DNA of 58,593 bases from Verrucomicrobiales bacterium (GTDB lineage Bacteria > Verrucomicrobiota > Verrucomicrobiia > Limisphaerales > CANJXF01), in assembly GCA_947478865.1 (NCBI GenBank), contig CANJXF010000025.1, forward strand, positions 1-58,593, given 5' to 3'. The translations under genes and the position numbers were made by a program. The notes below the pieces were generated by a model. The model searched no databases and was not told where the DNA came from. It saw only the letters and a program-made list of their open reading frames with translations. Shown in pieces: positions 1 to 58,593 of this stretch. Position 1 is the first letter of the stretch. Every line of letters starts with the position of its first letter.

Positions 1-81
1 ACGCGCCCTGGCTTCATTGCCATACGCCTGTGCCAATTGCTGCAAAACCGGCTCTCCCGCCTCAATCTTAGAAATTTTCAT
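1..81 (-). CDS. Possible 5' end of a minus-strand gene running off the left edge
   Basis: An ATG at 79-81 on the minus strand opens a frame that stays open for 27 codons to the window edge (begins MKISKIEAGEPVLQQLAQAY). Too little is visible to recognise a family and no convincing ribosome binding site lies just upstream, so this may be chance. If real, it would be divergent from the gene starting at 469. Confidence 0.25.
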   Translation of the reverse strand, partial: MKISKIEAGEPVLQQLAQAYGNEARAR

Positions 82-468
82 GCCGACGAGCCTAAACCAT
101 CCCCTTGGACATTGGCCGTCCATGCGTTTGTAAAATATACAAGCCCACACCATATTGTCACCAGAAGATACCTCAATTGAGGTATGGAACTTTCCGGGAA
201 GGCTGATAATGTTTCAGTCAAATCCATTACTCGCCCGTGGTCGATTCTGCGACGACGCACGGTCTGAAGCGGACGACTGATGGAAAATGACTGTATCGTG
301 ATGAAAAACATCAGCCAGGAGTTGAAAGGCGAAATTGAAGCCTGTCCGAGCTTTGCTGGGACGGGCCTTTCGCACTTGCAACCGGTCGGGATTGTTTCCG
401 ACTTCGGAGCTGGCTGGAGGCAACAAGTTAAAAACAGAAAACCGTAAGAAGAACCCAAAACCCAACCC
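82..468. other. Intergenic region upstream of the beta-strand repeat protein
   Basis: About 390 bases with no convincing gene. Overlapping short frames on the minus strand have no family features and extend as antisense into the gene at 469. The only distinct structure is the 18-bp perfect palindrome at 168-185. The start at 469 is preceded only by a weak purine stretch (AAGAAG), so translation initiation signals are poor. Confidence 0.5.
168..185. promoter_or_regulatory. Perfect 18-bp palindrome, candidate operator
   Basis: ATACCTCAATTGAGGTAT is fully self-complementary with no loop, the form expected for a binding site of a dimeric DNA-binding protein rather than of an RNA hairpin. It sits about 285 bp before the adhesin-like gene at 469 and about 90 bp from the possible divergent gene start at 81. 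The role as operator is inference. Confidence 0.35.
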
Positions 469-3400
469 ATGAAAAGATACCTATCAATGATAACAGCCGG
501 CCTCATGCTGGCGTCGTTCGCGTCGCCGCAGGCGCGTGCGGCTTCGAACACGTGGAATAACGGCTCGGCCAATTCCATCTGGGACACCACCAGTGCGAAC
601 TGGGCGTCGCCGGCGACCTGGCAGCAAGGCAACGACGCGATCTTTGGTGCCACTGGCGCAGGCACGGTCACCCTTGGGACGGATATCTTCTGTCGCAACA
701 TGACCTTCAATGCCAATTACACGATCAACGCAAACGTGAAATATTTCACGAACAGTTCGCCTTCGGGACAATCCTTCATCACCTCCGCCTTCGGCACGAG
801 CAACAACCTCGCCTTAGCTATTTATGGAACGAACAGCATGACGTTTCAGGGCACCGGAACGACGGTCCTTTTGGGCGATGCTACAGCGAATGACGCAAAT
901 CATTACACGGGCGGCACCTATGTTAAAGCTGGCACACTGATCCTGCGTGCCGCTGGCAATTCCGCTTCTGTGAACAGCTACGCCGTGGGTAACATTGAAG
1001 CCATTGATGCCGGTGCAACGGTCCAAATCGGCACCATCAACGACGGCGTGAATAACACCAGGCCGGGCAATAGTAATGGCGACGGCCAGATATTGCGCGG
1101 CAACAACCTGGGTCGCCTGAATTTGACGGGCGGAACCTTTGATAATAATGGTGACAACAACGGGATCAATTACCCTTGCCCGGAAGGCACCGGCACCATC
1201 GTGAACAGCTCGCCCTATATTCGCGCGGTGATGAAGTTGCAAGGTGGTAACACTGGCAAGACTTATGTCTTTAACGGCCAAATCAAAGACGGCGGCCCGA
1301 ACGTCACTACCTCCCAAGGCACCGCCTACCAGCAGAATATCGATATGAATGGCAGCGGACCTTTCACTCTGGTCCTCGGCGGCGTCAATACCTTCACTGG
1401 TTTTATCCGTCTGAACAGTGGCGGAAACGGCAACAAAATCGTTCTCACTGGCAGCGGCACGTTGGGTTATCCCCCGGCGACCAATCCGCCGGCCCGGCAT
1501 ATTCTCATGAACAGCGGGACCATCGACATGAACGGCACGAGCCAAAAAGTGGGATATACTTACACCGGCAACAACAGCGACTCGATCATCACCAACAGCG
1601 CCATCGGCACGGTCTCGACGCTGACGGTTTGCTACAACTACACCAATTTGGTTCCGAACAACGGCGTGGCCACCCCGCGCGGTCTCCGCGGCGGTCTTCT
1701 GGACGATCTCGCCACGGGCGGCACGCTGGCGCTGACCAAGGAAGGCAGCGGTCTTCAGCCCATCGGTGTTTATGCTGCCGACGTCGGCAGTGCCTTGCCT
1801 AACAACTACCACGGTGACACAACGGTCAATGACGGCATCCTCGAAGTTCTCTCCACGAGCGGCATCAGCCCGAACAGCGCCTACCGCTTGAACGCGCCGG
1901 GCGTGTTGCAGTTGGATTATGCGACCACCGCCAATGTGAAGCAGCTCTTCGTGAATGGCGCGCAAAAAGCCAATGGCGTTTACGGCGCGGCGCAATTGCC
2001 TGGCATCATTACGGGCACGGGCACCCTCACCGTCACGGGATCGACCGGTTCCGAAGTGGCTAAAACCTGGAGCAACGGATCGCTCGATGGGCTTTGGAAT
2101 ACGACCAGCGTGAACTGGACTGGCCTCACTTGGAACCAGGGTGAAAGCGCCGTCTTCGGCTCGAACAGCGCCCCCACGGTCAACCTTTCGGAGGACATCA
2201 ATTCCCCCAACCTGACCTTCTACGGAACTAATTACACCATCAATGCCAACACGAAGTTTTTCACGAACGAATCAGCATCGGGTCAATCCTTCATCACGTC
2301 TGCTTCGGGCACAACCAACACCCTGAACCTGGCTATTTACGGAACAAACAGCATGACGTTCCAGAGCGGCGGCACCACGGTTTTGCAGGGCGATCCAACC
2401 GTTCCGGATGGCAACCATTACACGGGTGAAACCTATATTAAGAGCGGAACGGTGATTCTCAAGGCCGCTGCGGGGCTCAATGGTAGCTCATCCTCAGCGA
2501 TCGGGAGTATTTCCGCCCTCGATAGCGGTGCTCTATTGCAGGTCGCCCAGCTTGACACGAATACACCGGTTAACTATCCCTTCAGTCCATTCCCCTACAA
2601 CCGCGCCGGCGCGAAACTGAGGATGACTGGCGGCACCTTGGATCTCAACGGTTTGAGTCGTAATGCCGGCAAAACGGAGATAATGTGCCCAGAGGGCTTC
2701 GGGTTAATCGTCAACTCCAATTTCTTGCAACAGTCTGCAATGAAAATCGTTGGGGATGGCCTGAACCACACGTTCGCTGGACTCATCAATGATGGCGGCG
2801 TCCCTACAGGATTATCCCCGGCTCCTTTTTCCGACAAGTCCTATCAAATCGGAATTGTCGAAGTCAATGGAGCTGGTCCCTTCGAATTAACCCTGATGGG
2901 TGCGAACACCATGTCCGGTTCATGGCGTCTTGCCAGCGGCAGTGTCAAGTTGGTCGGTCCCGGGGCGCGACTCGGCATTCCGTCGTCGATTCCTAATTGG
3001 ACCGGGCCGCTGCGGGTTTACGGTCCGCACCACCTCGATCTCAATGGCCACAACCAAAGCCTGGCCAAAATGGTCAACGGAGATGTCAACGGGCAAATCT
3101 ACAACAGCGCGGTCGGCACAGTTTCGGTGTTGACCTTTGGTGTCGGCGATGAGGCAACCACTCGCGACGCGAATATGAAGTATATCGACAACCCCGGCAC
3201 CGGCGGCCTCCTCGCCATGACCAAAGTCGGCCTCGGCAATCCGCAAACCTTGTCTGGCGCAAATACCTACAGTGGTGATACCACGGTCCTCGCCGGCACA
3301 TTGGGTCTTAAAACTCTGTCTGCGGTTAGCCCAAACAGCGCCTTCCGCCTGTCCACTGGCGGTGTATTGGATCTTGCTTACAGCGGCACGGCCAACGTGC

Positions 3401-3705
3401 GTCAGTTGTGGGTCAATGGTGTCCAACAGCCTAACGGAACTTACGGTGCAGCAGACTTCCCTGGCATTATCACTAGTACCACGGCTGCCACGCTCACCGT
3501 CACCGGTTTCGCCCCGGTGACACTAAACGCGACGCTATCCGGCGGCAACCTCAACCTGTCCTGGGCAGGTGTTTACAAGTTGCAGTCCTGCCTCAACGAC
3601 GTGACCGGTATTTATACTGATTATGTCGGCGGCGGTTTGAACGCAGCGACCATCCCGGTTAACCCAGCGGCTGGCGCAGTTTACTACCGCCTGGTAACCT
3701 ACTGA
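469..3705 (+). CDS. Secreted autotransporter-associated beta-strand repeat protein with internal duplication
   Basis: A 1078-residue exported protein. Residues 1-24 form a signal peptide ending in an A-R-A-A type cleavage site. The rest is Gly/Asn/Thr-rich with repeated segments such as GTNSMTF, NTFTG and GGTLALT, the pattern of autotransporter-associated beta-strand (PATR) repeats that fold as a right-handed beta-helix. Residues about 26-525 and 530-1030 are two copies of one unit: each opens with a W-x-NGS-x(4)-W start, contains the shared blocks [16 protein letters not shown] and [10 protein letters not shown] in the same order, and closes with a VNG-x(5)-GVYGA/GTYGA-type segment. No C-terminal autotransporter barrel or PEP-CTERM anchor is present; the end (about 1035-1078) is a short beta domain ending in VYYRLVTY, as often seen on exported Verrucomicrobia proteins. 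Likely cell-surface or matrix. Substrate unknown. A strong terminator follows. Confidence 0.85.
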
Positions 3706-3717
3706 ACTAACTAACGC

Positions 3718-3757
3718 AGCGGGGAGTGCCGTAACCCGGCGCTCCCCGCTTTTTTTC
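3718..3757 (+). terminator. Rho-independent terminator after the beta-strand repeat gene
   Basis: AGCGGGGAG (3718-3726) pairs perfectly with CTCCCCGCT (3742-3750) across a 15-nt loop and is followed directly by a T-run. It separates the adhesin-like gene from the pseudopilin array that begins at 3770. Confidence 0.9.
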
Positions 3758-3769
3758 AATACACCACGA

Positions 3770-4669
3770 ATGAAGGCCAAATCCGAAATCCCAGTGAATC
3801 ACACGCAATCAATCAAAGTGAGTCCCGCAACCCCTGGCTTCACTTTGATTGAACTCCTTGTTGTCATTGCGATCATCGCGATTCTGGCCGGCCTGCTCCT
3901 GCCTGCGCTCGGCAAGGCCAAGACCAAGGCTCAGGGCATCAGCTGCCTGAGCAACACCAAGCAGCTCACGCTGGCCTGGATCATGTACAGTGGAGACAAT
4001 AAAGAGGAATTACTAAGTTCCCGCGCCTGGGTGGACGGCGACGTTGGCATGACAGGGACCGGCACTTCCGCAAGCGCCAACAGGATCGACGACTTTGCGG
4101 ACCTCAATCCGACGACCGGAGCGGCCGGCTACCGGCTGCCCGCCAGCCCATTGCACCCTTATCTTGGGAATGTCCGGGTCTACAAGTGTCCCGGTGACAC
4201 TCGCACCGCACCCTATCCGCGCAAAGGAGCGTTTCCCGCATGCCGGAGTGTGGCCATGAATGGCTATATCGGCACGGAGGTCAATCCGAGCAGCTCCTTT
4301 TTCGGCCTCTCCCTCTGGGATCCGAATTTTATCGGTTACAAAAAAATGTCCAATTTGACCCGGCCCGGCCCGGCCAACACTTTCCTGATCCTCGACGAGG
4401 GCCCCACGATCAACGATGGTTTTTTTGCCGTGGACATGGCCTCTTACGACCCGAACGATATGCCGGGCAAGCGGACCACCGATTGCCCTGCCAGTTTCCA
4501 TAATAAAGCCGGCAGCTTTTCCTTCACCGACGGCCATTCGGAGATTCACAAATGGCGGGATCCCCGGACCTGGGCGGTGATTGCCTACGGCTGGAGTTCG
4601 CCCAACAATGTGGACATCGATTGGCTCCAGTCGAAGAGTTCTGCCAAAATTAGTAATCCGACGCGTTGA
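3770..4669 (+). CDS. Type II secretion-type pseudopilin, H-X9-DG family (copy 1 of 4)
   Basis: A 299-residue protein with an N-terminal prepilin signal: basic leader, then [20 protein letters not shown] with cleavage expected before F and the conserved Glu at +5, followed by one hydrophobic helix (about 24-46) that is the only membrane segment. Near the C-terminus [18 protein letters not shown] fits the H-X9-DG signature of the large verrucomicrobial/planctomycetal pseudopilin family (DUF1559-like globular head). It is the first of four tandem paralogues and the most distant from copies 3 and 4. Such proteins are processed by a prepilin peptidase and assembled by a type II secretion or type IV pilus-like machine, none of which is encoded here. 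The head's substrate is unknown. Confidence 0.88.
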
Positions 4670-4685
4670 GGATGAAAATTTTTTC

Positions 4686-5465
4686 ATGAAAGGAAGCGAA
4701 CAGACCAAGCGTGGGGAGGGTCAGGCCTTCACATTGATCGAGTTGCTCGTGGTGATCGCCATCATCGCGATTCTGGCCTCGCTGTTGTTGCCCGCTTTGA
4801 GCAGCGCCAAGGAAAGGTCCAAACGGATCGTCTGCGCGAGTAACTTAAGGCAGGTTGGGCTGGCCACCTTGGTGTATTCGGGTGACAACGCCGACAAAGT
4901 CGTTCCAGCCGGAAACAACATCTATCCTTTGCAATTTAATCTGGGAGATATCGCCATTGCTTCATGGGAATTGTTGGGCTTGGGTGTGAATCGGACAAAT
5001 TCGAGGAGTGTTTGGGGATGTTCGAATCGCCCTGAGTTTCCTTCCTATGATCCGGGAAACCAACAGTATTTAATCGGCTACCAATATTACGGCGGCATCC
5101 GAACGTGGCAAAACAATTTAGGTTCTTTCCCATCTTCCAGCCCCATCAAAACAACCACCTCGAAGCCGACCTGGATGCTGGCGGGCGATCTGGTGGCCAA
5201 GCCTGATGGCCTCAATTGGAATTTTCCCACCATCCTTGGAAGCGGATGGTCTACTCTGCCGTCGCATAAAGACGGCCGTGGAGCGCTTCCGGCTGGCGGC
5301 AACGAGGTGTTTATAGACGGCTCGGCGCGCTGGATAAAGGCCCGGCAGATGTGTTTCATTCACTCGTGGAACACGTCTCGCGAGCTTTACTTTTATCAGG
5401 AAGATATGGGTGCGCTTGAAATGTACCGGAACAACTCCCGCACTCAGCTCAAGACCGTACAATAG
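4686..5465 (+). CDS. Type II secretion-type pseudopilin (copy 2 of 4)
   Basis: A 259-residue pseudopilin. The ATG at 4686 is chosen because the prepilin leader ([20 protein letters not shown]) starts there; the frame is open further upstream inside the previous gene, but that would add a non-leader extension. The hydrophobic helix ends [13 protein letters not shown]. The head is divergent from the other copies, and the C-terminal H...DG element is stretched (SHKDG ... FIDGSARW). The first 46 bp of the leader region are identical to copy 4, whereas the rest is not, which points to a recombined N-terminal segment. It begins 16 bp after copy 1, so both are probably co-transcribed. Confidence 0.85.
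4697..4742 (+). repeat. 46-bp identical leader segment shared by pseudopilin copies 2 and 4 (first copy)
   Basis: The bases encoding [16 protein letters not shown] to [16 protein letters not shown] are identical at 4697-4742 and 6446-6491, including silent positions, and near-identity continues about 37 bp into the hydrophobic helix. The two genes then diverge. This is a recent exchange or duplication of the prepilin leader. Confidence 0.85.
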
Positions 5466-5488
5466 TATTTGGAAAATAATGAGTAAAA

Positions 5489-6346
5489 ATGAAAACGAAT
5501 TATATAGACTATAACCAGTCGGTTCGCCGGAGTAGCCATGGTTTCACTCTGATTGAGCTGCTGGTGGTGATCGCCATCATCGCGATTCTGGCCGGCCTGC
5601 TGTTGCCCGCATTGAGTAAGGCCAAGACCAAGGCGCAAGGGGTGGGTTGCATGAACAACCTGCGCCAAATGATGCTCGGGTGGAAAATGTATCCCGACGA
5701 CTACAAAGATCTTTTGCTGGCTTCATTGGATGTCCCTGCGGAGCAGCAGCGCGTAAGATGGGTCTCTGGCGGTCTAGGTTTCAGTGGCAACCCCAGCGAC
5801 TGGGATGTGACGGTGGATCTCGTCAACAGCCCGCTCATGCCGTACATCGGAAAAAGCTACTCCGTTTGGAAATGTCCGGCGGACCAGGCCATGGTGACGA
5901 TACCCGGCAGCCGGGGCGTGCCATCGCAAAGGAAGCCCCGGGTGCGGAGCAACTCGATGAGCCAGGTGTTTGATACCGGAAACTGGCTGCCTGGCGATAC
6001 GTTTAAGACCTACTCGAAGGCGGCCCAAATTTCGAATCCAGGCAAAACCTTTGTGTTTGTGGACGAACACCCCGACAGCATCAACGACGGCGCGTTTGCG
6101 GTGCAAATGGCGACGAGCTCCCGAGGAACTGTCAGTTCGGCGCGCATCATTGATTTTCCCGCCAGCTACCACAATGGCGCTTGTGGCTTCTCCTTTGCCG
6201 ACGGCCATTCGGAAATCCACAAGTGGATCGGGAAAACAATCAAGGCTCCCGTTTATTACACCGGCACGATGCCGCTTAATGTGGATGCGGGTGATTCCCT
6301 GGTGGATGTAGTCTGGTTGTCGAGCGTGACGACGGTGGCCAAGTGA
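5489..6346 (+). CDS. Type II secretion-type pseudopilin, H-X9-DG family (copy 3 of 4)
   Basis: A 285-residue pseudopilin with its own leader ([18 protein letters not shown], then [11 protein letters not shown]), one hydrophobic helix and a globular head ending in [20 protein letters not shown] (H-X9-DG). The head also has the WKCPAD and [12 protein letters not shown] blocks that recur in this family. Over most of its length it is nearly identical to copy 4 in protein and DNA, except for a variable stretch at about residues 75-130. The gene follows copy 2 by 23 bp. It is likely a minor pseudopilin displayed by a secretion pseudopilus; what it binds cannot be told. Confidence 0.88.
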
Positions 6347-6434
6347 AGATGGATCGCCCGCTCATGCGGACCAAGGTTGTTCCCATTTGAAGATTTCAGC
6401 CTCCAAGTTATTGTAGGTACAAAACTATTTTTCT

Positions 6435-7259
6435 ATGAAAAAAACCGAACAGACCAAGCGTGGGGAGGGTCAGGCCTTCACATTGATCGAGCTGCTGGTG
6501 GTGATCGCCATCATCGCGATTCTGGCCGGGCTGCTGTTGCCGGCATTGTCCAAAGCCAAGTCCAAGGCGCAAGGGGTGGGTTGCATGAACAACCTGCGCC
6601 AAATGATGCTCGGGTGGAAAATGTATCCTGACGACTACAAAGACCTGTTGCTCGCGTCGCTGGGCGTTCCGGCCGAACAGCAGCGCGTGCGATGGGTCGA
6701 GGGTAACCTGAATTTTGACGCTGGCAATGCCAGTAACTACGATGTCACGGTGGACCTCGCGAGAAGTCCGCTCATGCCTTATATCGGCAAGAACAGCTAC
6801 TCCATTTGGAAATGCCCGGCGGATCTCGCAGTGATCAAGAGCAGGAGTGGATCGTTGCCTCGGGTGCGCAGCAACTCGATGAGCCAGGTCTTTGATACCG
6901 GAAGCTGGCTGCCAGGGGATACCTATAAGACCTACTCGAAGGCGGCCCAAATCTCGAATCCAGGCAAAACTTTTGTGTTTGTGGACGAACACCCGGACAG
7001 CATCAACGACGGCGCGTTTGCAGTGCAAATGGCCCCACCCACGGTCTCGAGTGCAAGGATCATCGATTTCCCGGCCAGCTATCACAATGGTGCTTGTGGC
7101 TTCTCCTTTGCCGACGGCCATTCGGAAATCCACAAGTGGATCGGGAGAACGATCAAAGCCAAAGTTTCCTACACCGGCACAATGTCGCTCAATGTGGATG
7201 CCGGTGATTCCGTGGTGGATATAAAATGGTTGTCCAGCGTGACGACGGTGGCCAAGTGA
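6435..7259 (+). CDS. Type II secretion-type pseudopilin, H-X9-DG family (copy 4 of 4)
   Basis: A 274-residue pseudopilin. Its leader ([20 protein letters not shown]) matches copy 2 at DNA level, while the helix end and the head match copy 3 (shared blocks [50 protein letters not shown]). The region around residues 70-120 differs from copy 3 by substitutions and small indels. It is therefore a mosaic of its two neighbours. It ends with the same [11 protein letters not shown]-type tail as copy 3. About 190 bp without a clear terminator separate it from the next gene. Confidence 0.88.
6446..6491 (+). repeat. 46-bp identical leader segment shared by pseudopilin copies 2 and 4 (second copy)
   Basis: Second copy of the segment at 4697-4742; no differences over 46 bp. 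Downstream of it, copy 4 follows the sequence of copy 3 rather than copy 2. Confidence 0.85.
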
Positions 7260-7446
7260 GGGATTGAAAGCTTCCTCCTAGACAAGGATCAGGCTCTGAA
7301 AACCAGAGGGCAGACCGGGTCGGGGACGGAAGCCCTTTAGGTGGTTCGAAGTCGGCTTGGCCGGTAATTTTTCGGTGACCACGGCAGGGTTCTAGGGGGG
7401 CACACGATTTTATTTGAATAATTTGTCTCATTAACTGCACTTTTAT

Positions 7447-8889
7447 ATGCGAAAAGCAAAACTCTTGAAACTTTGGGCGGCTATTGTCATTTTTACCGGC
7501 TGTTTGTCGGTGTCGCAAGCCGCAGTGCCGGTCGCGGACGAAGGATGGGTCAACCTCTTCAACGGGCATGACCTTTCCGGCTGGGTGCAAAGAGGGGGCA
7601 AGGCCAGGTATGCCATCGAGGATGGTATGATCGTCGGCAGCAGCGTGGTCAACACACCCAACTCATTTCTCTGCACAAAGAAGACCTACGGCGATTTCTT
7701 CCTCGAATACGATTTCAAGGTGGATCCCAGGTTGAACTCGGGCGTGCAGATTCGCAGCGAATGTTTCGAGACCCCAAAGCAAATGGAATGGAAGGGCAAG
7801 AAGATTGAGATCTCTGCCGGGCGCGTCCATGGCTACCAGGTGGAGATAGACCCGAACACGGCGAGCGGACGGTTGTGGAGCGCGGGCATCTTTGACGAAT
7901 CCCGGCGCGGCTGGCTCTATCCGAGCGGTGGTGAAAAGGGTGCGCAAGGCCAAGCCTTCAGCGAACAGGGACGCCGCATCTTCAAAGCCGAGGGTTGGAA
8001 CCATGTTCGAGTGGAGGCAGTTGGGGATTCGATCAAGACCTGGCTCAACGGCACACCGTGCGCAGACCTCAAGGATGGCCTGACACCACGCGGCTTCATT
8101 GGATTGCAGGTTCACCAGATTAAAGCCGATAAAGCGAGAGAAGGATTGCAAGTCCGCTGGCGCAACCTGCGGATCAAGGAAATGCCATCCGGCGGTTCCG
8201 CGCAGCCGAATACGCTCAGCGAATCAGAGAAGGCTGGGGGATGGCGTTTGTTGTGGGACGGAAAAACTGCGGACGGCTGGCGCAGCGTCAAAAGCGAAGA
8301 GTTTCCCGCCAAGGGCTGGAGTATCACCAATGGAGTGCTCTCGGTGAATGGACTTGATGGGGGCGAGCCGGGCGGCGGCAACATCGTGACGCGCGAGCAG
8401 TTCAGCAGCTTTGAGCTGGTGGCCGATTTCAAAGTCACGCCCGGCGCCAACAGCGGCATCAAATATTTCGTCCAGACCGCTTTGGACCCGAACAACATTC
8501 CAGGAGCCGGTCCCGGGGTAGGCTGCGAGTTTCAAGTTCTCGACGATGAACGGCATCCGGACGCCAAATTAGGTCGGGATGGCAACCGGACCGTTGGCTC
8601 GCTTTACGACTTGATCCCCGCGGCGACGAACAAGAGCCCAAGCGCGGTTGGCGAATGGAACACGGCGCGGGTCCTGGTGCAGGGGAAGCACGTCGAACAT
8701 TGGCTCAACGGACAGAAAGTGGTGGAATACGAGCGCGGCTCGGCGGCATTTCGTGACTACGTTGCCCGGAGCAAGTTTAACAACATCCCCGGCTTTGGCG
8801 AATGGCCGGCTGGTCACATCCTCCTGCAAGAACACGGCGACCGGGTGCACTTCCGAAATATCAAAATCCGCGTCCTCCCCGCGAGCTGA
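7447..8889 (+). CDS. Secreted protein with two DUF1080 (3-keto-disaccharide hydrolase-like) domains
   Basis: A 480-residue exported protein. Residues 1-25 are a signal peptide ending in SQA. Two copies of the DUF1080 concanavalin-like domain follow, at about 28-240 (opening GWVNLFNGHDLSGWVQRG) and about 265-478 (opening WRLLWDGKTADGWRSV). Each carries the typical blocks: a DFFLEYDFK/FELVADFK strand, an NSGVQIRS/NSGIKYFV strand, WNHVRV/WNTARV and WLNG. DUF1080 proteins include the 3-keto-disaccharide hydrolases of Bacteroidetes glycan pathways, so a role in extracellular sugar breakdown is plausible, but no partner 3-dehydrogenase is encoded nearby. The tandem arrangement suggests a duplicated domain with possibly one binding and one catalytic copy. 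Confidence 0.88.
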   Translation: MRKAKLLKLWAAIVIFTGCLSVSQAAVPVADEGWVNLFNGHDLSGWVQRGGKARYAIEDGMIVGSSVVNTPNSFLCTKKTYGDFFLEYDFKVDPRLNSGVQIRSECFETPKQMEWKGKKIEISAGRVHGYQVEIDPNTASGRLWSAGIFDESRRGWLYPSGGEKGAQGQAFSEQGRRIFKAEGWNHVRVEAVGDSIKTWLNGTPCADLKDGLTPRGFIGLQVHQIKADKAREGLQVRWRNLRIKEMPSGGSAQPNTLSESEKAGGWRLLWDGKTADGWRSVKSEEFPAKGWSITNGVLSVNGLDGGEPGGGNIVTREQFSSFELVADFKVTPGANSGIKYFVQTALDPNNIPGAGPGVGCEFQVLDDERHPDAKLGRDGNRTVGSLYDLIPAATNKSPSAVGEWNTARVLVQGKHVEHWLNGQKVVEYERGSAAFRDYVARSKFNNIPGFGEWPAGHILLQEHGDRVHFRNIKIRVLPAS

Positions 8890-9044
8890 TTTCCGCTCAC
8901 CATTCGACCTGGAAAACACAGCTTAATCGAATAATTTCCCCTTCAAAGCAAGGGTAGATGGAAATTTAGATACAAGAGGGAATTCGTCCGCGTTCTTCGC
9001 GAATCCGTCGGCATGCGTCAGCCCACTGCTAGCGAGCGGCTGGA

Positions 9045-9722
9045 TTACCAGGCCTCCTTGGCCTCCATCGTGGGAGGCTTCCCTGCCACCTCCTCCCCTT
9101 GGACCGGGTCGCCGTAGATTTTCTCCAGCGCCTGGTCGACCAGAAGGTAGCCTTGCGGCGGAAGCTCAGGTTCCGGCGGGCTGGTTTCCAAACCGGTGGC
9201 AAGCCGGCCGAAGGTAAACCCCAGGCCGGCCAGCCGCGCAATATGGCTCAAGCTCATCCGCGCGTGGGGCTGGCGCTGCGCGAAGAGCGCCAGCGCTTCG
9301 TGGCCCGCATCGATCCAGCGATTCCAATCGTCCAGCTCCCGCTCGATTGCCCGGCAGGTCTGGGGCGATTGCGGGCTGGGCGGGTCCAGGTCGTCGGAGT
9401 CCTTGGCCTCACCGGAGGGCGGGGTGGTGGTGCCGTAGACCCGATCGAGGATCGGCAACCATTTCTGCCTGCGTGCGATTTCTGCCCGGCGCGCGGCGGA
9501 GGCGCGGTCCACGACGGCGAAATCGAACTGGCGCGGGGCGAGCTTGATCAGCCGGCGGTGGGACCGGATGGCATGGGCAAAGGCGGCCAATGCCGTGGCA
9601 AGGTCCTGGAAGCGGCGTCGCCCGGCGCCGACGCGCCGCCGGGTGCCAGGGCGTCTCGGCGAACGAAAGTAACGCCGCGCAAGGCGGCGAACCGGGCTGG
9701 GCCTGATGTTTAATGCAGTCAC
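9045..9722 (-). CDS. Hypothetical GC-rich protein of a two-gene accessory module
   Basis: A 225-residue frame starting with GTG (9720-9722). The N-terminus is very Arg-rich (RRLARRYFRSPRRPGTRRR), the middle is helical and charged (about 45-150), and the C-terminal third contains a hydrophobic SLSHIARLAGLGFTFGRL stretch and an acidic, Pro-rich tail. No domain is recognised. Composition is more GC- and Arg-rich than the neighbouring core genes, suggesting acquisition. It lies downstream, in the same direction, of the HTH gene at 10050-10460, separated by about 330 bp holding an iterated motif. The true start may differ; an overlapping plus-strand frame of similar length is considered a shadow. 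Confidence 0.45.
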   Translation of the reverse strand: MTALNIRPSPVRRLARRYFRSPRRPGTRRRVGAGRRRFQDLATALAAFAHAIRSHRRLIKLAPRQFDFAVVDRASAARRAEIARRQKWLPILDRVYGTTTPPSGEAKDSDDLDPPSPQSPQTCRAIERELDDWNRWIDAGHEALALFAQRQPHARMSLSHIARLAGLGFTFGRLATGLETSPPEPELPPQGYLLVDQALEKIYGDPVQGEEVAGKPPTMEAKEAW

Positions 9723-9837
9723 GTTGCTGGGTGGCGAATCCGGCGCGAGGGCGCGGTCCCCGGATATCGGATCTGAACCTTTACCGATCCTGAGCTGACG
9801 CAGACGGTGAAACAGAGCTGCGAACTGAGGGTTTTAC

Positions 9838-9863
9838 CTCCCCCTCCTTCCCCCGAGGGGGAG
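9838..9863. repeat. GC-rich hairpin between the two module genes
   Basis: CTCCCCCTC (9838-9846) pairs perfectly with GAGGGGGAG (9855-9863) over an 8-nt loop. No T-run follows on either side, so it is better described as an extragenic palindrome than as an intrinsic terminator. Confidence 0.5.
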
Positions 9864-9911
9864 GGAGTCCATCCGCGTCCTTTGCGTATCCATCGGTCTG
9901 CGCCAGCCCTG

Positions 9912-10010
9912 TTTACCGACCTTTACCGGCTACCGGTTTTCTTACCAGGCCGCCATCCTGGTTTGTTGACCGAGTTTTACCGAATTTTATCGATTTTGAC
10001 CGGTTACCGG
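9912..10010. repeat. Iterated TTTACCGG-like motif array
   Basis: Degenerate copies of a TTTACCGRC/TTTTACCGA motif recur at close to 10-bp spacing: 9912-9920, 9922-9930, 9931-9936 and 9942-9949, then 9975-9983, 9985-9993, 9994-10003 and 10004-10010. A further TTTACCGAT lies near 9780. The near-helical phasing resembles an iteron or a multi-site protein-binding array. It lies between the HTH gene and its downstream neighbour. Confidence 0.45.
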
Positions 10011-10049
10011 CTTTTTGCGCGGGCCAGGGCGGCGATGCTCGGAGAGCGA

Positions 10050-10460
10050 TCAAACCTGCCAGTCCATCACCTCGTCCACGTATTCGGCCGCAGGGATGTT
10101 GCGGGTGGCTTCGGTGAAGGGGCGCAGGGTGGTTTCGCGGGCGATTTCGGCGCGAAGGCTTGCCGCCAGGCTGAGCAGCCGGGCCGTGGGCACGGTGTCG
10201 AGCTTGCGTTGTTCCAACTCCTGTTCGATCCGCTCCATCAGGGCGGAGAGATTGCGCATCCGCTCGTGCTGCGGCCTGAAGAATTTCTCAATCAACCCCT
10301 CGGTCTCGGTGGCGCGCAGGTTTTGGATTTCGAACTGGTGCTGGCGTCCCCACTTGATCAGGGTCGGTTTGGAGACGCTGAGTTCGACGGCAATGCGGTT
10401 GAAGCTCCATCCCTGGGAGCGGAGGAATTTGAAACGTTCGATGGTTTCCTGATCGGTCAT
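10050..10460 (-). CDS. Helix-turn-helix DNA-binding protein, phage terminase-small-subunit-like layout
   Basis: A 136-residue protein. The ATG at 10458-10460 is chosen because AAGGA lies 5 nt upstream; a longer frame to 10520 lacks this. Residues about 4-40 form a helix-turn-helix (RFKFLRSQGWSFNRIAVELS then VSKPTLIKWGRQ), followed by a long charged helical region (about 45-110) likely to be a coiled coil with EIQNLRATE, MERIEQELEQR and LAASLRAEIA heptad-like repeats. HTH plus coiled coil is the layout of small terminase subunits and of some transposition or conjugation regulators; no specific family is certain. It is upstream of the hypothetical gene at 9045-9722 and next to the iterated motif array, which it might bind. 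Confidence 0.6.
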   Translation of the reverse strand: MTDQETIERFKFLRSQGWSFNRIAVELSVSKPTLIKWGRQHQFEIQNLRATETEGLIEKFFRPQHERMRNLSALMERIEQELEQRKLDTVPTARLLSLAASLRAEIARETTLRPFTEATRNIPAAEYVDEVMDWQV

Positions 10461-10687
10461 GTGATCCTTTCCGGCTGCACGCGCAACGGCGGCAGCATGA
10501 GTCCGCTGAAAAAAATTCAAGCGAACAGATTAATTAATGGTTACCAGATTTAGCCTGTGACGTTTTGAGGCGTCGCAAGTTTTAAACCCAATCCCACCGG
10601 GAAAGGTCCAAAAGACATTTGGAAGCAGCCGCTCCCCACCGGGGAGTGTTTGCCGGCCAAGGGACATCGCCACCTCTTAAACCCTTC

Positions 10688-10708
10688 GTTAAGCCATACG
10701 GTCTAGGC
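10688..10708 (+). repeat. 21-bp cassette leader repeat, first copy (GTTAAGC...)
   Basis: GTTAAGCCATACGGTCTAGG plus a final C occurs identically at 10688-10708 and 11918-11938, 19 bp and 4 bp before the start codons of the small genes at 10727 and 11942. Its first seven bases fit GTTRRRY, the consensus of the cassette-proximal core site of integron attC sites. Confidence 0.7.
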
Positions 10709-10726
10709 ATAAACCGTTTCAAAATC

Positions 10727-11254
10727 ATGGCCGCTTTGTTTGGCATCCTCTTCATCCTGCTGTTCTTCGCAATTCTGGCGGCACCCGTCATCGCCCCTGT
10801 CGTACTGGCTGCCAAGTCAAAGACGATAGCTTTGTCAATCAAGGTTGGTCTGATCGTCGCTGGAGCGCTGACAGCGCTCTACACGGTGGCGAAATATGGT
10901 CAGGCGCTTGATAGTGATTCTGATTTCAAAGGCTTCCGCGTATTCGCGCTACCTCCCGTGGAGTGGGTATTCGCTGCTTACAGTATCGCAGCCTTGGTCA
11001 GTGCAGGTGCGCTGATTCATCGGGCACGATCCGCTCGTTTGCGCCAGTCAGGAACATTGGTTCCGGTGCTCACGCTCGCTGCCTGTATCACTCTCGGAGT
11101 GATCTTTGGGCGAGCGTTCATGCGTTTGCCATTTGGAGACGATATTCTGAGCAAGAAACAGCTCAGAGCCGAACTAGACGGTCCAGCGAACGGGAGCCAG
11201 CCGTTTCGGTTGCTGGTAAACACGAACGTCGTGGAGGCTGGCTCCCGTCGCTGA
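10727..11254 (+). CDS. Small four-helix membrane protein in a cassette-like unit
   Basis: A 175-residue protein of unknown family. ATG at 10727 is preferred: the frame continues upstream through the 21-bp leader repeat, but those residues are not hydrophobic. Four membrane helices are visible: about 2-28 (ALFGILFILLFFAILAAPVI), 32-56, 75-95 and 106-127, with a polar C-terminal tail of about 45 residues. It is followed after 22 bp by a second small gene in the same unit. Unlike chromosomal neighbours it shows no secretion or enzyme features. Possible roles (for instance partner of the following immunity-like protein) are speculation. Confidence 0.6.
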   Translation: MAALFGILFILLFFAILAAPVIAPVVLAAKSKTIALSIKVGLIVAGALTALYTVAKYGQALDSDSDFKGFRVFALPPVEWVFAAYSIAALVSAGALIHRARSARLRQSGTLVPVLTLAACITLGVIFGRAFMRLPFGDDILSKKQLRAELDGPANGSQPFRLLVNTNVVEAGSRR

Positions 11255-11276
11255 CCTTTGTGTTGGGCCGCTTACC

Positions 11277-11609
11277 ATGTCACAGTCACTCAAGCATTTG
11301 ATTTCCGAGCGAGGCTTCGACAGCTTTCGAGACGGATTGGAGGCGCGATTCAGAGCGCATGGCTTGATTTTTCGCATTCATTACTCCGAAGGCTCTCCGC
11401 TTCCTTCATTGCTTGTTTGCCTTGAAAATGCGGAGCGTGCTGGCGAGGTGTGCGTTTGGGAGAGCGGTCATTGCGACATCACCGCCGGTTCGCTTGATGG
11501 CGAGACGAAAGACCGGCATGTCGTCCTTGAGACAGCCGAAGGTTTTCATGAGCAGCTCGCAGCACTATTTTTATATGTCACCAAGAGAGAGTGGACACAT
11601 GCGGCCTAA
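11277..11609 (+). CDS. Small soluble protein resembling TriTu-type immunity proteins
   Basis: A 110-residue protein without signal peptide or membrane helices. The central VCVWESGHCDITAGSLDGE strand region followed by a HVVLETAEGFHEQLAALF helix resembles from memory the immunity protein TriTu family, whose members share a V-W-E-S-G element before a variable acidic part and a C-terminal helix. That family is associated with polymorphic toxin loci, but no toxin gene is nearby. Its stop codon TAA (11607-11609) lies inside GCCTAAC (11604-11610), the place where integron cassette genes usually end. The family assignment is tentative. Confidence 0.5.
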   Translation: MSQSLKHLISERGFDSFRDGLEARFRAHGLIFRIHYSEGSPLPSLLVCLENAERAGEVCVWESGHCDITAGSLDGETKDRHVVLETAEGFHEQLAALFLYVTKREWTHAA

Positions 11610-11718
11610 CCTCCAAGTCTAGCTTTGACCGACTAAGCGCAGCGAAGGAGCGTCGAAGCGAGCCGTTGTTGAACAAGCCCGGTCGAACTTACCTGAAGTC
11701 TTCTCTGCGGTTTTCTTT
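11604..11718 (+). repeat. 115-bp cassette trailer repeat, first copy, with attC-like 71-bp core
   Basis: This 115-bp segment recurs at 12280-12394 with six mismatches by eye. Both copies open with GCCTAAC (fits RYYYAAC) close to the stop codon of the preceding gene. 71 bp from that start, this copy has GTTGAAC (11668-11674, fits GTTRRRY). Between them AGCTT..CGAC pairs with GTCG AAGCK-type bases with a TGA/TGAC bulge, an arrangement reminiscent of folded attC sites. The remaining sequence to 11941 is noncoding and holds two hairpins, CCCGG/CCGGG (11828-11844) and ATCCGC/GCGGAT (11864-11879). Confidence 0.6.
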
Positions 11719-11917
11719 TCCGGCCTGACCGAGGCGATTGCGTGGCCATCGTTTCCTGGTGGACGTCCAATCCGATCTGATGCACTGTTTTGTTCATGGG
11801 TGTTTGGTTTTACATGGTTAGCAACGGCCCGGATTTTTGCCGGGACTTTAACATTGTGGATAGATCCGCTCCGGCGGATAACCCACGCTCCAAATCAAAC
11901 ACCCTCTTTTTCATTTT

Positions 11918-11938
11918 GTTAAGCCATACGGTCTAGGC
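11918..11938 (+). repeat. 21-bp cassette leader repeat, second copy (GTTAAGC...)
   Basis: Identical to 10688-10708. It lies 3 bp before the ATG of the gene at 11942, so the repeat probably also forms the 5' untranslated leader of that gene. Confidence 0.7.
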
Positions 11939-11941
11939 TGC

Positions 11942-12271
11942 ATGCGTCTTACGTATTACATCACAGCGATAGTGCTTTGGGTGTTGATGATTGTGGGTGT
12001 GCATGCTGCTGCCTCTTCGCACTATAAAGGTCACGAGCAGTTGTCCTTCATTTTTGTTGTGTCAGGACTGATTGCATCGGCGTTTGGATTGCTTTTGGCC
12101 TTTTGCAAGAGCGAGCTAGCCATCGGATTTGGAGCTTTTGCCATTGTTCACGGTTTAGGTCTTCCATTTCTTGAGGGGCCAAACATAAAGTTTCCCGTTG
12201 GTTTGATCATGCCAGCCATTTCGATTGTGGCTGGCGTCAGTGCAATCATTATGAGTAGAAAGAAGAGTTGA
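11942..12271 (+). CDS. Small membrane protein in the second cassette-like unit
   Basis: A 109-residue protein made almost wholly of hydrophobic segments: about 5-25 (ITAIVLWVLMIVGVHAA), 34-56, 59-77 and 84-104, ending in the basic tail SRKKS that would lie in the cytoplasm. No family is recognised. The ORF begins 4 bp after the second 21-bp leader repeat and ends 8 bp before the second trailer repeat, so it fills the whole unit. It is not obviously homologous to the membrane protein in the first unit. Confidence 0.6.
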   Translation: MRLTYYITAIVLWVLMIVGVHAAASSHYKGHEQLSFIFVVSGLIASAFGLLLAFCKSELAIGFGAFAIVHGLGLPFLEGPNIKFPVGLIMPAISIVAGVSAIIMSRKKS

Positions 12272-12279
12272 TTTATGCA

Positions 12280-12394
12280 GCCTAACCTCCAAGGCCAGCT
12301 TTGACCGACTGAGCGCAGCGAAGGAGCGTCGAAGCTAGCCGTTTTTGAACAAGCCCGGTCGAACTTACCTGAAGTCTTCTATGCGGTTTTCTTT
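12280..12394 (+). repeat. 115-bp cassette trailer repeat, second copy
   Basis: Second copy of 11604-11718. The opening GCCTAAC is intact (12280-12286), while the position of GTTGAAC in copy 1 reads TTTGAAC here (12344-12350). The 71-bp spacing is conserved exactly. Confidence 0.6.
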
Positions 12395-12627
12395 GGCCAC
12401 TGATCATTCGTGCCAGGTCCGTGGACAGCCATTTTCCCTCGGCCTGCCTCCCGCTTCAGCCGCCTTCTGAAGGTCAACCCGCGTCCGGTGCGGGCGGGAA
12501 GGCGGTCTCCGCCGCCCTGGGCGGGCCTCGGCGCTGAGGCCTGGGCAGAGCCCACCCTGGAACGCCGTCTCACTTTTTACGACGGCATCCGGCGGGCTGA
12601 AGGGGGTGCGGTGGTGTGCATCGGTCT

Positions 12628-12840
12628 TCACGGCGGACGGCAAGGCTGGCGCGGCAACACGCCGAGGCGCTGCATCGGTTTCCCACAGCACGGACAAGCC
12701 TTGGCCCATGGTGCGCGCTGCGGCGGCCGCGCACCCGCGCTCCAGTCGAGCAGGGCCAGGATGCGTTCCCACCGGGTCCTGCGGATCAGTGCATCCTCGA
12801 TCCAGCGCTGGAACATTTCAGAATCCTCAAACCTTCCATC
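12628..12840 (-). pseudogene. Probable remnant of an IS91-family transposase C-terminus
   Basis: On the minus strand a frame ending at 12628 reads RRTRWERILALLDW, then an Ala/Pro linker, then CPCCGKPMQRLGVLPRQP. A W-E-R-I-x-A-L-L-D-W helix followed by a C-P-x-C-G-K-x-M zinc ribbon at the extreme end is, from memory, how verrucomicrobial IS91-like (HUH) transposases finish. The upstream catalytic part (HUH and Tyr motifs) is absent and the frame dissolves into noncoding sequence above about 12840, so this is a truncated relic. Confidence 0.4.
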
Positions 12841-12873
12841 CTTTTTTCCGGGCGGCGGGACGCGCGCCCTCCA

Positions 12874-12895
12874 CGGCAGGCGCGGACGCCTGCCG
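12874..12895. repeat. REP-like perfect hairpin
   Basis: CGGCAGGCG pairs with CGCCTGCCG over a 4-nt CGGA loop. It belongs to the same GGCAGG/CCTGCC-type palindrome class as 43931-43951 and 48458-48478 in this window. Confidence 0.5.
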
Positions 12896-13110
12896 CCACA
12901 CCGACGGTTTCCAGTTCTTATTTCAAAATTCGGGTTCAAACCTTCCGCGCAGGGCATGATTGCTTGAAGATCATTTGGAACGCGGAATTTGCCCGCCCTA
13001 TCGAGGGGCGCGAACTGCCACCGCCAAAAACTCTTGATCGGGATCACCGGCATATTTTTAAAGACCTTAATGTTTGCTTAAGGTTGGGTCCAGTAAGGTG
13101 CGGCCAGTAA

Positions 13111-14601
13111 ATGAACCCTTTGTGTATGAATAATAAAATCCGGTTGATCCTGGTCCTCATTTTAGGCGCGGCCAATTTGGTGGTGGTGAGTCGCGCGGTG
13201 GCCGATCCGCGAATTGATTCGTGGTTCACGGAGAAGTCCGGCAAATACGCCCGCCTTTACGAAACCGTGGCGAGCGAAACGGCGGGGAACTCGGTCACCA
13301 CCTGGAGCCGGGGGCAGGGCGTGCAGGCGTCGCCGGTTTACGCGGGGGTGCGCGAAGTGTCCTACTCGGCGAACTGGATTTACATTCGCAGCAGCGGTTT
13401 GCCGAGCTACACGATGGGCCCCTGGTATTTGAACACGAACAAGACCACCCCTTTCCCGAGCTATCCGGCCAACACAAAAGTGATTTATCGCTTTCCGCGG
13501 AATCCCACCGCTCCAGTGAGCAAAACGTTAACCGGCCTTGGCGCGATTGGCTATTTCGTGAACGGCGTCGCGCTCTTCGATAATCGCGACGCGTTTTATT
13601 GGAGCGGCACCGGCGAGGTGCAGGGAAGCGGCTTGTGGAATCGCGATGCCTACGTGAATGAGAGCGTGACCTTCGACGCCGCGCTCGCCCATCAAGCCGG
13701 AGCGAACCATCATTATCACGCGAACCCGATCGCGCTGCGTTACCAACTGGGCGACCACGTTGATTTCAATTCCACCAGCAATCGATACGCGGAGAGCGCC
13801 AGCGCGCCGGCTCAGCATTCGCCGATTCTCGCCTGGGTGCGCGACGGGTATCCGATCTACGGCCCGTACGGTTATGCGGATCCCACGAACGCCGCGAGCG
13901 GCATCAAGCGGATGGTGTCGGGTTTCATTCCCCGCGACGGCAGCTACGGCAGTTCCAATCTCACGGTCACCGGCCGCACCACGCTACCGGCCTGGGCGGC
14001 GCGGGCGAACAACCGTTCCGCCACGCTGGCCACCAACGAATATGGCCCGAACGTGGTTCCGGGCGGCCCCAATTCCGCGACGAATTATTACGCGATCGGG
14101 CATTATATCGAAGACAACGATTACCTCGGAGACCTGGGCGTCGCGAAGGGCACGAACACCTATGACCTCGACGAATACAACGGCCGCTTCTGCGTGACGC
14201 CGGAATTTCCTGAGGGCACTTATGCTTACTTCGTCACGATAACCACGAACGCCGCGCCAGCTTATCCCTACAATCTCGGACGCAGCTATTACGGCAATCC
14301 CACCGGGACGAACCTCACCTCGATTGCTGAGGTGGTCACAACGAACTTTGTCGGCGGCGCGAACGCCGAGCTGCGCGTCGCCCCACCGGTTGTGAGCAAC
14401 AACGTCGTCACGCTGGCCTGGAGCGCGACGGAAGGAGGGACGTATCAAGTCACTTCGAGCGGCGATTTGAATGCGTGGACGACCAACGCGACCGGCGTCA
14501 CGGCAACCTTCAATCGCGGGACCAACACGACCAGCGCCTCCATCACCAACCGTTTCTTCCGGGTCACCCGAACTTCGCTTGCGACATACGACACCAATTG
14601 A
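13111..14601 (+). CDS. Secreted YHYH-domain protein
   Basis: A 496-residue exported protein. A signal peptide ends near residue 31 (SRAVA); starts at 13111 and 13126 are both possible, with AAGGTG some 10 nt before the first. The body contains the YHYH domain: a GIGYFVNGV-like strand with the bound form GAIGYFVNGVALFDN (about 144-158), the motif HHYH at 200-203 within GANHHYHANP, and the segment DGYPIYGPYGY (about 245-256). A C-terminal beta domain (about 420-490) follows. The His cluster suggests metal binding, but the biochemical role of YHYH proteins is not established. It is the first gene of a four-gene exported operon and lies 13 bp upstream of the MbnP-MbnH fusion gene, suggesting a joint role in copper or redox chemistry outside the cytoplasm. 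Confidence 0.85.
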   Translation: MNPLCMNNKIRLILVLILGAANLVVVSRAVADPRIDSWFTEKSGKYARLYETVASETAGNSVTTWSRGQGVQASPVYAGVREVSYSANWIYIRSSGLPSYTMGPWYLNTNKTTPFPSYPANTKVIYRFPRNPTAPVSKTLTGLGAIGYFVNGVALFDNRDAFYWSGTGEVQGSGLWNRDAYVNESVTFDAALAHQAGANHHYHANPIALRYQLGDHVDFNSTSNRYAESASAPAQHSPILAWVRDGYPIYGPYGYADPTNAASGIKRMVSGFIPRDGSYGSSNLTVTGRTTLPAWAARANNRSATLATNEYGPNVVPGGPNSATNYYAIGHYIEDNDYLGDLGVAKGTNTYDLDEYNGRFCVTPEFPEGTYAYFVTITTNAAPAYPYNLGRSYYGNPTGTNLTSIAEVVTTNFVGGANAELRVAPPVVSNNVVTLAWSATEGGTYQVTSSGDLNAWTTNATGVTATFNRGTNTTSASITNRFFRVTRTSLATYDTN

Positions 14602-14614
14602 AATTTTTGCCGCC

Positions 14615-16405
14615 ATGAATTCCCGTTCCATTTTCCATCGCCGCGCAGCTCTCCTGCTCTGCCTGGGGATCGGGCTGGGATTATTTGGCGAACGGGCGCT
14701 TGCCTCGTCGCTGCAGATTTCCGTGCGGCACACCTTCGCTGGCGAACCGTTGCAGATGGATTCGTTGCGCTACAAAAATGCGCCGGGCGAAACGCTTTCC
14801 ATTGCGCGTGTGAGCTATTTGCTCAGCGGCTTTGCGCTCGAAAAAGAAAGCGGCGCGTGGCTGGAAGTGACAAACCAATACGCGTGGATCGACGCCGGCG
14901 CGCGGCGTGAATCGATCCGGCTGGAGGCGATTCCCGAGGGATCCTACCGCGCGATCCGTTTTTACATCGGCCCCGGCGCGGCGGCGAACCACGCCGATCC
15001 CGCCAAATTTCCGGCCGATCACGCGCTGAATCCAAACCTCAACGGCCTGCATTGGAATTGGCAGGGCGGATATATTTTTCTGGCGCTGGAAGGGCTTTTT
15101 CGAACCGCACCCGGCCATGCGCTCGGCGGCTTTGCCTATCATTTTGCGCGCTACCCAAATCGCGTGCCGATCGTAATGTCGGGGAGATTCGACCTTTCCC
15201 ACGACGTCGTTGCGCAAATCGATTTTGATCTCGGCAGGCTGCTCAACGCGCCGCGCCCGCTCTCGTTTGTGAACGACGGTTCCTCCACGCATTCGCGGGA
15301 AGGCGACCCGATCGCGGCGGCGATGGCGGCGAATTTGCAGGGCGCTTTCAACATCCGGCAAATCGGATCCGCCACCTCCGCAGTGAGCAAGGCAGAAATA
15401 GTTAAGCCGCTTTACCTGCCTGAGAAATTTACGCCGTTCGCGTTCAAAATGAGCGGCTCGTTCCCGGTTCCCGGCTTGCCGCGCGACAATCCGCTCATCG
15501 AAGAGAGGGTGGCGCTCGGCCAAAAACTGTTCAACGAAACCGCTCTCTCCCGCGACGGTTCGCTCTCATGCGCGTCGTGTCATCGGATCGCGAACGCGTT
15601 TTCTGATCCGCGACGATTCAGCCTCGGGGTGCGCGAGCAAACGGGCGCGCGTCAAGCGATGCCGCTCTTTAATCTCGCCTGGAAATCGAGCTTCTTTTGG
15701 GATGGGCGCGCTCCTTCGCTGCGCGCGCAGGCGTTGATTCCGATCCAGGACCACGCCGAAATGGATGAGAGCTTGACGAACGTCGTCGCGAAGCTCGCCG
15801 GCAAAATCAGCTACGGAGAGGCGTTTGAATCCGCGTTTGGCTCACGTGAAATCACCTCGGAAAAAATCGGCCTCGCGCTCGAGCAATTCATGCTGACCCT
15901 GACTTCCTACGATTCCAAATTTGACCGCGCCCTCAATGGCCAGACCTCCCTCACCACGAATGAGCAACGCGGGTTTGAATTGTTCATGACTGAATACGAG
16001 CCGCGCACTGATCGCTATGGCGCGGATTGTTTTCATTGCCACGGCGGACCGCTTTTCAGCGATCACCAGTTCCACAACAACGGCCTGGACGCGAAGCATG
16101 AGAGCGACCCGGGCCGGTCCAGGGTGACGCAGAATGACGCCGATCGCGGGAAGTTTTCCACGCCGAGCTTGCGCAACATCGAGCTGACCGCGCCCTATAT
16201 GCACGACGGGCGCTTCGCGACCTTGGAGGAAGTGATTGGGCATTACAGCCGGGGCGTGAACCGGAGCGCTTCGCTCGATCCGAACCTCGCCAAGCATCCG
16301 GATGGCGGCCTCCAATTATCTGCCGGCGATAAAACGGCGCTCGTCGCCTTCTTGAAAACGCTCACCGACGAAAAATACAAAACCAACACCGCACGAATCG
16401 AATGA
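14615..16405 (+). CDS. MbnP-like domain fused to a MauG/MbnH-type di-heme cytochrome c peroxidase
   Basis: A 596-residue exported protein (signal peptide to about residue 31, ending RALAS). The ATG at 14615 is used because the signal peptide starts there. Residues about 33-250 match the MbnP copper-binding family: VRHTFAGEPL opening, IARVSYLLSGF strand, and the HWNWQGGYIFL segment with Trp147 and Trp149 near the position where MbnP carries the Trp converted to kynurenine. Residues about 280-590 are a di-heme peroxidase of the BCCP/MauG/MbnH superfamily with two haem sites, C319-x-x-C322-H323 and C472-x-x-C475-H476, plus the TAPYMHDGRF and GHYSRG blocks. In methanotrophs MbnP and MbnH are separate proteins and MbnH oxidises MbnP; here substrate and enzyme appear fused. 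Its stop overlaps the next start by 4 bp (ATGA), so translation is coupled. Confidence 0.85.
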   Translation: MNSRSIFHRRAALLLCLGIGLGLFGERALASSLQISVRHTFAGEPLQMDSLRYKNAPGETLSIARVSYLLSGFALEKESGAWLEVTNQYAWIDAGARRESIRLEAIPEGSYRAIRFYIGPGAAANHADPAKFPADHALNPNLNGLHWNWQGGYIFLALEGLFRTAPGHALGGFAYHFARYPNRVPIVMSGRFDLSHDVVAQIDFDLGRLLNAPRPLSFVNDGSSTHSREGDPIAAAMAANLQGAFNIRQIGSATSAVSKAEIVKPLYLPEKFTPFAFKMSGSFPVPGLPRDNPLIEERVALGQKLFNETALSRDGSLSCASCHRIANAFSDPRRFSLGVREQTGARQAMPLFNLAWKSSFFWDGRAPSLRAQALIPIQDHAEMDESLTNVVAKLAGKISYGEAFESAFGSREITSEKIGLALEQFMLTLTSYDSKFDRALNGQTSLTTNEQRGFELFMTEYEPRTDRYGADCFHCHGGPLFSDHQFHNNGLDAKHESDPGRSRVTQNDADRGKFSTPSLRNIELTAPYMHDGRFATLEEVIGHYSRGVNRSASLDPNLAKHPDGGLQLSAGDKTALVAFLKTLTDEKYKTNTARIE

Positions 16406-17757
16406 ATCCCGTCAATCACTCCGCCAAATTTCCGGCCCGGACGTTTCCCTGCGCCCGTTCCGTCGCCGCGGTTCTCCTGCTGCTGACGTTTGCCGCATCG
16501 ACGGCAGCCGCCGCGGATTGGCCGCGATTCCGTGGGCCGAACGGCGATGGCATTGCGACTGATTCCAAACCGCCGACGACCTGGAGCGACACCAAGAATT
16601 TGAAATGGAAAAGCGCGCTGCCCGGCCCCGGATCATCGAGCCCGATTGTGAGCGGGGGAAAAGTTTTCGTGACCTGCTACACCGGTTATGGCGACGGCAG
16701 CGCGGGCGGGAGCCCTGACAAATTGCAGCGCCATTTGATTTGCATCGACCAGAAGAGCGGCAAAACGCTCTGGGACAAATCGGTGGCGGCAGAATTGCCG
16801 GAAGATGCCTACACCGGTTTCCTGACCGAGCACGGTTACGCCAGCAGCACGCCGGTGACGGATGGCGAGCGCGTTTATGTTTTCTTTGGCAAAACCGGCG
16901 TGCTCGCGTTTGACCTCGACGGAAAACAGCTCTGGAAAGTGAACGTGGGCAAGATGTCCAGCAACCGCCGCTGGGGTTCCGGCGCGAGCCCGGTGCTCTA
17001 CAAAAACGTGGTGATCGTCAACGCATCCGAGGAGAGCCGGTCCATTCGCGCGCTGGATAAATTCACGGGCGAAGAACTGTGGAAAGCCGAGGCCGACAGC
17101 CTGGAACTCTGCTTCGGCACGCCGGTCATCGTGGATTGCGGCGGCGGCCGCACCGATGTGGTGATCGCGGTGCCAGGCGAATTGTGGGCGCTCAATCCCG
17201 ACACTGGAAAACTGCGCTGGTTTGCCGAGACAGGCATCGATGGGAATGTTTCGCCGAGCGCGGTGGCGGCGGAGGGAGTCGTCTATGTGACGGGCGGATT
17301 TCCGCGGCAAGGCAGCGTCGCGGTTCGCGCGGGAGGCAAAGGCGATGTCACGAAAACCAATGTGCTTTGGACGAGCCAAAATGCGTCCTACGTGCCGTCG
17401 CCGATTGTGCAGGACGGAAATTTTTATCTGATCAACGACCAGGGATTCGCGACCTGCCTCGAAGCGAGAACCGGCAAAATCATTTACAAAGAGCGGGTGT
17501 CAAGCGGTGGTTCAGCGGGTCCTGGCGGCAAACCGTTTTATGCGTCGCCGGTTTCGGCCAGCGGAAATTTCTACGCGGTGAGCCGCCGCAACGGGACGTT
17601 CATCATCGCCGCGAAGAACGAGTTCTCCGTCGTTTCGCAAAACAAATTCTCGGGTGACAACAGTGATTTCAACGCCGCGCCCGCGATTGCGGGCCATCAA
17701 ATTTTTCTTCGCTCCAACCGTTTTCTTTACTGCATCGATGCCGATGCGGGCGGTTGA
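16402..17757 (+). CDS. Exported PQQ-type beta-propeller protein
   Basis: A 451-residue protein with a signal peptide ending around residue 38 (STAAAAD) and then DWPRFRGPNGDG, the usual opening of the outer-membrane-assembly/PQQ-like propeller proteins of Planctomycetes and Verrucomicrobia. Repeated blades carry the A-x-D-x-x-TG-x-x-x-W pattern: CIDQKSGKTLWDK, ALDKFTGEELWKAE, ALNPDTGKLRWFAE, CLEARTGKIIYKE. There is no dehydrogenase-specific Cys-Cys or calcium site that I can identify, so it is more likely a scaffold or binding protein than a quinoprotein dehydrogenase. Overlap with the preceding MbnP-MbnH gene indicates co-translation; it may serve as an electron acceptor module or as a docking partner, which is inference. 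Confidence 0.85.
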   Translation: MNPVNHSAKFPARTFPCARSVAAVLLLLTFAASTAAAADWPRFRGPNGDGIATDSKPPTTWSDTKNLKWKSALPGPGSSSPIVSGGKVFVTCYTGYGDGSAGGSPDKLQRHLICIDQKSGKTLWDKSVAAELPEDAYTGFLTEHGYASSTPVTDGERVYVFFGKTGVLAFDLDGKQLWKVNVGKMSSNRRWGSGASPVLYKNVVIVNASEESRSIRALDKFTGEELWKAEADSLELCFGTPVIVDCGGGRTDVVIAVPGELWALNPDTGKLRWFAETGIDGNVSPSAVAAEGVVYVTGGFPRQGSVAVRAGGKGDVTKTNVLWTSQNASYVPSPIVQDGNFYLINDQGFATCLEARTGKIIYKERVSSGGSAGPGGKPFYASPVSASGNFYAVSRRNGTFIIAAKNEFSVVSQNKFSGDNSDFNAAPAIAGHQIFLRSNRFLYCIDADAGG

Positions 17758-17785
17758 GGCGAATGGAAAAGCAACGAAAGGTAAC

Positions 17786-18232
17786 ATGAAAAACAAAACA
17801 AAAATGCTGGTCGGTGCGCTGGCCATGGCAATGTCAGTCGGGTTCGTTTCCGCTCAAGAAAAACCAGACGGCCCTCCGCGCGGGCAAGGACAAGGGCGCG
17901 AACAACGCGGCGGCCCACAAGGCGGCCCCGGCGGAGAAGGCCAACGCGGCGGAGGACCTGGCGGCGACGGCCAGCGTCCCATGGTTCCACCGATTATTGC
18001 CGCACTCGATTCGAACAGCGACGGAGTGATTGATGAAGTGGAGATCAACCAGGCTGCGGCTTCGTTGCGCAAGCTCGACAAGAACGGTGACGGAAAACTG
18101 ACGATGGATGAACTCCGTCCGTCACGGCCCGGCGGGTCCGGTGGCGGCCCGGATGGACAGCGCGGTCCTGGCGGCCCCGGTGGTCAAGGCGGCCAAGGCA
18201 AAAGCCAACGCTCCCGTCCGGCTGGCGAATAA
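17786..18232 (+). CDS. Small exported EF-hand protein, Gly/Pro-rich
   Basis: A 148-residue protein. ATG at 17786 is chosen because it opens a good signal peptide (MKNKTKMLVGALAMAMSVGF, cleavage after VSA at 23) and has AAAGG about 7 nt upstream. Two canonical calcium loops are visible: D75-x-N77-x-D79-G-x-I-D83-x-x-E86 and D98-x-N100-x-D102-G-x-L-x-x-D-E109. Low-complexity Gly/Gln/Arg/Pro stretches lie on both sides (about 30-65 and 113-148), the second with repeated GGP units. This form is common among small exported proteins of Planctomycetes and Verrucomicrobia. Last gene of the YHYH/MbnPH operon, 28 bp after the propeller gene; probably a calcium-dependent accessory or matrix protein. Confidence 0.8.
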   Translation: MKNKTKMLVGALAMAMSVGFVSAQEKPDGPPRGQGQGREQRGGPQGGPGGEGQRGGGPGGDGQRPMVPPIIAALDSNSDGVIDEVEINQAAASLRKLDKNGDGKLTMDELRPSRPGGSGGGPDGQRGPGGPGGQGGQGKSQRSRPAGE

Positions 18233-18265
18233 GCCGACGCTGAAAAAGGCAGCCCAGTTTTCACT

Positions 18266-18316
18266 CCACGAAGGCGCGACCTTCCAGAGTTGTGCTCAAT
18301 GCCGGCGCCTTCGTGG
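18266..18316. repeat. 12-bp perfect inverted repeat between convergent genes
   Basis: CCACGAAGGCGC (18266-18277) is the exact complement of GCGCCTTCGTGG (18305-18316) with a 27-nt spacer. It sits between the end of the EF-hand gene and the end of the minus-strand sulfatase gene. No T-run follows, so it may be an extragenic palindromic element or a weak two-way transcription barrier. Confidence 0.55.
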
Positions 18317-18397
18317 GTGGAAACGGAGAACCAAAACGAGCGAACCGCATTTTCGAGATTTGCCGGGGAACGCTGCGGCAGTTCGCCGTTCAACGGA

Positions 18398-19900
18398 TCA
18401 ATTTTTTGCGACGGGAAGTCGGCCTGGTTCGCGCACGCCACGACCGGTGCGTTGGGTTAAACTATCGCCCAGTTCAGCCCGCGCCTTCGCTGCCTCTCCT
18501 TCGAGCACTTGGACCGTTTCAGAATGAATTCCGGCAACATTGCTGGCTTCGCCGATGTCATTGTTTAAATCGTAAAGTTCGCTTTGCTTGAGTCCGATTT
18601 GTTCATAACCCACCGGCATGCCGCCGCGGCCACCGGGCCGTCCGGCGAGGGAGCGATAGGTGTGCGGCAACTGCAATTTCCATCGGCCATCGCCGGTGAC
18701 GACCGATTGAAGCTGATTGTTTTCGTAATAGAACCAATACGCCTGGTGAGGATTCGGCGCGGGTTTTTTGCCGGAAATAATGGGCCAGACATCGAGGCCA
18801 TCGATGGGATGTGCCGGGAGTTTTGCTCCAACCAATTTGGCAACGGTGGGGAAAATATCGATGTTCATCAGCATCGTTTTTGATTCCGTGCCGGCAGGAA
18901 TTTTTCCGGGCCAGCGCATGATGCAGGGCACGCGCGTTCCGCCTTCCCACGACGAGCCCTTGCCCTCGCGCAGAGGGTAGGCCGAGCCGGCGTGGTCGCC
19001 ATAGCTGAGCCACGGGCCGTTGTCCGAGGCGAAAATGATCAACGTGTTTTTTTCGAGGCCATTCGCTTTGAGCGCTTTCATTACTTCGCCGACCGACCAA
19101 TCGATCTCTTCGATGACATCGCCGTAAAGGCCGCGCGCGCTTTTACCGCGAAACTTGTCGCTCACATGCAGCGGAACGTGCGGCATGTTGTGGGCCAGAT
19201 AGAGAAAGAACGGGCCCTTCTTATTTTTCTCGATGAACGCCACCGCGTGTTCCGTGTACCAGGTGGTAAGCTGGCTCTGTTCTTCGTGCGTGACTTCGGC
19301 GATTTTTATTTTCTCGCCCTCGTACAAGGGCAAATCCGGGAAGCCGCCTTTCCGTTTCCCGGCGGCGACGGCTTGCACCATTTCCGGATGCAGCGGCCAC
19401 ATGTCATTGGAGTAGGGCAAACCAAAATATTCATCGAAGCCGTGGCGCGTGGGCAGAAATTGCGGCGCGTCGCCCAAATGCCATTTGCCGAAAATCGCCG
19501 TGGCATAGTTTTTTTGTTTCACCAATTCCGCGAGGGTCATCTCGTTGCCGCTGATGCCCACCTTTGATCCCGGCCCGAGCGCGCCGTGGATGCCGATGCG
19601 ATTTGGATAACAGCCGGTCAACAGGGCCGTGCGCGACGCCGAGCAAACCGGTTGCGCCACGTGGAAGTTGCGAAAAATCCGCCCCTGCGCGGCGAGTCGG
19701 TCCAGGTTGGGGGTCTGGAACCCTTTCGCGCCAAAGACGCCGACATCGGCGTAGCCCTGGTCGTCGGTATAAATGACGACCACGTTTGGCAATAATTTCG
19801 CCGAGAGAGTTGCGGGGGAAAAGTTGGCCAGCACGCCGCCGGCCAGCGCGGCAGCGCGGAGGATGCGGAAACAATTGGATCCCGGTATTTTCATGTGCAT
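18398..19900 (-). CDS. Exported arylsulfatase-family sulfatase
   Basis: A 500-residue sulfatase of the alkaline phosphatase superfamily. The signal peptide is about 1-34 (ends TLSA). VVVIYTDDQGYADVG supplies the calcium-binding Asp46/Asp47. C86-S-A-S-R90 in QPVCSASRTALLTG is the Cys-type formylglycine site, matured by an FGE/anSME enzyme not encoded here. GKWHLGD, NMPHVPLH and FASDNGPW provide further active-site Lys, His and Asp/Asn. The C-terminal part (about 400-500) is the usual subdomain ending with the SELYDLNNDIGE block. Substrate class (sulfated polysaccharide or aryl sulfate) cannot be read directly. It is convergent with the YHYH operon and divergent from the FG-GAP gene, with a 174-bp shared promoter region. 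Confidence 0.92.
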   Translation of the reverse strand: MHMKIPGSNCFRILRAAALAGGVLANFSPATLSAKLLPNVVVIYTDDQGYADVGVFGAKGFQTPNLDRLAAQGRIFRNFHVAQPVCSASRTALLTGCYPNRIGIHGALGPGSKVGISGNEMTLAELVKQKNYATAIFGKWHLGDAPQFLPTRHGFDEYFGLPYSNDMWPLHPEMVQAVAAGKRKGGFPDLPLYEGEKIKIAEVTHEEQSQLTTWYTEHAVAFIEKNKKGPFFLYLAHNMPHVPLHVSDKFRGKSARGLYGDVIEEIDWSVGEVMKALKANGLEKNTLIIFASDNGPWLSYGDHAGSAYPLREGKGSSWEGGTRVPCIMRWPGKIPAGTESKTMLMNIDIFPTVAKLVGAKLPAHPIDGLDVWPIISGKKPAPNPHQAYWFYYENNQLQSVVTGDGRWKLQLPHTYRSLAGRPGGRGGMPVGYEQIGLKQSELYDLNNDIGEASNVAGIHSETVQVLEGEAAKARAELGDSLTQRTGRGVREPGRLPVAKN

Positions 19901-20074
19901 GGCGAATGGTTACCCCGATTTGGCGGCGAAAGGGAAATTTTTTTGCAGGGCGCGGAACTTCAAATAACGTTTCGTCCAAGTCTTGAATGGTTTCCTTCTA
20001 GTTTAGACGGGGTTACCCCAATAAACTCCCGCGTTCCAAATCACTCAGCAAGGGTGATCGGTCACAGAACACGA

Positions 20075-21046
20075 ATGAAGCCAAAGCCCATTTATGAGCC
20101 GGCGCGCTGGTCCGCCGCCATCCTCCTCGCAATCCTTGCGATGGCAATGAATCCACGGTCTCAGGCGGCGCTACCCAGCTTCACCAAGCAAGTTCTCACC
20201 GACAACTATTACTGCGACGGCATTGCTGCGGGAGACATCAATCGCGACGGGAAAATGGACATTGTCGCCGGGCCATTCTGGTATGAAGGGCCAGGATTCA
20301 CGAACCATCACGAATTCTATCCCGCGCACGTTTTCCCCACCGAGGTGAGCCCGACCGATTCCATGTTCAGCTTCGTGCACGACTTCAATGGCGATGGCTG
20401 GCCCGACATTCTGGTCCTGGGCCGGGTTCATTTACACGAGGCGTTCTGGCATGAAAATCCGCAGGGCCGAAACGAGCTGTGGAAAAAACATTTTGCGTTT
20501 CATCGCGTGCAGGGCGAGTCGCCCGCGTTCATCGATGTGGACGCCGACGGTAAACCGGAACTGATCGCCCACGACGGCACGCGCTGGGGATTGATCCAGC
20601 CCGACTGGAAGAATCCGACGAACGAATGGCGCTTCAAATCGATCACCGCCAAAGGGGATTTTCACCAGTTCTACCACGGCGAAGGAGCGGGGGACATCAA
20701 CGGCGATGGCCGGCTTGATCTCATCTTGAACGAGGCCTGGTACGAGCAGCCGGCGTCGCGCGATGCGGAATGGAAACGGCATGAATTCAAATTCGGCGAC
20801 AAAGGCGGCGCACAGATGCTCGCAATGGACGTGGATGGCGATGGCGATGGCGACAACGATGTGATCACAGCGATCGACGCGCACGGATGGGGTTTGGCGT
20901 GGTTCGAACAGGTGAAGGTGGATGGGCAAATCTCGTTTGAAAAGCATCTCATCATGGGAACGCGCGATGAGATGGCGAAATATGGAGTCGCCTTCACCCA
21001 ACCGCACGCGATCACCTTGGCGGACATCGACGGCGACGGGCGGTAA
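20075..21046 (+). CDS. FG-GAP/VCBS repeat protein, 5' part ending at an in-frame TAA
   Basis: A 323-residue exported product (signal peptide about 1-31 ending SQAAL) with FG-GAP/VCBS propeller repeats, each with an Asp-rich calcium loop: DINRDGKMDIV, DFNGDGWPDIL, DVDADGKPELI, DINGDGRLDLI, DVDGDGDGDND. It stops at TAA 21044-21046, in the middle of a repeat: DIDGDGR-stop-DIVTGKRMWAHGP. In related proteins this motif reads through as D-G-x-K/D-D-I-V-T-G-K-R. The same frame continues past the stop into the next entry, so this looks like a single gene broken by one nonsense change, a sequencing error, or a recoded stop. ATG 20075 is preferred as the start of the signal peptide over the longer upstream frame. 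Confidence 0.75.
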   Translation: MKPKPIYEPARWSAAILLAILAMAMNPRSQAALPSFTKQVLTDNYYCDGIAAGDINRDGKMDIVAGPFWYEGPGFTNHHEFYPAHVFPTEVSPTDSMFSFVHDFNGDGWPDILVLGRVHLHEAFWHENPQGRNELWKKHFAFHRVQGESPAFIDVDADGKPELIAHDGTRWGLIQPDWKNPTNEWRFKSITAKGDFHQFYHGEGAGDINGDGRLDLILNEAWYEQPASRDAEWKRHEFKFGDKGGAQMLAMDVDGDGDGDNDVITAIDAHGWGLAWFEQVKVDGQISFEKHLIMGTRDEMAKYGVAFTQPHAITLADIDGDGR

Positions 21047-21052
21047 GACATC

Positions 21053-23311
21053 GTGACTGGCAAACGGATGTGGGCGCACGGGCCGAAGGGCGACATTGAA
21101 CCGATGGCGGAACCAGTCTTGTATTGGTTCCAGTTGGTCCGCGATAAAGCCGGCGCGCGCTTCGAACCGCACCGGATCGACAACGCATCCGGCGTCGGCG
21201 TGCAAGTCACCGCAGCCGACCTTAATGGAGATGGCCGGCCTGAAATTTTAACTGTGTCGAAGCTCGGCGCGTTTCTGTTTTCAAATAAAGGAGAGAAAAC
21301 CGATTCAAAGCGCGCAACAGTTTTCCCAGGAAAAAACTGGGTGGAGCGCGACGCATCCGCGTTGGGAATGGATGCGGCGAAACTCGATGCCTTCATCTCG
21401 AATGTGGGCGGCGATGGCTGCATCATCAAGGACGGTTACCTCGTGAAAAGCTGGGGCAACACCGCCAGCCACAAATGGTGGGCATCGGCTTCGAAACCGG
21501 TTCTCAGCACGCTCCTCATGCTCGCGGTGCAGGAGCAAAAATTATCCGGCGTCGATGCGCTGGTGAAAAACGTCGGTTGGGAATTGTCGGAGAAAGATTC
21601 CACGATGACCTTTCGTCACCTCGCCAACATGGTCAGCGGCTACAGCTGCGGCGAGGCCCCCGGCGCGGCGTGGGGCTACAATGATTTTGGAATCCAGCTT
21701 TACGCGAAGTCATTGGAGAAAGTCTTTAAGCAATCGTTGGAAGAAGCCTTCAAGCAACGGATGACGGCCCTTGAGTTTCAAGATGGGGAATTCTTCGGTT
21801 TTCGCGAAGGGCTTTCCATCGTGGCGAGCCCGCGCGACTTCGCGCGAGTCGGCTGGTTATGGCTGAATCGCGGCCATTGGAACGATCAGCAGGTATTATC
21901 CGAAAAACTTTTTACCGCCTGCGTCCAGCCGGGAGTGCCGGCGGACTTGCCGCGCACCCGCATCAAGGCCAGCGATTATCTTGGGGTAGGAACTTACGGC
22001 GGCGGCACCGATCAAAATCGGAACGGACCCGGCGTCTATGGTTTTAATTTTTGGTTCAATGAACGCATGGCCGGCGGCGAGCGTGTTTGGCCCGCCGCTC
22101 CTGCTGATACCTACCAAGCCAACGGCATGTGGAATCGAGACACTGTCACGATGTTCCCGAGCCTTGGAATGGTTGTCGCAGTGCGTGGGAGCAAGGCCGG
22201 CAAGTTCGAGCCCGGCAAAGCAGACGGCGAATACAACCAGAACATGAAGCTGCTCGTCGATGCCGCGCGGCCAATGGCGTTCCCGGGCAAAGATTGGGAA
22301 GCCGCCTCGCCGGAATCGCAAGGTGTGGATTCCGCCAAACTTCAGGACGCCGCCAACCTCCTCGAGAAAACCGTTGGCAAAGACGGCGTGCACGAACTGA
22401 TGGTCATTCGCAACGGCCGACTGATCTGGCAAGGCGATGATATTGATAAAATTCACGGCGTCTGGTCGCTCACGAAATCGTTTACGAGCACCGCCCTCGG
22501 TTTGCTGATCGACGATGGCAAATGCACGATCGACACCAAGGCGAAAGACATTCTTCCATCGATGGCAGCTGCGTATCCCGACGCAACCTTGCGCCATTTT
22601 GCAACGATGACCTCTGGCTACCGCGCGCTCGGCGACGAACCGCAAGGGAGCTACCTTCACGGCCCCAGCGTGACACCATACGCTCCGAATCCAGAGCCGC
22701 TGTTCAAGCCGCCCGGCTCGCATTTCGCTTACTGGGATTCCGCGATGAACCAGTTTGCGAATGTCATTACCCACATTGCCGGTGAGCCGATGGAAGAACT
22801 TTTTCAGCGCCGCATTGCGGAACCAATCGGGATGAATCGCGCGAAGTGGGACTGGGGCGACTGGGGAAAAGTGGAAGGCATCGTGGTCAACGGCGGCTCT
22901 GGCAACAAGAGCGGTCCGATGAGAATTTCGGCTCGCGAGACCGCGCGATTCGGCCTGCTCTTCCTCAATCGCGGCCAATGGAATGGCCAGCGGCTCATCA
23001 GCGAGAAGTGGGTGGACGAGGCGACGCGTGTGCAGGTTCCAGCCACCCTGCCGATGGGTTATGAAGCAAAAAAGAGCGAGGGTCCAGGCGAGTACGGTTA
23101 CAATTGGTGGATCAATGGCGTCAAGTCGGACGGCCAGTTGAAATATCCGGGCGCAACCAAACGCACCTACTGCGGCGCAGGACATAACAACAACCGCTGC
23201 TTTGTCATACCGGAATGGAATATGGTCATTGTCCGGCTCGGACTCGATGGTTCAGCGAAGGACAAGGTCTGGAGTGATTTTCTCGCGAAGGTAGGCGAGG
23301 CGTTGAAGTAA
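21053..23311 (+). CDS. 3' part of the same frame: FG-GAP end plus two serine hydrolase (class C beta-lactamase-like) domains
   Basis: The frame resumes directly after the TAA; GTG 21053 is the first possible restart but has no ribosome binding site. Residues 1-80 complete the FG-GAP propeller (ADLNGDGRPEILTVSKLGAF). Residues about 90-400 and 410-752 are two tandem beta-lactamase/DD-peptidase-fold serine hydrolases: S145-x-x-K148 in WWASASKP and S472-x-x-K475 in VWSLTKSF are the nucleophile motifs; YND (209-211) and YWD are near the Tyr motif positions, and TYCGAGHNNNRC and SPRDFARVGWLWLNRG are typical later blocks. Without the N-terminal signal peptide this part could not be exported, which supports one original gene spanning 20075-23311 (about 1080 codons). 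Confidence 0.75.
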   Translation: MTGKRMWAHGPKGDIEPMAEPVLYWFQLVRDKAGARFEPHRIDNASGVGVQVTAADLNGDGRPEILTVSKLGAFLFSNKGEKTDSKRATVFPGKNWVERDASALGMDAAKLDAFISNVGGDGCIIKDGYLVKSWGNTASHKWWASASKPVLSTLLMLAVQEQKLSGVDALVKNVGWELSEKDSTMTFRHLANMVSGYSCGEAPGAAWGYNDFGIQLYAKSLEKVFKQSLEEAFKQRMTALEFQDGEFFGFREGLSIVASPRDFARVGWLWLNRGHWNDQQVLSEKLFTACVQPGVPADLPRTRIKASDYLGVGTYGGGTDQNRNGPGVYGFNFWFNERMAGGERVWPAAPADTYQANGMWNRDTVTMFPSLGMVVAVRGSKAGKFEPGKADGEYNQNMKLLVDAARPMAFPGKDWEAASPESQGVDSAKLQDAANLLEKTVGKDGVHELMVIRNGRLIWQGDDIDKIHGVWSLTKSFTSTALGLLIDDGKCTIDTKAKDILPSMAAAYPDATLRHFATMTSGYRALGDEPQGSYLHGPSVTPYAPNPEPLFKPPGSHFAYWDSAMNQFANVITHIAGEPMEELFQRRIAEPIGMNRAKWDWGDWGKVEGIVVNGGSGNKSGPMRISARETARFGLLFLNRGQWNGQRLISEKWVDEATRVQVPATLPMGYEAKKSEGPGEYGYNWWINGVKSDGQLKYPGATKRTYCGAGHNNNRCFVIPEWNMVIVRLGLDGSAKDKVWSDFLAKVGEALK

Positions 23312-23335
23312 TATTTCCCACATGAGTTTAGCCCT

Positions 23336-24940
23336 ATGAAACACATTCAAAAAACTCCTCCGGGACGACATCGGAACTGGATCGGTCATCTTTGGGCGTT
23401 TTGCCTCGTGTGGATCCTCTCAGGTTTCGTCAATGCTTTGCCAATGATAGCCGCGCCCGCCGTTCGCGTCGCCCGCTGGCAACCGCACGATTTTGTTTTC
23501 TCGTCCAAAGCCAAGGTGGAAAACCCGTTCACTATCCGCTTCACCGCATCCATCAAAGGGCCGAACGGTGAAATGATCACCCAACCCGGTTTCTACGATG
23601 GCAACGGCGTTTGGAAAATTCGCGTGGCCGCCAACGAAGAAGGCAGCTGGTCCCTCACGACTCAATCGGAACTGCCGGAATTGGACGGCAAAAGCGCCGC
23701 GTTCACCTGCATAAAAAATTCAAATAAAAAAATTCACGGCGTTCTCCGCGTTGATTCCAAACAGCCACACCATTTCGTATTCGAGGACGGCGCGCATTTT
23801 TACATGGTGGGCTATGAGTGTGATTGGCTGTGGGCCCTGGACACCCAGGATGCAACGCTCGGCGTGGTGAAGCCGTTCCTGGACAAAATTGCCGCGCACG
23901 GCTTCAACTACGTGATCCTCAATACCTACGCCTATGACACGAGCTGGCGCTTGGGGAAAACGGGTGGCGACGACTACGGTCCGCCCCCGGTCTATCCTTG
24001 GAAAGGTTCCAACGACCAGCCGGATCACAGGCAGCTTAACGTTGCCTACTGGCAGCACTACGATTCCATTATTCACGAACTCAACGAGCGCGGATTGATG
24101 GCTCACATCTTACTCAAGGTTTATAACAAGAAAGTAAAGTGGCCCGCCCGCGGCAGCGCGGAAGACGATCTGTTTTTCCGAACCGTGACGGCGCGATATT
24201 CCGCTTACCCGAACATCGTCTGGGACTTTTCGAAAGAGGCGCACAACGAAAAAGACCTTGATTACAAGTTGGGGCGCCTTCGGTTCGTGCGCGAGAACGA
24301 CCCCTATCATCATCTGACCACGGTTCATGACGATGACGCGAACAACGATGCGGGCGCGTTCGATCAATTGACCGATTTTCGCACCGACCAGCAGCACGCG
24401 AAACTTCGTGAGAAAATCCTGGCGCAACGCCAACGCCGGGAATGGCCGGTCGCCAACGTGGAATTCGGCTACGAACAAGGGATCGGCGGGCCGGAAGACA
24501 AGACCTATCGCGTCGCGCAAACCCCGGAAGACTTCGTGGGCCGCGCGTGGGAGGTCGCGATGGCCGGCGGCTACACCGCTTATTACTACACCTACACCGC
24601 GTGGGATGTGTTGCGCCCAGAGCACACGCCCAAAGGTTACACTTACTTCAAGCAGCTTCGGGACTTCTTTGAGTCAACCCGCTACTGGGAATTGTCACCG
24701 ATCGAGACGATTGCGAAGGAGGGCTGGGCCCTGGCTAATCCAGGAAAAGAATACGTCATCTACCTGAAACAGGCGAAATCGTTTGAACTTAATCTGGACC
24801 CTGCCAAGAGCTTAAAAGGGGAATGGTTCAACCCGCTCACGAACAAACGCGTCAAGGCGGGCAAGATCAAATCTGGTTCGCAGGAAATGCGTCCGCCCCA
24901 GGGATGGGATGGGGAAGTTGTCCTACACTTGTCGCGTTGA
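23336..24940 (+). CDS. Exported apiosidase-like glycoside hydrolase with DUF5060 domain
   Basis: A 534-residue protein with an N-terminal signal or membrane anchor (about 15-40). Residues about 45-115 form a DUF5060-type beta sandwich (NPFTIRFTASIKGPNG, TQPGFYDGNGVWKIRV, GSWSLTTQS). Residues about 135-450 are a TIM barrel of the DUF4038/apiosidase-like (GH140-related) kind: HFYMVGYECDWLWAL, NYVILNTYAYDTSW, AHILLKVYNK, NIVWDFSKEAHNE and VANVEFGYEQG, the last two being candidate acid/base and nucleophile strands. The C-terminal beta domain (about 460-534) is EYVIYLKQ...GEWFNPLTNKR. It probably cleaves side-chain sugars such as apiose from pectin-like polysaccharide; the precise substrate is not readable. 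It starts 24 bp after the serine hydrolase gene and may share its transcript. Confidence 0.82.
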   Translation: MKHIQKTPPGRHRNWIGHLWAFCLVWILSGFVNALPMIAAPAVRVARWQPHDFVFSSKAKVENPFTIRFTASIKGPNGEMITQPGFYDGNGVWKIRVAANEEGSWSLTTQSELPELDGKSAAFTCIKNSNKKIHGVLRVDSKQPHHFVFEDGAHFYMVGYECDWLWALDTQDATLGVVKPFLDKIAAHGFNYVILNTYAYDTSWRLGKTGGDDYGPPPVYPWKGSNDQPDHRQLNVAYWQHYDSIIHELNERGLMAHILLKVYNKKVKWPARGSAEDDLFFRTVTARYSAYPNIVWDFSKEAHNEKDLDYKLGRLRFVRENDPYHHLTTVHDDDANNDAGAFDQLTDFRTDQQHAKLREKILAQRQRREWPVANVEFGYEQGIGGPEDKTYRVAQTPEDFVGRAWEVAMAGGYTAYYYTYTAWDVLRPEHTPKGYTYFKQLRDFFESTRYWELSPIETIAKEGWALANPGKEYVIYLKQAKSFELNLDPAKSLKGEWFNPLTNKRVKAGKIKSGSQEMRPPQGWDGEVVLHLSR

Positions 24941-25047
24941 TCCCGCGCACGGAATCGGCTCGCCATCAGGTCAAAAGGCCGGGTTCACCCCAGAATTTCT
25001 GCTCTAATCTTGACTTCGCAACTCTGGCGTCTTTACCGTAAAACAAA

Positions 25048-25884
25048 ATGTCACTTACAGCTCCATTCTCTGGCTTGGTTGAGTTCAACGCGAGTTTTGC
25101 GCCGCGCCCGAAAATCAGCCATGTCCTTTTTGACTTCGACGGCACGCTTTCTCTCATCCGGGAAGGCTGGCCTGACATCATGGTGCCGATGTTTGTGGAG
25201 ATGCTGCCAGCGCTGCCGGGAGAAAGCGCTGAGACCCGGCGGCAGCTTTGCCAGGACGACATCATGCGTCTCAACGGCAAACAAACCATTTACCAGATGA
25301 TGCAATTGGCCGAGCGCATCAAGGAGCGCGGCGGTGTTCCCCTCGAACCGCTCTGGTATAAACACGAATACCTTCGTCGCCTCGATGAACGCATTCACGC
25401 GCGCCTGGACGGTCTGCGCGCCGGGAAGATTCGCCCCGACGACCTTCTGGTGCATGGCGTCCGCGAGCTTTTGGATCTGCTCCAGCAACGCGGGCTGCCG
25501 CTTTACCTCGCCAGCGGCACCGATGAAAATTTTGTGAAAGCAGAAGCCGAGCTGCTCGACGTGACGCGCTACTTCGGCAAGCACATCTACGGCGCGCTGG
25601 ATGACTACAAGCAATTTTCCAAGAAGATGATCATCGACCGCATCCTTCGCGAGAATGCGATTAACGGCGAGCAACTGCTCTCGTTTGGAGACGGCTACGT
25701 TGAAATCCAGAACACCAAGGAAGTGGGCGGCCTCGCAGTGGCGGTGGCGAGTGACGAGGCGAACAACGGTTGCGGCCGTTTCGACGAATGGAAGCGCCAG
25801 CGGCTCACCGGAGTCGGCGCGGATGTGATCATCCCGGACTTCCGCGACGCCTCGGCATTGATTACCTGCATTTTCGCGAAGTAA
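25048..25884 (+). CDS. HAD-superfamily phosphatase
   Basis: A 278-residue cytoplasmic hydrolase. HAD motif I is VLFDFDGTLSL (nucleophile DFDGT, about residues 30-34), motif II YLASGTDE, motif III Lys in FSKKMIIDR, motif IV SFGDGYVEI with a single downstream acidic region. A helical cap insertion (about 45-130) puts it in subclass I. Unlike simple phosphoglycolate phosphatases it carries a long N-terminal lead and a C-terminal extension (GADVIIPDF). It is followed after 34 bp by a PfkB-type sugar kinase, so both may act on one phosphorylated sugar pathway; the natural substrate is unknown. Confidence 0.85.
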   Translation: MSLTAPFSGLVEFNASFAPRPKISHVLFDFDGTLSLIREGWPDIMVPMFVEMLPALPGESAETRRQLCQDDIMRLNGKQTIYQMMQLAERIKERGGVPLEPLWYKHEYLRRLDERIHARLDGLRAGKIRPDDLLVHGVRELLDLLQQRGLPLYLASGTDENFVKAEAELLDVTRYFGKHIYGALDDYKQFSKKMIIDRILRENAINGEQLLSFGDGYVEIQNTKEVGGLAVAVASDEANNGCGRFDEWKRQRLTGVGADVIIPDFRDASALITCIFAK

Positions 25885-25918
25885 GACCTGGTTTCATTTG
25901 CACCGGCTTTGAATTGAA

Positions 25919-26941
25919 ATGACCCCCGAACGCTTCAACGCCATCACAGGACGCTACTCCAGTCTCGCAGTGGCCGTGGTGGGTGATTTCTGCCTGGATC
26001 GCTATCTGGAAATTGATCCGGCGCGGCAGGAGATTTCCATCGAGACGGGATTGCCCGTGCACAATGTGATCAACGTTCGCACGCAGCCCGGCGGTGCGGG
26101 AACGATTCTCAATAATCTCTCCGCGCTCGGTGTGGGGAAGATTTTTCCGGTCGGCTTTTCCGGCGAAGATGGTGAAGGATACGAACTGCGGCGCGCGCTG
26201 ACTGCTCGTCAAGGGGTGTCGCTGGAATACTTTTTGACCACTCCGGACCGTTGCACTTTCACCTACTGCAAGCCATTGGTGGTGGAGCAGGGGAAGAGCC
26301 CGCGCGAACTGAACCGCCTTGACCAGAAAAACTGGACGCCGACTCCGGGCGCAGTTTCTGAGGCAATCAGCGCTGCGGCACGAGCCTTGGCCGAAGAGGT
26401 GAGTGCAATCGCCCTTCTAAGCCAGGTCGATCAGCCGGAGACAGGTGTGCTGACCAAGGCGGTCCTTGAAACTTTTAAGAATATTCGCGCGACAAAATCG
26501 AATCAGACGATGCTTGCGGATAGCCGACACAGCTTGCGCGGTTTTCCGCCCGTTGCTTTCAAGATGAACGCGGCGGAACTCTCGGCATTCACCGGCATGA
26601 GCAGCGCGTCGGAGATTCCGGTGGTTGCCGCAGCCGCTTTGGAACTCGCCCGCCGCAACAACCAACCTGTTTTCGTCACGCTGGCCGAGCGCGGCATCGT
26701 TGGCGCGTTGCCGGATGGAACAACCGAGCACATTACCTCTCTGCCGTTACGTGGTGAGATTGATATCGTCGGCGCGGGCGATTCCGTGACCGCCAATCTC
26801 ACGGTTGCGTTGGCGGCGGGAGCGACCTTGCGTGAAGCCATTGAGCTGGCCAATGCCGCGGCTTCCATCGTTATCCACCAGCTCGGCACCACGGGGACCG
26901 CTTCGGTGGAGCAGATTCGCAAATTGGTTTGCTCGTACTAA
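25919..26941 (+). CDS. PfkB-family carbohydrate kinase, HldE-kinase-like
   Basis: A 340-residue ribokinase-fold kinase. VVGDFCLDRYLEID near the N-terminus and RTQPGGAGTILNNLSALG (PfkB motif 1) at about 58-76 are characteristic; the anion-hole/catalytic motif IVGAGDSVTANLT (PfkB motif 2, catalytic Asp of GAGD) is at about 283-295. The layout, with the opening GDFCLDRY, is closest to the ADP-heptose (HldE/RfaE) kinase branch, but GDVMLDRY is altered and a cytidylyltransferase domain is missing, so the sugar is uncertain. The last 4 bp overlap the convergent oxidoreductase gene. The HAD phosphatase 34 bp upstream could be its pathway partner. Confidence 0.88.
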   Translation: MTPERFNAITGRYSSLAVAVVGDFCLDRYLEIDPARQEISIETGLPVHNVINVRTQPGGAGTILNNLSALGVGKIFPVGFSGEDGEGYELRRALTARQGVSLEYFLTTPDRCTFTYCKPLVVEQGKSPRELNRLDQKNWTPTPGAVSEAISAAARALAEEVSAIALLSQVDQPETGVLTKAVLETFKNIRATKSNQTMLADSRHSLRGFPPVAFKMNAAELSAFTGMSSASEIPVVAAAALELARRNNQPVFVTLAERGIVGALPDGTTEHITSLPLRGEIDIVGAGDSVTANLTVALAAGATLREAIELANAAASIVIHQLGTTGTASVEQIRKLVCSY

Positions 26942-27969
26942 GGCGCTATTACACACGACGTTCGAGTCTCCGCCGATCGGTAAATGGCTTCCTCCACCAC
27001 AAGATTTTTCAGGTAGTCGCGCCCATTGGTTTCGAAGGGCAAGCCGTCCAACAGGCGATCCACAAAGTGGCGTTGGGTGAGGTAAACGCAGTCTCCACAG
27101 AACCCGCGCCGTTCGTGTGGGTAGTTCACAGCCTGCTCTTTTCCGTTGAGTTTCTGGAGCGTGAGTTTTCCATCGCCATCCAGGCGCAAAGTCCCGCCGT
27201 TGCCTTCCAAAAGAAATTCGCCAAAGGTGTAGCGCGGATCGCTTGAAGTGGATTCGTTGAAACGATTCGCGTCCCATTGCCCGAGTGCGCCGTGGGCAAA
27301 TTCAAAGACCAGCAGCGCGCAATCTTCTCCTTTGATTGCCGGGTTTAATCGACGCAGCCACGCTGTGACTCGGGTCATTTCCCCCGCAAGAAAGCGAAAG
27401 GTATCGATAAAATGAACGCCGTTTTCGTAAATCAGGAAGCGCGGATAGTCGCGGAAATAAGGCTGACGCGGCCGGTAAGCTTCCTCGCCCCAACCATCGC
27501 CCATGCGCGAGCGAAAGCAGAGGGAATGCAGCTTGTCACCAATCGCGCCGGCGTCGAGTTGGCGTTTGATTTCGCGATGCCACGGTTGGAATCGAAAATT
27601 ATCATGCACCATGAAACGCGCGCCCGCTTGCTCGGCATCGAGCACAATTGCTTCCGCCTCGGCATACGATGGAGCGAGTGGTTTCTGGCAAATAATCTGA
27701 ATGCCGCGCTGGGAGGCTTCCGCGCAGATTTCCCGATGCGAGCCGGGTGGTGTGATGATGTCCACGAAGTCCGGTTTCTCGGCATCCAACATGGCGCGAT
27801 AATCAGCGTAGCACTTTGGAATATTGAAAGTTGCCTGAATGGTTTTCGCGCGCTCGGCGCTGGTTTCGCTGAACGCCACCAACTGCACTTCTGGAAGGCG
27901 TTGCCACGCTTCGAAATGGAATGGGCTGAAATAACCTCCGCCAATGGCGACACCTTTTAATTTTTTCAT
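26938..27969 (-). CDS. Gfo/Idh/MocA-family oxidoreductase
   Basis: A 343-residue NAD(P)-dependent dehydrogenase. The Rossmann N-terminus is KGVAIGGGYFSPFHFEAW, a slightly unusual G-G-G-Y form, followed by VDIITPPGSHREI and CQKPLAPSYAEA, in which the usual E-K-P motif is Q-K-P with the Lys kept. The C-terminal alpha/beta domain (about 125-330) includes ENGVHFIDTFRFLAG, with the HxxD-type His typical of the family. Members oxidise or isomerise sugars and inositols; no signal peptide, so cytoplasmic, unlike many twin-arginine members in this phylum. It converges on the PfkB kinase gene with a 4-bp stop overlap. Confidence 0.9.
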   Translation of the reverse strand: MKKLKGVAIGGGYFSPFHFEAWQRLPEVQLVAFSETSAERAKTIQATFNIPKCYADYRAMLDAEKPDFVDIITPPGSHREICAEASQRGIQIICQKPLAPSYAEAEAIVLDAEQAGARFMVHDNFRFQPWHREIKRQLDAGAIGDKLHSLCFRSRMGDGWGEEAYRPRQPYFRDYPRFLIYENGVHFIDTFRFLAGEMTRVTAWLRRLNPAIKGEDCALLVFEFAHGALGQWDANRFNESTSSDPRYTFGEFLLEGNGGTLRLDGDGKLTLQKLNGKEQAVNYPHERRGFCGDCVYLTQRHFVDRLLDGLPFETNGRDYLKNLVVEEAIYRSAETRTSCVIAP

Positions 27970-28219
27970 CGGCGTGTTTTGATCCAGAACCCAGTGAACC
28001 TATTTGCCGGGAACGATCGCCAGAAGCCTGCCGTTTTTTGTGCACCTTGGTCAACAGCGCGCAAAGAAGTTCGCATTCCATTTGCCGGCATATTCGCGGG
28101 AAAGGTCGCATCGCAATGCAGGACAACCAGTTGGCGCGGGGCCCGGCAACGGTCAAGGAGATTGGCAGCGCGGTTGCTAAGAAGGTCAGGAGGGTTTTTT
28201 GACTCGGAATTTTTTACTT

Positions 28220-29137
28220 ATGAAACTTGGTTATCTGATCGACATGGATGGGGTCATCTATCGGGAAAACAATTTGATCGATGGCGCGGCGCAATTTGTT
28301 GACGCGCTTATTTCATCCGGCACACCGTTTCTTTTTCTCACCAACAACTCCGCGCCCACGCCGGAGGATTTGGCGGTGCGCCTCAAGCATCTTGGCATCA
28401 ACGGAGTTTCTCCGCGGCATTTCTACACTTCGGCGATGAACACCGCCGAGTTTCTTTCCGAAACGCATCCCAATTGCACGGTCTTTGTCCTTGGCGAAGG
28501 AGGGATTCTCACCGCGTTGCACGACAAAAAAATTGCCAATGACGCCATTAATCCCAGCTACGTCGTGGTTGGCGAAGGAATGCCAACCATGGAAAAACTC
28601 ACCAAGGCGCATGAATGCATCGAACGCGGCGCACGTTTGCTGGCGACGAATCCTGATAACTGGTGTCCGGTTGGCGCGCAGAAAACGCGGCCCGGCGCTG
28701 GCTCGACTGCGGCGTTCCTGGAATCGAGCACCGGACGACGCCCGTATTATCTCGGCAAGCCAAACGGCTACATGTTTCACCGCGCCCGACGTAAACTGGC
28801 TGAACTCGCTCTCGGCAATCCTCACGATGTGGTGATGATCGGCGATACGATGGAAACGGACATTCGCGGCGCGATCGAAGCTGGGATGTATGGATTTCTC
28901 GTGCTCACCGGCGCGACGCAACTGGAAGCCGTGGGCGATTACGTTTATCAGCCGACGCGGATATTGCAGAGCGTGGCTGACCTGACTGACGAAATTAAAA
29001 CCGGCAAAGTGTCCGACCGCCTCAACAGCCCGGTCTATTCACATTCCGGATTTCACGGGGGAAAACCTGGGAACCGCCATCAAACCGATGTCCTCGCCCA
29101 CTTCAAACCGCGTCCGCGCCCGGCGATGACGAAGTGA
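28220..29137 (+). CDS. NagD-like HAD-IIA phosphatase
   Basis: A 305-residue HAD hydrolase of the NagD/4-nitrophenylphosphatase (IIA) type. YLIDMDGVIYR near the N-terminus is motif I (DMDG), FLTNNSAPT is motif II (TNN), YYLGKPNGYMF supplies the motif III Lys in the LGKP form and VMIGDTMETDI is motif IV. ATG 28220 gives the family-standard N-terminus; an in-frame TTG at 28199 sits 4 nt after a strong AGGAGGG (28188-28194), so the true start could be there, adding 7 residues. The C-terminus (about 270-305) extends past the fold into a basic, Pro-rich tail. Likely a broad nucleotide or sugar-phosphate phosphatase. Confidence 0.87.
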   Translation: MKLGYLIDMDGVIYRENNLIDGAAQFVDALISSGTPFLFLTNNSAPTPEDLAVRLKHLGINGVSPRHFYTSAMNTAEFLSETHPNCTVFVLGEGGILTALHDKKIANDAINPSYVVVGEGMPTMEKLTKAHECIERGARLLATNPDNWCPVGAQKTRPGAGSTAAFLESSTGRRPYYLGKPNGYMFHRARRKLAELALGNPHDVVMIGDTMETDIRGAIEAGMYGFLVLTGATQLEAVGDYVYQPTRILQSVADLTDEIKTGKVSDRLNSPVYSHSGFHGGKPGNRHQTDVLAHFKPRPRPAMTK

Positions 29138-29487
29138 GTGGATTGACTGACCGGTTGGGGTGACTTTAGATCTTCGCGTTTTGGCGGCAAGCGTCGAGCT
29201 GCGTCGTATTCCGCCGGGTTCGGTGGCCCGCGTGCGCTTTGCTGCGAGGAAGTGCCAATGAGTATAGGGCGCACCGAAAGGCGTCCGCTGGCCGGAGCGG
29301 TGGGATAAATTCTGGCCCAGGGCCGGGAAGGCGACTCCCTGCCAGCATTATTTCATCAAGACGGAGGAATCGATGTTCGGTTGATCGATTAACCTCTGAG
29401 AAAGAACAAGCAGATGATCCGACATTGCCTTCCTGCAGCCATCGTCGATGGATGGACCGGATTCCCCTCCAAAATGCAACCAACGGC
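29138..29487. other. Intergenic region downstream of the ATP synthase operon
   Basis: 350 bp between the NagD-like gene and the end of atpG. Short frames exist on both strands (for example 29166-29483 minus) but show no family features or ribosome binding sites. Notably, neither atpD nor atpC is present here, where they would normally follow atpG. No clear intrinsic terminator was seen for either flanking gene. Confidence 0.5.
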
Positions 29488-30366
29488 TTAACCCATTGCC
29501 ATGGCGGCGCTGGTGATTTCGAGAAGCTCTTTGGTGATATTGGCCTGTCGAAGCTTGTTGTATTCGAGCGTCAGATCTTTGATGAGCTGCTTGGCGTTGT
29601 CGGTCGCGTTTTTCATCGCCACCATTCGCGCGCTGTGTTCGCTCGCCTTGGCTTCCAACAATATTTGGAAGACCTGGAAATTCAGATAGTGCGGAATCAA
29701 TGCGCCCAACACAGCGGGTGCGCCCGGTTCGAAAATATATTCGGTCGAGCCTGGCTCAAGCGCTTCGTGATTAACTTCGCCATGAATGCCCGCCGTCACG
29801 CCTTTGATCTCAACGATTGGCATCAGTTGACGCACTTCGGGCTTCTGGTTCAGGGTCGAGATGAAATTGGTGAATAGAATGTCAACTTGATCGACCTCGC
29901 CTTTGCTGAAAAGGTCCTGCGCAAACTTGGAAATGGCCCGCGCTTCGGAAAACAACGGCGCGTCTTTGTAAGTGAACTCCGCGGCGAGCTGGCGCTTGGT
30001 CCGAGCCACAAACTGCGAGGCTTTTCGGCCGGCCGTAATGTAGACGGTGGTGTTCTTGTCGAACTTGACGGCTTCGCGAAGCAAATTTCCGTTGAGCGCA
30101 CCAGCCAGGCCTTTGTCGCTGCTGATGACGATGAGCGCACGCTTTTTCAGCTCGCGCGCCTCCAAAAGCGGATGGGTGAAGTCACCGGCATTCGTCGTGA
30201 CTTGCGCCAGCACCGCATTCATCAAAGTGGCGTAAGGCCGGCCAGCAATGGCCGCCATTTGCGCCTTGCGCATCTTCGAGGCAGCAACCATCTGCATCGC
30301 CTTGGTGATTTGCGCTGTGTTTTTGACCGACTTAATCCGTCGGCGAATGTCGCGTGTGCTGGGCAT
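29488..30366 (-). CDS. atpG: ATP synthase F1 gamma subunit
   Basis: A 292-residue rotor subunit, normal in length. The N-terminal helix MPSTRDIRRRIKSVKNTAQI followed by ITKAMQMVAASKMRKAQ is the classic gamma start that inserts in the alpha3beta3 core. IVISSDKGLAGALNGNL is the conserved central strand-turn, and the C-terminal helix has SEHSARMVAMKNATDNA and TKELLEITSAAMA, matching the gamma signature. Last gene of the visible atp operon, 7 bp after atpA. The usual following genes atpD and atpC are missing at this locus. Confidence 0.97.
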   Translation of the reverse strand: MPSTRDIRRRIKSVKNTAQITKAMQMVAASKMRKAQMAAIAGRPYATLMNAVLAQVTTNAGDFTHPLLEARELKKRALIVISSDKGLAGALNGNLLREAVKFDKNTTVYITAGRKASQFVARTKRQLAAEFTYKDAPLFSEARAISKFAQDLFSKGEVDQVDILFTNFISTLNQKPEVRQLMPIVEIKGVTAGIHGEVNHEALEPGSTEYIFEPGAPAVLGALIPHYLNFQVFQILLEAKASEHSARMVAMKNATDNAKQLIKDLTLEYNKLRQANITKELLEITSAAMAMG

Positions 30367-30373
30367 GTAAAAG

Positions 30374-31906
30374 TTATTTGTAAGTCTGCTTGAACTCGGT
30401 GACTGCAGCCTTCAGGTCGGCGATAAGCGCATCACTCAACGCTTTTTCTTTCGAAATTTTGCCAAGCAATTCAGATTTCCGGCTCGACAGAAAGTCGGTC
30501 AGTTTCGCTTGGAAATCTTTGATCTTTTCCACGGCGACATCGTCCATCAAACCGTTTTGCACCGTCCAGAGGACGGCGGCCTGCACTTCGACCGGCATCG
30601 GGTTGTATTGCGGCTGTTTGAAAACTTCGACGATGCGTTTGCCGCGTTCGAGCTGCGCCTGGGTTTTTGCATCGAGATCGGAACCGAATTGCGCGAAGGC
30701 CGCCAATTCGCGGAATTGCGCGAGGTCACCTTTGATACGACCAGCGACTTGTTTCATCGCTTTGATCTGCGCCGCGGAACCGACGCGCGAAACCGAGAGG
30801 CCGACGGAAACAGCGGGGCGGATACCTTGATAGAACAAATCGGTTTCGAGATAGATCTGCCCGTCAGTGATCGAAATAACGTTCGTCGGAATGTAGGCCG
30901 AGACGTCGCCGGCTTGCGTTTCAATGATCGGCAACGCGGTGAGGGAACCATTGCCGGATTGTTCGTTCACACGCGCAGAACGTTCGAGCAAACGGCTGTG
31001 CAAGTAGAACACGTCACCGGGATACGCTTCACGACCGGACGGACGTTTCAAGACGAGCGCCACCTGGCGATAGGCCACGGCGTGCTTGGACAAATCGTCG
31101 AAAATGATCAGCGCATCCATGCCGTTGTCCATGAACCATTCGCCCATCGCGGCGCCCGCGAACGGAGCGAGGTATTGGTTCGTGGCAGAATCAGCGGCCG
31201 AGGAAGAAACGATGATCGTGTAAGGCATCGCGCCGGCTTCTTCGAGAACATTGATGACGCGGGCCACGTTCGACTGCTTCTGGCCAATCGCGACGTAGAT
31301 GCTGTAAATCGGGCGAAAATCTTTGTCGCCGCTCGCTTCCGCCGCGCGGTTCAGGCGGGCTTGGGAAATGATGGTGTCCACGCCGATCGTGGTTTTGCCG
31401 GTGGAACGATCGCCAATGATCAACTCGCGTTGACCGCGGCCGATCGGAATCATCGCGTCGATCGCCATGATGCCGGTCTGCACCGGTTGGCTGACCGATT
31501 TGCGTTTGATGATGCCGGGGGCGATTTTTTCGACGGGATAGGAAACCTCGCTCTTTACCGGCCCTTTGCCGTCAATTGGATTGCCGAGCGCATTCACGAC
31601 GCGGCCGAGCAGACCTTTGCCAACAGGAACCTGGAGCAATTTGCCGGTGGTGCGAACTTCCTGGCCTTCTTTGACGCTGGTGTATTCGCCGAGAATGATC
31701 GCGCCGACTTCCGTTTCTTCGAGGTTCAAAGCGAGTCCGACCACGCCGTTGCCGAAGTCTAACATCTCGTTGAGCATGGCGTCGGTCAGGCCTTCGATCT
31801 TCGCCACGCCGTCGCCGATTTCGCGCACGGTGCCGACGTTCTGCTTGGCGACCGACGTCTTTGCGCCGGAAATCTTCGATTCAATATCTTGCAATAAGGT
31901 ACTCAT
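30374..31906 (-). CDS. atpA: ATP synthase F1 alpha subunit
   Basis: A 510-residue protein of standard length. The N-terminal barrel contains [10 protein letters not shown], the P-loop is GDRSTGKT (family usual GDRQTGKT, here with Ser), Walker B is [13 protein letters not shown], and the alpha/beta signature [14 protein letters not shown] includes the Arg that reaches the catalytic site. The C-terminal helical domain is complete. It binds non-catalytic nucleotide and forms the alpha3beta3 hexamer with AtpD, which must be encoded elsewhere. Start ATG 31904-31906 lies 18 bp after atpH. A 417-codon frame on the opposite strand is a codon-bias shadow. Confidence 0.98.
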
Positions 31907-31924
31907 AAAATTGTTTTTCTCTGC

Positions 31925-32326
31925 TTAAGCGGCCTTGAAAGTTTCATCCAACTCGGTCAAGCGGGCGCGAACACTTCCGTCGTAAACATCGCTGCCGACC
32001 TGAATGCGCATCCCGCCGATCAGCGAGGAGTTTTGCGAAAATGCGAAGCGCAATCCCTTTCCGTAACGCTGCTCCAGGGTTGCTTTCAAATTGGTTTCCA
32101 ACTCGGGCGAAAGTGCCGTGGCGCTTTCAATTTTGGCCATGCGCCGATCTTGATCCAACTTCAGCAAACGCTGAAAATGGGAAAGAATCGCGACATATCC
32201 GCGCGGTTTGACCGTTAAAACTTCGTCCACCACCTGGCGTGCGCGGGATTCATCGAGCAACCCGTCAACCTGCGCCGCGCGAAACAGTTGTTTCGCATCG
32301 CGCCGTGCCTGTTTGGAAATTTTCAT
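31925..32326 (-). CDS. atpH: ATP synthase F1 delta subunit, short form
   Basis: A 133-residue protein recognised by position between atpF and atpA and by its C-terminus: FSQNSSLIGGMRIQVGSDVYDGSVRARLTEL, the OSCP/delta ending with the conserved G-G-x-x-I-x-x-G-x-x-x-x-D-x-S pattern. Delta subunits are usually about 175-185 residues, so this one lacks roughly 45 residues, mainly in the N-terminal six-helix bundle that docks on alpha. The start MKISKQARRDAKQLFRAAQ looks intact, so it is probably a genuinely short form and not a truncated gene. It links the b-subunit stalk to F1. Confidence 0.85.
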   Translation of the reverse strand: MKISKQARRDAKQLFRAAQVDGLLDESRARQVVDEVLTVKPRGYVAILSHFQRLLKLDQDRRMAKIESATALSPELETNLKATLEQRYGKGLRFAFSQNSSLIGGMRIQVGSDVYDGSVRARLTELDETFKAA

Positions 32327-32344
32327 CAGTTGAACGACTCGAAA

Positions 32345-32893
32345 TTAAGCGGCCAACTGTTTGTTCGTCTCTTCGGCCAAACGTTTCTGGTCTTCGACGT
32401 TGAGAATCTTGCCGGTGACTTTGCCGGTGGTTTCCACGACTAAACGGCCGATCTCGCGCTTGAGTTCGGACATCATGCGGGCGTGATCGGCTACAGCCGC
32501 TTCGCGAGCCTTGGAAATGATCTGTTCCGCTGCGGCAATGGCTTTTTGCGTTTCCTGCTCTTGAACGCGAGCGGCCGCCGCACGAGCTTCCTCGATCAAT
32601 TTGTTGGCTTGCGTGTTGGCCTGGCTCAAAACTTCCAAACGGGCCGCTTCCGTGCGGGTCAGCTCGGCTTTAATCTTGTCGGCATTGGCCAAACCGGAGG
32701 CGATGCGTTCGCGGCGCTCGGCCAAAACTTTCAAAATCGGTTTGTAGGCGAAGCGCTGCAAAAGGAACGCCACGATACAAAAGCTGATCACCTGGGAAAA
32801 GAACAGGGAGGTGTTGAAACCAAACTGTTCTCCGGTGGAACGTGCCAGTTCGCCGATTCCGCCGCCTGCTTCTGCTAATAAAATCAAATTCAT
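32345..32893 (-). CDS. atpF: ATP synthase Fo b subunit
   Basis: A 182-residue peripheral-stalk subunit. One N-terminal membrane helix (about 28-48, FFSQVISFCIVAFLLQRF) is followed by the conserved YKPILKVLAERRERIASGL and a long charged, Ala-rich coiled coil (about 55-160) with IEEARAAAARVQEQE. The short hydrophilic N-terminus before the helix (AEAGGGIGELARS) is longer than in E. coli. It lies 18 bp before atpH and 60 bp after atpE, and that gap contains an 11-bp inverted repeat. Confidence 0.95.
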   Translation of the reverse strand: MNLILLAEAGGGIGELARSTGEQFGFNTSLFFSQVISFCIVAFLLQRFAYKPILKVLAERRERIASGLANADKIKAELTRTEAARLEVLSQANTQANKLIEEARAAAARVQEQETQKAIAAAEQIISKAREAAVADHARMMSELKREIGRLVVETTGKVTGKILNVEDQKRLAEETNKQLAA

Positions 32894-32916
32894 AAATTTT
32901 TCCGAAAACGTCTGTT

Positions 32917-32947
32917 CAGGCGCGGAGCTTTTAAAACTCCGCGCCTG
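32917..32947 (-). promoter_or_regulatory. Stable hairpin between atpE and atpF
   Basis: CAGGCGCGGAG (32917-32927) pairs perfectly with CTCCGCGCCTG (32937-32947) over a 9-nt loop (CTTTTAAAA). It starts 6 bp after the atpE stop on the transcribed strand and is not followed by a T-run, so it is better seen as an mRNA-stability or processing structure than as a terminator. It could raise atpE expression over downstream genes, in line with the c-ring needing many copies per complex. Confidence 0.65.
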
Positions 32948-32953
32948 AGATCA

Positions 32954-33166
32954 TTACTTTGCCAAGAAGATGGCGAAGAAAACGATACCTTCAGCGAAGG
33001 CAGTGCTCAAAATCGCTTGCACGAGAATCTTGGTGGCTGCACCAGGATTACGTCCAACCGCTTCCGAAGCCTTCATACCGATCATTCCGACGCCGATTGC
33101 AGCGCCAGCGGCGGCTGCAGCAACGTGAAGATTGCCGGTCATTTCTGCTAGCATAGGCGTTAACAT
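32954..33166 (-). CDS. atpE: ATP synthase Fo c subunit (proteolipid)
   Basis: A 70-residue two-helix hairpin. ATG 33164-33166 is chosen because AAAGGAAA lies just upstream; the frame extends further but without initiation signals. Helix 1 is Ala/Gly-rich (about 15-36), the polar loop is GRNPG (R39-N40-P41) and helix 2 (about 45-67) holds the ion-carrying Glu59 in TAFAEGIVFF. The residues after Glu59 (G-I) and the lack of a Gln in helix 1 argue for a proton, not sodium, site. The gene is bracketed by inverted repeats at 33191-33227 and 32917-32947. Confidence 0.95.
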   Translation of the reverse strand: MLTPMLAEMTGNLHVAAAAAGAAIGVGMIGMKASEAVGRNPGAATKILVQAILSTAFAEGIVFFAIFLAK

Positions 33167-33190
33167 ACGTTTTTCCTTTTTTGTTTTGTC

Positions 33191-33227
33191 CAACGGCTCT
33201 CGCAGTCTTGCCACGATCAAGCCGTTG
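33191..33227 (-). promoter_or_regulatory. Inverted repeat between atpB and atpE
   Basis: CAACGGCT (33191-33198) and AGCCGTTG (33220-33227) are perfectly complementary over a 21-nt spacer. The element begins after the atpB stop and ends 24 bp before the atpE start on the transcribed strand. Together with the hairpin after atpE it frames the c-subunit message. Confidence 0.5.
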
Positions 33228-33233
33228 AAATTC

Positions 33234-34184
33234 TTAATGTTTGGCGGCTTCTCCGTGGCCGTGTTCTTCGTCGTGCTGACAAATCAGCAACGTGAAAACA
33301 GCGGTCAGCAACATGAATACGAGCGCCTGCACCAAACCGACCAAAAGCTCCATGAAATAGAAAGGGATTGGGAAAAGCCAGCCGAGCGCGGGCTTCATTG
33401 TCGCCATCGTTTCCAGCATGTTTTCACCGGCGAAAACGTTTCCGTAAAGTCGGAAGCTCAAAGAAACGGGGCGGAAGAGGATGGAAACGACTTCCAACAC
33501 GCCGACCAATATGAACACCAGAATCATCAATACTTTCAACGCACCTTTCGAATCACCTTTCGGGCCGAACAAGTGGAGGAGGAATCCGCCGGGGCCATTG
33601 GCTTGCAAGGCCCAAATTGTCCAGCAAACGAAGAACACCATCGACATCGCCAAGGTCATGTTCAAATCCGCGTTGGCACCGCGCAGCAACGGGTTGGAAA
33701 TGTGATGCAAATGACCGTCCGGTCCGGGATGTCCCCAACCGATGGAACCGACGCCGGGAATCAGGCCAAACCAGTTTGAGAAAAGAATGAAGATGAAAAT
33801 CGTCGCGAAGAACCAAAACGTTTTGTTGACGAGTTCGTGGCCGATGATGCCTTCGAGGAAATCGTGCAGGCTTTCGACGAGCCATTCCCAGAAATTTTGC
33901 GCGCCTTCGGGGATTTCTTTGATGTTGCGGGTGGCAATTTGAGCGAAAACAATGAGAAATAAAGCAACTGACCAGGTTACGAGCATTGAATTCGTGATTT
34001 TGAAGAAACCAAAATCTTTCAATACCGGAGCTGCCTGGGGCAGACCTTCATGCGCGCCACTTTCGGCATGCTCCGCGGGAGTGTTGCCTGCTACGGCATG
34101 GAGCGGGTCTGCTGAATGCGCTGGGTTCGCCGCGTGCAAGGCAACGGCGATAAACAATAAAACTGCGGTAAAAAGTGACTTCAT
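33234..34184 (-). CDS. atpB: ATP synthase Fo a subunit
   Basis: A 316-residue membrane protein. ATG 34182-34184 is used; a GTG directly before it is possible. Residues 1-20 look like a signal or first membrane segment, followed by a His/Ala/Glu-rich periplasmic stretch (about 22-52) absent in E. coli. Five more helices follow; the key channel helix contains FRPVSLSFRLYGNVFAGE with the essential Arg in FRLYGN. The C-terminus is His/Glu-rich (QHDEEHGHGEAAKH), which may bind metal or is just charged. First gene of the minus-strand operon; no atpI or atpZ precedes it. Confidence 0.95.
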   Translation of the reverse strand: MKSLFTAVLLFIAVALHAANPAHSADPLHAVAGNTPAEHAESGAHEGLPQAAPVLKDFGFFKITNSMLVTWSVALFLIVFAQIATRNIKEIPEGAQNFWEWLVESLHDFLEGIIGHELVNKTFWFFATIFIFILFSNWFGLIPGVGSIGWGHPGPDGHLHHISNPLLRGANADLNMTLAMSMVFFVCWTIWALQANGPGGFLLHLFGPKGDSKGALKVLMILVFILVGVLEVVSILFRPVSLSFRLYGNVFAGENMLETMATMKPALGWLFPIPFYFMELLVGLVQALVFMLLTAVFTLLICQHDEEHGHGEAAKH

Positions 34185-34493
34185 CACAGACTCGAGACCA
34201 AAAAAAACCTATCGACAAAAATGCTTCTGAAATAAACGGCTTTCCGGAAGCGCGGGAAAAGTTGCATTATCGTGAAATTATTCACAAGCGTTTTTTGTAT
34301 CCAATTTTCGCGAAACGATGGGGAAACGCTAATCAAGCTTGCGCTGCAACCCTCAGGAGAACCCTGCGATTCGGTGATCCGTGAACGGCTGGTGCGGTTT
34401 CGATGCCATCAGCCGAAAGCCATGTTGTAAATCTGCTGGCTTTCGCCCCACCGAACCCTTGACCCGGTTTTGATGACTGACCACAATTGTTCC

Positions 34494-36056
34494 ATGATTG
34501 ACCCCCGACCCAGGCTCGCCCGAGTGATCGCGTCATTTTTCCTGCTTGTTTGCGTTGTGATTTTGCCCGGATGGGGCTGCCGCCATTGGCCGGACCCCAA
34601 CCGTGCCGCGCGGCTTGATCACTCGACCTTGTTGATCGTGCTCGACGGTTTACGCCCGGATTACGTCACGGCGGAACTGATGCCGAACTTGCACGCCCTC
34701 GGTCAGCGTGGTGTCATCGGTCGCAATCACCACTCGGTTTTTCCGACTGTCACTCGGGTCAACGCCGCGTCGATGGTCACTGGAAGCTATCCCGCTCGCC
34801 ATGGGTTGATGGGTAATTCTGTTTATTTCCCGGAAATCTCGGCGGATACGAAATTCAGCACCGGCAACGCCGCTCACTTGCAACGAATCGAAGCTGCGAC
34901 GGGCGGGCGCTTGCTGACCGCGCCGTCGTTGGGCGAGATTTTGCAGAAGGAAGGGAGGAAATTTCTCGCCGTCAGTTCCGGATCGAGCGGGTCCGCCTTT
35001 CTGTTGAATCACAAAATCACCGGGGCTGGCATCATCAACCCAGAGCTGGTTTTACCTTCCTCGCTGCAGCCGCGCGTCACCGAACTACTCGGCCCTGTTC
35101 CGCCAGAGGCATCCCCGAACACGTCGCTCAATCGCTGGGCGGTTGACGCGTATCTGCGGTTTGGGCTCGATCAGGTTCAGCCGCAGGTCACGTTGATGTG
35201 GTTGTCCGATCCTGACCACACGCAACACGAGCACGGCGTTGGCGCCCCGCTCACGCTTCAAGCCATTCGCCTGGTGGACGCCGAACTTGGCCGCATCATT
35301 GCAACGCTGGCCGCGAAAGGATTGCAGGACAAAGTGAATGTTTTCGTCACGTCAGACCACGGTTTTTCAACCCACACGGGAAAAATGAATCTCCAGTCGC
35401 TGCTCAAGGCGGAGGTTGATTCGGGAAACGTTTTTATTGTGGAGGGCGCGATTTACGTGAAGGAACATGACGCGGCCAGAATTCGCGACATCGTGAGACG
35501 GCTGCAGGTCACGGATTGGGTTGGCGCTGTGTTCACTCGACCCACCCGAGCTGGCCAATCCGAGGGTTCAATTCCCGGCACGCTCTCCTTTGATCTCGTC
35601 CATTGGATGCACCCGCGCTCCGCCGACATCCTGGTTTCCGCAAATTGGACCGATGCGCCCAATGAACATGGCTATAAAGGAGCTTCCGCCCAGAAAGGCG
35701 AATCAGCGGGGCACGGGACGAGCAGCCCTTTCGACATTCATAACACGCTCATAGCAGCCGGGCCGGACATTAAAACGGGTGTGGTCAGCGATGTGCCAAG
35801 TGGGAATGTGGATCTCGCGCCGACGCTTCTGTTTCTCAACGGCATCCCGCCAACCAACGGGATGAATGGCCGTGTGCTCAGTGAATTGCTCCGTGTCGGC
35901 CAATCTCCGGCTGCGGTCGAGGTCGAGACTCGCACTTATCAAACGCAATCCCGCACGGATGACGGGGAATATCAATTGGAGCTTTCGATGTCTCTGGTTA
36001 AAGGAACGGACTACCTCAATTTTACTAAGGTCAAAAGAAAATCGGGACGCGACTGA
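34494..36056 (+). CDS. Exported type I phosphodiesterase/nucleotide pyrophosphatase
   Basis: A 520-residue alkaline phosphatase superfamily enzyme. ATG 34494 gives the shortest signal segment (VIASFFLLVCVVILPGWGC), with Cys29 a possible but non-standard lipid-attachment site; ATG 34473 is an alternative. Metal and catalytic residues: LIVLDGLRPDYV (first zinc Asp), VFPTVTRVN (nucleophile Thr), LSDPDHTQHEHG (second-site Asp and His), FVTSDHGFS (Asp-His) and the late GHGT His. These are the motifs of ENPP-type nucleotide pyrophosphatases and related alkyl or phosphonate diesterases. It faces the atp operon back to back; the 310-bp gap should hold both promoters. No terminator was found before convergent tatC. 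Confidence 0.9.
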   Translation: MIDPRPRLARVIASFFLLVCVVILPGWGCRHWPDPNRAARLDHSTLLIVLDGLRPDYVTAELMPNLHALGQRGVIGRNHHSVFPTVTRVNAASMVTGSYPARHGLMGNSVYFPEISADTKFSTGNAAHLQRIEAATGGRLLTAPSLGEILQKEGRKFLAVSSGSSGSAFLLNHKITGAGIINPELVLPSSLQPRVTELLGPVPPEASPNTSLNRWAVDAYLRFGLDQVQPQVTLMWLSDPDHTQHEHGVGAPLTLQAIRLVDAELGRIIATLAAKGLQDKVNVFVTSDHGFSTHTGKMNLQSLLKAEVDSGNVFIVEGAIYVKEHDAARIRDIVRRLQVTDWVGAVFTRPTRAGQSEGSIPGTLSFDLVHWMHPRSADILVSANWTDAPNEHGYKGASAQKGESAGHGTSSPFDIHNTLIAAGPDIKTGVVSDVPSGNVDLAPTLLFLNGIPPTNGMNGRVLSELLRVGQSPAAVEVETRTYQTQSRTDDGEYQLELSMSLVKGTDYLNFTKVKRKSGRD

Positions 36057-36128
36057 AATATTCGCGCAGAGCTTTGAGCAATTCGCTTTTGAAAAATCGC
36101 AACGCGATCACCAGTTTCCGACCCCGGA

Positions 36129-37118
36129 TTAGATCGAGATCACGTCACTTTTCTTTTTCTCTTTGCGCTCCCAATACCAGGCAATCCAGATGGTGATCTC
36201 GTAAAGAATCTGGAGCGGGACAGCCATCAGGATTTGCGTAATAACTTCCGGCGTCGTGAGGACGGCGCCGAGGATCAGATTGATCACGATCATGTAGCGG
36301 CGGAATCCAGCGAGCTTGGCGTAATCGAGAATGCCGATCTTCACGAGCACGAGCAGTACGACGGGCATTTCAAATCCGAGGCCCATGCCCAGTAAAAATT
36401 TGGAGACAAATCCAACGTATTCTTCAGCACGCCACGTCTCCGCCTGAAAACCCATCCACTCGGAATATTGCACCGCCGCTTTCAGAGCGACCGGCATCAA
36501 GAGGAAATAACAAAAGCAAACGCCGGTAATAAAAAGCAGAATGCCGACGCCCAATCCCAGGTAGGAATACTTCTTTTCGTTCATTTTCAGGGCGGGAAAA
36601 ACGAACTGCCCGATGAAATAGAAGAGGAACGGGGACGCCAGAGCGATGCCGCCGTAGATCGCCATTTGAAACGCCAACATGAAAGCCGACGCGGGGCCAA
36701 GGTTTACCAGGTTCACCCCTTGGCCAACGGTGGGCGGCAATTCTTGATCCGCCGCCGGTTTCATCCCAAAAACCAAATTGGTGCCGATCTGCATCGGGAC
36801 CATTTCCATGAAACGATTCGTCCCGAACAGGCTCGGCTGATTCGTATCAATCAGGAAAGTTCCGATTCGATTGGTTCCGACGAGAAAAGTGATGGCGGAG
36901 CTGCTGTTCGCATTGTGGATATTCGCCTTCTTCAGCGGATGCGTCATGACTTTGACCAACGTGGGCGATCCCAAAAGGCACGCCATGAAAGTGATGGCCA
37001 CGGTTGCGGCGCATTTCATCAAGACCCAGCGCAGGTCTTCTAAATGCTCGAGAAAACTTTTAGTCGGGCCACCTTCGTGTTCGTGGGAATAATCCTCGTC
37101 AGGCTCGGTGGCTGGCAT
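36129..37118 (-). CDS. tatC: Twin-arginine translocase TatC with a large periplasmic insertion
   Basis: A 329-residue six-helix membrane protein, longer than the usual roughly 250. SFLEHLEDLRWVLMKC is the standard N-terminal amphipathic lead with the signal-peptide-binding Glu. After helix 1 (about 33-50) the first periplasmic loop is expanded by about 70 residues (about 66-135, Thr/Asn-rich with GTNRIGTFLIDTN), before AFMLAFQMAIYGGIALASPF rejoins the normal pattern. LLGMGLGFEMPVVL, with the conserved F-E, and TPEVITQILMAVPLQILYE are intact. It is the last gene of the tol-pal-tat string, 21 bp after tatA. It recognises folded proteins with RR signal peptides. Confidence 0.95.
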   Translation of the reverse strand: MPATEPDEDYSHEHEGGPTKSFLEHLEDLRWVLMKCAATVAITFMACLLGSPTLVKVMTHPLKKANIHNANSSSAITFLVGTNRIGTFLIDTNQPSLFGTNRFMEMVPMQIGTNLVFGMKPAADQELPPTVGQGVNLVNLGPASAFMLAFQMAIYGGIALASPFLFYFIGQFVFPALKMNEKKYSYLGLGVGILLFITGVCFCYFLLMPVALKAAVQYSEWMGFQAETWRAEEYVGFVSKFLLGMGLGFEMPVVLLVLVKIGILDYAKLAGFRRYMIVINLILGAVLTTPEVITQILMAVPLQILYEITIWIAWYWERKEKKKSDVISI

Positions 37119-37139
37119 GGGATGATGGAGAGCCCGGGA

Positions 37140-37487
37140 TTATTTCGGCGCCTGCGGAGGGTTTTCTGTGTAGGGAACCGGATGTTCGTGCTCCGAAACG
37201 GGGGCAATATCAGGCGAGGGAAGGGACTGTGGAGTGTGCGGAACAGTGTAGTCCGAATGGGGAGAACCTTCAGGAGGAAATTTGGTGACCGGAGCGGGCG
37301 GTTCTTGGACGGCTCGCTCCAATTCTTCAGTCACTTCGCTGGAAGCTTTTTTGAATTCGCGAATTCCTTTGCCTAATCCGCGGGCCAGTTCAGGAAGTTT
37401 CTTCGGTCCAAAAAGGAGCAACACAGCTCCCATGACCACCATTAATTCCGTTCCGCCCAGCCCTAAAAAAGCAAACATCGAATTCAT
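37140..37487 (-). CDS. tatA: TatA/TatE-type translocase subunit, longer copy
   Basis: A 115-residue protein: one N-terminal membrane helix ([21 protein letters not shown] with the F-G-P hinge), an amphipathic helix ([19 protein letters not shown]), then a Pro/Glu-rich tail of about 60 residues. ATG 37485-37487 is preferred to the GTG just upstream, with GGAAG about 6 nt before. Forms the translocation pore with TatC. Tandem with the shorter tatA copy, separated by 15 bp. The FGPKKLP hinge is typical of both TatA and TatB-like proteins, so the longer one may serve as the TatB-type partner. Confidence 0.92.
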
Positions 37488-37502
37488 CACGATCTTCCGG
37501 AA

Positions 37503-37715
37503 CTACGAGCGCTTGGCGCTGTTGCCTTCGACGGATTTGGCTTCGACGTTTTTTGTATCATCGTCTTCACGGGCACCTTTTTTGAATTCCTTGATGCTTT
37601 GACCCAAGCCGCGCGCCAGGGACGGAAGTTTGCTGCCGCCAAAGAGGAGAAGCACGACACCGGCGATTACGAGAAGTTCCGTTCCACCGAGCATTGCTGC
37701 AATTAAGCTGTTCAT
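37503..37715 (-). CDS. tatA: TatA/TatE-type translocase subunit, short copy
   Basis: A 70-residue pore subunit: membrane helix LGGTELLVIAGVVLLLFGGS followed by KLPSLARGLGQSIKEFKKG and a short acidic-then-basic tail. The hinge is FGGSKLP, typical of TatA/TatE proteins. It is the first of three tat genes and follows pal by about 70 bp, which suggests a common transcript with the tol-pal genes. Confidence 0.93.
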   Translation of the reverse strand: MNSLIAAMLGGTELLVIAGVVLLLFGGSKLPSLARGLGQSIKEFKKGAREDDDTKNVEAKSVEGNSAKRS

Positions 37716-37787
37716 AGTAATAACAGGAAACTAAGCCACGAGGGACTTTGAGTAAAGCCCCAAACCGATTTGGAATTATGCCGCAGG

Positions 37788-38384
37788 TTATTTCGCTGGC
37801 TCGACGAAGATGAATTCGCCACGGCGGTTCTTGGACCATACGCCTTCGCCCGTGCCGGTGGCAGCGGGTTTGGCTTCGCCGAAGCTGACGGTGTGAATTT
37901 TGTCAGCGGGGACACCGAGATTGGCGAGATATTCGCGCAAGGCGTTGGCGCGGCGATCGCCCAAAGCGAGGTTGTAACCTTCGGTTCCGCGTTCATCGCA
38001 ATGACCTTCGATCAACAAATCACCGCCCGGCTGCGATTTCATGCCAGCGGCAACGGCCTCGAGCTTGGATTTTTCACTCCCCTTGACGGAGGCGCTATCA
38101 ACATCGAAATAGACAATATCAGCGGCGAACATTTCGCGATTCTTTGTGCGGGTTTCCCAGTCACTCGGACGACCGTCGGCGAATGGAATGGTTCCGTCTG
38201 GATTAGCAGGAAGAGCGGGCGTGGCAATACCACCATCGGCAATGCCGTCCGTCTTGCCGGAACCAACGCCGATACGTTGGCCAGGAATAGCGGTGGTGCC
38301 TTTCGGGACTTTTTTGCAACCGGTGGCGGTGAAAACCAGAACCAAAGAGAGGATGAAGAAGTTGAAGAGTGTCGTGCGTTTCAT
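37788..38384 (-). CDS. pal: Peptidoglycan-associated lipoprotein Pal
   Basis: A 198-residue outer-membrane lipoprotein. ATG 38382-38384 is chosen because it opens a lipoprotein signal (MKRTTLFNFFILSLVLVF) with Cys23 after TATG; a longer frame upstream is not needed. A Gly/Asp-rich linker (about 30-75) precedes the OmpA-like peptidoglycan-binding domain (about 85-195): VYFDVDSASVK, LIEGHCDERGTEGYNLALGD with the diaminopimelate-binding Asp and Arg, and HTVSFGEAKPAATG. It anchors the outer membrane to the cell wall and is recycled by the Tol motor encoded just upstream. Confidence 0.94.
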   Translation of the reverse strand: MKRTTLFNFFILSLVLVFTATGCKKVPKGTTAIPGQRIGVGSGKTDGIADGGIATPALPANPDGTIPFADGRPSDWETRTKNREMFAADIVYFDVDSASVKGSEKSKLEAVAAGMKSQPGGDLLIEGHCDERGTEGYNLALGDRRANALREYLANLGVPADKIHTVSFGEAKPAATGTGEGVWSKNRRGEFIFVEPAK

Positions 38385-38438
38385 TGGATTTTGTTGATGT
38401 AAATTTTTTTCGATCGGTGTAGGAAACAATTCTTACTG

Positions 38439-39617
38439 CTATTTTGCCCAACACGGCTGAGAGCTGCTTCCCGAAATTCGGGTGACATCCTTGACACGTT
38501 TGGTAGGCACGTCAAGTAAAGACAGCCCGCGGCCCCCATTTTTTCTGCGAGTGAAAATTACCGTCCGCGAATTGGCTCCCCAAGACGGGTCTTCGCCATC
38601 GACCAGCACGTTGGCGCTGCCGCCTTCGGCTGGAACGGTGCAGATATTAAAGCTGCCCATTTGCGCTGTGAAAACGATGGTTTTTCCATCCGGCGACCAA
38701 TCCGGTTCGGTCAAATTCCCGCCCACGCCGGCGGTCTGAAGCTTTTGCGGCGGCCCGCCGTCCGCATTGATTTTGTAGAGGCCGGCGCGCCCGCTCGTGG
38801 CAACATAACAAATCGTTTGGCCGTTGGGCGACCAGCAAGGAGAAGATTCGCTATCACGGGTTTTCGTAAGCTGCTTGAGATTGGTTCCGTCCGCGTTGCA
38901 GACGAATAGTTCTGCGTTGCCGGTTTTGCTCAAAATCAATGCCACGCGACGCCCGTCCGGAGAGACTGCCGGGCTTAGGTTCGAGCCGCCGTATGCCGCG
39001 ATTTTTTGCCGTGCTCCGCTGGTGAGATCGTGCGCAAGAATGTCTGGGAACCCGGATTTGTAGGAAACGTAAAAAAGCTTTCGCTGGCCCGGCATCCAAG
39101 CGGGCGCGCTAACTAAATTATTGTCGTGGGTCACCGCAACGGCATTCGCGCCATCATAATCGGCGATGAAAATCTCGCTCGTCTTCCCTTCGCCGACGCG
39201 AAAAGCGATTTGCCCTTGGGTCACTCCCTTGCGCTGCGTCACGCCGAAGATCACGTCGTTGGCGAGCGCGTGCGCTTGCGAGCGGGTGTTGCCGCCGGTG
39301 TAAGATTTAGAAAAGAGCGTGGTTTTGCTTTGATCGCTCAGGCGTCCGCCGACCTGGCCGTTATTGCTGCCGCTCAGATTGAACTTCGCGCGGTCGCCGC
39401 CGACCACTTCGAAACCATGCACTTCCAGATCGAATTTCAAAACTTCCTGCGCGGTTCCGGAAAATCCGCTGAGCGAAATGGGGATGACTTCAGCAGAGTT
39501 GGCCTGCCTGATGAGCGTGCCTTCCTCCGGATTCTGCGCCGCCGCGGACGCGAACGCCACGAGGCAAACGGCTGTGGTTAAAAATGGAAACAGGTCAAAT
39601 TTTTTACGTTCGTTCAT
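38439..39617 (-). CDS. tolB: Tol-Pal system beta-propeller protein TolB
   Basis: A 392-residue periplasmic protein with a signal peptide ending near residue 27 (AFASAAAQ). Residues about 30-150 are the N-terminal alpha/beta domain, and about 165-390 the six-bladed WD40-like propeller with the recurrent blade signature S-P-D/N-G: SPAVSPDGRRVALI, SPCWSPNGQTICYV, EPDWSPDGKTIVF. The C-terminal blade ends ISGSSSQPCWAK. Its start overlaps the preceding tolA-like gene by 4 bp (ATGA). It shuttles between Pal and the TolA arm. Confidence 0.93.
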   Translation of the reverse strand: MNERKKFDLFPFLTTAVCLVAFASAAAQNPEEGTLIRQANSAEVIPISLSGFSGTAQEVLKFDLEVHGFEVVGGDRAKFNLSGSNNGQVGGRLSDQSKTTLFSKSYTGGNTRSQAHALANDVIFGVTQRKGVTQGQIAFRVGEGKTSEIFIADYDGANAVAVTHDNNLVSAPAWMPGQRKLFYVSYKSGFPDILAHDLTSGARQKIAAYGGSNLSPAVSPDGRRVALILSKTGNAELFVCNADGTNLKQLTKTRDSESSPCWSPNGQTICYVATSGRAGLYKINADGGPPQKLQTAGVGGNLTEPDWSPDGKTIVFTAQMGSFNICTVPAEGGSANVLVDGEDPSWGANSRTVIFTRRKNGGRGLSLLDVPTKRVKDVTRISGSSSQPCWAK

Positions 39618-40546
39618 CCGAGTCCTCGTTTTGCTTTCAGGTTGAAGTTGATAATGTAAATGCGTTGAGAATCTTTGCTGCTCTCCGGAAAAGGGGCGAT
39701 AAAATTGATCGAATCAATCGCGCGCCGGACCGATTTGTCCAAGGCAGAATGGCCCGACGCCTTGGTAATGTCGGAGGAAACCACCTTTCCGCTTCGCGCA
39801 ATCACCACTCTCACCTTGGTGTTCGCTTCGTTGTCATCAATGTCCGCCGGAGGCGTCCATGCCGCGTCGTATTTGCTAAAAACCAGATCGCGATAATTGA
39901 TTTCCGCCGCGCCGCCGCCCCCGCTCCCGCCGATGGATTCAATGCCGCTGCTGAGGGAAGATAAACTTTGTCCAAGTTTATTGAGCGAGTTATTCAAGGC
40001 CGCGATCTGTTGGCCGCGCGCCCGGTCCTCGGCTTTTTGGTCCGCTAAACGTTTTGCGGCGTCGGCAGCCGCCTTTTTATCGGTGGAACTCCGCACGATC
40101 GGCTTGCCAATATCTGGAATTTCTCTCGGCTTCGGCGTTGGTTTAGAAATCGGATCCGCCTTCGGCAGCGGCTTGGTTTTGGTCTTGTTTGGCTTCGGCA
40201 CGGGAAGCTCCGAGATCTCTTCCCGTTTTGTTTCAGGCGCGTGCTTCGGTGGCTCAATCGGTTTCGATACTTCTGGTTCGGGCTCAACCGGCTTAGCGGC
40301 TGGAGTTGGTGCAGGCGCAGGGGCCGGGGCAGCAGCAGGAGGTGGGGAAGCCGTTGCGCCAGGACCGCCGCCACCGCGCGTTGGCCCGTCGGTGATGATC
40401 GCGTTCACCGGGATAATTTGGATCAGATGGGGCGTCTCCTCTTGCTTCTTTTCTGCTTGGAAAGCCGTTCCCACGATCAGCACTAAGAACAAAAGCCCGT
40501 GCATCGCAGCAGAAACGACCAAACATTTTTTTTGGAAGCGGTCCAT
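39614..40546 (-). CDS. tolA: TolA/TonB-type energy transducer
   Basis: A 310-residue inner-membrane-anchored periplasmic protein. One membrane helix at about 10-28 (VSAAMHGLLFLVLIVGTAF), then a Pro/Ala/Glu/Lys-rich spacer (about 55-150, with PAPAPAPTPAAK) and a coiled stretch (about 155-205, KKAAADAAKRLADQKAEDRA), and a TonB-C-like domain (about 225-305) with YDAAWTPPADI and VVIARSGKVVSSDI. Position between tolR and tolB identifies the role as TolA, the arm that spans the periplasm to Pal/TolB. The C-terminal domain is TonB-like in sequence. Start ATG overlaps the tolR stop by 1 bp. Confidence 0.88.
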   Translation of the reverse strand: MDRFQKKCLVVSAAMHGLLFLVLIVGTAFQAEKKQEETPHLIQIIPVNAIITDGPTRGGGGPGATASPPPAAAPAPAPAPTPAAKPVEPEPEVSKPIEPPKHAPETKREEISELPVPKPNKTKTKPLPKADPISKPTPKPREIPDIGKPIVRSSTDKKAAADAAKRLADQKAEDRARGQQIAALNNSLNKLGQSLSSLSSGIESIGGSGGGGAAEINYRDLVFSKYDAAWTPPADIDDNEANTKVRVVIARSGKVVSSDITKASGHSALDKSVRRAIDSINFIAPFPESSKDSQRIYIINFNLKAKRGLG

Positions 40547-40959
40547 TATTTATCAGCGAGAGTCATGAGTTGAAATTTTTCAATTCCCTTCTTTTGACAG
40601 CCATTGATTATCGCGAAGACATGTTTTGATTGCGCTGTTTCATCCGTGCGAATTGCTACATAAGCATTCGGATTTCCTCGAGCAATATTCTTCATTTGTT
40701 CGAGCATTGGATCGAGCTTCATTGGCTTGCCGTTTAAACGGAACAATCCTTGAGGAGAAATTTCAACAGTCATTCTATCTTTCGCCTCAATTTTTCCGGG
40801 CTTCTCCCCCCCTTTTGGTAAATTCAGCTGCATCGAGTTATCCAGCATCGGTCGCGTGATGATGAAAATCAGCAACAGCACGAACGCCAGATCCAGCAAC
40901 GGCGTGATGTTGATTTCATTCAACGTCACCAGCGAATTGCGTTTGGAAAAGCGTCTCAT
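40546..40959 (-). CDS. tolR: Biopolymer transport protein ExbD/TolR
   Basis: A 137-residue inner-membrane protein. NEINITPLLDLAFVLLLIFI (about 14-33) is the single helix containing the essential proton-carrying Asp in P-L-L-D. The periplasmic domain (about 45-137) has LPKGGEKPG, VEISPQGLFRLNG and VAIRTDETAQSKHVFAIINGCQKKGIE, the usual ExbD fold. The gene order makes TolR the more likely role than ExbD of a TonB system. It forms the ion-driven motor with the TolQ homologue encoded 12 bp upstream. Confidence 0.93.
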   Translation of the reverse strand: MRRFSKRNSLVTLNEINITPLLDLAFVLLLIFIITRPMLDNSMQLNLPKGGEKPGKIEAKDRMTVEISPQGLFRLNGKPMKLDPMLEQMKNIARGNPNAYVAIRTDETAQSKHVFAIINGCQKKGIEKFQLMTLADK

Positions 40960-40971
40960 GCTCGGCTGAAA

Positions 40972-41685
40972 TTATTCGTCATCCTTCAAATATTCCGATT
41001 CGATCTTGGAAACCAGTTCCTGAGCGAAGTTGTCCAGTTCCACCGAGCGCACCCGGAGATTGTGAATGAGATAGTTGTAGCCAAACATCGAGGGAATTGC
41101 GACCAGAAGGCCGGCAACCGTGGTTACCAAAGCAGTCGAAACGCCCGGAGCCATGGTCGCCAAATCCGCCTGCCCTTTCTGACCGACGTCAGCGAAAGTG
41201 ATCATCACGCCCCAAACCGTTCCGAGCAGCCCCATAAACGGAGCGCCGCTCACCACAATGGCCAACAGGATCAAGCCAGATTCCAGCTTTAACGACTCGC
41301 GCGCCACCGCATTTTCCAAAGTGCGTTTTAAATGCTCCATGGATTTCAGCGAGACGTAACGTTTTCTCCCGTCCGTCGCTGGATCTTTCAAGCGAGCGTC
41401 CAGTTCCAAGCTGCCGTCGTTGTAGACGGTGAAAAGGGGGCAGCCATCCACTTGAATGCGGCGGTCGAAAATCCCGAGCACGCCCTTTTGGGCGCGAAAT
41501 TCTGCGTCGAAAAATTGGTTGAGTTTTTTGGCGCGACGCATTTGCAGCGCTTTGAACGCCATGACCCACCAGGCGAAGATGGAAAAGACCATCAGCACCA
41601 GCAAAATGGTTTTGCCTTCGATGGGCGCGCGCGACCAAACGTAATGCAGTTGCGATTCCGCAAAAAAGTACACGGGAATATTCAT
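40972..41685 (-). CDS. tolQ: MotA/TolQ/ExbB proton channel protein
   Basis: A 237-residue membrane protein. ATG 41683-41685 is chosen: AGGTGA lies 8 nt upstream, while the longer frame begins with TTG. Three helices: about 24-45 (ILLVLMVFSIFAWWVMAFK), about 143-165 (with GAPFMGLLGTVWGVMITF) and about 180-205 (GVSTALVTTVAGLLVAIPS), with the large cytoplasmic loop between helices 1 and 2, as in ExbB/TolQ. The conserved Thr residues of helices 2 and 3 are present. First gene of the tol-pal-tat string; its promoter should lie in the 196-bp gap shared with the divergent permease gene. Confidence 0.93.
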   Translation of the reverse strand: MNIPVYFFAESQLHYVWSRAPIEGKTILLVLMVFSIFAWWVMAFKALQMRRAKKLNQFFDAEFRAQKGVLGIFDRRIQVDGCPLFTVYNDGSLELDARLKDPATDGRKRYVSLKSMEHLKRTLENAVARESLKLESGLILLAIVVSGAPFMGLLGTVWGVMITFADVGQKGQADLATMAPGVSTALVTTVAGLLVAIPSMFGYNYLIHNLRVRSVELDNFAQELVSKIESEYLKDDE

Positions 41686-41881
41686 TAAAAGCTCACCTTT
41701 CAAATTGACCTGTCGCGAAATGATTTCACGCGCGAGGAGGAATGGTCAATCCGTTTTGCTACTTCGATGTAAATTTGTAGAGTTTTGTTCAAAGCATTTC
41801 AACTTTTTTTCGAAAAATGTTTTTTAAAACGAACCAGTTTCAACTTTGATCACAAAAAAGAGGCTGTTAGCGTGCCGCTCA

Positions 41882-42973
41882 ATGAACCGAACAATGTCAC
41901 CGCTAAAATCGCAACGCCGCTGGCGGATGCAGGAGGGCGGCTTGCTCGTGGTCATTTTCGTCCTGGGCGCGCTGCTGACTCTTTTCGGGGGACGCGTTCC
42001 CATGCCCGAGCTCAGGAAAAATTCCAACGGCGAAGTGGAGCGGGTGATGGTTGAAAAAAATAAATTCCTGAATTCCCGAACCCTCATTCAACTCGCCAAG
42101 GACACGAGCTTCATCGCAATCATGGCGGTTGGCGCGACTTTCGTCATTATCTCCGGCGGAATTGATTTATCGGTCGGCGCCATTTACGCCTTGGCATCCG
42201 TTCTCGGCGCGATGGTGTTCCATCATTTTGGCCCGGAGGTCTTGCCGGAGGGGGACGACGCGCATGGCAGCCTCATGGCAATTCTGGCCTGTGTTGGCGT
42301 GGTGATGGCTTGTGGGCTTTTCAACGGCGCCATGATTGTCGCGCTCAAAGTCCATCCCTTCATCATCACGCTGGGAACGATGGCCGTCTTCCGAGGAATC
42401 GCTTTTGTGATTACCAACGGGCAATCCATCGGCGGGTTTCCACAATCGTTCCGCGAATTTGTCCGATGGGAAACCGGTGGCGGACTCAGCCTGGTGCCAC
42501 TCGCCGGAATGGTTTTGATTCTTGCATTGGGCTGGATTTATTTATCGCGACTCTCGATGGGGCGACACATTTATGCGGTGGGCGGAAACGAAGTGGCGAG
42601 CCGATTTAGCGGCATTCGCGTCGCACGCACGAAGCTGAGTGTCTACTTGGTTTCTGGGCTGATGGCGGGTGTCGCGGCATTGCTCGCGCTCGGTTATTAC
42701 GGCAGCGCCTCTTCGAGCGATGGACAAGGTTACGAACTCAACGTCATCGCGGCTGCCGTGGTGGGTGGCGCCAGTTTATCCGGTGGAAAGGGTTCTGCGC
42801 TCGGGGCAATTCTCGGCGCACTGATTCTCCAGATGATCAGCACTGGAATCGTCATTCTCGGCATCAGCCAAAATTACAGTCAGATCATAATTGGCGCGGT
42901 GGTCATCGTCGCCGTGGTCCTGGATCAGTTCAACGATTGGCTCGCGAAGCGGCGTTTGACGAAAAGCGCTTAG
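41882..42973 (+). CDS. Sugar-type ABC transporter permease (RbsC family), orphan
   Basis: A 363-residue inner-membrane protein of the BPD_transp_2/RbsC family, with about nine helices. ATG 41882 is used; the TTG-initiated longer frame has no supporting signals. Diagnostic blocks are VIISGGIDLSVGAIYALASV, VHPFIITLGTMAVFRGIAF, GRHIYAVGGNEVASRFSGI and VVGGASLSGGKGSALGAI, all typical for ribose/xylose/galactose permeases. A periplasmic loop (about 40-60) is longer than usual. Neither the ATPase nor the binding protein is adjacent, so its partners must be encoded elsewhere. Its stop overlaps the convergent SCO gene stop by 4 bp. Confidence 0.9.
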   Translation: MNRTMSPLKSQRRWRMQEGGLLVVIFVLGALLTLFGGRVPMPELRKNSNGEVERVMVEKNKFLNSRTLIQLAKDTSFIAIMAVGATFVIISGGIDLSVGAIYALASVLGAMVFHHFGPEVLPEGDDAHGSLMAILACVGVVMACGLFNGAMIVALKVHPFIITLGTMAVFRGIAFVITNGQSIGGFPQSFREFVRWETGGGLSLVPLAGMVLILALGWIYLSRLSMGRHIYAVGGNEVASRFSGIRVARTKLSVYLVSGLMAGVAALLALGYYGSASSSDGQGYELNVIAAAVVGGASLSGGKGSALGAILGALILQMISTGIVILGISQNYSQIIIGAVVIVAVVLDQFNDWLAKRRLTKSA

Positions 42974-43875
42974 GGCTTTTTCGCAGCGCTCAAAATCTCC
43001 GCGACCAACTCGTCGCTGGTCCATTTGTTTTCCGGAATAATTTTTTGTATTTTGCCGTTTGTATCGATCACTGCTGTTCGCACATTGTGACTGATCGAGC
43101 CGCCCTCGCGCCAAAAGGTTTGGCCAAACTGTTCCGCGATGGCGGTGATTTCGACGAGGTCGCCGGTGAGGAAACTCCAGTGCTGCGGATCGTAGTTGAA
43201 ACGCGCCGCGTAATCTTTCAAGACGGCTGGCGTGTCTTTTTCCGGGTCAAAAGAGATCGTGAGCAAATGCCAGTTTGTTAATGCGTTGGGCAGCTCTTTT
43301 AATTTTTTCTGTGCCTCAGAAAAATTTTGCGAAAGCCGAGGACACATCGTCGGAAACGGACAGGTCGTGAAAATGAAATCAATCGCAACCGCTTGCCCCT
43401 TGAACTCACTCAAGCTGACCGCCTGCCCAAGCTGATTAGTGAAATGATATTCCGGCAGTGCATCTCCGACACTCAGCATATCGACATCGCGAACCCGTCG
43501 AAATGTGGAACGCGAAGGCGACTCGGTGGGCGGAACGTTCAGCTTCTTCACCTGATCGATCCAACCATCGTCGCATGTGACAATCATGCGAAATGAAATC
43601 GCGTCGCCGGGCTTCAGTCCTCGCAATTCATTCGTGTTTTTCGTTTCAAACTCCATCGTCATCGCCGCCATGTAATTCGGAATTTCCTCGTGCTTGATGA
43701 CGGCGCTTTTTCCATCGGGTTTGACCTCTTCAACCACTCCTTTGACCTGAAAGATTTGCTCGTTCGTGCTGGCAGACTTCTCCGTTGAGAAACTGTCCGG
43801 GCGTTTGCCGCACGATACACATACCACCGCAAAAATGATTGCGAAAACGAATCTGAGAAATTTCATCTGAACCAT
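42970..43875 (-). CDS. SCO1/SenC-family protein with N-terminal CusF-like copper domain
   Basis: A 301-residue exported protein with a short hydrophobic signal (about 5-20) and Cys22 as a possible, weakly matching lipid-attachment site. Residues about 42-118 resemble the CusF-like copper-binding domain that precedes some SCO proteins (VKGVVEEVKPDGKSAVIKHE, IPNYMAAMTMEF with the Met/His ligand set). Residues about 140-295 are the SCO1/thioredoxin fold: ALPEYHFTNQLGQ, then IDFIFTTCPFPTMCPRLSQ, where the two Cys are separated by five residues instead of the usual three, and SHNVRTAVIDTNG with the copper-ligand His. Role: copper delivery to the cytochrome oxidase CuA centre or copper/thiol redox. 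It stands alone, convergent with the permease. Confidence 0.9.
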   Translation of the reverse strand: MVQMKFLRFVFAIIFAVVCVSCGKRPDSFSTEKSASTNEQIFQVKGVVEEVKPDGKSAVIKHEEIPNYMAAMTMEFETKNTNELRGLKPGDAISFRMIVTCDDGWIDQVKKLNVPPTESPSRSTFRRVRDVDMLSVGDALPEYHFTNQLGQAVSLSEFKGQAVAIDFIFTTCPFPTMCPRLSQNFSEAQKKLKELPNALTNWHLLTISFDPEKDTPAVLKDYAARFNYDPQHWSFLTGDLVEITAIAEQFGQTFWREGGSISHNVRTAVIDTNGKIQKIIPENKWTSDELVAEILSAAKKP

Positions 43876-43930
43876 AGCCCCGCAATTTGGTTCAAGCCGG
43901 CTCCCTTTTGCAAGCGACGAAAACCGGATA

Positions 43931-43951
43931 GCACCTGCCTGCGGCAGGTGC
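43931..43951. repeat. REP-like perfect hairpin upstream of mntR
   Basis: GCACCTGCC pairs perfectly with GGCAGGTGC over a TGC loop. Related in sequence to 48458-48478 (GCATCTGCC/GGCGGGTGC) and to 12874-12895. No T-run, located in the 200-bp gap between the divergent SCO and mntR genes. Confidence 0.5.
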
Positions 43952-44077
43952 GGTTGCCATTCAGCATCCCGTGTTCGGGCTTCGAGTCCTCGCCTTTGAC
44001 ATTCCTTTCACCCGCTGGAGCAGGTTTTGCCCATCCGCCTTGCCAGACGTTCTCCGTCCATGCTTAATTCTTGGCGC

Positions 44078-44512
44078 ATGTCCACGCCGTCATTGCCGAG
44101 TCAAAGCGCGGAAGATTATCTCGAACGCATTCACGAGTTGATCGAGGAGAAGGGCTATGCCCGCGTCGTGGACATCGCGTCGTCGCTGCAAGTGCGGCAA
44201 GCTTCCGTCACCAGCATGGTGCAAAAGCTCGGCGAACTTGGTTATCTCAACTACGAAAAATATCGCGGCCTGATCCTCACCGACAAAGGCCGCGCCGTCG
44301 CCACGCAGATTCAAAAACGTCACGAAACTTTATCGCGATTTTTTTCCCTGTTCGGCTTGGATGAAGAAACGCAGCGTCACGACATCGAAGGCATCGAACA
44401 TCATCTCAGTCCGGAAACCGTGGAAATTCTTTCCAGCCTCGCCAAGTTTTTTGAAAGCAATCCCGAGACGTTGAAGCAGTTTTTGAAATCGAGAAAGCCG
44501 CGAAAGGACTAA
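44078..44512 (+). CDS. mntR: Manganese-responsive regulator MntR
   Basis: A 144-residue DtxR-family repressor. ATG 44078 gives a start equivalent to Bacillus MntR (SAEDYLERIHELIEEKGYAR). The winged helix (about 10-75) has VVDIASSLQVRQASVTSMVQ and YLNYEKYRGLILTDKG. Metal ligands match Bacillus MntR in order: Asp13 and Glu16 of EDYLERI, His in QKRHETL, and the Glu and His residues of DIEGIEHHL. There is no SH3-like FeoA domain, as in MntR rather than DtxR. It presumably represses manganese uptake when Mn(II) is sufficient; no mntH or mntABC gene is in the window. A metallopeptidase gene starts 4 bp after it. Confidence 0.92.
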   Translation: MSTPSLPSQSAEDYLERIHELIEEKGYARVVDIASSLQVRQASVTSMVQKLGELGYLNYEKYRGLILTDKGRAVATQIQKRHETLSRFFSLFGLDEETQRHDIEGIEHHLSPETVEILSSLAKFFESNPETLKQFLKSRKPRKD

Positions 44513-44516
44513 TATT

Positions 44517-44912
44517 GTGGAGATGGTAAGCCCTTCCGCCAATGGCGAGAAAGTGCCCGACTGGCAATGGCTGGTTTCAACCGCCAAAGCCGAAGTGGAT
44601 GATCTGATCACTTCTTTGCCCGAGCCAATCCGTTTGCCCGCGCAACAATTACCGCTCCACTTGGAACGGAATCCCGATCCATTCCGATACAGCGACATCG
44701 AGCCCGATACGTTGGGTCTTTTCGTCGGAAGTCCGCTCGCTGAAATCCACCTTTCCCATGGTGAAGTCGCCGCGCACATCGTTCTCTTTCTGGAAAATAT
44801 CTGGGCGGGCGATGAGGAGGATTACAAAAAGGAAGTTCGCATCACCTACTTTCACGAACTCGGCCATTTCCTCGGATTGGAAGAAGATGATTTGGAGGAT
44901 CGCGGGTTGTAG
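44517..44912 (+). CDS. Small zincin-type metallopeptidase
   Basis: A 131-residue cytoplasmic protein of the minimal metallopeptidase (zincin-1/DUF1025-like) family. GTG 44517 is preferred since AAAGGA ends 8 nt before it; ATG 44523 is an alternative. The zinc motif HELGHFLGLEEDDLEDRG at the C-terminus has the two His and Glu of HExxH and the conserved LEEDDL extension; LPLHLERNPDPFR and GLFVGSP are family blocks. These proteins are often annotated as possible peptidases; a cellular substrate is not known. It is co-transcribed with mntR by spacing. Confidence 0.88.
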   Translation: MEMVSPSANGEKVPDWQWLVSTAKAEVDDLITSLPEPIRLPAQQLPLHLERNPDPFRYSDIEPDTLGLFVGSPLAEIHLSHGEVAAHIVLFLENIWAGDEEDYKKEVRITYFHELGHFLGLEEDDLEDRGL

Positions 44913-44939
44913 GGCAGTGAATCTGCGGAAGTATCGGTC

Positions 44940-46196
44940 TTACGGAAACAACCCGCGAATCTTCTTTGCCTCCTGCACCCGTTTGATTCCCAGACTCAAC
45001 GCCGCCAGACGCATCGCGATTTTTTCTTTGCGGCTCATCGTGAGTGTTTGCGTGAAGGCGTGTTCCAGGATTCGGAAAAGTTTGTCCATCACTTCGGTCT
45101 CCGTCCAAAAAAAGCTCTGGAGATCCTGCACCCATTCAAAATAGGAAACGATCACGCCGCCCGCGTTGCAGAGGATGTCGGGAATGATAAAAATTTCCGG
45201 ACGCTGCTCCAAAATCGCATCGGCTTCAGGCGTGGTTGGACCGTTCGCCGCTTCGGCCAGAATCCGGCACTGGATTTTCGCAGCATTTTTCTCGGTGATT
45301 TGCCGTTCTAGCGCGGCGGGAACCAGAATATCGCATTTCAATTCCAACAATCTCTCGTTGCTGATTGGATCAGCTTCCTTGAATCCAACCACGCTTTTCG
45401 TTTCGGCGACAAATTTTTCCAATTCCCAGAGGTTAATTCCGTTCGCGTTGAACAATCCGCCAAACGCATCGCTGACCGCGACCACCTTCACGCCATATTT
45501 CGCGAGCGAAAATGCCGTAACGGAACCAACATTTCCAAATCCTTGCACAACGGCGGTGGCTTCACCGGCATTCATGCCGACCGTGTCCATCGCGCGATTG
45601 ATGAGATACGCCACGCCGCGGCCAGTGGATTCGCGGCGACCCAGCGAGCCTCCGAGCGCCACCGGTTTTCCGGTGACGATGCTCGGAACGGTGTAACCGG
45701 TGTGCATCGAATACGTGTCCATTATCCACGCCATGGTTTGCTCGTTCGTGCCGAGGTCGGGCGCCATCACATCGATTTGCGGCCCGATGAATGGAATCAT
45801 TTCCTGCGTGTAGCGGCGAGTGAGCCGTTCGAGTTCTCCTTTGGACAATGCACGCGGATCACAGCTGATGCCGCCCTTCGCGCCGCCGTAAGGCAAGCCG
45901 GTCAGCGCACATTTCCAGCTCATCCACATCGCGAGCGCCGCGACTTCGCCCAGCGTCACATCGGGATGATATCGCAATCCTCCCTTCGTTGGGCCGAGCG
46001 TCAGATGATGCTGCACCCGATAGCCGGAAAAAACCTGGACCGAACCGTCATCACACCGAATCGGCAGCGCGACGGTCATGGACCGTTTCGGAAATTTCAG
46101 ACGCGCCCGTTCGTTCTCGAGAATTTGCAAACGATCGGCCACGAGATCGAACTGCTGGCAAGCCATGCGGAAAGTCGGATGGTCGTAAATTTCCAT
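44940..46196 (-). CDS. gdhA: Glutamate dehydrogenase (Glu/Leu/Phe/Val family)
   Basis: A 418-residue enzyme of the hexameric class. GPTKGGLRYHPDVT and LPYGGAKGGISCDP hold the substrate and catalytic Lys residues; DVMAPDLGTNEQTMAWIMD has the catalytic Asp; the Rossmann motif is VVQGFGNVGSVTA, and ILAEAANGPTTPEAD binds the coenzyme end. The length of about 420 residues matches the NAD-type/archaeal-like class and not the 450-residue E. coli GdhA. Whether NADH or NADPH is used cannot be decided by eye. It interconverts glutamate and 2-oxoglutarate plus ammonia. Divergent from queE. Confidence 0.95.
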   Translation of the reverse strand: MEIYDHPTFRMACQQFDLVADRLQILENERARLKFPKRSMTVALPIRCDDGSVQVFSGYRVQHHLTLGPTKGGLRYHPDVTLGEVAALAMWMSWKCALTGLPYGGAKGGISCDPRALSKGELERLTRRYTQEMIPFIGPQIDVMAPDLGTNEQTMAWIMDTYSMHTGYTVPSIVTGKPVALGGSLGRRESTGRGVAYLINRAMDTVGMNAGEATAVVQGFGNVGSVTAFSLAKYGVKVVAVSDAFGGLFNANGINLWELEKFVAETKSVVGFKEADPISNERLLELKCDILVPAALERQITEKNAAKIQCRILAEAANGPTTPEADAILEQRPEIFIIPDILCNAGGVIVSYFEWVQDLQSFFWTETEVMDKLFRILEHAFTQTLTMSRKEKIAMRLAALSLGIKRVQEAKKIRGLFP

Positions 46197-46293
46197 GAAT
46201 CGAGCGTAGCACTCGCGCTTCGTCGGTCAATTCCCGGCGGCACCGGAATTTCTTCGCTTTGAAACAGTCCCGCGTTGGTTAGATTAAAAACGC

Positions 46294-47037
46294 ATGTCGG
46301 ACACGCTGAACATCAACGAAGTTTACTTGAGCATCCAAGGCGAAAGCACTTTTGCCGGGTTGCCCTGCATTTTTGTCCGGCTGACCGCGTGCAATTTGCG
46401 CTGTTCCTACTGCGACACCGCCTACGCTTTTACGGAGGGCGGAAAAAAATCGTTGGCTGAAATTCGTGAAAAGATCGACGATCTGGCCAGACCGTTTTCT
46501 CGCTCGAAACTCAAACCTCAAAGCCTGAACCTTCCCCTAGTTGAATTGACCGGTGGCGAACCGCTGCTCCAAAAAAATTCGTTGCCGCTCATGAAATCGC
46601 TCTGCGACGACGGCTTTACTGTCCTCATCGAGACGAGTGGCGCGCTGGATATTTCTCAGGTCGATCCACGCATTCACCGCATTATGGATTTGAAATGTCC
46701 CAGCAGCGGCGAGTCCGAACGCAATCGGCTGGAAAATATTTCGCATCTGAAAGCCACGGACGAAATCAAATTCGTGATCGGCACCCAGCAGGACTATGAC
46801 TGGGCGAAACAAAAACTCGTCGAATACAGGCTCGCTGAGATTTGCCCCATTCTCTTTTCATGGGTGGCACCGCTGCAGCCGCATCAACAGGACAAGTCGT
46901 TGAAAAAAGCCCCGGAAGGGCAAACGCCGATTTCGCGCAAAGATCTCGTGGAGAAAATCACAGCCGATGCGCTGCCAGTCCGTTTTCAATTGCAGATGCA
47001 CAAATTCATTTGGCCGCCTGACGAACGCGGGGTTTAG
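46294..47037 (+). CDS. queE: 7-carboxy-7-deazaguanine synthase QueE
   Basis: A 247-residue radical SAM enzyme. NEVYLSIQGESTFAG is the QueE opening, and CNLRCSYC provides the cysteines Cx3Cx2C that bind the 4Fe-4S cluster (about residues 33-40), followed by DTAYAF. VELTGGEPLLQ is the SAM-binding motif (GGEP), IETSGALD follows. The C-terminus is normal. It converts 6-carboxytetrahydropterin into CDG on the route to queuosine. The other queuosine genes (queD, queC) are not next to it. No preQ1 riboswitch-like pattern was recognised upstream in the 97-bp gap. Confidence 0.94.
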   Translation: MSDTLNINEVYLSIQGESTFAGLPCIFVRLTACNLRCSYCDTAYAFTEGGKKSLAEIREKIDDLARPFSRSKLKPQSLNLPLVELTGGEPLLQKNSLPLMKSLCDDGFTVLIETSGALDISQVDPRIHRIMDLKCPSSGESERNRLENISHLKATDEIKFVIGTQQDYDWAKQKLVEYRLAEICPILFSWVAPLQPHQQDKSLKKAPEGQTPISRKDLVEKITADALPVRFQLQMHKFIWPPDERGV

Positions 47038-47144
47038 AACCACGAATGGACACGAATAAACACGAAACTCTTGCGCGGGCGGATGATCGCCCAGTTTCCA
47101 TTCCCTTCGCTTTGGGTTCGCGTCCATCATGTCCGTTCGTGGTT
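47038..47144. repeat. 107-bp element with 15-bp imperfect inverted ends
   Basis: AACCACGAATGGACA (47038-47052) and TGTCCGTTCGTGGTT (47130-47144) are complementary with one mismatch, and an inner GGGCG/CGCCC stem lies near the middle. The element fills exactly the gap between queE and the aminotransferase gene. A-C-C-A-C-G-A-A-type ends are a recurrent extragenic repeat in this phylum (from memory). It looks like a MITE-sized mobile or REP-type sequence. Confidence 0.55.
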
Positions 47145-47149
47145 AACAG

Positions 47150-48436
47150 ATGAAAACGAAAAAAACTCTCGCGCTGCTCCGCCAATACGAATCGCGCAAC
47201 GTGACGTTCGTTGAACCGGACGGCTCGTGGCCCATAGTTTGGGAGCGCGCCAAGGGTGTTCACGTTTGGGATGCCGAAGGTAAAAAATATCTCGACCTCA
47301 CTGCGGCGTTTGGCGTGGCTGCCGCAGGACATGCCAACCCGAACGTCGTCAAAGCCGGCCAGCGGCAAATGGCGAAGCTGCTTCACGCAATGGGCGATGT
47401 TCACCCGCACGAACTCAAGGCGAAGCTCGCGCGTGAACTGAGCAAAATCACCTTTGAACGTTGGAGCAAAGCCTCCGGCAAAACCATTTTTTGTAACTCT
47501 GGTTTTGAAGCCGTCGAAGCCGCCCTGAAATCGTCATTGCTCGCGACCGGCAAACGCGGAGTCATTGCATTTTCTGGCGCATATCACGGCCTTGGTTACG
47601 GTGCGCTCAACGCCACCCATCGCGATCATTTTCGAACTTCATTTAGTACGCAGCTCCGGGAATTCTGTAGCTTCGCCTCATTCCCCGGTTCGGCGAAGGA
47701 CTTGGATGAAGTTGCGAGCGCGATCCGCGGTTATTTTCGCCGACACAAAATCGGAGCGATTCTGGTTGAGCCGATTCAGGCGCGCGGCGGAATCAATCTT
47801 CCTCCGTCGGGATTTCTCCCGCTGCTGCGCAAAATCTGTGACGAAAACCGAGCGCTGCTTATTCTCGATGAGATTTATACCGGCTTTGGTCGCACCGGAA
47901 AATGGTTCGCCTGCGAGCACACCCGAACCGTTCCCGATCTTATTTGCCTTGGCAAAGCATTGAGCGGTGGCTTCCCGATTTCGGCCTGCGTCGGGCGCGC
48001 GGAGGTGATGGATGCAGCGTGGCCGCCGTCGTCCGGCGAGGCGATTCATACCAGCACATTTCTTGGTCATCCCGTCGGTTGTGCCATGGCGCTGGCGCAA
48101 ATCGACGAGGTCAGGAAGAGAGGTTTGGTCGGGCAAAGCGCTGCGCGCGGGAGATTTTTGCTCGACGAAATAAGAACGCAAATTTCGACTTCCAAATTTC
48201 GAATCGAAGTTCGCGGAATCGGTTTGATGGCGGGTTTGGAATTGAAAAATCTGGACGGCTCGCCCGCAACTACGGCTAGCTTGAAAATTATCAAAACAAT
48301 GCTGCATCACGGGTTTATTCTTTTGCCGGAAGGCGAACACGCGAACGTGATCAGCTTCACCCCGCCGCTGACGATTTCCGAAAGTGATTTGAGAATGACA
48401 ACGCGAGAATTAAACCGAGTCTTAAATTCATTATGA
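47150..48436 (+). CDS. Class III PLP-dependent aminotransferase
   Basis: A 428-residue enzyme of the acetylornithine/4-aminobutyrate/ornithine aminotransferase class. Landmarks: VWDAEGKKYLDLTAAFGVAAAGH (N-terminal), NSGFEAVEAALKSS (PLP phosphate loop), SGAYHGLGYGAL (aromatic stacking the cofactor), VEPIQARGGI, LLILDEIYTGFGRTGKWFA (PLP-ring Asp) and LICLGKALSGGFPISA with the Schiff-base Lys. The variant GFEAVEAAL replaces the more usual G-T-E-A-N-E. Donor specificity is undetermined and no arginine or GABA pathway gene is adjacent. It follows the 107-bp element, so its promoter may lie within or near that element. Confidence 0.9.
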   Translation: MKTKKTLALLRQYESRNVTFVEPDGSWPIVWERAKGVHVWDAEGKKYLDLTAAFGVAAAGHANPNVVKAGQRQMAKLLHAMGDVHPHELKAKLARELSKITFERWSKASGKTIFCNSGFEAVEAALKSSLLATGKRGVIAFSGAYHGLGYGALNATHRDHFRTSFSTQLREFCSFASFPGSAKDLDEVASAIRGYFRRHKIGAILVEPIQARGGINLPPSGFLPLLRKICDENRALLILDEIYTGFGRTGKWFACEHTRTVPDLICLGKALSGGFPISACVGRAEVMDAAWPPSSGEAIHTSTFLGHPVGCAMALAQIDEVRKRGLVGQSAARGRFLLDEIRTQISTSKFRIEVRGIGLMAGLELKNLDGSPATTASLKIIKTMLHHGFILLPEGEHANVISFTPPLTISESDLRMTTRELNRVLNSL

Positions 48437-48457
48437 ACGCAGCCAAACAACCGGGCG

Positions 48458-48478
48458 GCATCTGCCTCAGGCGGGTGC
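48458..48478. repeat. REP-like hairpin downstream of the aminotransferase gene
   Basis: GCATCTGCC pairs with GGCGGGTGC with two G-T wobbles over a TCA loop. Same size and geometry as 43931-43951. Confidence 0.45.
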
Positions 48479-48575
48479 GAATCAATTTCCATTCGATCTT
48501 GGGTGTTCAAGACTCGATGTTCGATGTTAGAAAGAACAAATTCACACCAACCGGGGGCAGCTCTTACGCGCGATT

Positions 48576-49427
48576 ATGACACTCTCCGAAATGCGCAAGA
48601 TCTTGAGCGAAGGCGACATTCAGTTGACGAAGTCGCTTGGGCAAAATTTCTTACACGACCAAAATCAACTCCAGAAAATCGTATCATCTGCGGAGCTGAC
48701 AAGTTCCGACAAAGTTCTGGAAATCGGCCCGGGGCTTGGGCCGTTGACCGAACTGCTGGTCGCAAATGCCGGCGAAGTCCTGGCCATCGAAAAGGACAAA
48801 CGGTTGGTTGAATTTCTGCAGAAGAAGTTTTCCGGGGAAAAAAAGCTCACGCTCATCCACGATGACGCATTGGAAGTTTTGAAACGCGAAAAACGCGATT
48901 GGTCTGGGTGGAAACTGGTTGCCAATTTGCCCTATTCCGTTGCGTCTCCGATCCTGGTGGAGTTGGCGGAAATGCCCGGCATTCCAGAGAAAATTGTGAC
49001 GACGTTGCAAATCGAAGTCGCGCAGCGAATCGTTGCCAATGCGGACGATGATGACTACGGCATCCTGTCGCTGCTCATGCAACTTCGCTATGACCCGCAA
49101 GGTTGGTTCAAGATTCCTTCCGTCTGCTTTTTTCCTGAGCCGGATGTGGATTCGGCGTGCATCGTGTTGAATCGCCGCCCAGCGCCACTTCTCAACCCGG
49201 AAGAGTCGGAACTTTTCAAAAAGATCGTGAAACGCGCTTTGTCGCAACGCCGCAAAATGATGCTAAAACTGCTGAAACAGGATTGGCCGAAAGAAAAATT
49301 GGCAAGCGCATTTGCCGCGTTAAATATTTCGGTTCAAGAGCGGGCCGAAAAGGTCACCTTGGGCGATTTTGTGGCATTAACAAAAATATTGGGAACCGGC
49401 TCTGAGACTGCAGGAACTCCGCTTTAA
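48576..49427 (+). CDS. rsmA: 16S rRNA dimethyladenosine transferase RsmA (KsgA)
   Basis: A 283-residue methyltransferase. LTKSLGQNFLHDQN is the diagnostic N-terminus, VLEIGPGLGPLTELL is the SAM-binding motif I, LIHDDALEV gives motif III, and LVANLPYSVASPIL is the catalytic NLPY motif IV. PEPDVDSACIVL and ALSQRRKMMLKLLK are the conserved C-terminal blocks. It dimethylates A1518 and A1519 of 16S rRNA during 30S assembly. It is followed 7 bp later by a Nudix hydrolase gene. An extra 15-residue Thr/Gly-rich tail is present after the family end. Confidence 0.96.
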   Translation: MTLSEMRKILSEGDIQLTKSLGQNFLHDQNQLQKIVSSAELTSSDKVLEIGPGLGPLTELLVANAGEVLAIEKDKRLVEFLQKKFSGEKKLTLIHDDALEVLKREKRDWSGWKLVANLPYSVASPILVELAEMPGIPEKIVTTLQIEVAQRIVANADDDDYGILSLLMQLRYDPQGWFKIPSVCFFPEPDVDSACIVLNRRPAPLLNPEESELFKKIVKRALSQRRKMMLKLLKQDWPKEKLASAFAALNISVQERAEKVTLGDFVALTKILGTGSETAGTPL

Positions 49428-49434
49428 ACGAAAA

Positions 49435-49938
49435 ATGAGCGACGAAATCTTTGACGTTGTAAACGATCGCGACGAAGTCATCGGCCAAAAATTGCGGCGC
49501 GAGGTTCATCGTGACGGCGACAAACATCGCGCGGTGCATGTGCTGGTGTTCAATGCTCGAGGTGAAGTTTTTTTGCAGAAACGATCGATGGCAAAAGACA
49601 CCTATCCTGGCACCTGGGATTCATCTTCTTCCGGCCATTTGGATTGCGGCGAGGATTACGATTCGTGTGCGATTCGCGAAGTGCGCGAGGAGCTGGGTTT
49701 GCATTTGGAGGAGTGCCCCAAGCCGCTGTTCAAAGTTGATGCGTGTTTGGAAACAGGCCAGGAATTCGTCTGGATTTACCGCTGCGAACACGAAGGGCCG
49801 TTCGTCTTGCAGCCAGAGGAAATTGAGCGTGGCGGCTGGTTCTCGCCGGGACTTGTTGCCGAATGGGTTTCGGAAAAGCCAGATGAATTTGCGAGCGCGT
49901 TTATATTGATTTGGAAGAAATACAGCGCAGAGATGTAG
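49435..49938 (+). CDS. Nudix hydrolase, Idi/YfcD-like
   Basis: A 167-residue hydrolase. It opens with DEIFDVVNDRDEVIGQKLRR and HVLVFNARGEVFLQKRS, the layout shared by Nudix proteins close to isopentenyl diphosphate isomerase and YfcD. The Nudix box is G-HLDCG-E-DYDSCAI-REVREELGL, a full G-x5-E-x7-RE-U-x-EE-x-G-U match. The length and lack of Idi-specific Cys/Glu residues argue for a nucleotide-diphosphate type hydrolase instead of a true isomerase. Likely co-transcribed with rsmA. Confidence 0.9.
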   Translation: MSDEIFDVVNDRDEVIGQKLRREVHRDGDKHRAVHVLVFNARGEVFLQKRSMAKDTYPGTWDSSSSGHLDCGEDYDSCAIREVREELGLHLEECPKPLFKVDACLETGQEFVWIYRCEHEGPFVLQPEEIERGGWFSPGLVAEWVSEKPDEFASAFILIWKKYSAEM

Positions 49939-49956
49939 AGCGGGATACTTAAAAAA

Positions 49957-50355
49957 TTATTTATCGAAGACCGTTCCCGCTGGACGCTCGACTAAATGGA
50001 GTAAATTGTTTTCCGCATCCTTGAAGAATAAAACCCTTCCTCCGCCGCCAGCTGGTTTGGGAGATTCGGAAAAGCTCGCGCCGCGCTTTTCAAGTTCCGT
50101 CTTGGCATGTTCGATGGAATCGACGCGTAGCGCGAGATGGCGCCAACCAGCCAGCGCATTGTCGGAAGTTTCCTTGAGCGAGAAATCACCCTCATAAATT
50201 TCCAGCATCAGTCCGCCCGCCAGTTGGAGAAAGAACGCCGGCGGCGTTTGCCCGTTTTCGAAGATCAGCTTTGCATCAAGCACGTGTTCATACCAATTCT
50301 TCAAGGCAACCGGATCACGGGCGGGCAGGCCAAGGTGTTCAATGCTGAATTTCAT
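49957..50355 (-). CDS. VOC-family (glyoxalase/bleomycin resistance-like) protein
   Basis: A 132-residue vicinal-oxygen-chelate fold protein. ATG 50353-50355 starts exactly at the first beta strand MKFSIEHLGLPARD; the longer frame upstream is not conserved-looking. Two beta-alpha-beta-beta-beta modules are visible. Putative metal ligands: His of IEHLGL, Glu of MLEIYEG, His of WRHLALRV and Glu of LHLVERP. GGRVLFFKDAENN is the typical FxDPxGN-like turn, here KDAENN. Function within VOC (glyoxalase, dioxygenase, resistance) cannot be decided. It is convergent with the Nudix gene and divergent from clpP. Confidence 0.85.
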   Translation of the reverse strand: MKFSIEHLGLPARDPVALKNWYEHVLDAKLIFENGQTPPAFFLQLAGGLMLEIYEGDFSLKETSDNALAGWRHLALRVDSIEHAKTELEKRGASFSESPKPAGGGGRVLFFKDAENNLLHLVERPAGTVFDK

Positions 50356-50510
50356 GTCCAGAAGTAAACCAGTCGCCAGACGATTTGCACCGAATTTCGT
50401 GCGGCACTTAATTTGCTTATTACGGAGTTGCGAAGGGAACGGGTAGGGCAGCTTGACGCTTGCGCAGGGCTCCGTTACGTTGCGCAAGAAGTCGAAAATG
50501 GATTTTTAAT

Positions 50511-51140
50511 ATGCAAAATTTTCTAATTCCGCACGTAATTGAGCAGACCGGGCGAGGCGAACGCGGCTACGATATCTATTCCCGTTTGCTGGTGGATCGC
50601 ATCGTTTTTCTGGGCACACCTGTTGACGATATGGTGGCAAATGTCATCATCGCGCAGCTCCTGTTTCTACAGATGTCTGATCCAAAAAAGGACATCCATC
50701 TCTACATTAATTCGCCAGGAGGCAGCGTAACGGCCGGTTTGGCGATCTACGACACAATGCAATTTCTCACCTGTGACGTGAATACCTATTGCATCGGCCA
50801 GGCGGCCAGCATGGGTGCCGTTCTGCTATGCGGTGGAACAAAAGGGAAGCGGTACGCGTTGCCCAATTCCAATATCATGATTCATCAGGTTCTCGGCGGT
50901 GCCGAAGGCCAGGCCAGCGACGTGGAAATCCGCGTGAAGTACATGCTCAAACTCAAGCAGCGCTTGAACGAGATCATCGCAAAACATTCTGGTCAACCTT
51001 ACGACGTCGTTGAAAAAGCCTGTGACCGCGACAATTTTATGACCCCTGAAGAAGCCAAAAAATTTGGCTTGGTGGACGACGTAGTCAAGTCGCGCAAAGA
51101 AATGCCAAATCTGCCGGAAAAAACGTCAGTGGTCCCATAA
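50511..51140 (+). CDS. clpP: ATP-dependent Clp protease proteolytic subunit
   Basis: A 209-residue serine protease. ATG 50511 gives the normal short N-terminus ([27 protein letters not shown] minus a propeptide); a frame extension to 50460 is not family-like. Catalytic Ser lies in [10 protein letters not shown], His in [11 protein letters not shown] and Asp in [12 protein letters not shown], so all three triad residues are present. [19 protein letters not shown] is the substrate-binding strand. It forms the tetradecameric chamber that ClpX, encoded 25 bp downstream, feeds with unfolded substrates. Confidence 0.97.
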
Positions 51141-51165
51141 CCGATAAACATCAACGCAAATTCAC

Positions 51166-52458
51166 GTGGCACGCCCAACTAATATCACGCTCTGTAGTTT
51201 CTGCGGAAAATCTCACGCTGAAGTCAAGAAGCTGATCGCCGGTCCCGGCGTGTACATCTGCGACAACTGCATCGCCCTTTGCAAAAGTGTTCTCGACAAA
51301 GAATTGGCGGTTGAAAGCAAGAAAGCCGCGCCAAAACTGAAAGTGGCCAAACCGGCTGAGATCAAAAGCCAGTTGGACACGCATTGCATCGGGCAGAACC
51401 ACGCCAAGAAAACTTTGGCGGTTGCCGTCCACAATCATTTCAAACGCATTCTTCAAGAGCCCACGTTTATTCCAAAGGAAGGCGAAGATGATTTCGCTTC
51501 GACGCGCCATGCGGAGGTTGAAATCGAGAAAAGCAATATTCTCCTCATCGGCCCCACTGGTTCAGGAAAAACCCTTCTTGCACGAACGTTGGCGAAGACC
51601 CTGGACGTGCCGTTCGCGATTGCGGATGCAACCACTTTGACCGAAGCCGGATACGTCGGTGAAGATGTCGAGAATATCATTCTTCGCCTGTTGCAGAATT
51701 CGGATTACGACGTTAAACGCGCGCAGATGGGCATCGTTTACATTGATGAAATCGACAAAATTGCCCGGAAAACGGAAAACGTTTCCATCACCCGCGACGT
51801 TTCTGGCGAAGGCGTGCAGCAAGCGCTTTTGAAAATTCTCGAAGGCACCATCTGCAACGTCCCTCCACAAGGCGGGCGCAAACATCCCCAGCAGGAATAT
51901 ATTCGCGTTGATACGAGCGGCATTTTGTTCATTTGCGGTGGCGCATTCGTCGGTTTGGAGAAGATTATCCAACGCCGCCTGGGCCATCGCGTCATGGGAT
52001 TCAATTCCACCGAAGCGGGAGATAAACTTACCTCGGTGGATCGCGACAAGGTTCTGCAATTCGTCGAGCCGGAAGATCTAATCACCTTTGGTTTTATCCC
52101 GGAATTTGTCGGCCGTTTGCCAATGATGACCGTCCTCGAGGAGTTGACCGAAGAACAGCTCGTGCAAATTCTGACCGAAACCAAAAATGCGCTCACCAAA
52201 CAATTTTCCAAGCTGATGGCGATGGACGGTGTGGAATTGGAATTTACGCCCGACGCGCTGCACGAACTCGCGGTTCAGGCGCTCAAGAAGGGAACGGGTG
52301 CTCGCGCGTTACGAACGCTGCTCGAGAAATTGATGCTGGATGTGATGTACGAAATTCCGACCAGTGAAGATATCACGTCAGTGAAAATCACTCGCCCGGT
52401 GGTCCGAGGTGACACCAAGCCGATCATCCGCCGCAAACCCGAGCAGGCCGCAGCGTAA
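51166..52458 (+). CDS. clpX: ATP-dependent Clp protease ATPase subunit ClpX
   Basis: A 430-residue AAA+ unfoldase. It begins with GTG (51166-51168), which is needed to include the zinc-binding domain [17 protein letters not shown] ... CDNCIALC (four Cys, residues about 10-39). Walker A is GPTGSGKT, Walker [11 protein letters not shown], with the pore loop at [10 protein letters not shown], sensor 2 in [12 protein letters not shown], and the IGF-type ClpP-binding loop region near [10 protein letters not shown]. It recognises tagged or N-end substrates and translocates them into ClpP. The order clpP-clpX is standard; no trigger factor gene precedes clpP here. Confidence 0.98.
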
Positions 52459-52512
52459 ACTTTTCGGTGGCGGTTGTTCACCGTCGCCGATAACGTCTCA
52501 CCCCAATCGACC

Positions 52513-53691
52513 ATGGGTTTCCAAGCTCAAAATCTAATTGCCAACAACGTCCGCGCGATTCCTCGCTCGGGCATTCGTGATTTTTTCGACATCGTTCAAG
52601 GTATGAAGGACGTGATTTCGCTCGGAGTGGGCGAACCGGACTTTGTCACGCCATGGCATATTCGCGAGGCTGCGATCTACGCGTTGGAACGAGGCAAAAC
52701 CGGTTACACCTCCAATCTTGGTTTGCTGAAATTGCGCGAAGCAATCAGCGTGAGCCTCACCAAACATTTCCGCGTCACTTACAATCCGCAGAATGAAATT
52801 CTAATCGCGGTCGGCGTCAGCGAAGCCCTTGATCTCGCCCTGCGCGCGCTGATTAATCCGGGTGACGAGGTGATTTATCACGAACCGTGTTATGTGAGTT
52901 ATTCGCCCAGCATTTCACTGGCGTATGGAGTGCCGGTTGCGGTGGCCTGCCGTGCGGTAAACAATTTCTCGGTCACTGCGGAGGAAATTGCGGCGAAGAT
53001 TACTCCGCGCAGCAAAATTCTCATGCTGAATTTCCCGACGAATCCCACGGGCGGAACGATGTCTCGCGCTGAGCTGGAAAAAATTGCGACGCTCGCGCAA
53101 AAAAATAATTTAATCGTCATTACGGACGAGATTTATTCTGAACTCACCTTTGAAGGCGAGCACGTGAGCATCGCTTCGCTGCCCGGAATGAAGGAGCGAA
53201 CCGTTTTCCTGCACGGCTTTTCCAAAGCCTACGCGATGACCGGTTTTCGAATTGGCTATGCTTGCGGTCCGGCAGAAATTATTGATGCCATGATGCGCAT
53301 CCATCAATACTCGATGCTCTGCGCAAGCATCATCGGCCAGGAAGCCGCACTTGAAGCAATCCAGTTTGGCGAGCCCGACACGACTGAAATGCGCGATCAA
53401 TATCGGTTGCGTCGCAATTACATCGTGAATGGTTTCAACCAAATGGGTTTGAAATGTCATTTGCCACGCGGCTCATTTTACGCTTTCCCGTGTATCCAAT
53501 CGACCGGGCTGACCTCTAAGGAGTTCGCGGTGAAATTGCTTGAGCAGGAAAAGGTCGCATGCGTTCCCGGCAGCGCGTTCGGCCCGAGTGGCGAAGGTTA
53601 TTTGCGCTGTTGCTTCGCGACCTCCCTGGAACAAATCGAAATCGCCGTCGGGCGAATCGCCAATTTCGTTTCTCGCACGAAGGCACAATAA
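52513..53691 (+). CDS. Class I/II PLP-dependent aminotransferase
   Basis: A 392-residue fold-type I aminotransferase. ATG 52513 gives the family start; a frame to 52474 is open but unlikely. SLGVGEPDFVTPWHIREAA, KTGYTSNLGLLKLREAI, AVGVSEALDLALRAL (cofactor-binding), NFPTNPTGGTMS, VITDEIYSEL (Asp-Tyr) and HGFSKAYAMTGFRIGYA (Schiff-base Lys in SKAYAMTG) are all present, as in the aspartate/aromatic (PatA-like) aminotransferases. Substrate specificity is not readable, but the SK-x-Y/F-x-M-T-G-x-R form is common to aspartate/aromatic amino acid enzymes. It follows clpX by 54 bp. Confidence 0.93.
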   Translation: MGFQAQNLIANNVRAIPRSGIRDFFDIVQGMKDVISLGVGEPDFVTPWHIREAAIYALERGKTGYTSNLGLLKLREAISVSLTKHFRVTYNPQNEILIAVGVSEALDLALRALINPGDEVIYHEPCYVSYSPSISLAYGVPVAVACRAVNNFSVTAEEIAAKITPRSKILMLNFPTNPTGGTMSRAELEKIATLAQKNNLIVITDEIYSELTFEGEHVSIASLPGMKERTVFLHGFSKAYAMTGFRIGYACGPAEIIDAMMRIHQYSMLCASIIGQEAALEAIQFGEPDTTEMRDQYRLRRNYIVNGFNQMGLKCHLPRGSFYAFPCIQSTGLTSKEFAVKLLEQEKVACVPGSAFGPSGEGYLRCCFATSLEQIEIAVGRIANFVSRTKAQ

Positions 53692-53841
53692 CTTTTTCCG
53701 CCGTGGCGGGCGCGAAGGTTGCGTGGAGAAAAATGCGGAAGTTTTGTCTTCCCGTCGCTTCCTTTGCGACCGTCGTGAGGCTCCCATCAAAAAACAATTT
53801 TGTAATCTGGTAATTCTGACGCATTGTTTGCGTTCCTTAAA

Positions 53842-55734
53842 ATGGCTGAAAACTCTGCAACGATCATTTCCGCTTCCGAAATCGAAATCGCTTTCGGCCA
53901 GCAGAATATTTTAAACAAAGCGTCTCTCTCAATCCGCGAAGGCGACCGCATCGGCATGGTCGGACGGAATGGTTGTGGCAAATCCACTTTCCTGAAAATC
54001 CTCGCCGGCCTGATGGAGCCGGATGCCGGGCAAGTGGTTCGCTCGAAAGATTTAACGTTCGGTTATTTGTCCCAGGAATTCACGCTCGACGAATCGAAGA
54101 ACGTTTTCGACAACGTCCTTTCCGGCGCGCAATACGTTCTTGGCTTGATCAAACAATTCGAATCTCTTCCGGCACATTCCACGCGCGCGGATGATCTCGA
54201 ACATCGCATTGCCCATCTCGAAGGTTGGACGCTCGACTCGCGCGTCAAGGAAACGATGTCGCACCTCAACACGCCCGCCGGTGACCGTAACATCGCCTCG
54301 TTGTCCGGCGGCGAAAAACGGCGGGTCGCCATGGCCAAGGCGCTGGTCTCCCATCCCGATCTGCTGATTCTCGATGAGCCCACGAACCATCTCGATCCGG
54401 AATCCATCGAGTGGGTGGTTGAATTTCTTCTCGCTTACACGGGCGCATTTCTCGTCGTGACGCATGATCGATATTTTCTTGATCGCATCACGACCAGCAT
54501 CGTTGAGGTGTCTAACGGCCTGATGTACTCCTACGAAGGAAATTACACCGAGTATCTTCTGTCAAAAGCCGAGCGGCAATCGAGTGAGGAAAAACAGGAG
54601 CAGTCGCGCCAGAATTTTTTGCGCCGCGAATTGGATTGGGTTCGGCGCGGACCGAAGGCGCGCACAACAAAGTCCAAGAGCCGGTTGGATCGCTACTTCG
54701 ATGTCGCGGGCAAAGGGCCGCCGCCACAGGACATGGAAGTCGATCTCGTGATTCCGCCACCGCCGCCGCTCGGCAATCGCGTCGTCGATCTGGAAGGCGT
54801 TGGAATGACGCTGGGTGAACGAAAACTTTTTGAGAAACTGAGCATCAAATTTGGCCCCGGCTCCAAAGTCGGCATCGCCGGGCGAAACGGTTTAGGTAAA
54901 ACGACGCTGCTCAAAATTATTCTCGGGCAACTCGCCCCTACGGAAGGCACCGTGAAAATCGGCGACCTGACACGCTTTAATTACGTCGATCAATCGCGGT
55001 TGCAATTGGACGAAGGAAAAACCGTTTTCGAGGAACTGGGCCAAGGCAGCGAAGTCGTTCAGTTCGGCGACCAGAAAATCTCCGTGCGCGCCTACTTGCG
55101 GCGTTTCCTGTTTCCCGAAGATCGAATTATGGCGCAAGTGCGACACCTTTCCGGTGGCGAGCGGAGTCGGTTGCTGCTGGCTCGCATTTTGAAAAACGGG
55201 GGCAATTTTCTGATTCTAGACGAACCGACGAACGATCTTGATCTGCCCACGCTGCGTGTTTTGGAAGAGGCGTTAATTGGATTCGGCGGATCGGTTTTGG
55301 TCGTCAGCCATGACCGCTACTTTCTCGATCGCGTTTGCACGAGCATGGTGGTTTTCGAAGGCGACGGAGAAATCGCTCACAGCGTCGGAAATTACGAATA
55401 TTACCTGGAGAAAAAAACAAAGGCCGACGCGCAACTTCGCGTTCTGCCGGAGCGGAATTCTGGTGGTCCGAAATCGAAATTGGCATCATCAAATGAAAAC
55501 GCAGCCGCTCCGCGAAAACTGAAATTCAAAGAGCAGCAGGAGTTGGCGGGCATGGAAACGGCGATTCACACCGCCGAAAAGGATCTCGTCCGCATCGAAG
55601 CTATTTTCGCGTCGCCCGATTTTTACAAACAGCACGAGCAACACGCGCAACTCCAAGAGGAACTAGATTCCACGAAGGGAAAAATCGCAAAGCTTTATGC
55701 GCGTTGGGAAGAGTTGGAAAAGTTGAAGGCGTAA
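53842..55734 (+). CDS. ABC-F family ATP-binding protein
   Basis: A 630-residue soluble twin-ATPase. ATG 53842 is chosen as the first ATG in a frame that otherwise begins with TTG. NBD1 has Walker A GRNGCGKST, signature LSGGEKRRVAMAKAL and Walker B LLILDEPTNHLD; NBD2 has GRNGLGKTT, LSGGERSRLLLARIL and FLILDEPTNDLD. The interdomain linker (about 230-320) is charged and helical, and the C-terminal 90 residues (about 545-630) form a coiled coil as in Uup. No membrane segments, consistent with ABC-F proteins that act on ribosomes, or in Uup's case in DNA and ribosome maintenance. Role assignment between Uup and EttA-type is left open. Confidence 0.93.
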   Translation: MAENSATIISASEIEIAFGQQNILNKASLSIREGDRIGMVGRNGCGKSTFLKILAGLMEPDAGQVVRSKDLTFGYLSQEFTLDESKNVFDNVLSGAQYVLGLIKQFESLPAHSTRADDLEHRIAHLEGWTLDSRVKETMSHLNTPAGDRNIASLSGGEKRRVAMAKALVSHPDLLILDEPTNHLDPESIEWVVEFLLAYTGAFLVVTHDRYFLDRITTSIVEVSNGLMYSYEGNYTEYLLSKAERQSSEEKQEQSRQNFLRRELDWVRRGPKARTTKSKSRLDRYFDVAGKGPPPQDMEVDLVIPPPPPLGNRVVDLEGVGMTLGERKLFEKLSIKFGPGSKVGIAGRNGLGKTTLLKIILGQLAPTEGTVKIGDLTRFNYVDQSRLQLDEGKTVFEELGQGSEVVQFGDQKISVRAYLRRFLFPEDRIMAQVRHLSGGERSRLLLARILKNGGNFLILDEPTNDLDLPTLRVLEEALIGFGGSVLVVSHDRYFLDRVCTSMVVFEGDGEIAHSVGNYEYYLEKKTKADAQLRVLPERNSGGPKSKLASSNENAAAPRKLKFKEQQELAGMETAIHTAEKDLVRIEAIFASPDFYKQHEQHAQLQEELDSTKGKIAKLYARWEELEKLKA

Positions 55735-55822
55735 AGTGGAGGATCGAGAGCTTAGTCCTCAGGAACGGGTGTGTATTTGAGCAATTAACAGTTGGCCTGA
55801 CCAGACTGCAACGAGAGCTACG

Positions 55823-56506
55823 TTACTTCTTCAAAAACGGTCGGACAATCGGCACCCAGATCGCGTAGCCTTTCTCATTCATGTGCAGATTGTCTTTCAG
55901 AAAAATGTCGGGCTTCGGCTTTCCATCTTCACCGAGCATCGCGGGAAAAATATTGATGAAGGCCAGGTTGGAATCCTTCTTGGTGAAGTCCTCGATCAGT
56001 TTGTTCGCCGCTTTGACCTGCTCCACTTGCGACCAGCGCGACGGGTTGGGCGCGATGGAAATGTAAGCGACGCGCGTTTTTGGCAAAGCCTGGTGCGCCT
56101 TCGCCACGAAATTGGTGAACGCGGCGAAAACTGCTTCCGGCGTTTTCCCGAAGTTGATGTCGTTCCCGCCAGCGTAGAGCACAATCATTTTTGGTTTATA
56201 CGGCGCGACGATCCGGTCGAAGTAAAAGACTGAGTCGTTCAAATGCGAACCGCCGAAACCACGATTGAAGACTTTGTGCTCAGGAAAATCGGACGCGAGT
56301 GTTGTCCAGATGCGAATGCTCGAACTGCCGATGAACACGATTCCATTTTTCGGCGGCGCATTGGTTTTGTCCGCTGCTTCGAACTGCCGAATGGCATTTT
56401 CCCATCTTGAAGGATCATCTTTTTCGAGCGCGGAACTTTTCGTGGGCGTCGTAAGGAGCAGACAGAGCAAAATGAGCCGCAGCGAGTGAAAACCAAATTT
56501 AGACAT
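55823..56506 (-). CDS. Exported SGNH/GDSL hydrolase
   Basis: A 227-residue secreted esterase-type hydrolase. ATG 56504-56506 starts a signal peptide (LRLILLCLLLTTPTKSSA) with cleavage around residue 26. Block I is VFIGSSSIRIW (catalytic Ser in GSSS), block II FNRGFGGSHLND (Gly), block III VLYAGGNDINFGKTPE (Asn) and block V IFLKDNLHMNEKGY (Asp and His). This set is shared by platelet-activating-factor acetylhydrolase-like and carbohydrate-esterase SGNH enzymes. Probable substrates are acetylated polysaccharides, which suits the glycan-degrading content of the window. Confidence 0.9.
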   Translation of the reverse strand: MSKFGFHSLRLILLCLLLTTPTKSSALEKDDPSRWENAIRQFEAADKTNAPPKNGIVFIGSSSIRIWTTLASDFPEHKVFNRGFGGSHLNDSVFYFDRIVAPYKPKMIVLYAGGNDINFGKTPEAVFAAFTNFVAKAHQALPKTRVAYISIAPNPSRWSQVEQVKAANKLIEDFTKKDSNLAFINIFPAMLGEDGKPKPDIFLKDNLHMNEKGYAIWVPIVRPFLKK

Positions 56507-56726
56507 TTCGAAATCTTCGCGGCTCGAGAAAAACAGACAAGGCAAAACTGCCGTGGTTCATTCCCTTGGTGGCAAACGGGCCGCAGGTTGGGGCGTACAC
56601 GTGTGATGCTAATAAACCGCCTGGGAGCACAACGCAGGATTTTTTGCCGCCAAAAGAAGCCCCCAGGCCCGCGCCAATTTAACCTCGCGTAATTCCGCGA
56701 CAAAACTCCGTGCTGCCCTGTTCCAG

Positions 56727-57256
56727 TCACTGGGAATGGGTGATGGAATCGGGTTTACCGCATGTTAATACCTTCTTGGGAACGTTCGTTCCTGCGGCCA
56801 TTATTTCACGATAGGCTTTGAAAAATTCGCCCGCCATTCGCTTCGGTGTAAATTGAATCGCGCGACACTGTGCAAACGTTGCCAGCTCATGAATGCGCGT
56901 TGGCGTATGCATCAGTTTTTGCAGGCTGAACTTCAAGTGTTCGGAATCGTCAGAATCCACGAACACCGCCGCCCCATGCCAGATCTCGCGAAGGCTGGGA
57001 ATATCGCCCAGGACCAGCGCGCAACCCGCCAGGCCAGCTTCCAAGGCGGATAGGCCAAACGGTTCATAGCGTGCGGGCAATGCGAAAATAGCGGCGCGAG
57101 AAAGCCATTTCGAGAAAAGCTCTGGCGGCAACCACCCAAGACAGCAGATGGAGTTCAGAGCGGATGATTGGTCAGGCGGAGCTTGGCCGTCGCCCGCGAG
57201 GTAGGTTGACCACGGTAACTCTGAGGATATTTTATTTAGGGGAGGAAAGTTTTTCT
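56727..57256 (-). pseudogene. Group 1 glycosyltransferase C-terminal fragment, cut by an insertion sequence
   Basis: The minus-strand frame from about 57256 to the stop at 56727 reads PWSTYLAGDG, LGWLPPELFSKWLSRAAIFA, PARYEPFGLSALEAGLAGCA, LVLGDIPSLREIW and ends about 160 residues later. The E-x7-E motif (EPFGLSALE) and the donor-binding GDIPSLRE are the C-terminal half of GT4/GT1-type glycosyltransferases. The frame runs on into the IS at 57257, but the residues there are antisense of the transposase and not glycosyltransferase. The N-terminal half should lie beyond the right edge of the window, on the far side of the IS, so the gene is inactivated. Confidence 0.85.
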
Positions 57257-57281
57257 GGTTCCTCGACGTTTGTAATGGGTA
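57257..57281 (+). repeat. Left inverted end of the ISL3-like element
   Basis: 25 bp, pairs with the right end at 58569-58593 with two mismatches. Lies 27 bp before the transposase start. Confidence 0.85.
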
Positions 57282-57308
57282 AAAGGATTTGGTTTGCTGT
57301 CGGGCATT

Positions 57309-58568
57309 ATGATTTCGGAGAAAGTGTTTCAACAGATCTTGTTGCTGGGTGAGGAGTGGCGCGTCAGCGCCGTGGACTACGTTGAGAAAGCGAGCCAGGT
57401 GCTGATCCGCGTGGAGGACATGCCGGCGCTGTGGCCGACGCAGAGTTGTCCGCATTGTAATGCCAGGTCGGTGACCGGCTACGACCATGCGCCCGAGCGA
57501 CGCTGGCGGCATCTCAACGTGTGTCAGTTGGAATCGGAGATTGTGTGTGCGCTGCCGCGCGGCCAATGCAAAGCATGCCAAAAGGTTTACACGGTGCGCG
57601 CGCCGTGGGAAGGACGGTCTCGCGGCTTGACCCAAGAGTTTGAAGCCTTCGCCCTCACGCTGATGCGGGAGATGCCGGTCAAAAAGGCGGGCGAGATTTT
57701 GGGGGAAACAGATCAGAAGTTGTGGCGGGCGCTCTTTGCGCATGTAGACGCGGCGTGGGCGGAGTTGAGCTGGGAAGATGTGGTTTGGGTGGGGGCCGAT
57801 GAGATGAACCGCAAGAAGGGGCACAATTACCTGACGGTGTTTGTCGATCTGGTGGCCAAGCGGGTGTTGCTGGCCGTGGAGGGGAAAGATGCGACGGTGT
57901 GGGAGCGGTTTTCCGAGCAATTGCGCCAGCATAACGGTCATCCCAAGGCCATCACGCAAATCGCCATCGACATGAGTCCGGCCTATCAGAAAGGGGTCCG
58001 GGAGAACTTCGGCAACGCGCAGATCGTGTTCGATAAATTTCACGTGGTCACCCAGGTCGTCCAGGCGGTGGAAGAAGTGCGCCGCAAGGAAACGCGGCAA
58101 GACGCCCTGGCGCGGGAGCAGTTGGAACGGACCAGTTGGTTATGGCGCAAGAACCCGGAACGGTGGACGGCCAAAGAACAGGAGCGCTGGTCGCAATTGA
58201 AAGACAAGCCGCTGGTGACCGGGCTGGCGTATGCGATGCGCTTGGAACTTCAAAAAGCGTATGCGTCTGGGACGGCGGACCAGGCCCGCAGCCGATTCCA
58301 ATCTTGGTGTCGCTGGGTGCGGACCGAGGCGGACGCCTTGACGTCGGGATTGCTGGAGCCAATGCGCAAAGCAGCTGACATGGTGGAGCGACACTTGGAT
58401 GGAATCTTGGGCCACTGGAAGCAAGGGTTGACAACGGCCTTCTTGGAAGGACTCAACAGTTTGTTCTCGGCGACCAAACGGAAGGCCCGCGGTTACCGCT
58501 CCACTGAGTATCAGATTGCCATGCTCTACTTCGTCGCGGGGAAGTTAGAGATTCCATATTATGGCTGA
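57309..58568 (+). CDS. ISL3-family transposase
   Basis: A 419-residue DDE transposase. ATG 57309 is used; a frame to 57294 is open. The N-terminal zinc finger has CPHCNARS and CKACQKVY, followed by the HTH region (AFALTLMREMPVKKAGEILG). DDE motifs: GADEMNRKKGHNYLTVFVD (first Asp in the usual D-E-x-x-x-x-x-G-H form), IAIDMSPAYQKG (second Asp) and LEGLNSLFSATKRKARGY (Glu). The frame is uninterrupted, so the element may still be active. Its stop is at the edge of the right inverted end. Confidence 0.95.
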   Translation: MISEKVFQQILLLGEEWRVSAVDYVEKASQVLIRVEDMPALWPTQSCPHCNARSVTGYDHAPERRWRHLNVCQLESEIVCALPRGQCKACQKVYTVRAPWEGRSRGLTQEFEAFALTLMREMPVKKAGEILGETDQKLWRALFAHVDAAWAELSWEDVVWVGADEMNRKKGHNYLTVFVDLVAKRVLLAVEGKDATVWERFSEQLRQHNGHPKAITQIAIDMSPAYQKGVRENFGNAQIVFDKFHVVTQVVQAVEEVRRKETRQDALAREQLERTSWLWRKNPERWTAKEQERWSQLKDKPLVTGLAYAMRLELQKAYASGTADQARSRFQSWCRWVRTEADALTSGLLEPMRKAADMVERHLDGILGHWKQGLTTAFLEGLNSLFSATKRKARGYRSTEYQIAMLYFVAGKLEIPYYG

Positions 58569-58593
58569 TACCCATTACAAACGTCGAAGAAGC
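58569..58593 (-). repeat. Right inverted end of the ISL3-like element
   Basis: 25 bp, complementary to 57257-57281 with two mismatches; directly follows the transposase stop. The window ends at the last base. Confidence 0.85.

What the first reader, a model, noticed from the sequence alone, without database searches (positions are those of the whole stretch)
10688..12394. Two integron cassette-like units with identical leaders and near-identical trailers
Unit A (10688-11718) and unit B (11918-12394) share a perfect 21-bp leader starting GTTAAGC (fits GTTRRRY) just before small unrelated genes, and a 115-bp trailer starting GCCTAAC (fits RYYYAAC) at or next to the last stop. A GTTGAAC 71 bp into the first trailer would make an attC-sized site. 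Only the flanks are alike, not the cargo, which is the hallmark of gene cassettes. About 244 bp of extra noncoding DNA between the trailer core and the next leader is not standard, so this may be a variant mobile unit.
Basis: seen in the sequence. Interest (0 to 1): 0.6.

Follow-up and report, generated by a model that had tools for sequence, protein, structure and literature searches.

The report
Integron cassettes scarred by mobile elements
The two repeats flank real integron gene cassettes, small swappable genes in a Verrucomicrobiota bacterium, whose recombination sites have been split by remains of two transposable elements; the same cassettes also end in a tiny start-codon-led reading frame that runs into the recombination site and recurs in unrelated integrons.

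Summary
The 21-bp leader has 23 near-identical copies and the trailer about 30 matches in the same genome, arranged as short dispersed arrays around 23 mutually unrelated small genes.

The trailer core (11604-11674, 12280-12350) is the attC: R' box GCCTAAC, an arm that partly covaries between families, then GTTGAAC. The leader is not R''. It is the left tip of an IS1111-type (IS110 superfamily) insertion sequence, inserted inside R'' between GTT and AGGC; only its last four bases (AGGC) belong to the cassette. The "extra 244 bp" is the start of an IS91-transposase cassette fused to the IS1111-type transposase N-terminus and left end.

The genome holds attI-cassette junctions and intI fragments but no intact intI. 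Relatives carry intact IntI, canonical attC arrays, and full IS1111-type elements at the same R'' position. Closest known kinds: CALIN arrays and the IS1111-attC group.

A by-product may matter more. Almost every cassette has an ATG 1-12 codons before R', in frame with attC: 19/21 here, 59/77 in other families, against 0-10% in the other frames. attC therefore appears to be translated.

The parts
10673..10704 (-). Truncated left end of an IS1111-type element (about 15 bp plus the tip GTTAAGCCATACGGTCT); left border of the array
   Evidence: Same tip as 23 copies; only about 15 bp of the upstream block shared here
10705..10708 (+). AGGC: rest of the R'' box (G|TTAGGC) of cassette A
   Evidence: attI and attC of the order end GTTAGGC; IS left ends precede AGGC/AGCC
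10727..11254 (+). Cassette A, ORF 1 (175 aa, predicted membrane protein, no Pfam family)
11277..11609 (+). Cassette A, ORF 2 (110 aa, weak similarity to immunity protein TriTu PF24689, below cut-off); its stop is the TAA in R'
11599..11622 (+). Mini-ORF MRPNLQV* that starts before R' and ends in the attC arm
   Evidence: 19 of 21 trailers have an ATG in this frame, none in the others
11604..11674 (+). attC of cassette A (T1): R' GCCTAAC 11604-11610, stem arms, ends GTTGAAC
11675..11739 (+). T2: start of an IS91-transposase cassette (oriIS-side end), truncated
   Evidence: Same sequence lies directly before IS91 genes in G018 (L133) and before IS91 remnants in C25 and C82
11740..11797 (-). First codons (MNKTVHQIGLDVHQET...) of an IS110/IS1111-type transposase, truncated
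   Evidence: Longer copy at C90:12396-12734 passes the PF01548 cut-off
11798..11934 (-). IS1111-type left end: noncoding region, subterminal repeat AAGCCAT 11921-11927, 7-bp extension ACGGTCT 11928-11934
   Evidence: 7/3-bp extensions as in PMC11187229
11935..11938 (+). AGGC: rest of the R'' box of cassette B
11942..12271 (+). Cassette B gene (109 aa, predicted membrane protein, no family above cut-off)
12275..12304 (+). Mini-ORF MQPNLQGQL* running into attC
12280..12350 (+). attC of cassette B (T1 copy 2)
12351..12394 (+). T2 copy 2, leading into the IS91 remnant
12631..12783 (-). C-terminal remnant of an IS91-family transposase (residues 300-350); right border of the array
   Evidence: E 3.5e-12, 55% identity

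Best explanation
The window holds a two-cassette fragment of a degraded, dispersed integron array (CALIN-like). Each cassette is one or two small genes plus a 71-nt attC that starts at GCCTAAC. The attC joining one cassette to the next has been split inside R'' by an IS1111-type element that targets attC. What is left of that element is its left end (the 'leader' GTTAAGCCATACGGTCT) and the first codons of its transposase, fused by a deletion to the start (T2) of an IS91-transposase cassette. Most likely history, inferred: cassettes were captured by IntI at attI (G|TTAGGC); IS1111-type elements inserted at GTT|AGGC; a deletion fused T2 to the IS remnant; the fused block then stayed as the 5' part of cassettes that recombine, or once recombined, at the G|TTGAAC end of T1 and spread to about 20 places. 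Shown: anatomy, copy number, insertion point, relatives. Inferred: the recombination steps, the spreading route, and any present activity.
For: Unit order T1-T2-IS remnant-left end-leader-gene repeated over many contigs. Cargo: 23 mutually unrelated genes starting 4-37 nt after the head. attI-type junctions CTTCAATG-TTAGGC-gene beside IntI N-terminal fragments at C102, C93, C73, and a short one at C3; IntI C-terminal fragment at C3. Relatives: IntI in 27 of 58 genomes, canonical attC arrays beside intI, canonical attC in 51 of 146 genomes. IS reading: PF01548 hit, full element in L130 inserted in an attC as GTT|GATATGGC...GGTCT|AGCC with 7/3-bp extensions, 14 left ends in 11 other genomes followed by AGGC/AGCC/AGAC and a gene start, and right ends after attC-like arms. 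T2 next to IS91 genes. T1 pairing 91% of cells with 3 doubly changed pairs.
Against: Folding energy of T1 as single-stranded DNA is ordinary. R' GCCTAAC and GTTGAAC of T1 are poorly complementary, and 4-5 of 21 copies break the GTT. No intact intI was found in the genome. No T1 followed directly by GTTAGGC was seen in this genome. It is not explained how one scar with one breakpoint came to precede about 20 unrelated genes.
Confidence: 0.8

Rival explanations
1. The T2-IS remnant-left end block is a non-autonomous IS1111-type element (MITE-like) that was inserted independently into each attC R'' by a transposase supplied in trans.
For: Both junctions (GTT|GAAC... and ...GGTCT|AGGC) fall exactly where full elements split attC; explains one block before many genes.
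Against: T2 lacks the IS1111 right end (no AAGCCAT-ATC repeat) and is instead the IS91-cassette start. The intI-headed units also carry T2. No empty T1-GTTAGGC site in the genome.
Confidence: 0.15
2. Units bounded by T2 spread by IS91-type rolling-circle transposition into GAAC at the end of T1, with T2 acting as origin.
For: T2 is the IS91 oriIS-side end and always abuts GAAC or a near match; IS91 elements are known from general knowledge to prefer GAAC/CAAG-type targets; tandem units run from one T2 to the next.
Against: In L133 the IS91 unit is bounded like a cassette, with complementary GTTGAAC and GTTCAAC boxes and its own attC, which IntI explains without IS91 activity. Only remnants of IS91 are in this genome.
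Confidence: 0.15
3. A simple dispersed repeat with no integron connection.
For: A few leader copies (C6 before a xerC-like gene, C14) precede ordinary chromosomal genes with no T1. Weak folding energy.
Against: attI-cassette junctions and intI fragments inside the same arrays, compact unrelated cargo between fixed borders, and the same arrangement in integron-bearing relatives.
Confidence: 0.04

Closest known systems
CALIN (clusters of attC sites lacking an integron integrase) and sedentary chromosomal integrons
   Same: Short arrays of unrelated small genes each followed by a near-identical attC, no intact integrase nearby
   Different: Scattered over about 19 contigs in groups of one to four; the R'' side of most attCs is replaced by IS scar
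IS1111-attC group (ISKpn4, ISPst6 and relatives; Tetu and Holmes 2008, Post and Hall 2009, PMC11187229)
   Same: DEDD transposase, subterminal repeats with 7-bp and 3-bp extensions, insertion at one end of attC, fixed orientation
   Different: Found in Verrucomicrobiota; in this genome only left ends with truncated transposases remain
IS91/ISCR family next to integrons
   Same: Y2 transposase with IS91 zinc domain beside cassettes
   Different: Reversed, paired with a tyrosine recombinase, and bounded like a cassette with its own attC in relatives; only a C-terminal remnant in the window
Short ORFs in attC or attI (ORF-11; short attC ORF of Jacquier et al. 2009, reviewed in PMC8876359)
   Same: A start codon near the end of the cassette gene leads a short ORF into attC
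   Different: Reviewed as an occurrence that may relieve the hairpin barrier; here it is near-universal and frame-specific over unrelated attC families

Membership tests
Integron gene cassettes | Unrelated small genes between near-identical borders, same orientation | tested here: met
   23 cargo ORFs with no pair below E 0.09, starts 4-37 nt after the head
Integron gene cassettes | attC with R' RYYYAAC right after the gene and paired arms | tested here: met
   R' GCCTAAC or close variant in nearly all 21 T1 copies; 91% of cells paired, 3 doubly changed pairs; single-strand folding energy ordinary
Integron gene cassettes | R'' GTTRRRY complementary to R' at the next border | tested here: not met
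   Ends GTTGAAC, poorly complementary and broken in some copies; the GTTAGGC R'' is split by the IS tip. Complementary GTTAGGC is present at the attI junctions
Integron gene cassettes | IntI in the genome | tested here: inconclusive
   Only IntI N- and C-terminal fragments in the assembly; intact IntI in 27 of 58 relatives tested
Integron gene cassettes | Excision and integration by IntI | not testable with these tools
   Needs an in vivo recombination assay
IS1111 family (attC-targeting group) | DEDD transposase plus Transposase_20 domain | tested here: met
   L130 protein: PF01548 and PF02371; own copies truncated, one passes PF01548
IS1111 family (attC-targeting group) | Subterminal repeats with 7-bp left and 3-bp right extensions | tested here: met
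   L130: AGACCCT-ATGGCTT and AAGCCAT-ATC; own left end has the repeat and 7-bp extension, right end absent; repeats of 7-8 bp are shorter than the usual 11-13
IS1111 family (attC-targeting group) | Insertion at one end of attC | tested here: met
   GTT|IS|AGGC in relatives and here
IS1111 family (attC-targeting group) | Guide RNA (seekRNA) from the noncoding region | not tested
   About 466 nt of noncoding DNA follow the transposase gene in L130; no RNA tested
IS91 family | Y2 transposase with zinc domain | tested here: met
   Relative L133: PF04986 and PF14319; window holds only residues 300-350

The most novel reading that the evidence does not exclude
Integron cassettes are built so that ribosomes enter attC: a start codon 1-12 codons before R', usually overlapping or close to the gene's stop, opens a short ORF in the one frame that reads through R', and in the commonest attC type of this order through the whole site to the TAG inside R'' (GT-TAG-GC). 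attC would then be a dual element, both a single-strand recombination site and a translated, frame-constrained segment that keeps polycistronic cassette mRNA readable. Seen in three attC sequence families of this order and in several class 1 cassettes.
Probability: 0.6. Interest if true: 0.7.

Novelty: new variant of a known kind. Interest (0 to 1): 0.5.

Why it matters
It shows attC-targeting IS1111-type elements, known from Proteobacteria, in an order of Verrucomicrobiota that is rich in integrons, with their scars persisting in cassettes at about 20 places in one genome. It also warns that cassette borders read from repeats alone can be IS tips. The attC reading-frame rule, if it holds widely, would turn an idea from a few class 1 cassettes (ribosomes relieve the attC hairpin) into a general design rule that can be tested by genome surveys and ribosome profiling.

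Tried and rejected
Leader as R'': rejected, since it is homologous to IS left ends, and attI/attC in the order use GTTAGGC. T2 as the IS1111 right end: rejected, no AAGCCAT-ATC repeat. One 320-bp attC from GCCTAAC to GTTAAGC: rejected, the arms next to the boxes do not pair and the IS reading explains the middle. Rfam scan of 9500-13500: nothing above gathering score. The IntI family model alone is unspecific at a loose cut-off (rings in all 14 control genomes), so the IntI fragments were called from their own sequence and score. The Xer-like genes at C6 and C69 were set aside as housekeeping recombinases. attC length modulo 3 as a test of translation: uninformative, because 67 of 77 sites share one length. 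Structure prediction was not used because nothing depended on a fold.

Full report
OBSERVATION. The two leaders are identical and the trailers 92% identical over 131 nt. In the host genome (4.4 Mb, 114 contigs; window = contig C25) the leader has 23 copies with at most 2 mismatches and no control hit; the trailer query has 30 matches. They form groups of one to four units on about 19 contigs, many ending at contig ends, as repeats do in assemblies.

UNIT STRUCTURE. The repeated order is T1 (71 nt, starts GCCTAAC) - T2 (65 nt) - a short coding remnant on the minus strand - a left-end region of about 120-137 nt in two sequence variants - leader - gene - T1. Genes start 4-37 nt after the head, are 78-377 aa long, and no two of 23 are related by blastp below E 0.09; few have Pfam matches.

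THE LEADER IS AN IS TIP. The minus-strand remnant is the N-terminus of an IS110/IS1111-type transposase; a longer copy at C90:12396-12734 passes the PF01548 cut-off. Relatives occur in other families; L130 carries a 413-aa transposase with PF01548 and PF02371. There the element lies inside an attC...GAGCTTGGTC-GTT|GATATGGCTTT at its right end and AAGCCATAGGGTCT|AGCC at its left end. Read in transposase sense the ends are AGACCCT-ATGGCTT and AAGCCAT-ATC, which is the 7-bp and 3-bp extension pattern stated for IS1111-family elements, some of which (ISKpn4, ISPst6) target one end of attC (PMC11187229). A search of 146 genomes found 16 right-end and 14 left-end sites outside this genome; at least half of the right ends follow attC-like 3' arms, and all the left ends precede AG plus, mostly, GC/CC/AC and a gene start. 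So the leader is the left tip, and only the AGGC at its 3' end belongs to the cassette.

ATTC AND ATTI. In this order attI and attC mostly use GTTAGGC, and canonical attCs (GCCTAAC...GTTAGGC, 72-111 nt) lie beside intact intI. IntI is present in 27 of 58 sampled genomes, and one tested is 51.6% identical to IntI1. The host genome has three contigs with CTTCAATGTTAGGC-gene junctions next to IntI N-terminal fragments (C102, C93, C73), a fourth, shorter one at C3, and an IntI C-terminal fragment at the end of C3; no intact intI was seen. T1 has R' GCCTAAC and a stem that pairs in 91% of cells with three doubly changed pairs over four families. Its single-strand folding energy is ordinary, so folding alone would not identify it.

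T2 AND IS91. T1-T2 lies directly before an IS91-family transposase followed by a tyrosine recombinase, both reversed, in another family (L133). That unit starts at GTTGAAC and ends at GTTCAAC followed by a canonical attC, so it looks like a reversed cassette with complementary R'' and R'. L136 shows the same arrangement, with an IS1111-type right end at the GTT of its attC. In the window and in C82, T2 leads into an IS91 C-terminal remnant (12631-12783). The T2/IS1111 fusion has one shared breakpoint in all copies.

MECHANISM. Best supported: cassettes captured by IntI; attC-targeting IS1111-type elements inserted at GTT|AGGC; a deletion fused the IS91-cassette start to the IS left end; cassettes carrying this scar as their 5' part then spread, by IntI at the G|TTGAAC end of T1, by IS91-type transposition, or by homologous recombination between scars. 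The anatomy and insertion point are shown. The spreading route and present activity are inferred, and how one scar came to precede about 20 genes remains open.

ATTC READING FRAME. In 19 of 21 own trailers an ATG lies 1-12 codons before R' in the frame CCT-AAC (P-N-L-Q), and in none in the other two frames; composition shuffles give 3.1 on average and 9 at most. In other families with unrelated attC sequence the counts were 11 of 15 versus 0 and 1, and in 77 canonical attCs (overlapping that set) 59 versus 8 and 7 (shuffle mean 11, maximum 22); in 59 of 77 the ORF stops at the TAG inside R''. The start overlaps or lies close to the gene's stop, most often as ATGA (14 of 66). Class 1 cassettes aadB, aadA2 and aac(6')-Ib show the same (VIM-2 by eye in the same output). 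A role for a short attC ORF in termination-reinitiation is already in the literature (PMC8876359 section 3.2, citing Jacquier 2009); I found no statement of a general frame rule in the papers searched, which is a limited library.

VERDICT. The unusual part is scarring by a known kind of attC-targeting element in a lineage where I know of no report of it, plus a translation feature worth a survey.

Noticed in passing
window 11599-11622 and 12275-12304; attCs in L095-L197: Start codon 1-12 codons upstream of attC, in frame with the attC reading frame, in nearly all cassettes of several unrelated attC families and in some class 1 cassettes.
   Followed up: partly
L133 (G018 C115) and L136 (G024 C35): An IS91 transposase plus tyrosine recombinase, reversed, bounded by complementary GTTGAAC and GTTCAAC boxes and a canonical attC, so it looks like an integron cassette.
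   Followed up: partly
C102:195-329, C93:12386-12541, C73:19924-20052, C3:72247-72382: IntI N-terminal fragments, three of them cut at the same point, with attI, dispersed as heads of small arrays, as if a truncated intI-attI piece had itself spread.
   Followed up: partly
window 11801-11917 versus C90:12767-12887: Two different left-end sequences (X and Y) share the same T2-transposase fusion and the same tip. Variant X folds better than shuffles as RNA on the minus strand (z -2.2), so it may hold a former guide RNA.
   Followed up: no
window 9794-9911; C50:14073-14275; C3:71477-71678; C93:12072-12284: Another dispersed repeat (B, starting CCCAGGGCTGACGCATACGG) sits between the T1 end and a duplicated piece of T1 in several arrays; a diverged copy lies in the window upstream of the array.
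   Followed up: no
C6:74627-74703: A left-end fragment with leader lies about 50 bp upstream of a xerC-like gene, with no cassette.
   Followed up: no
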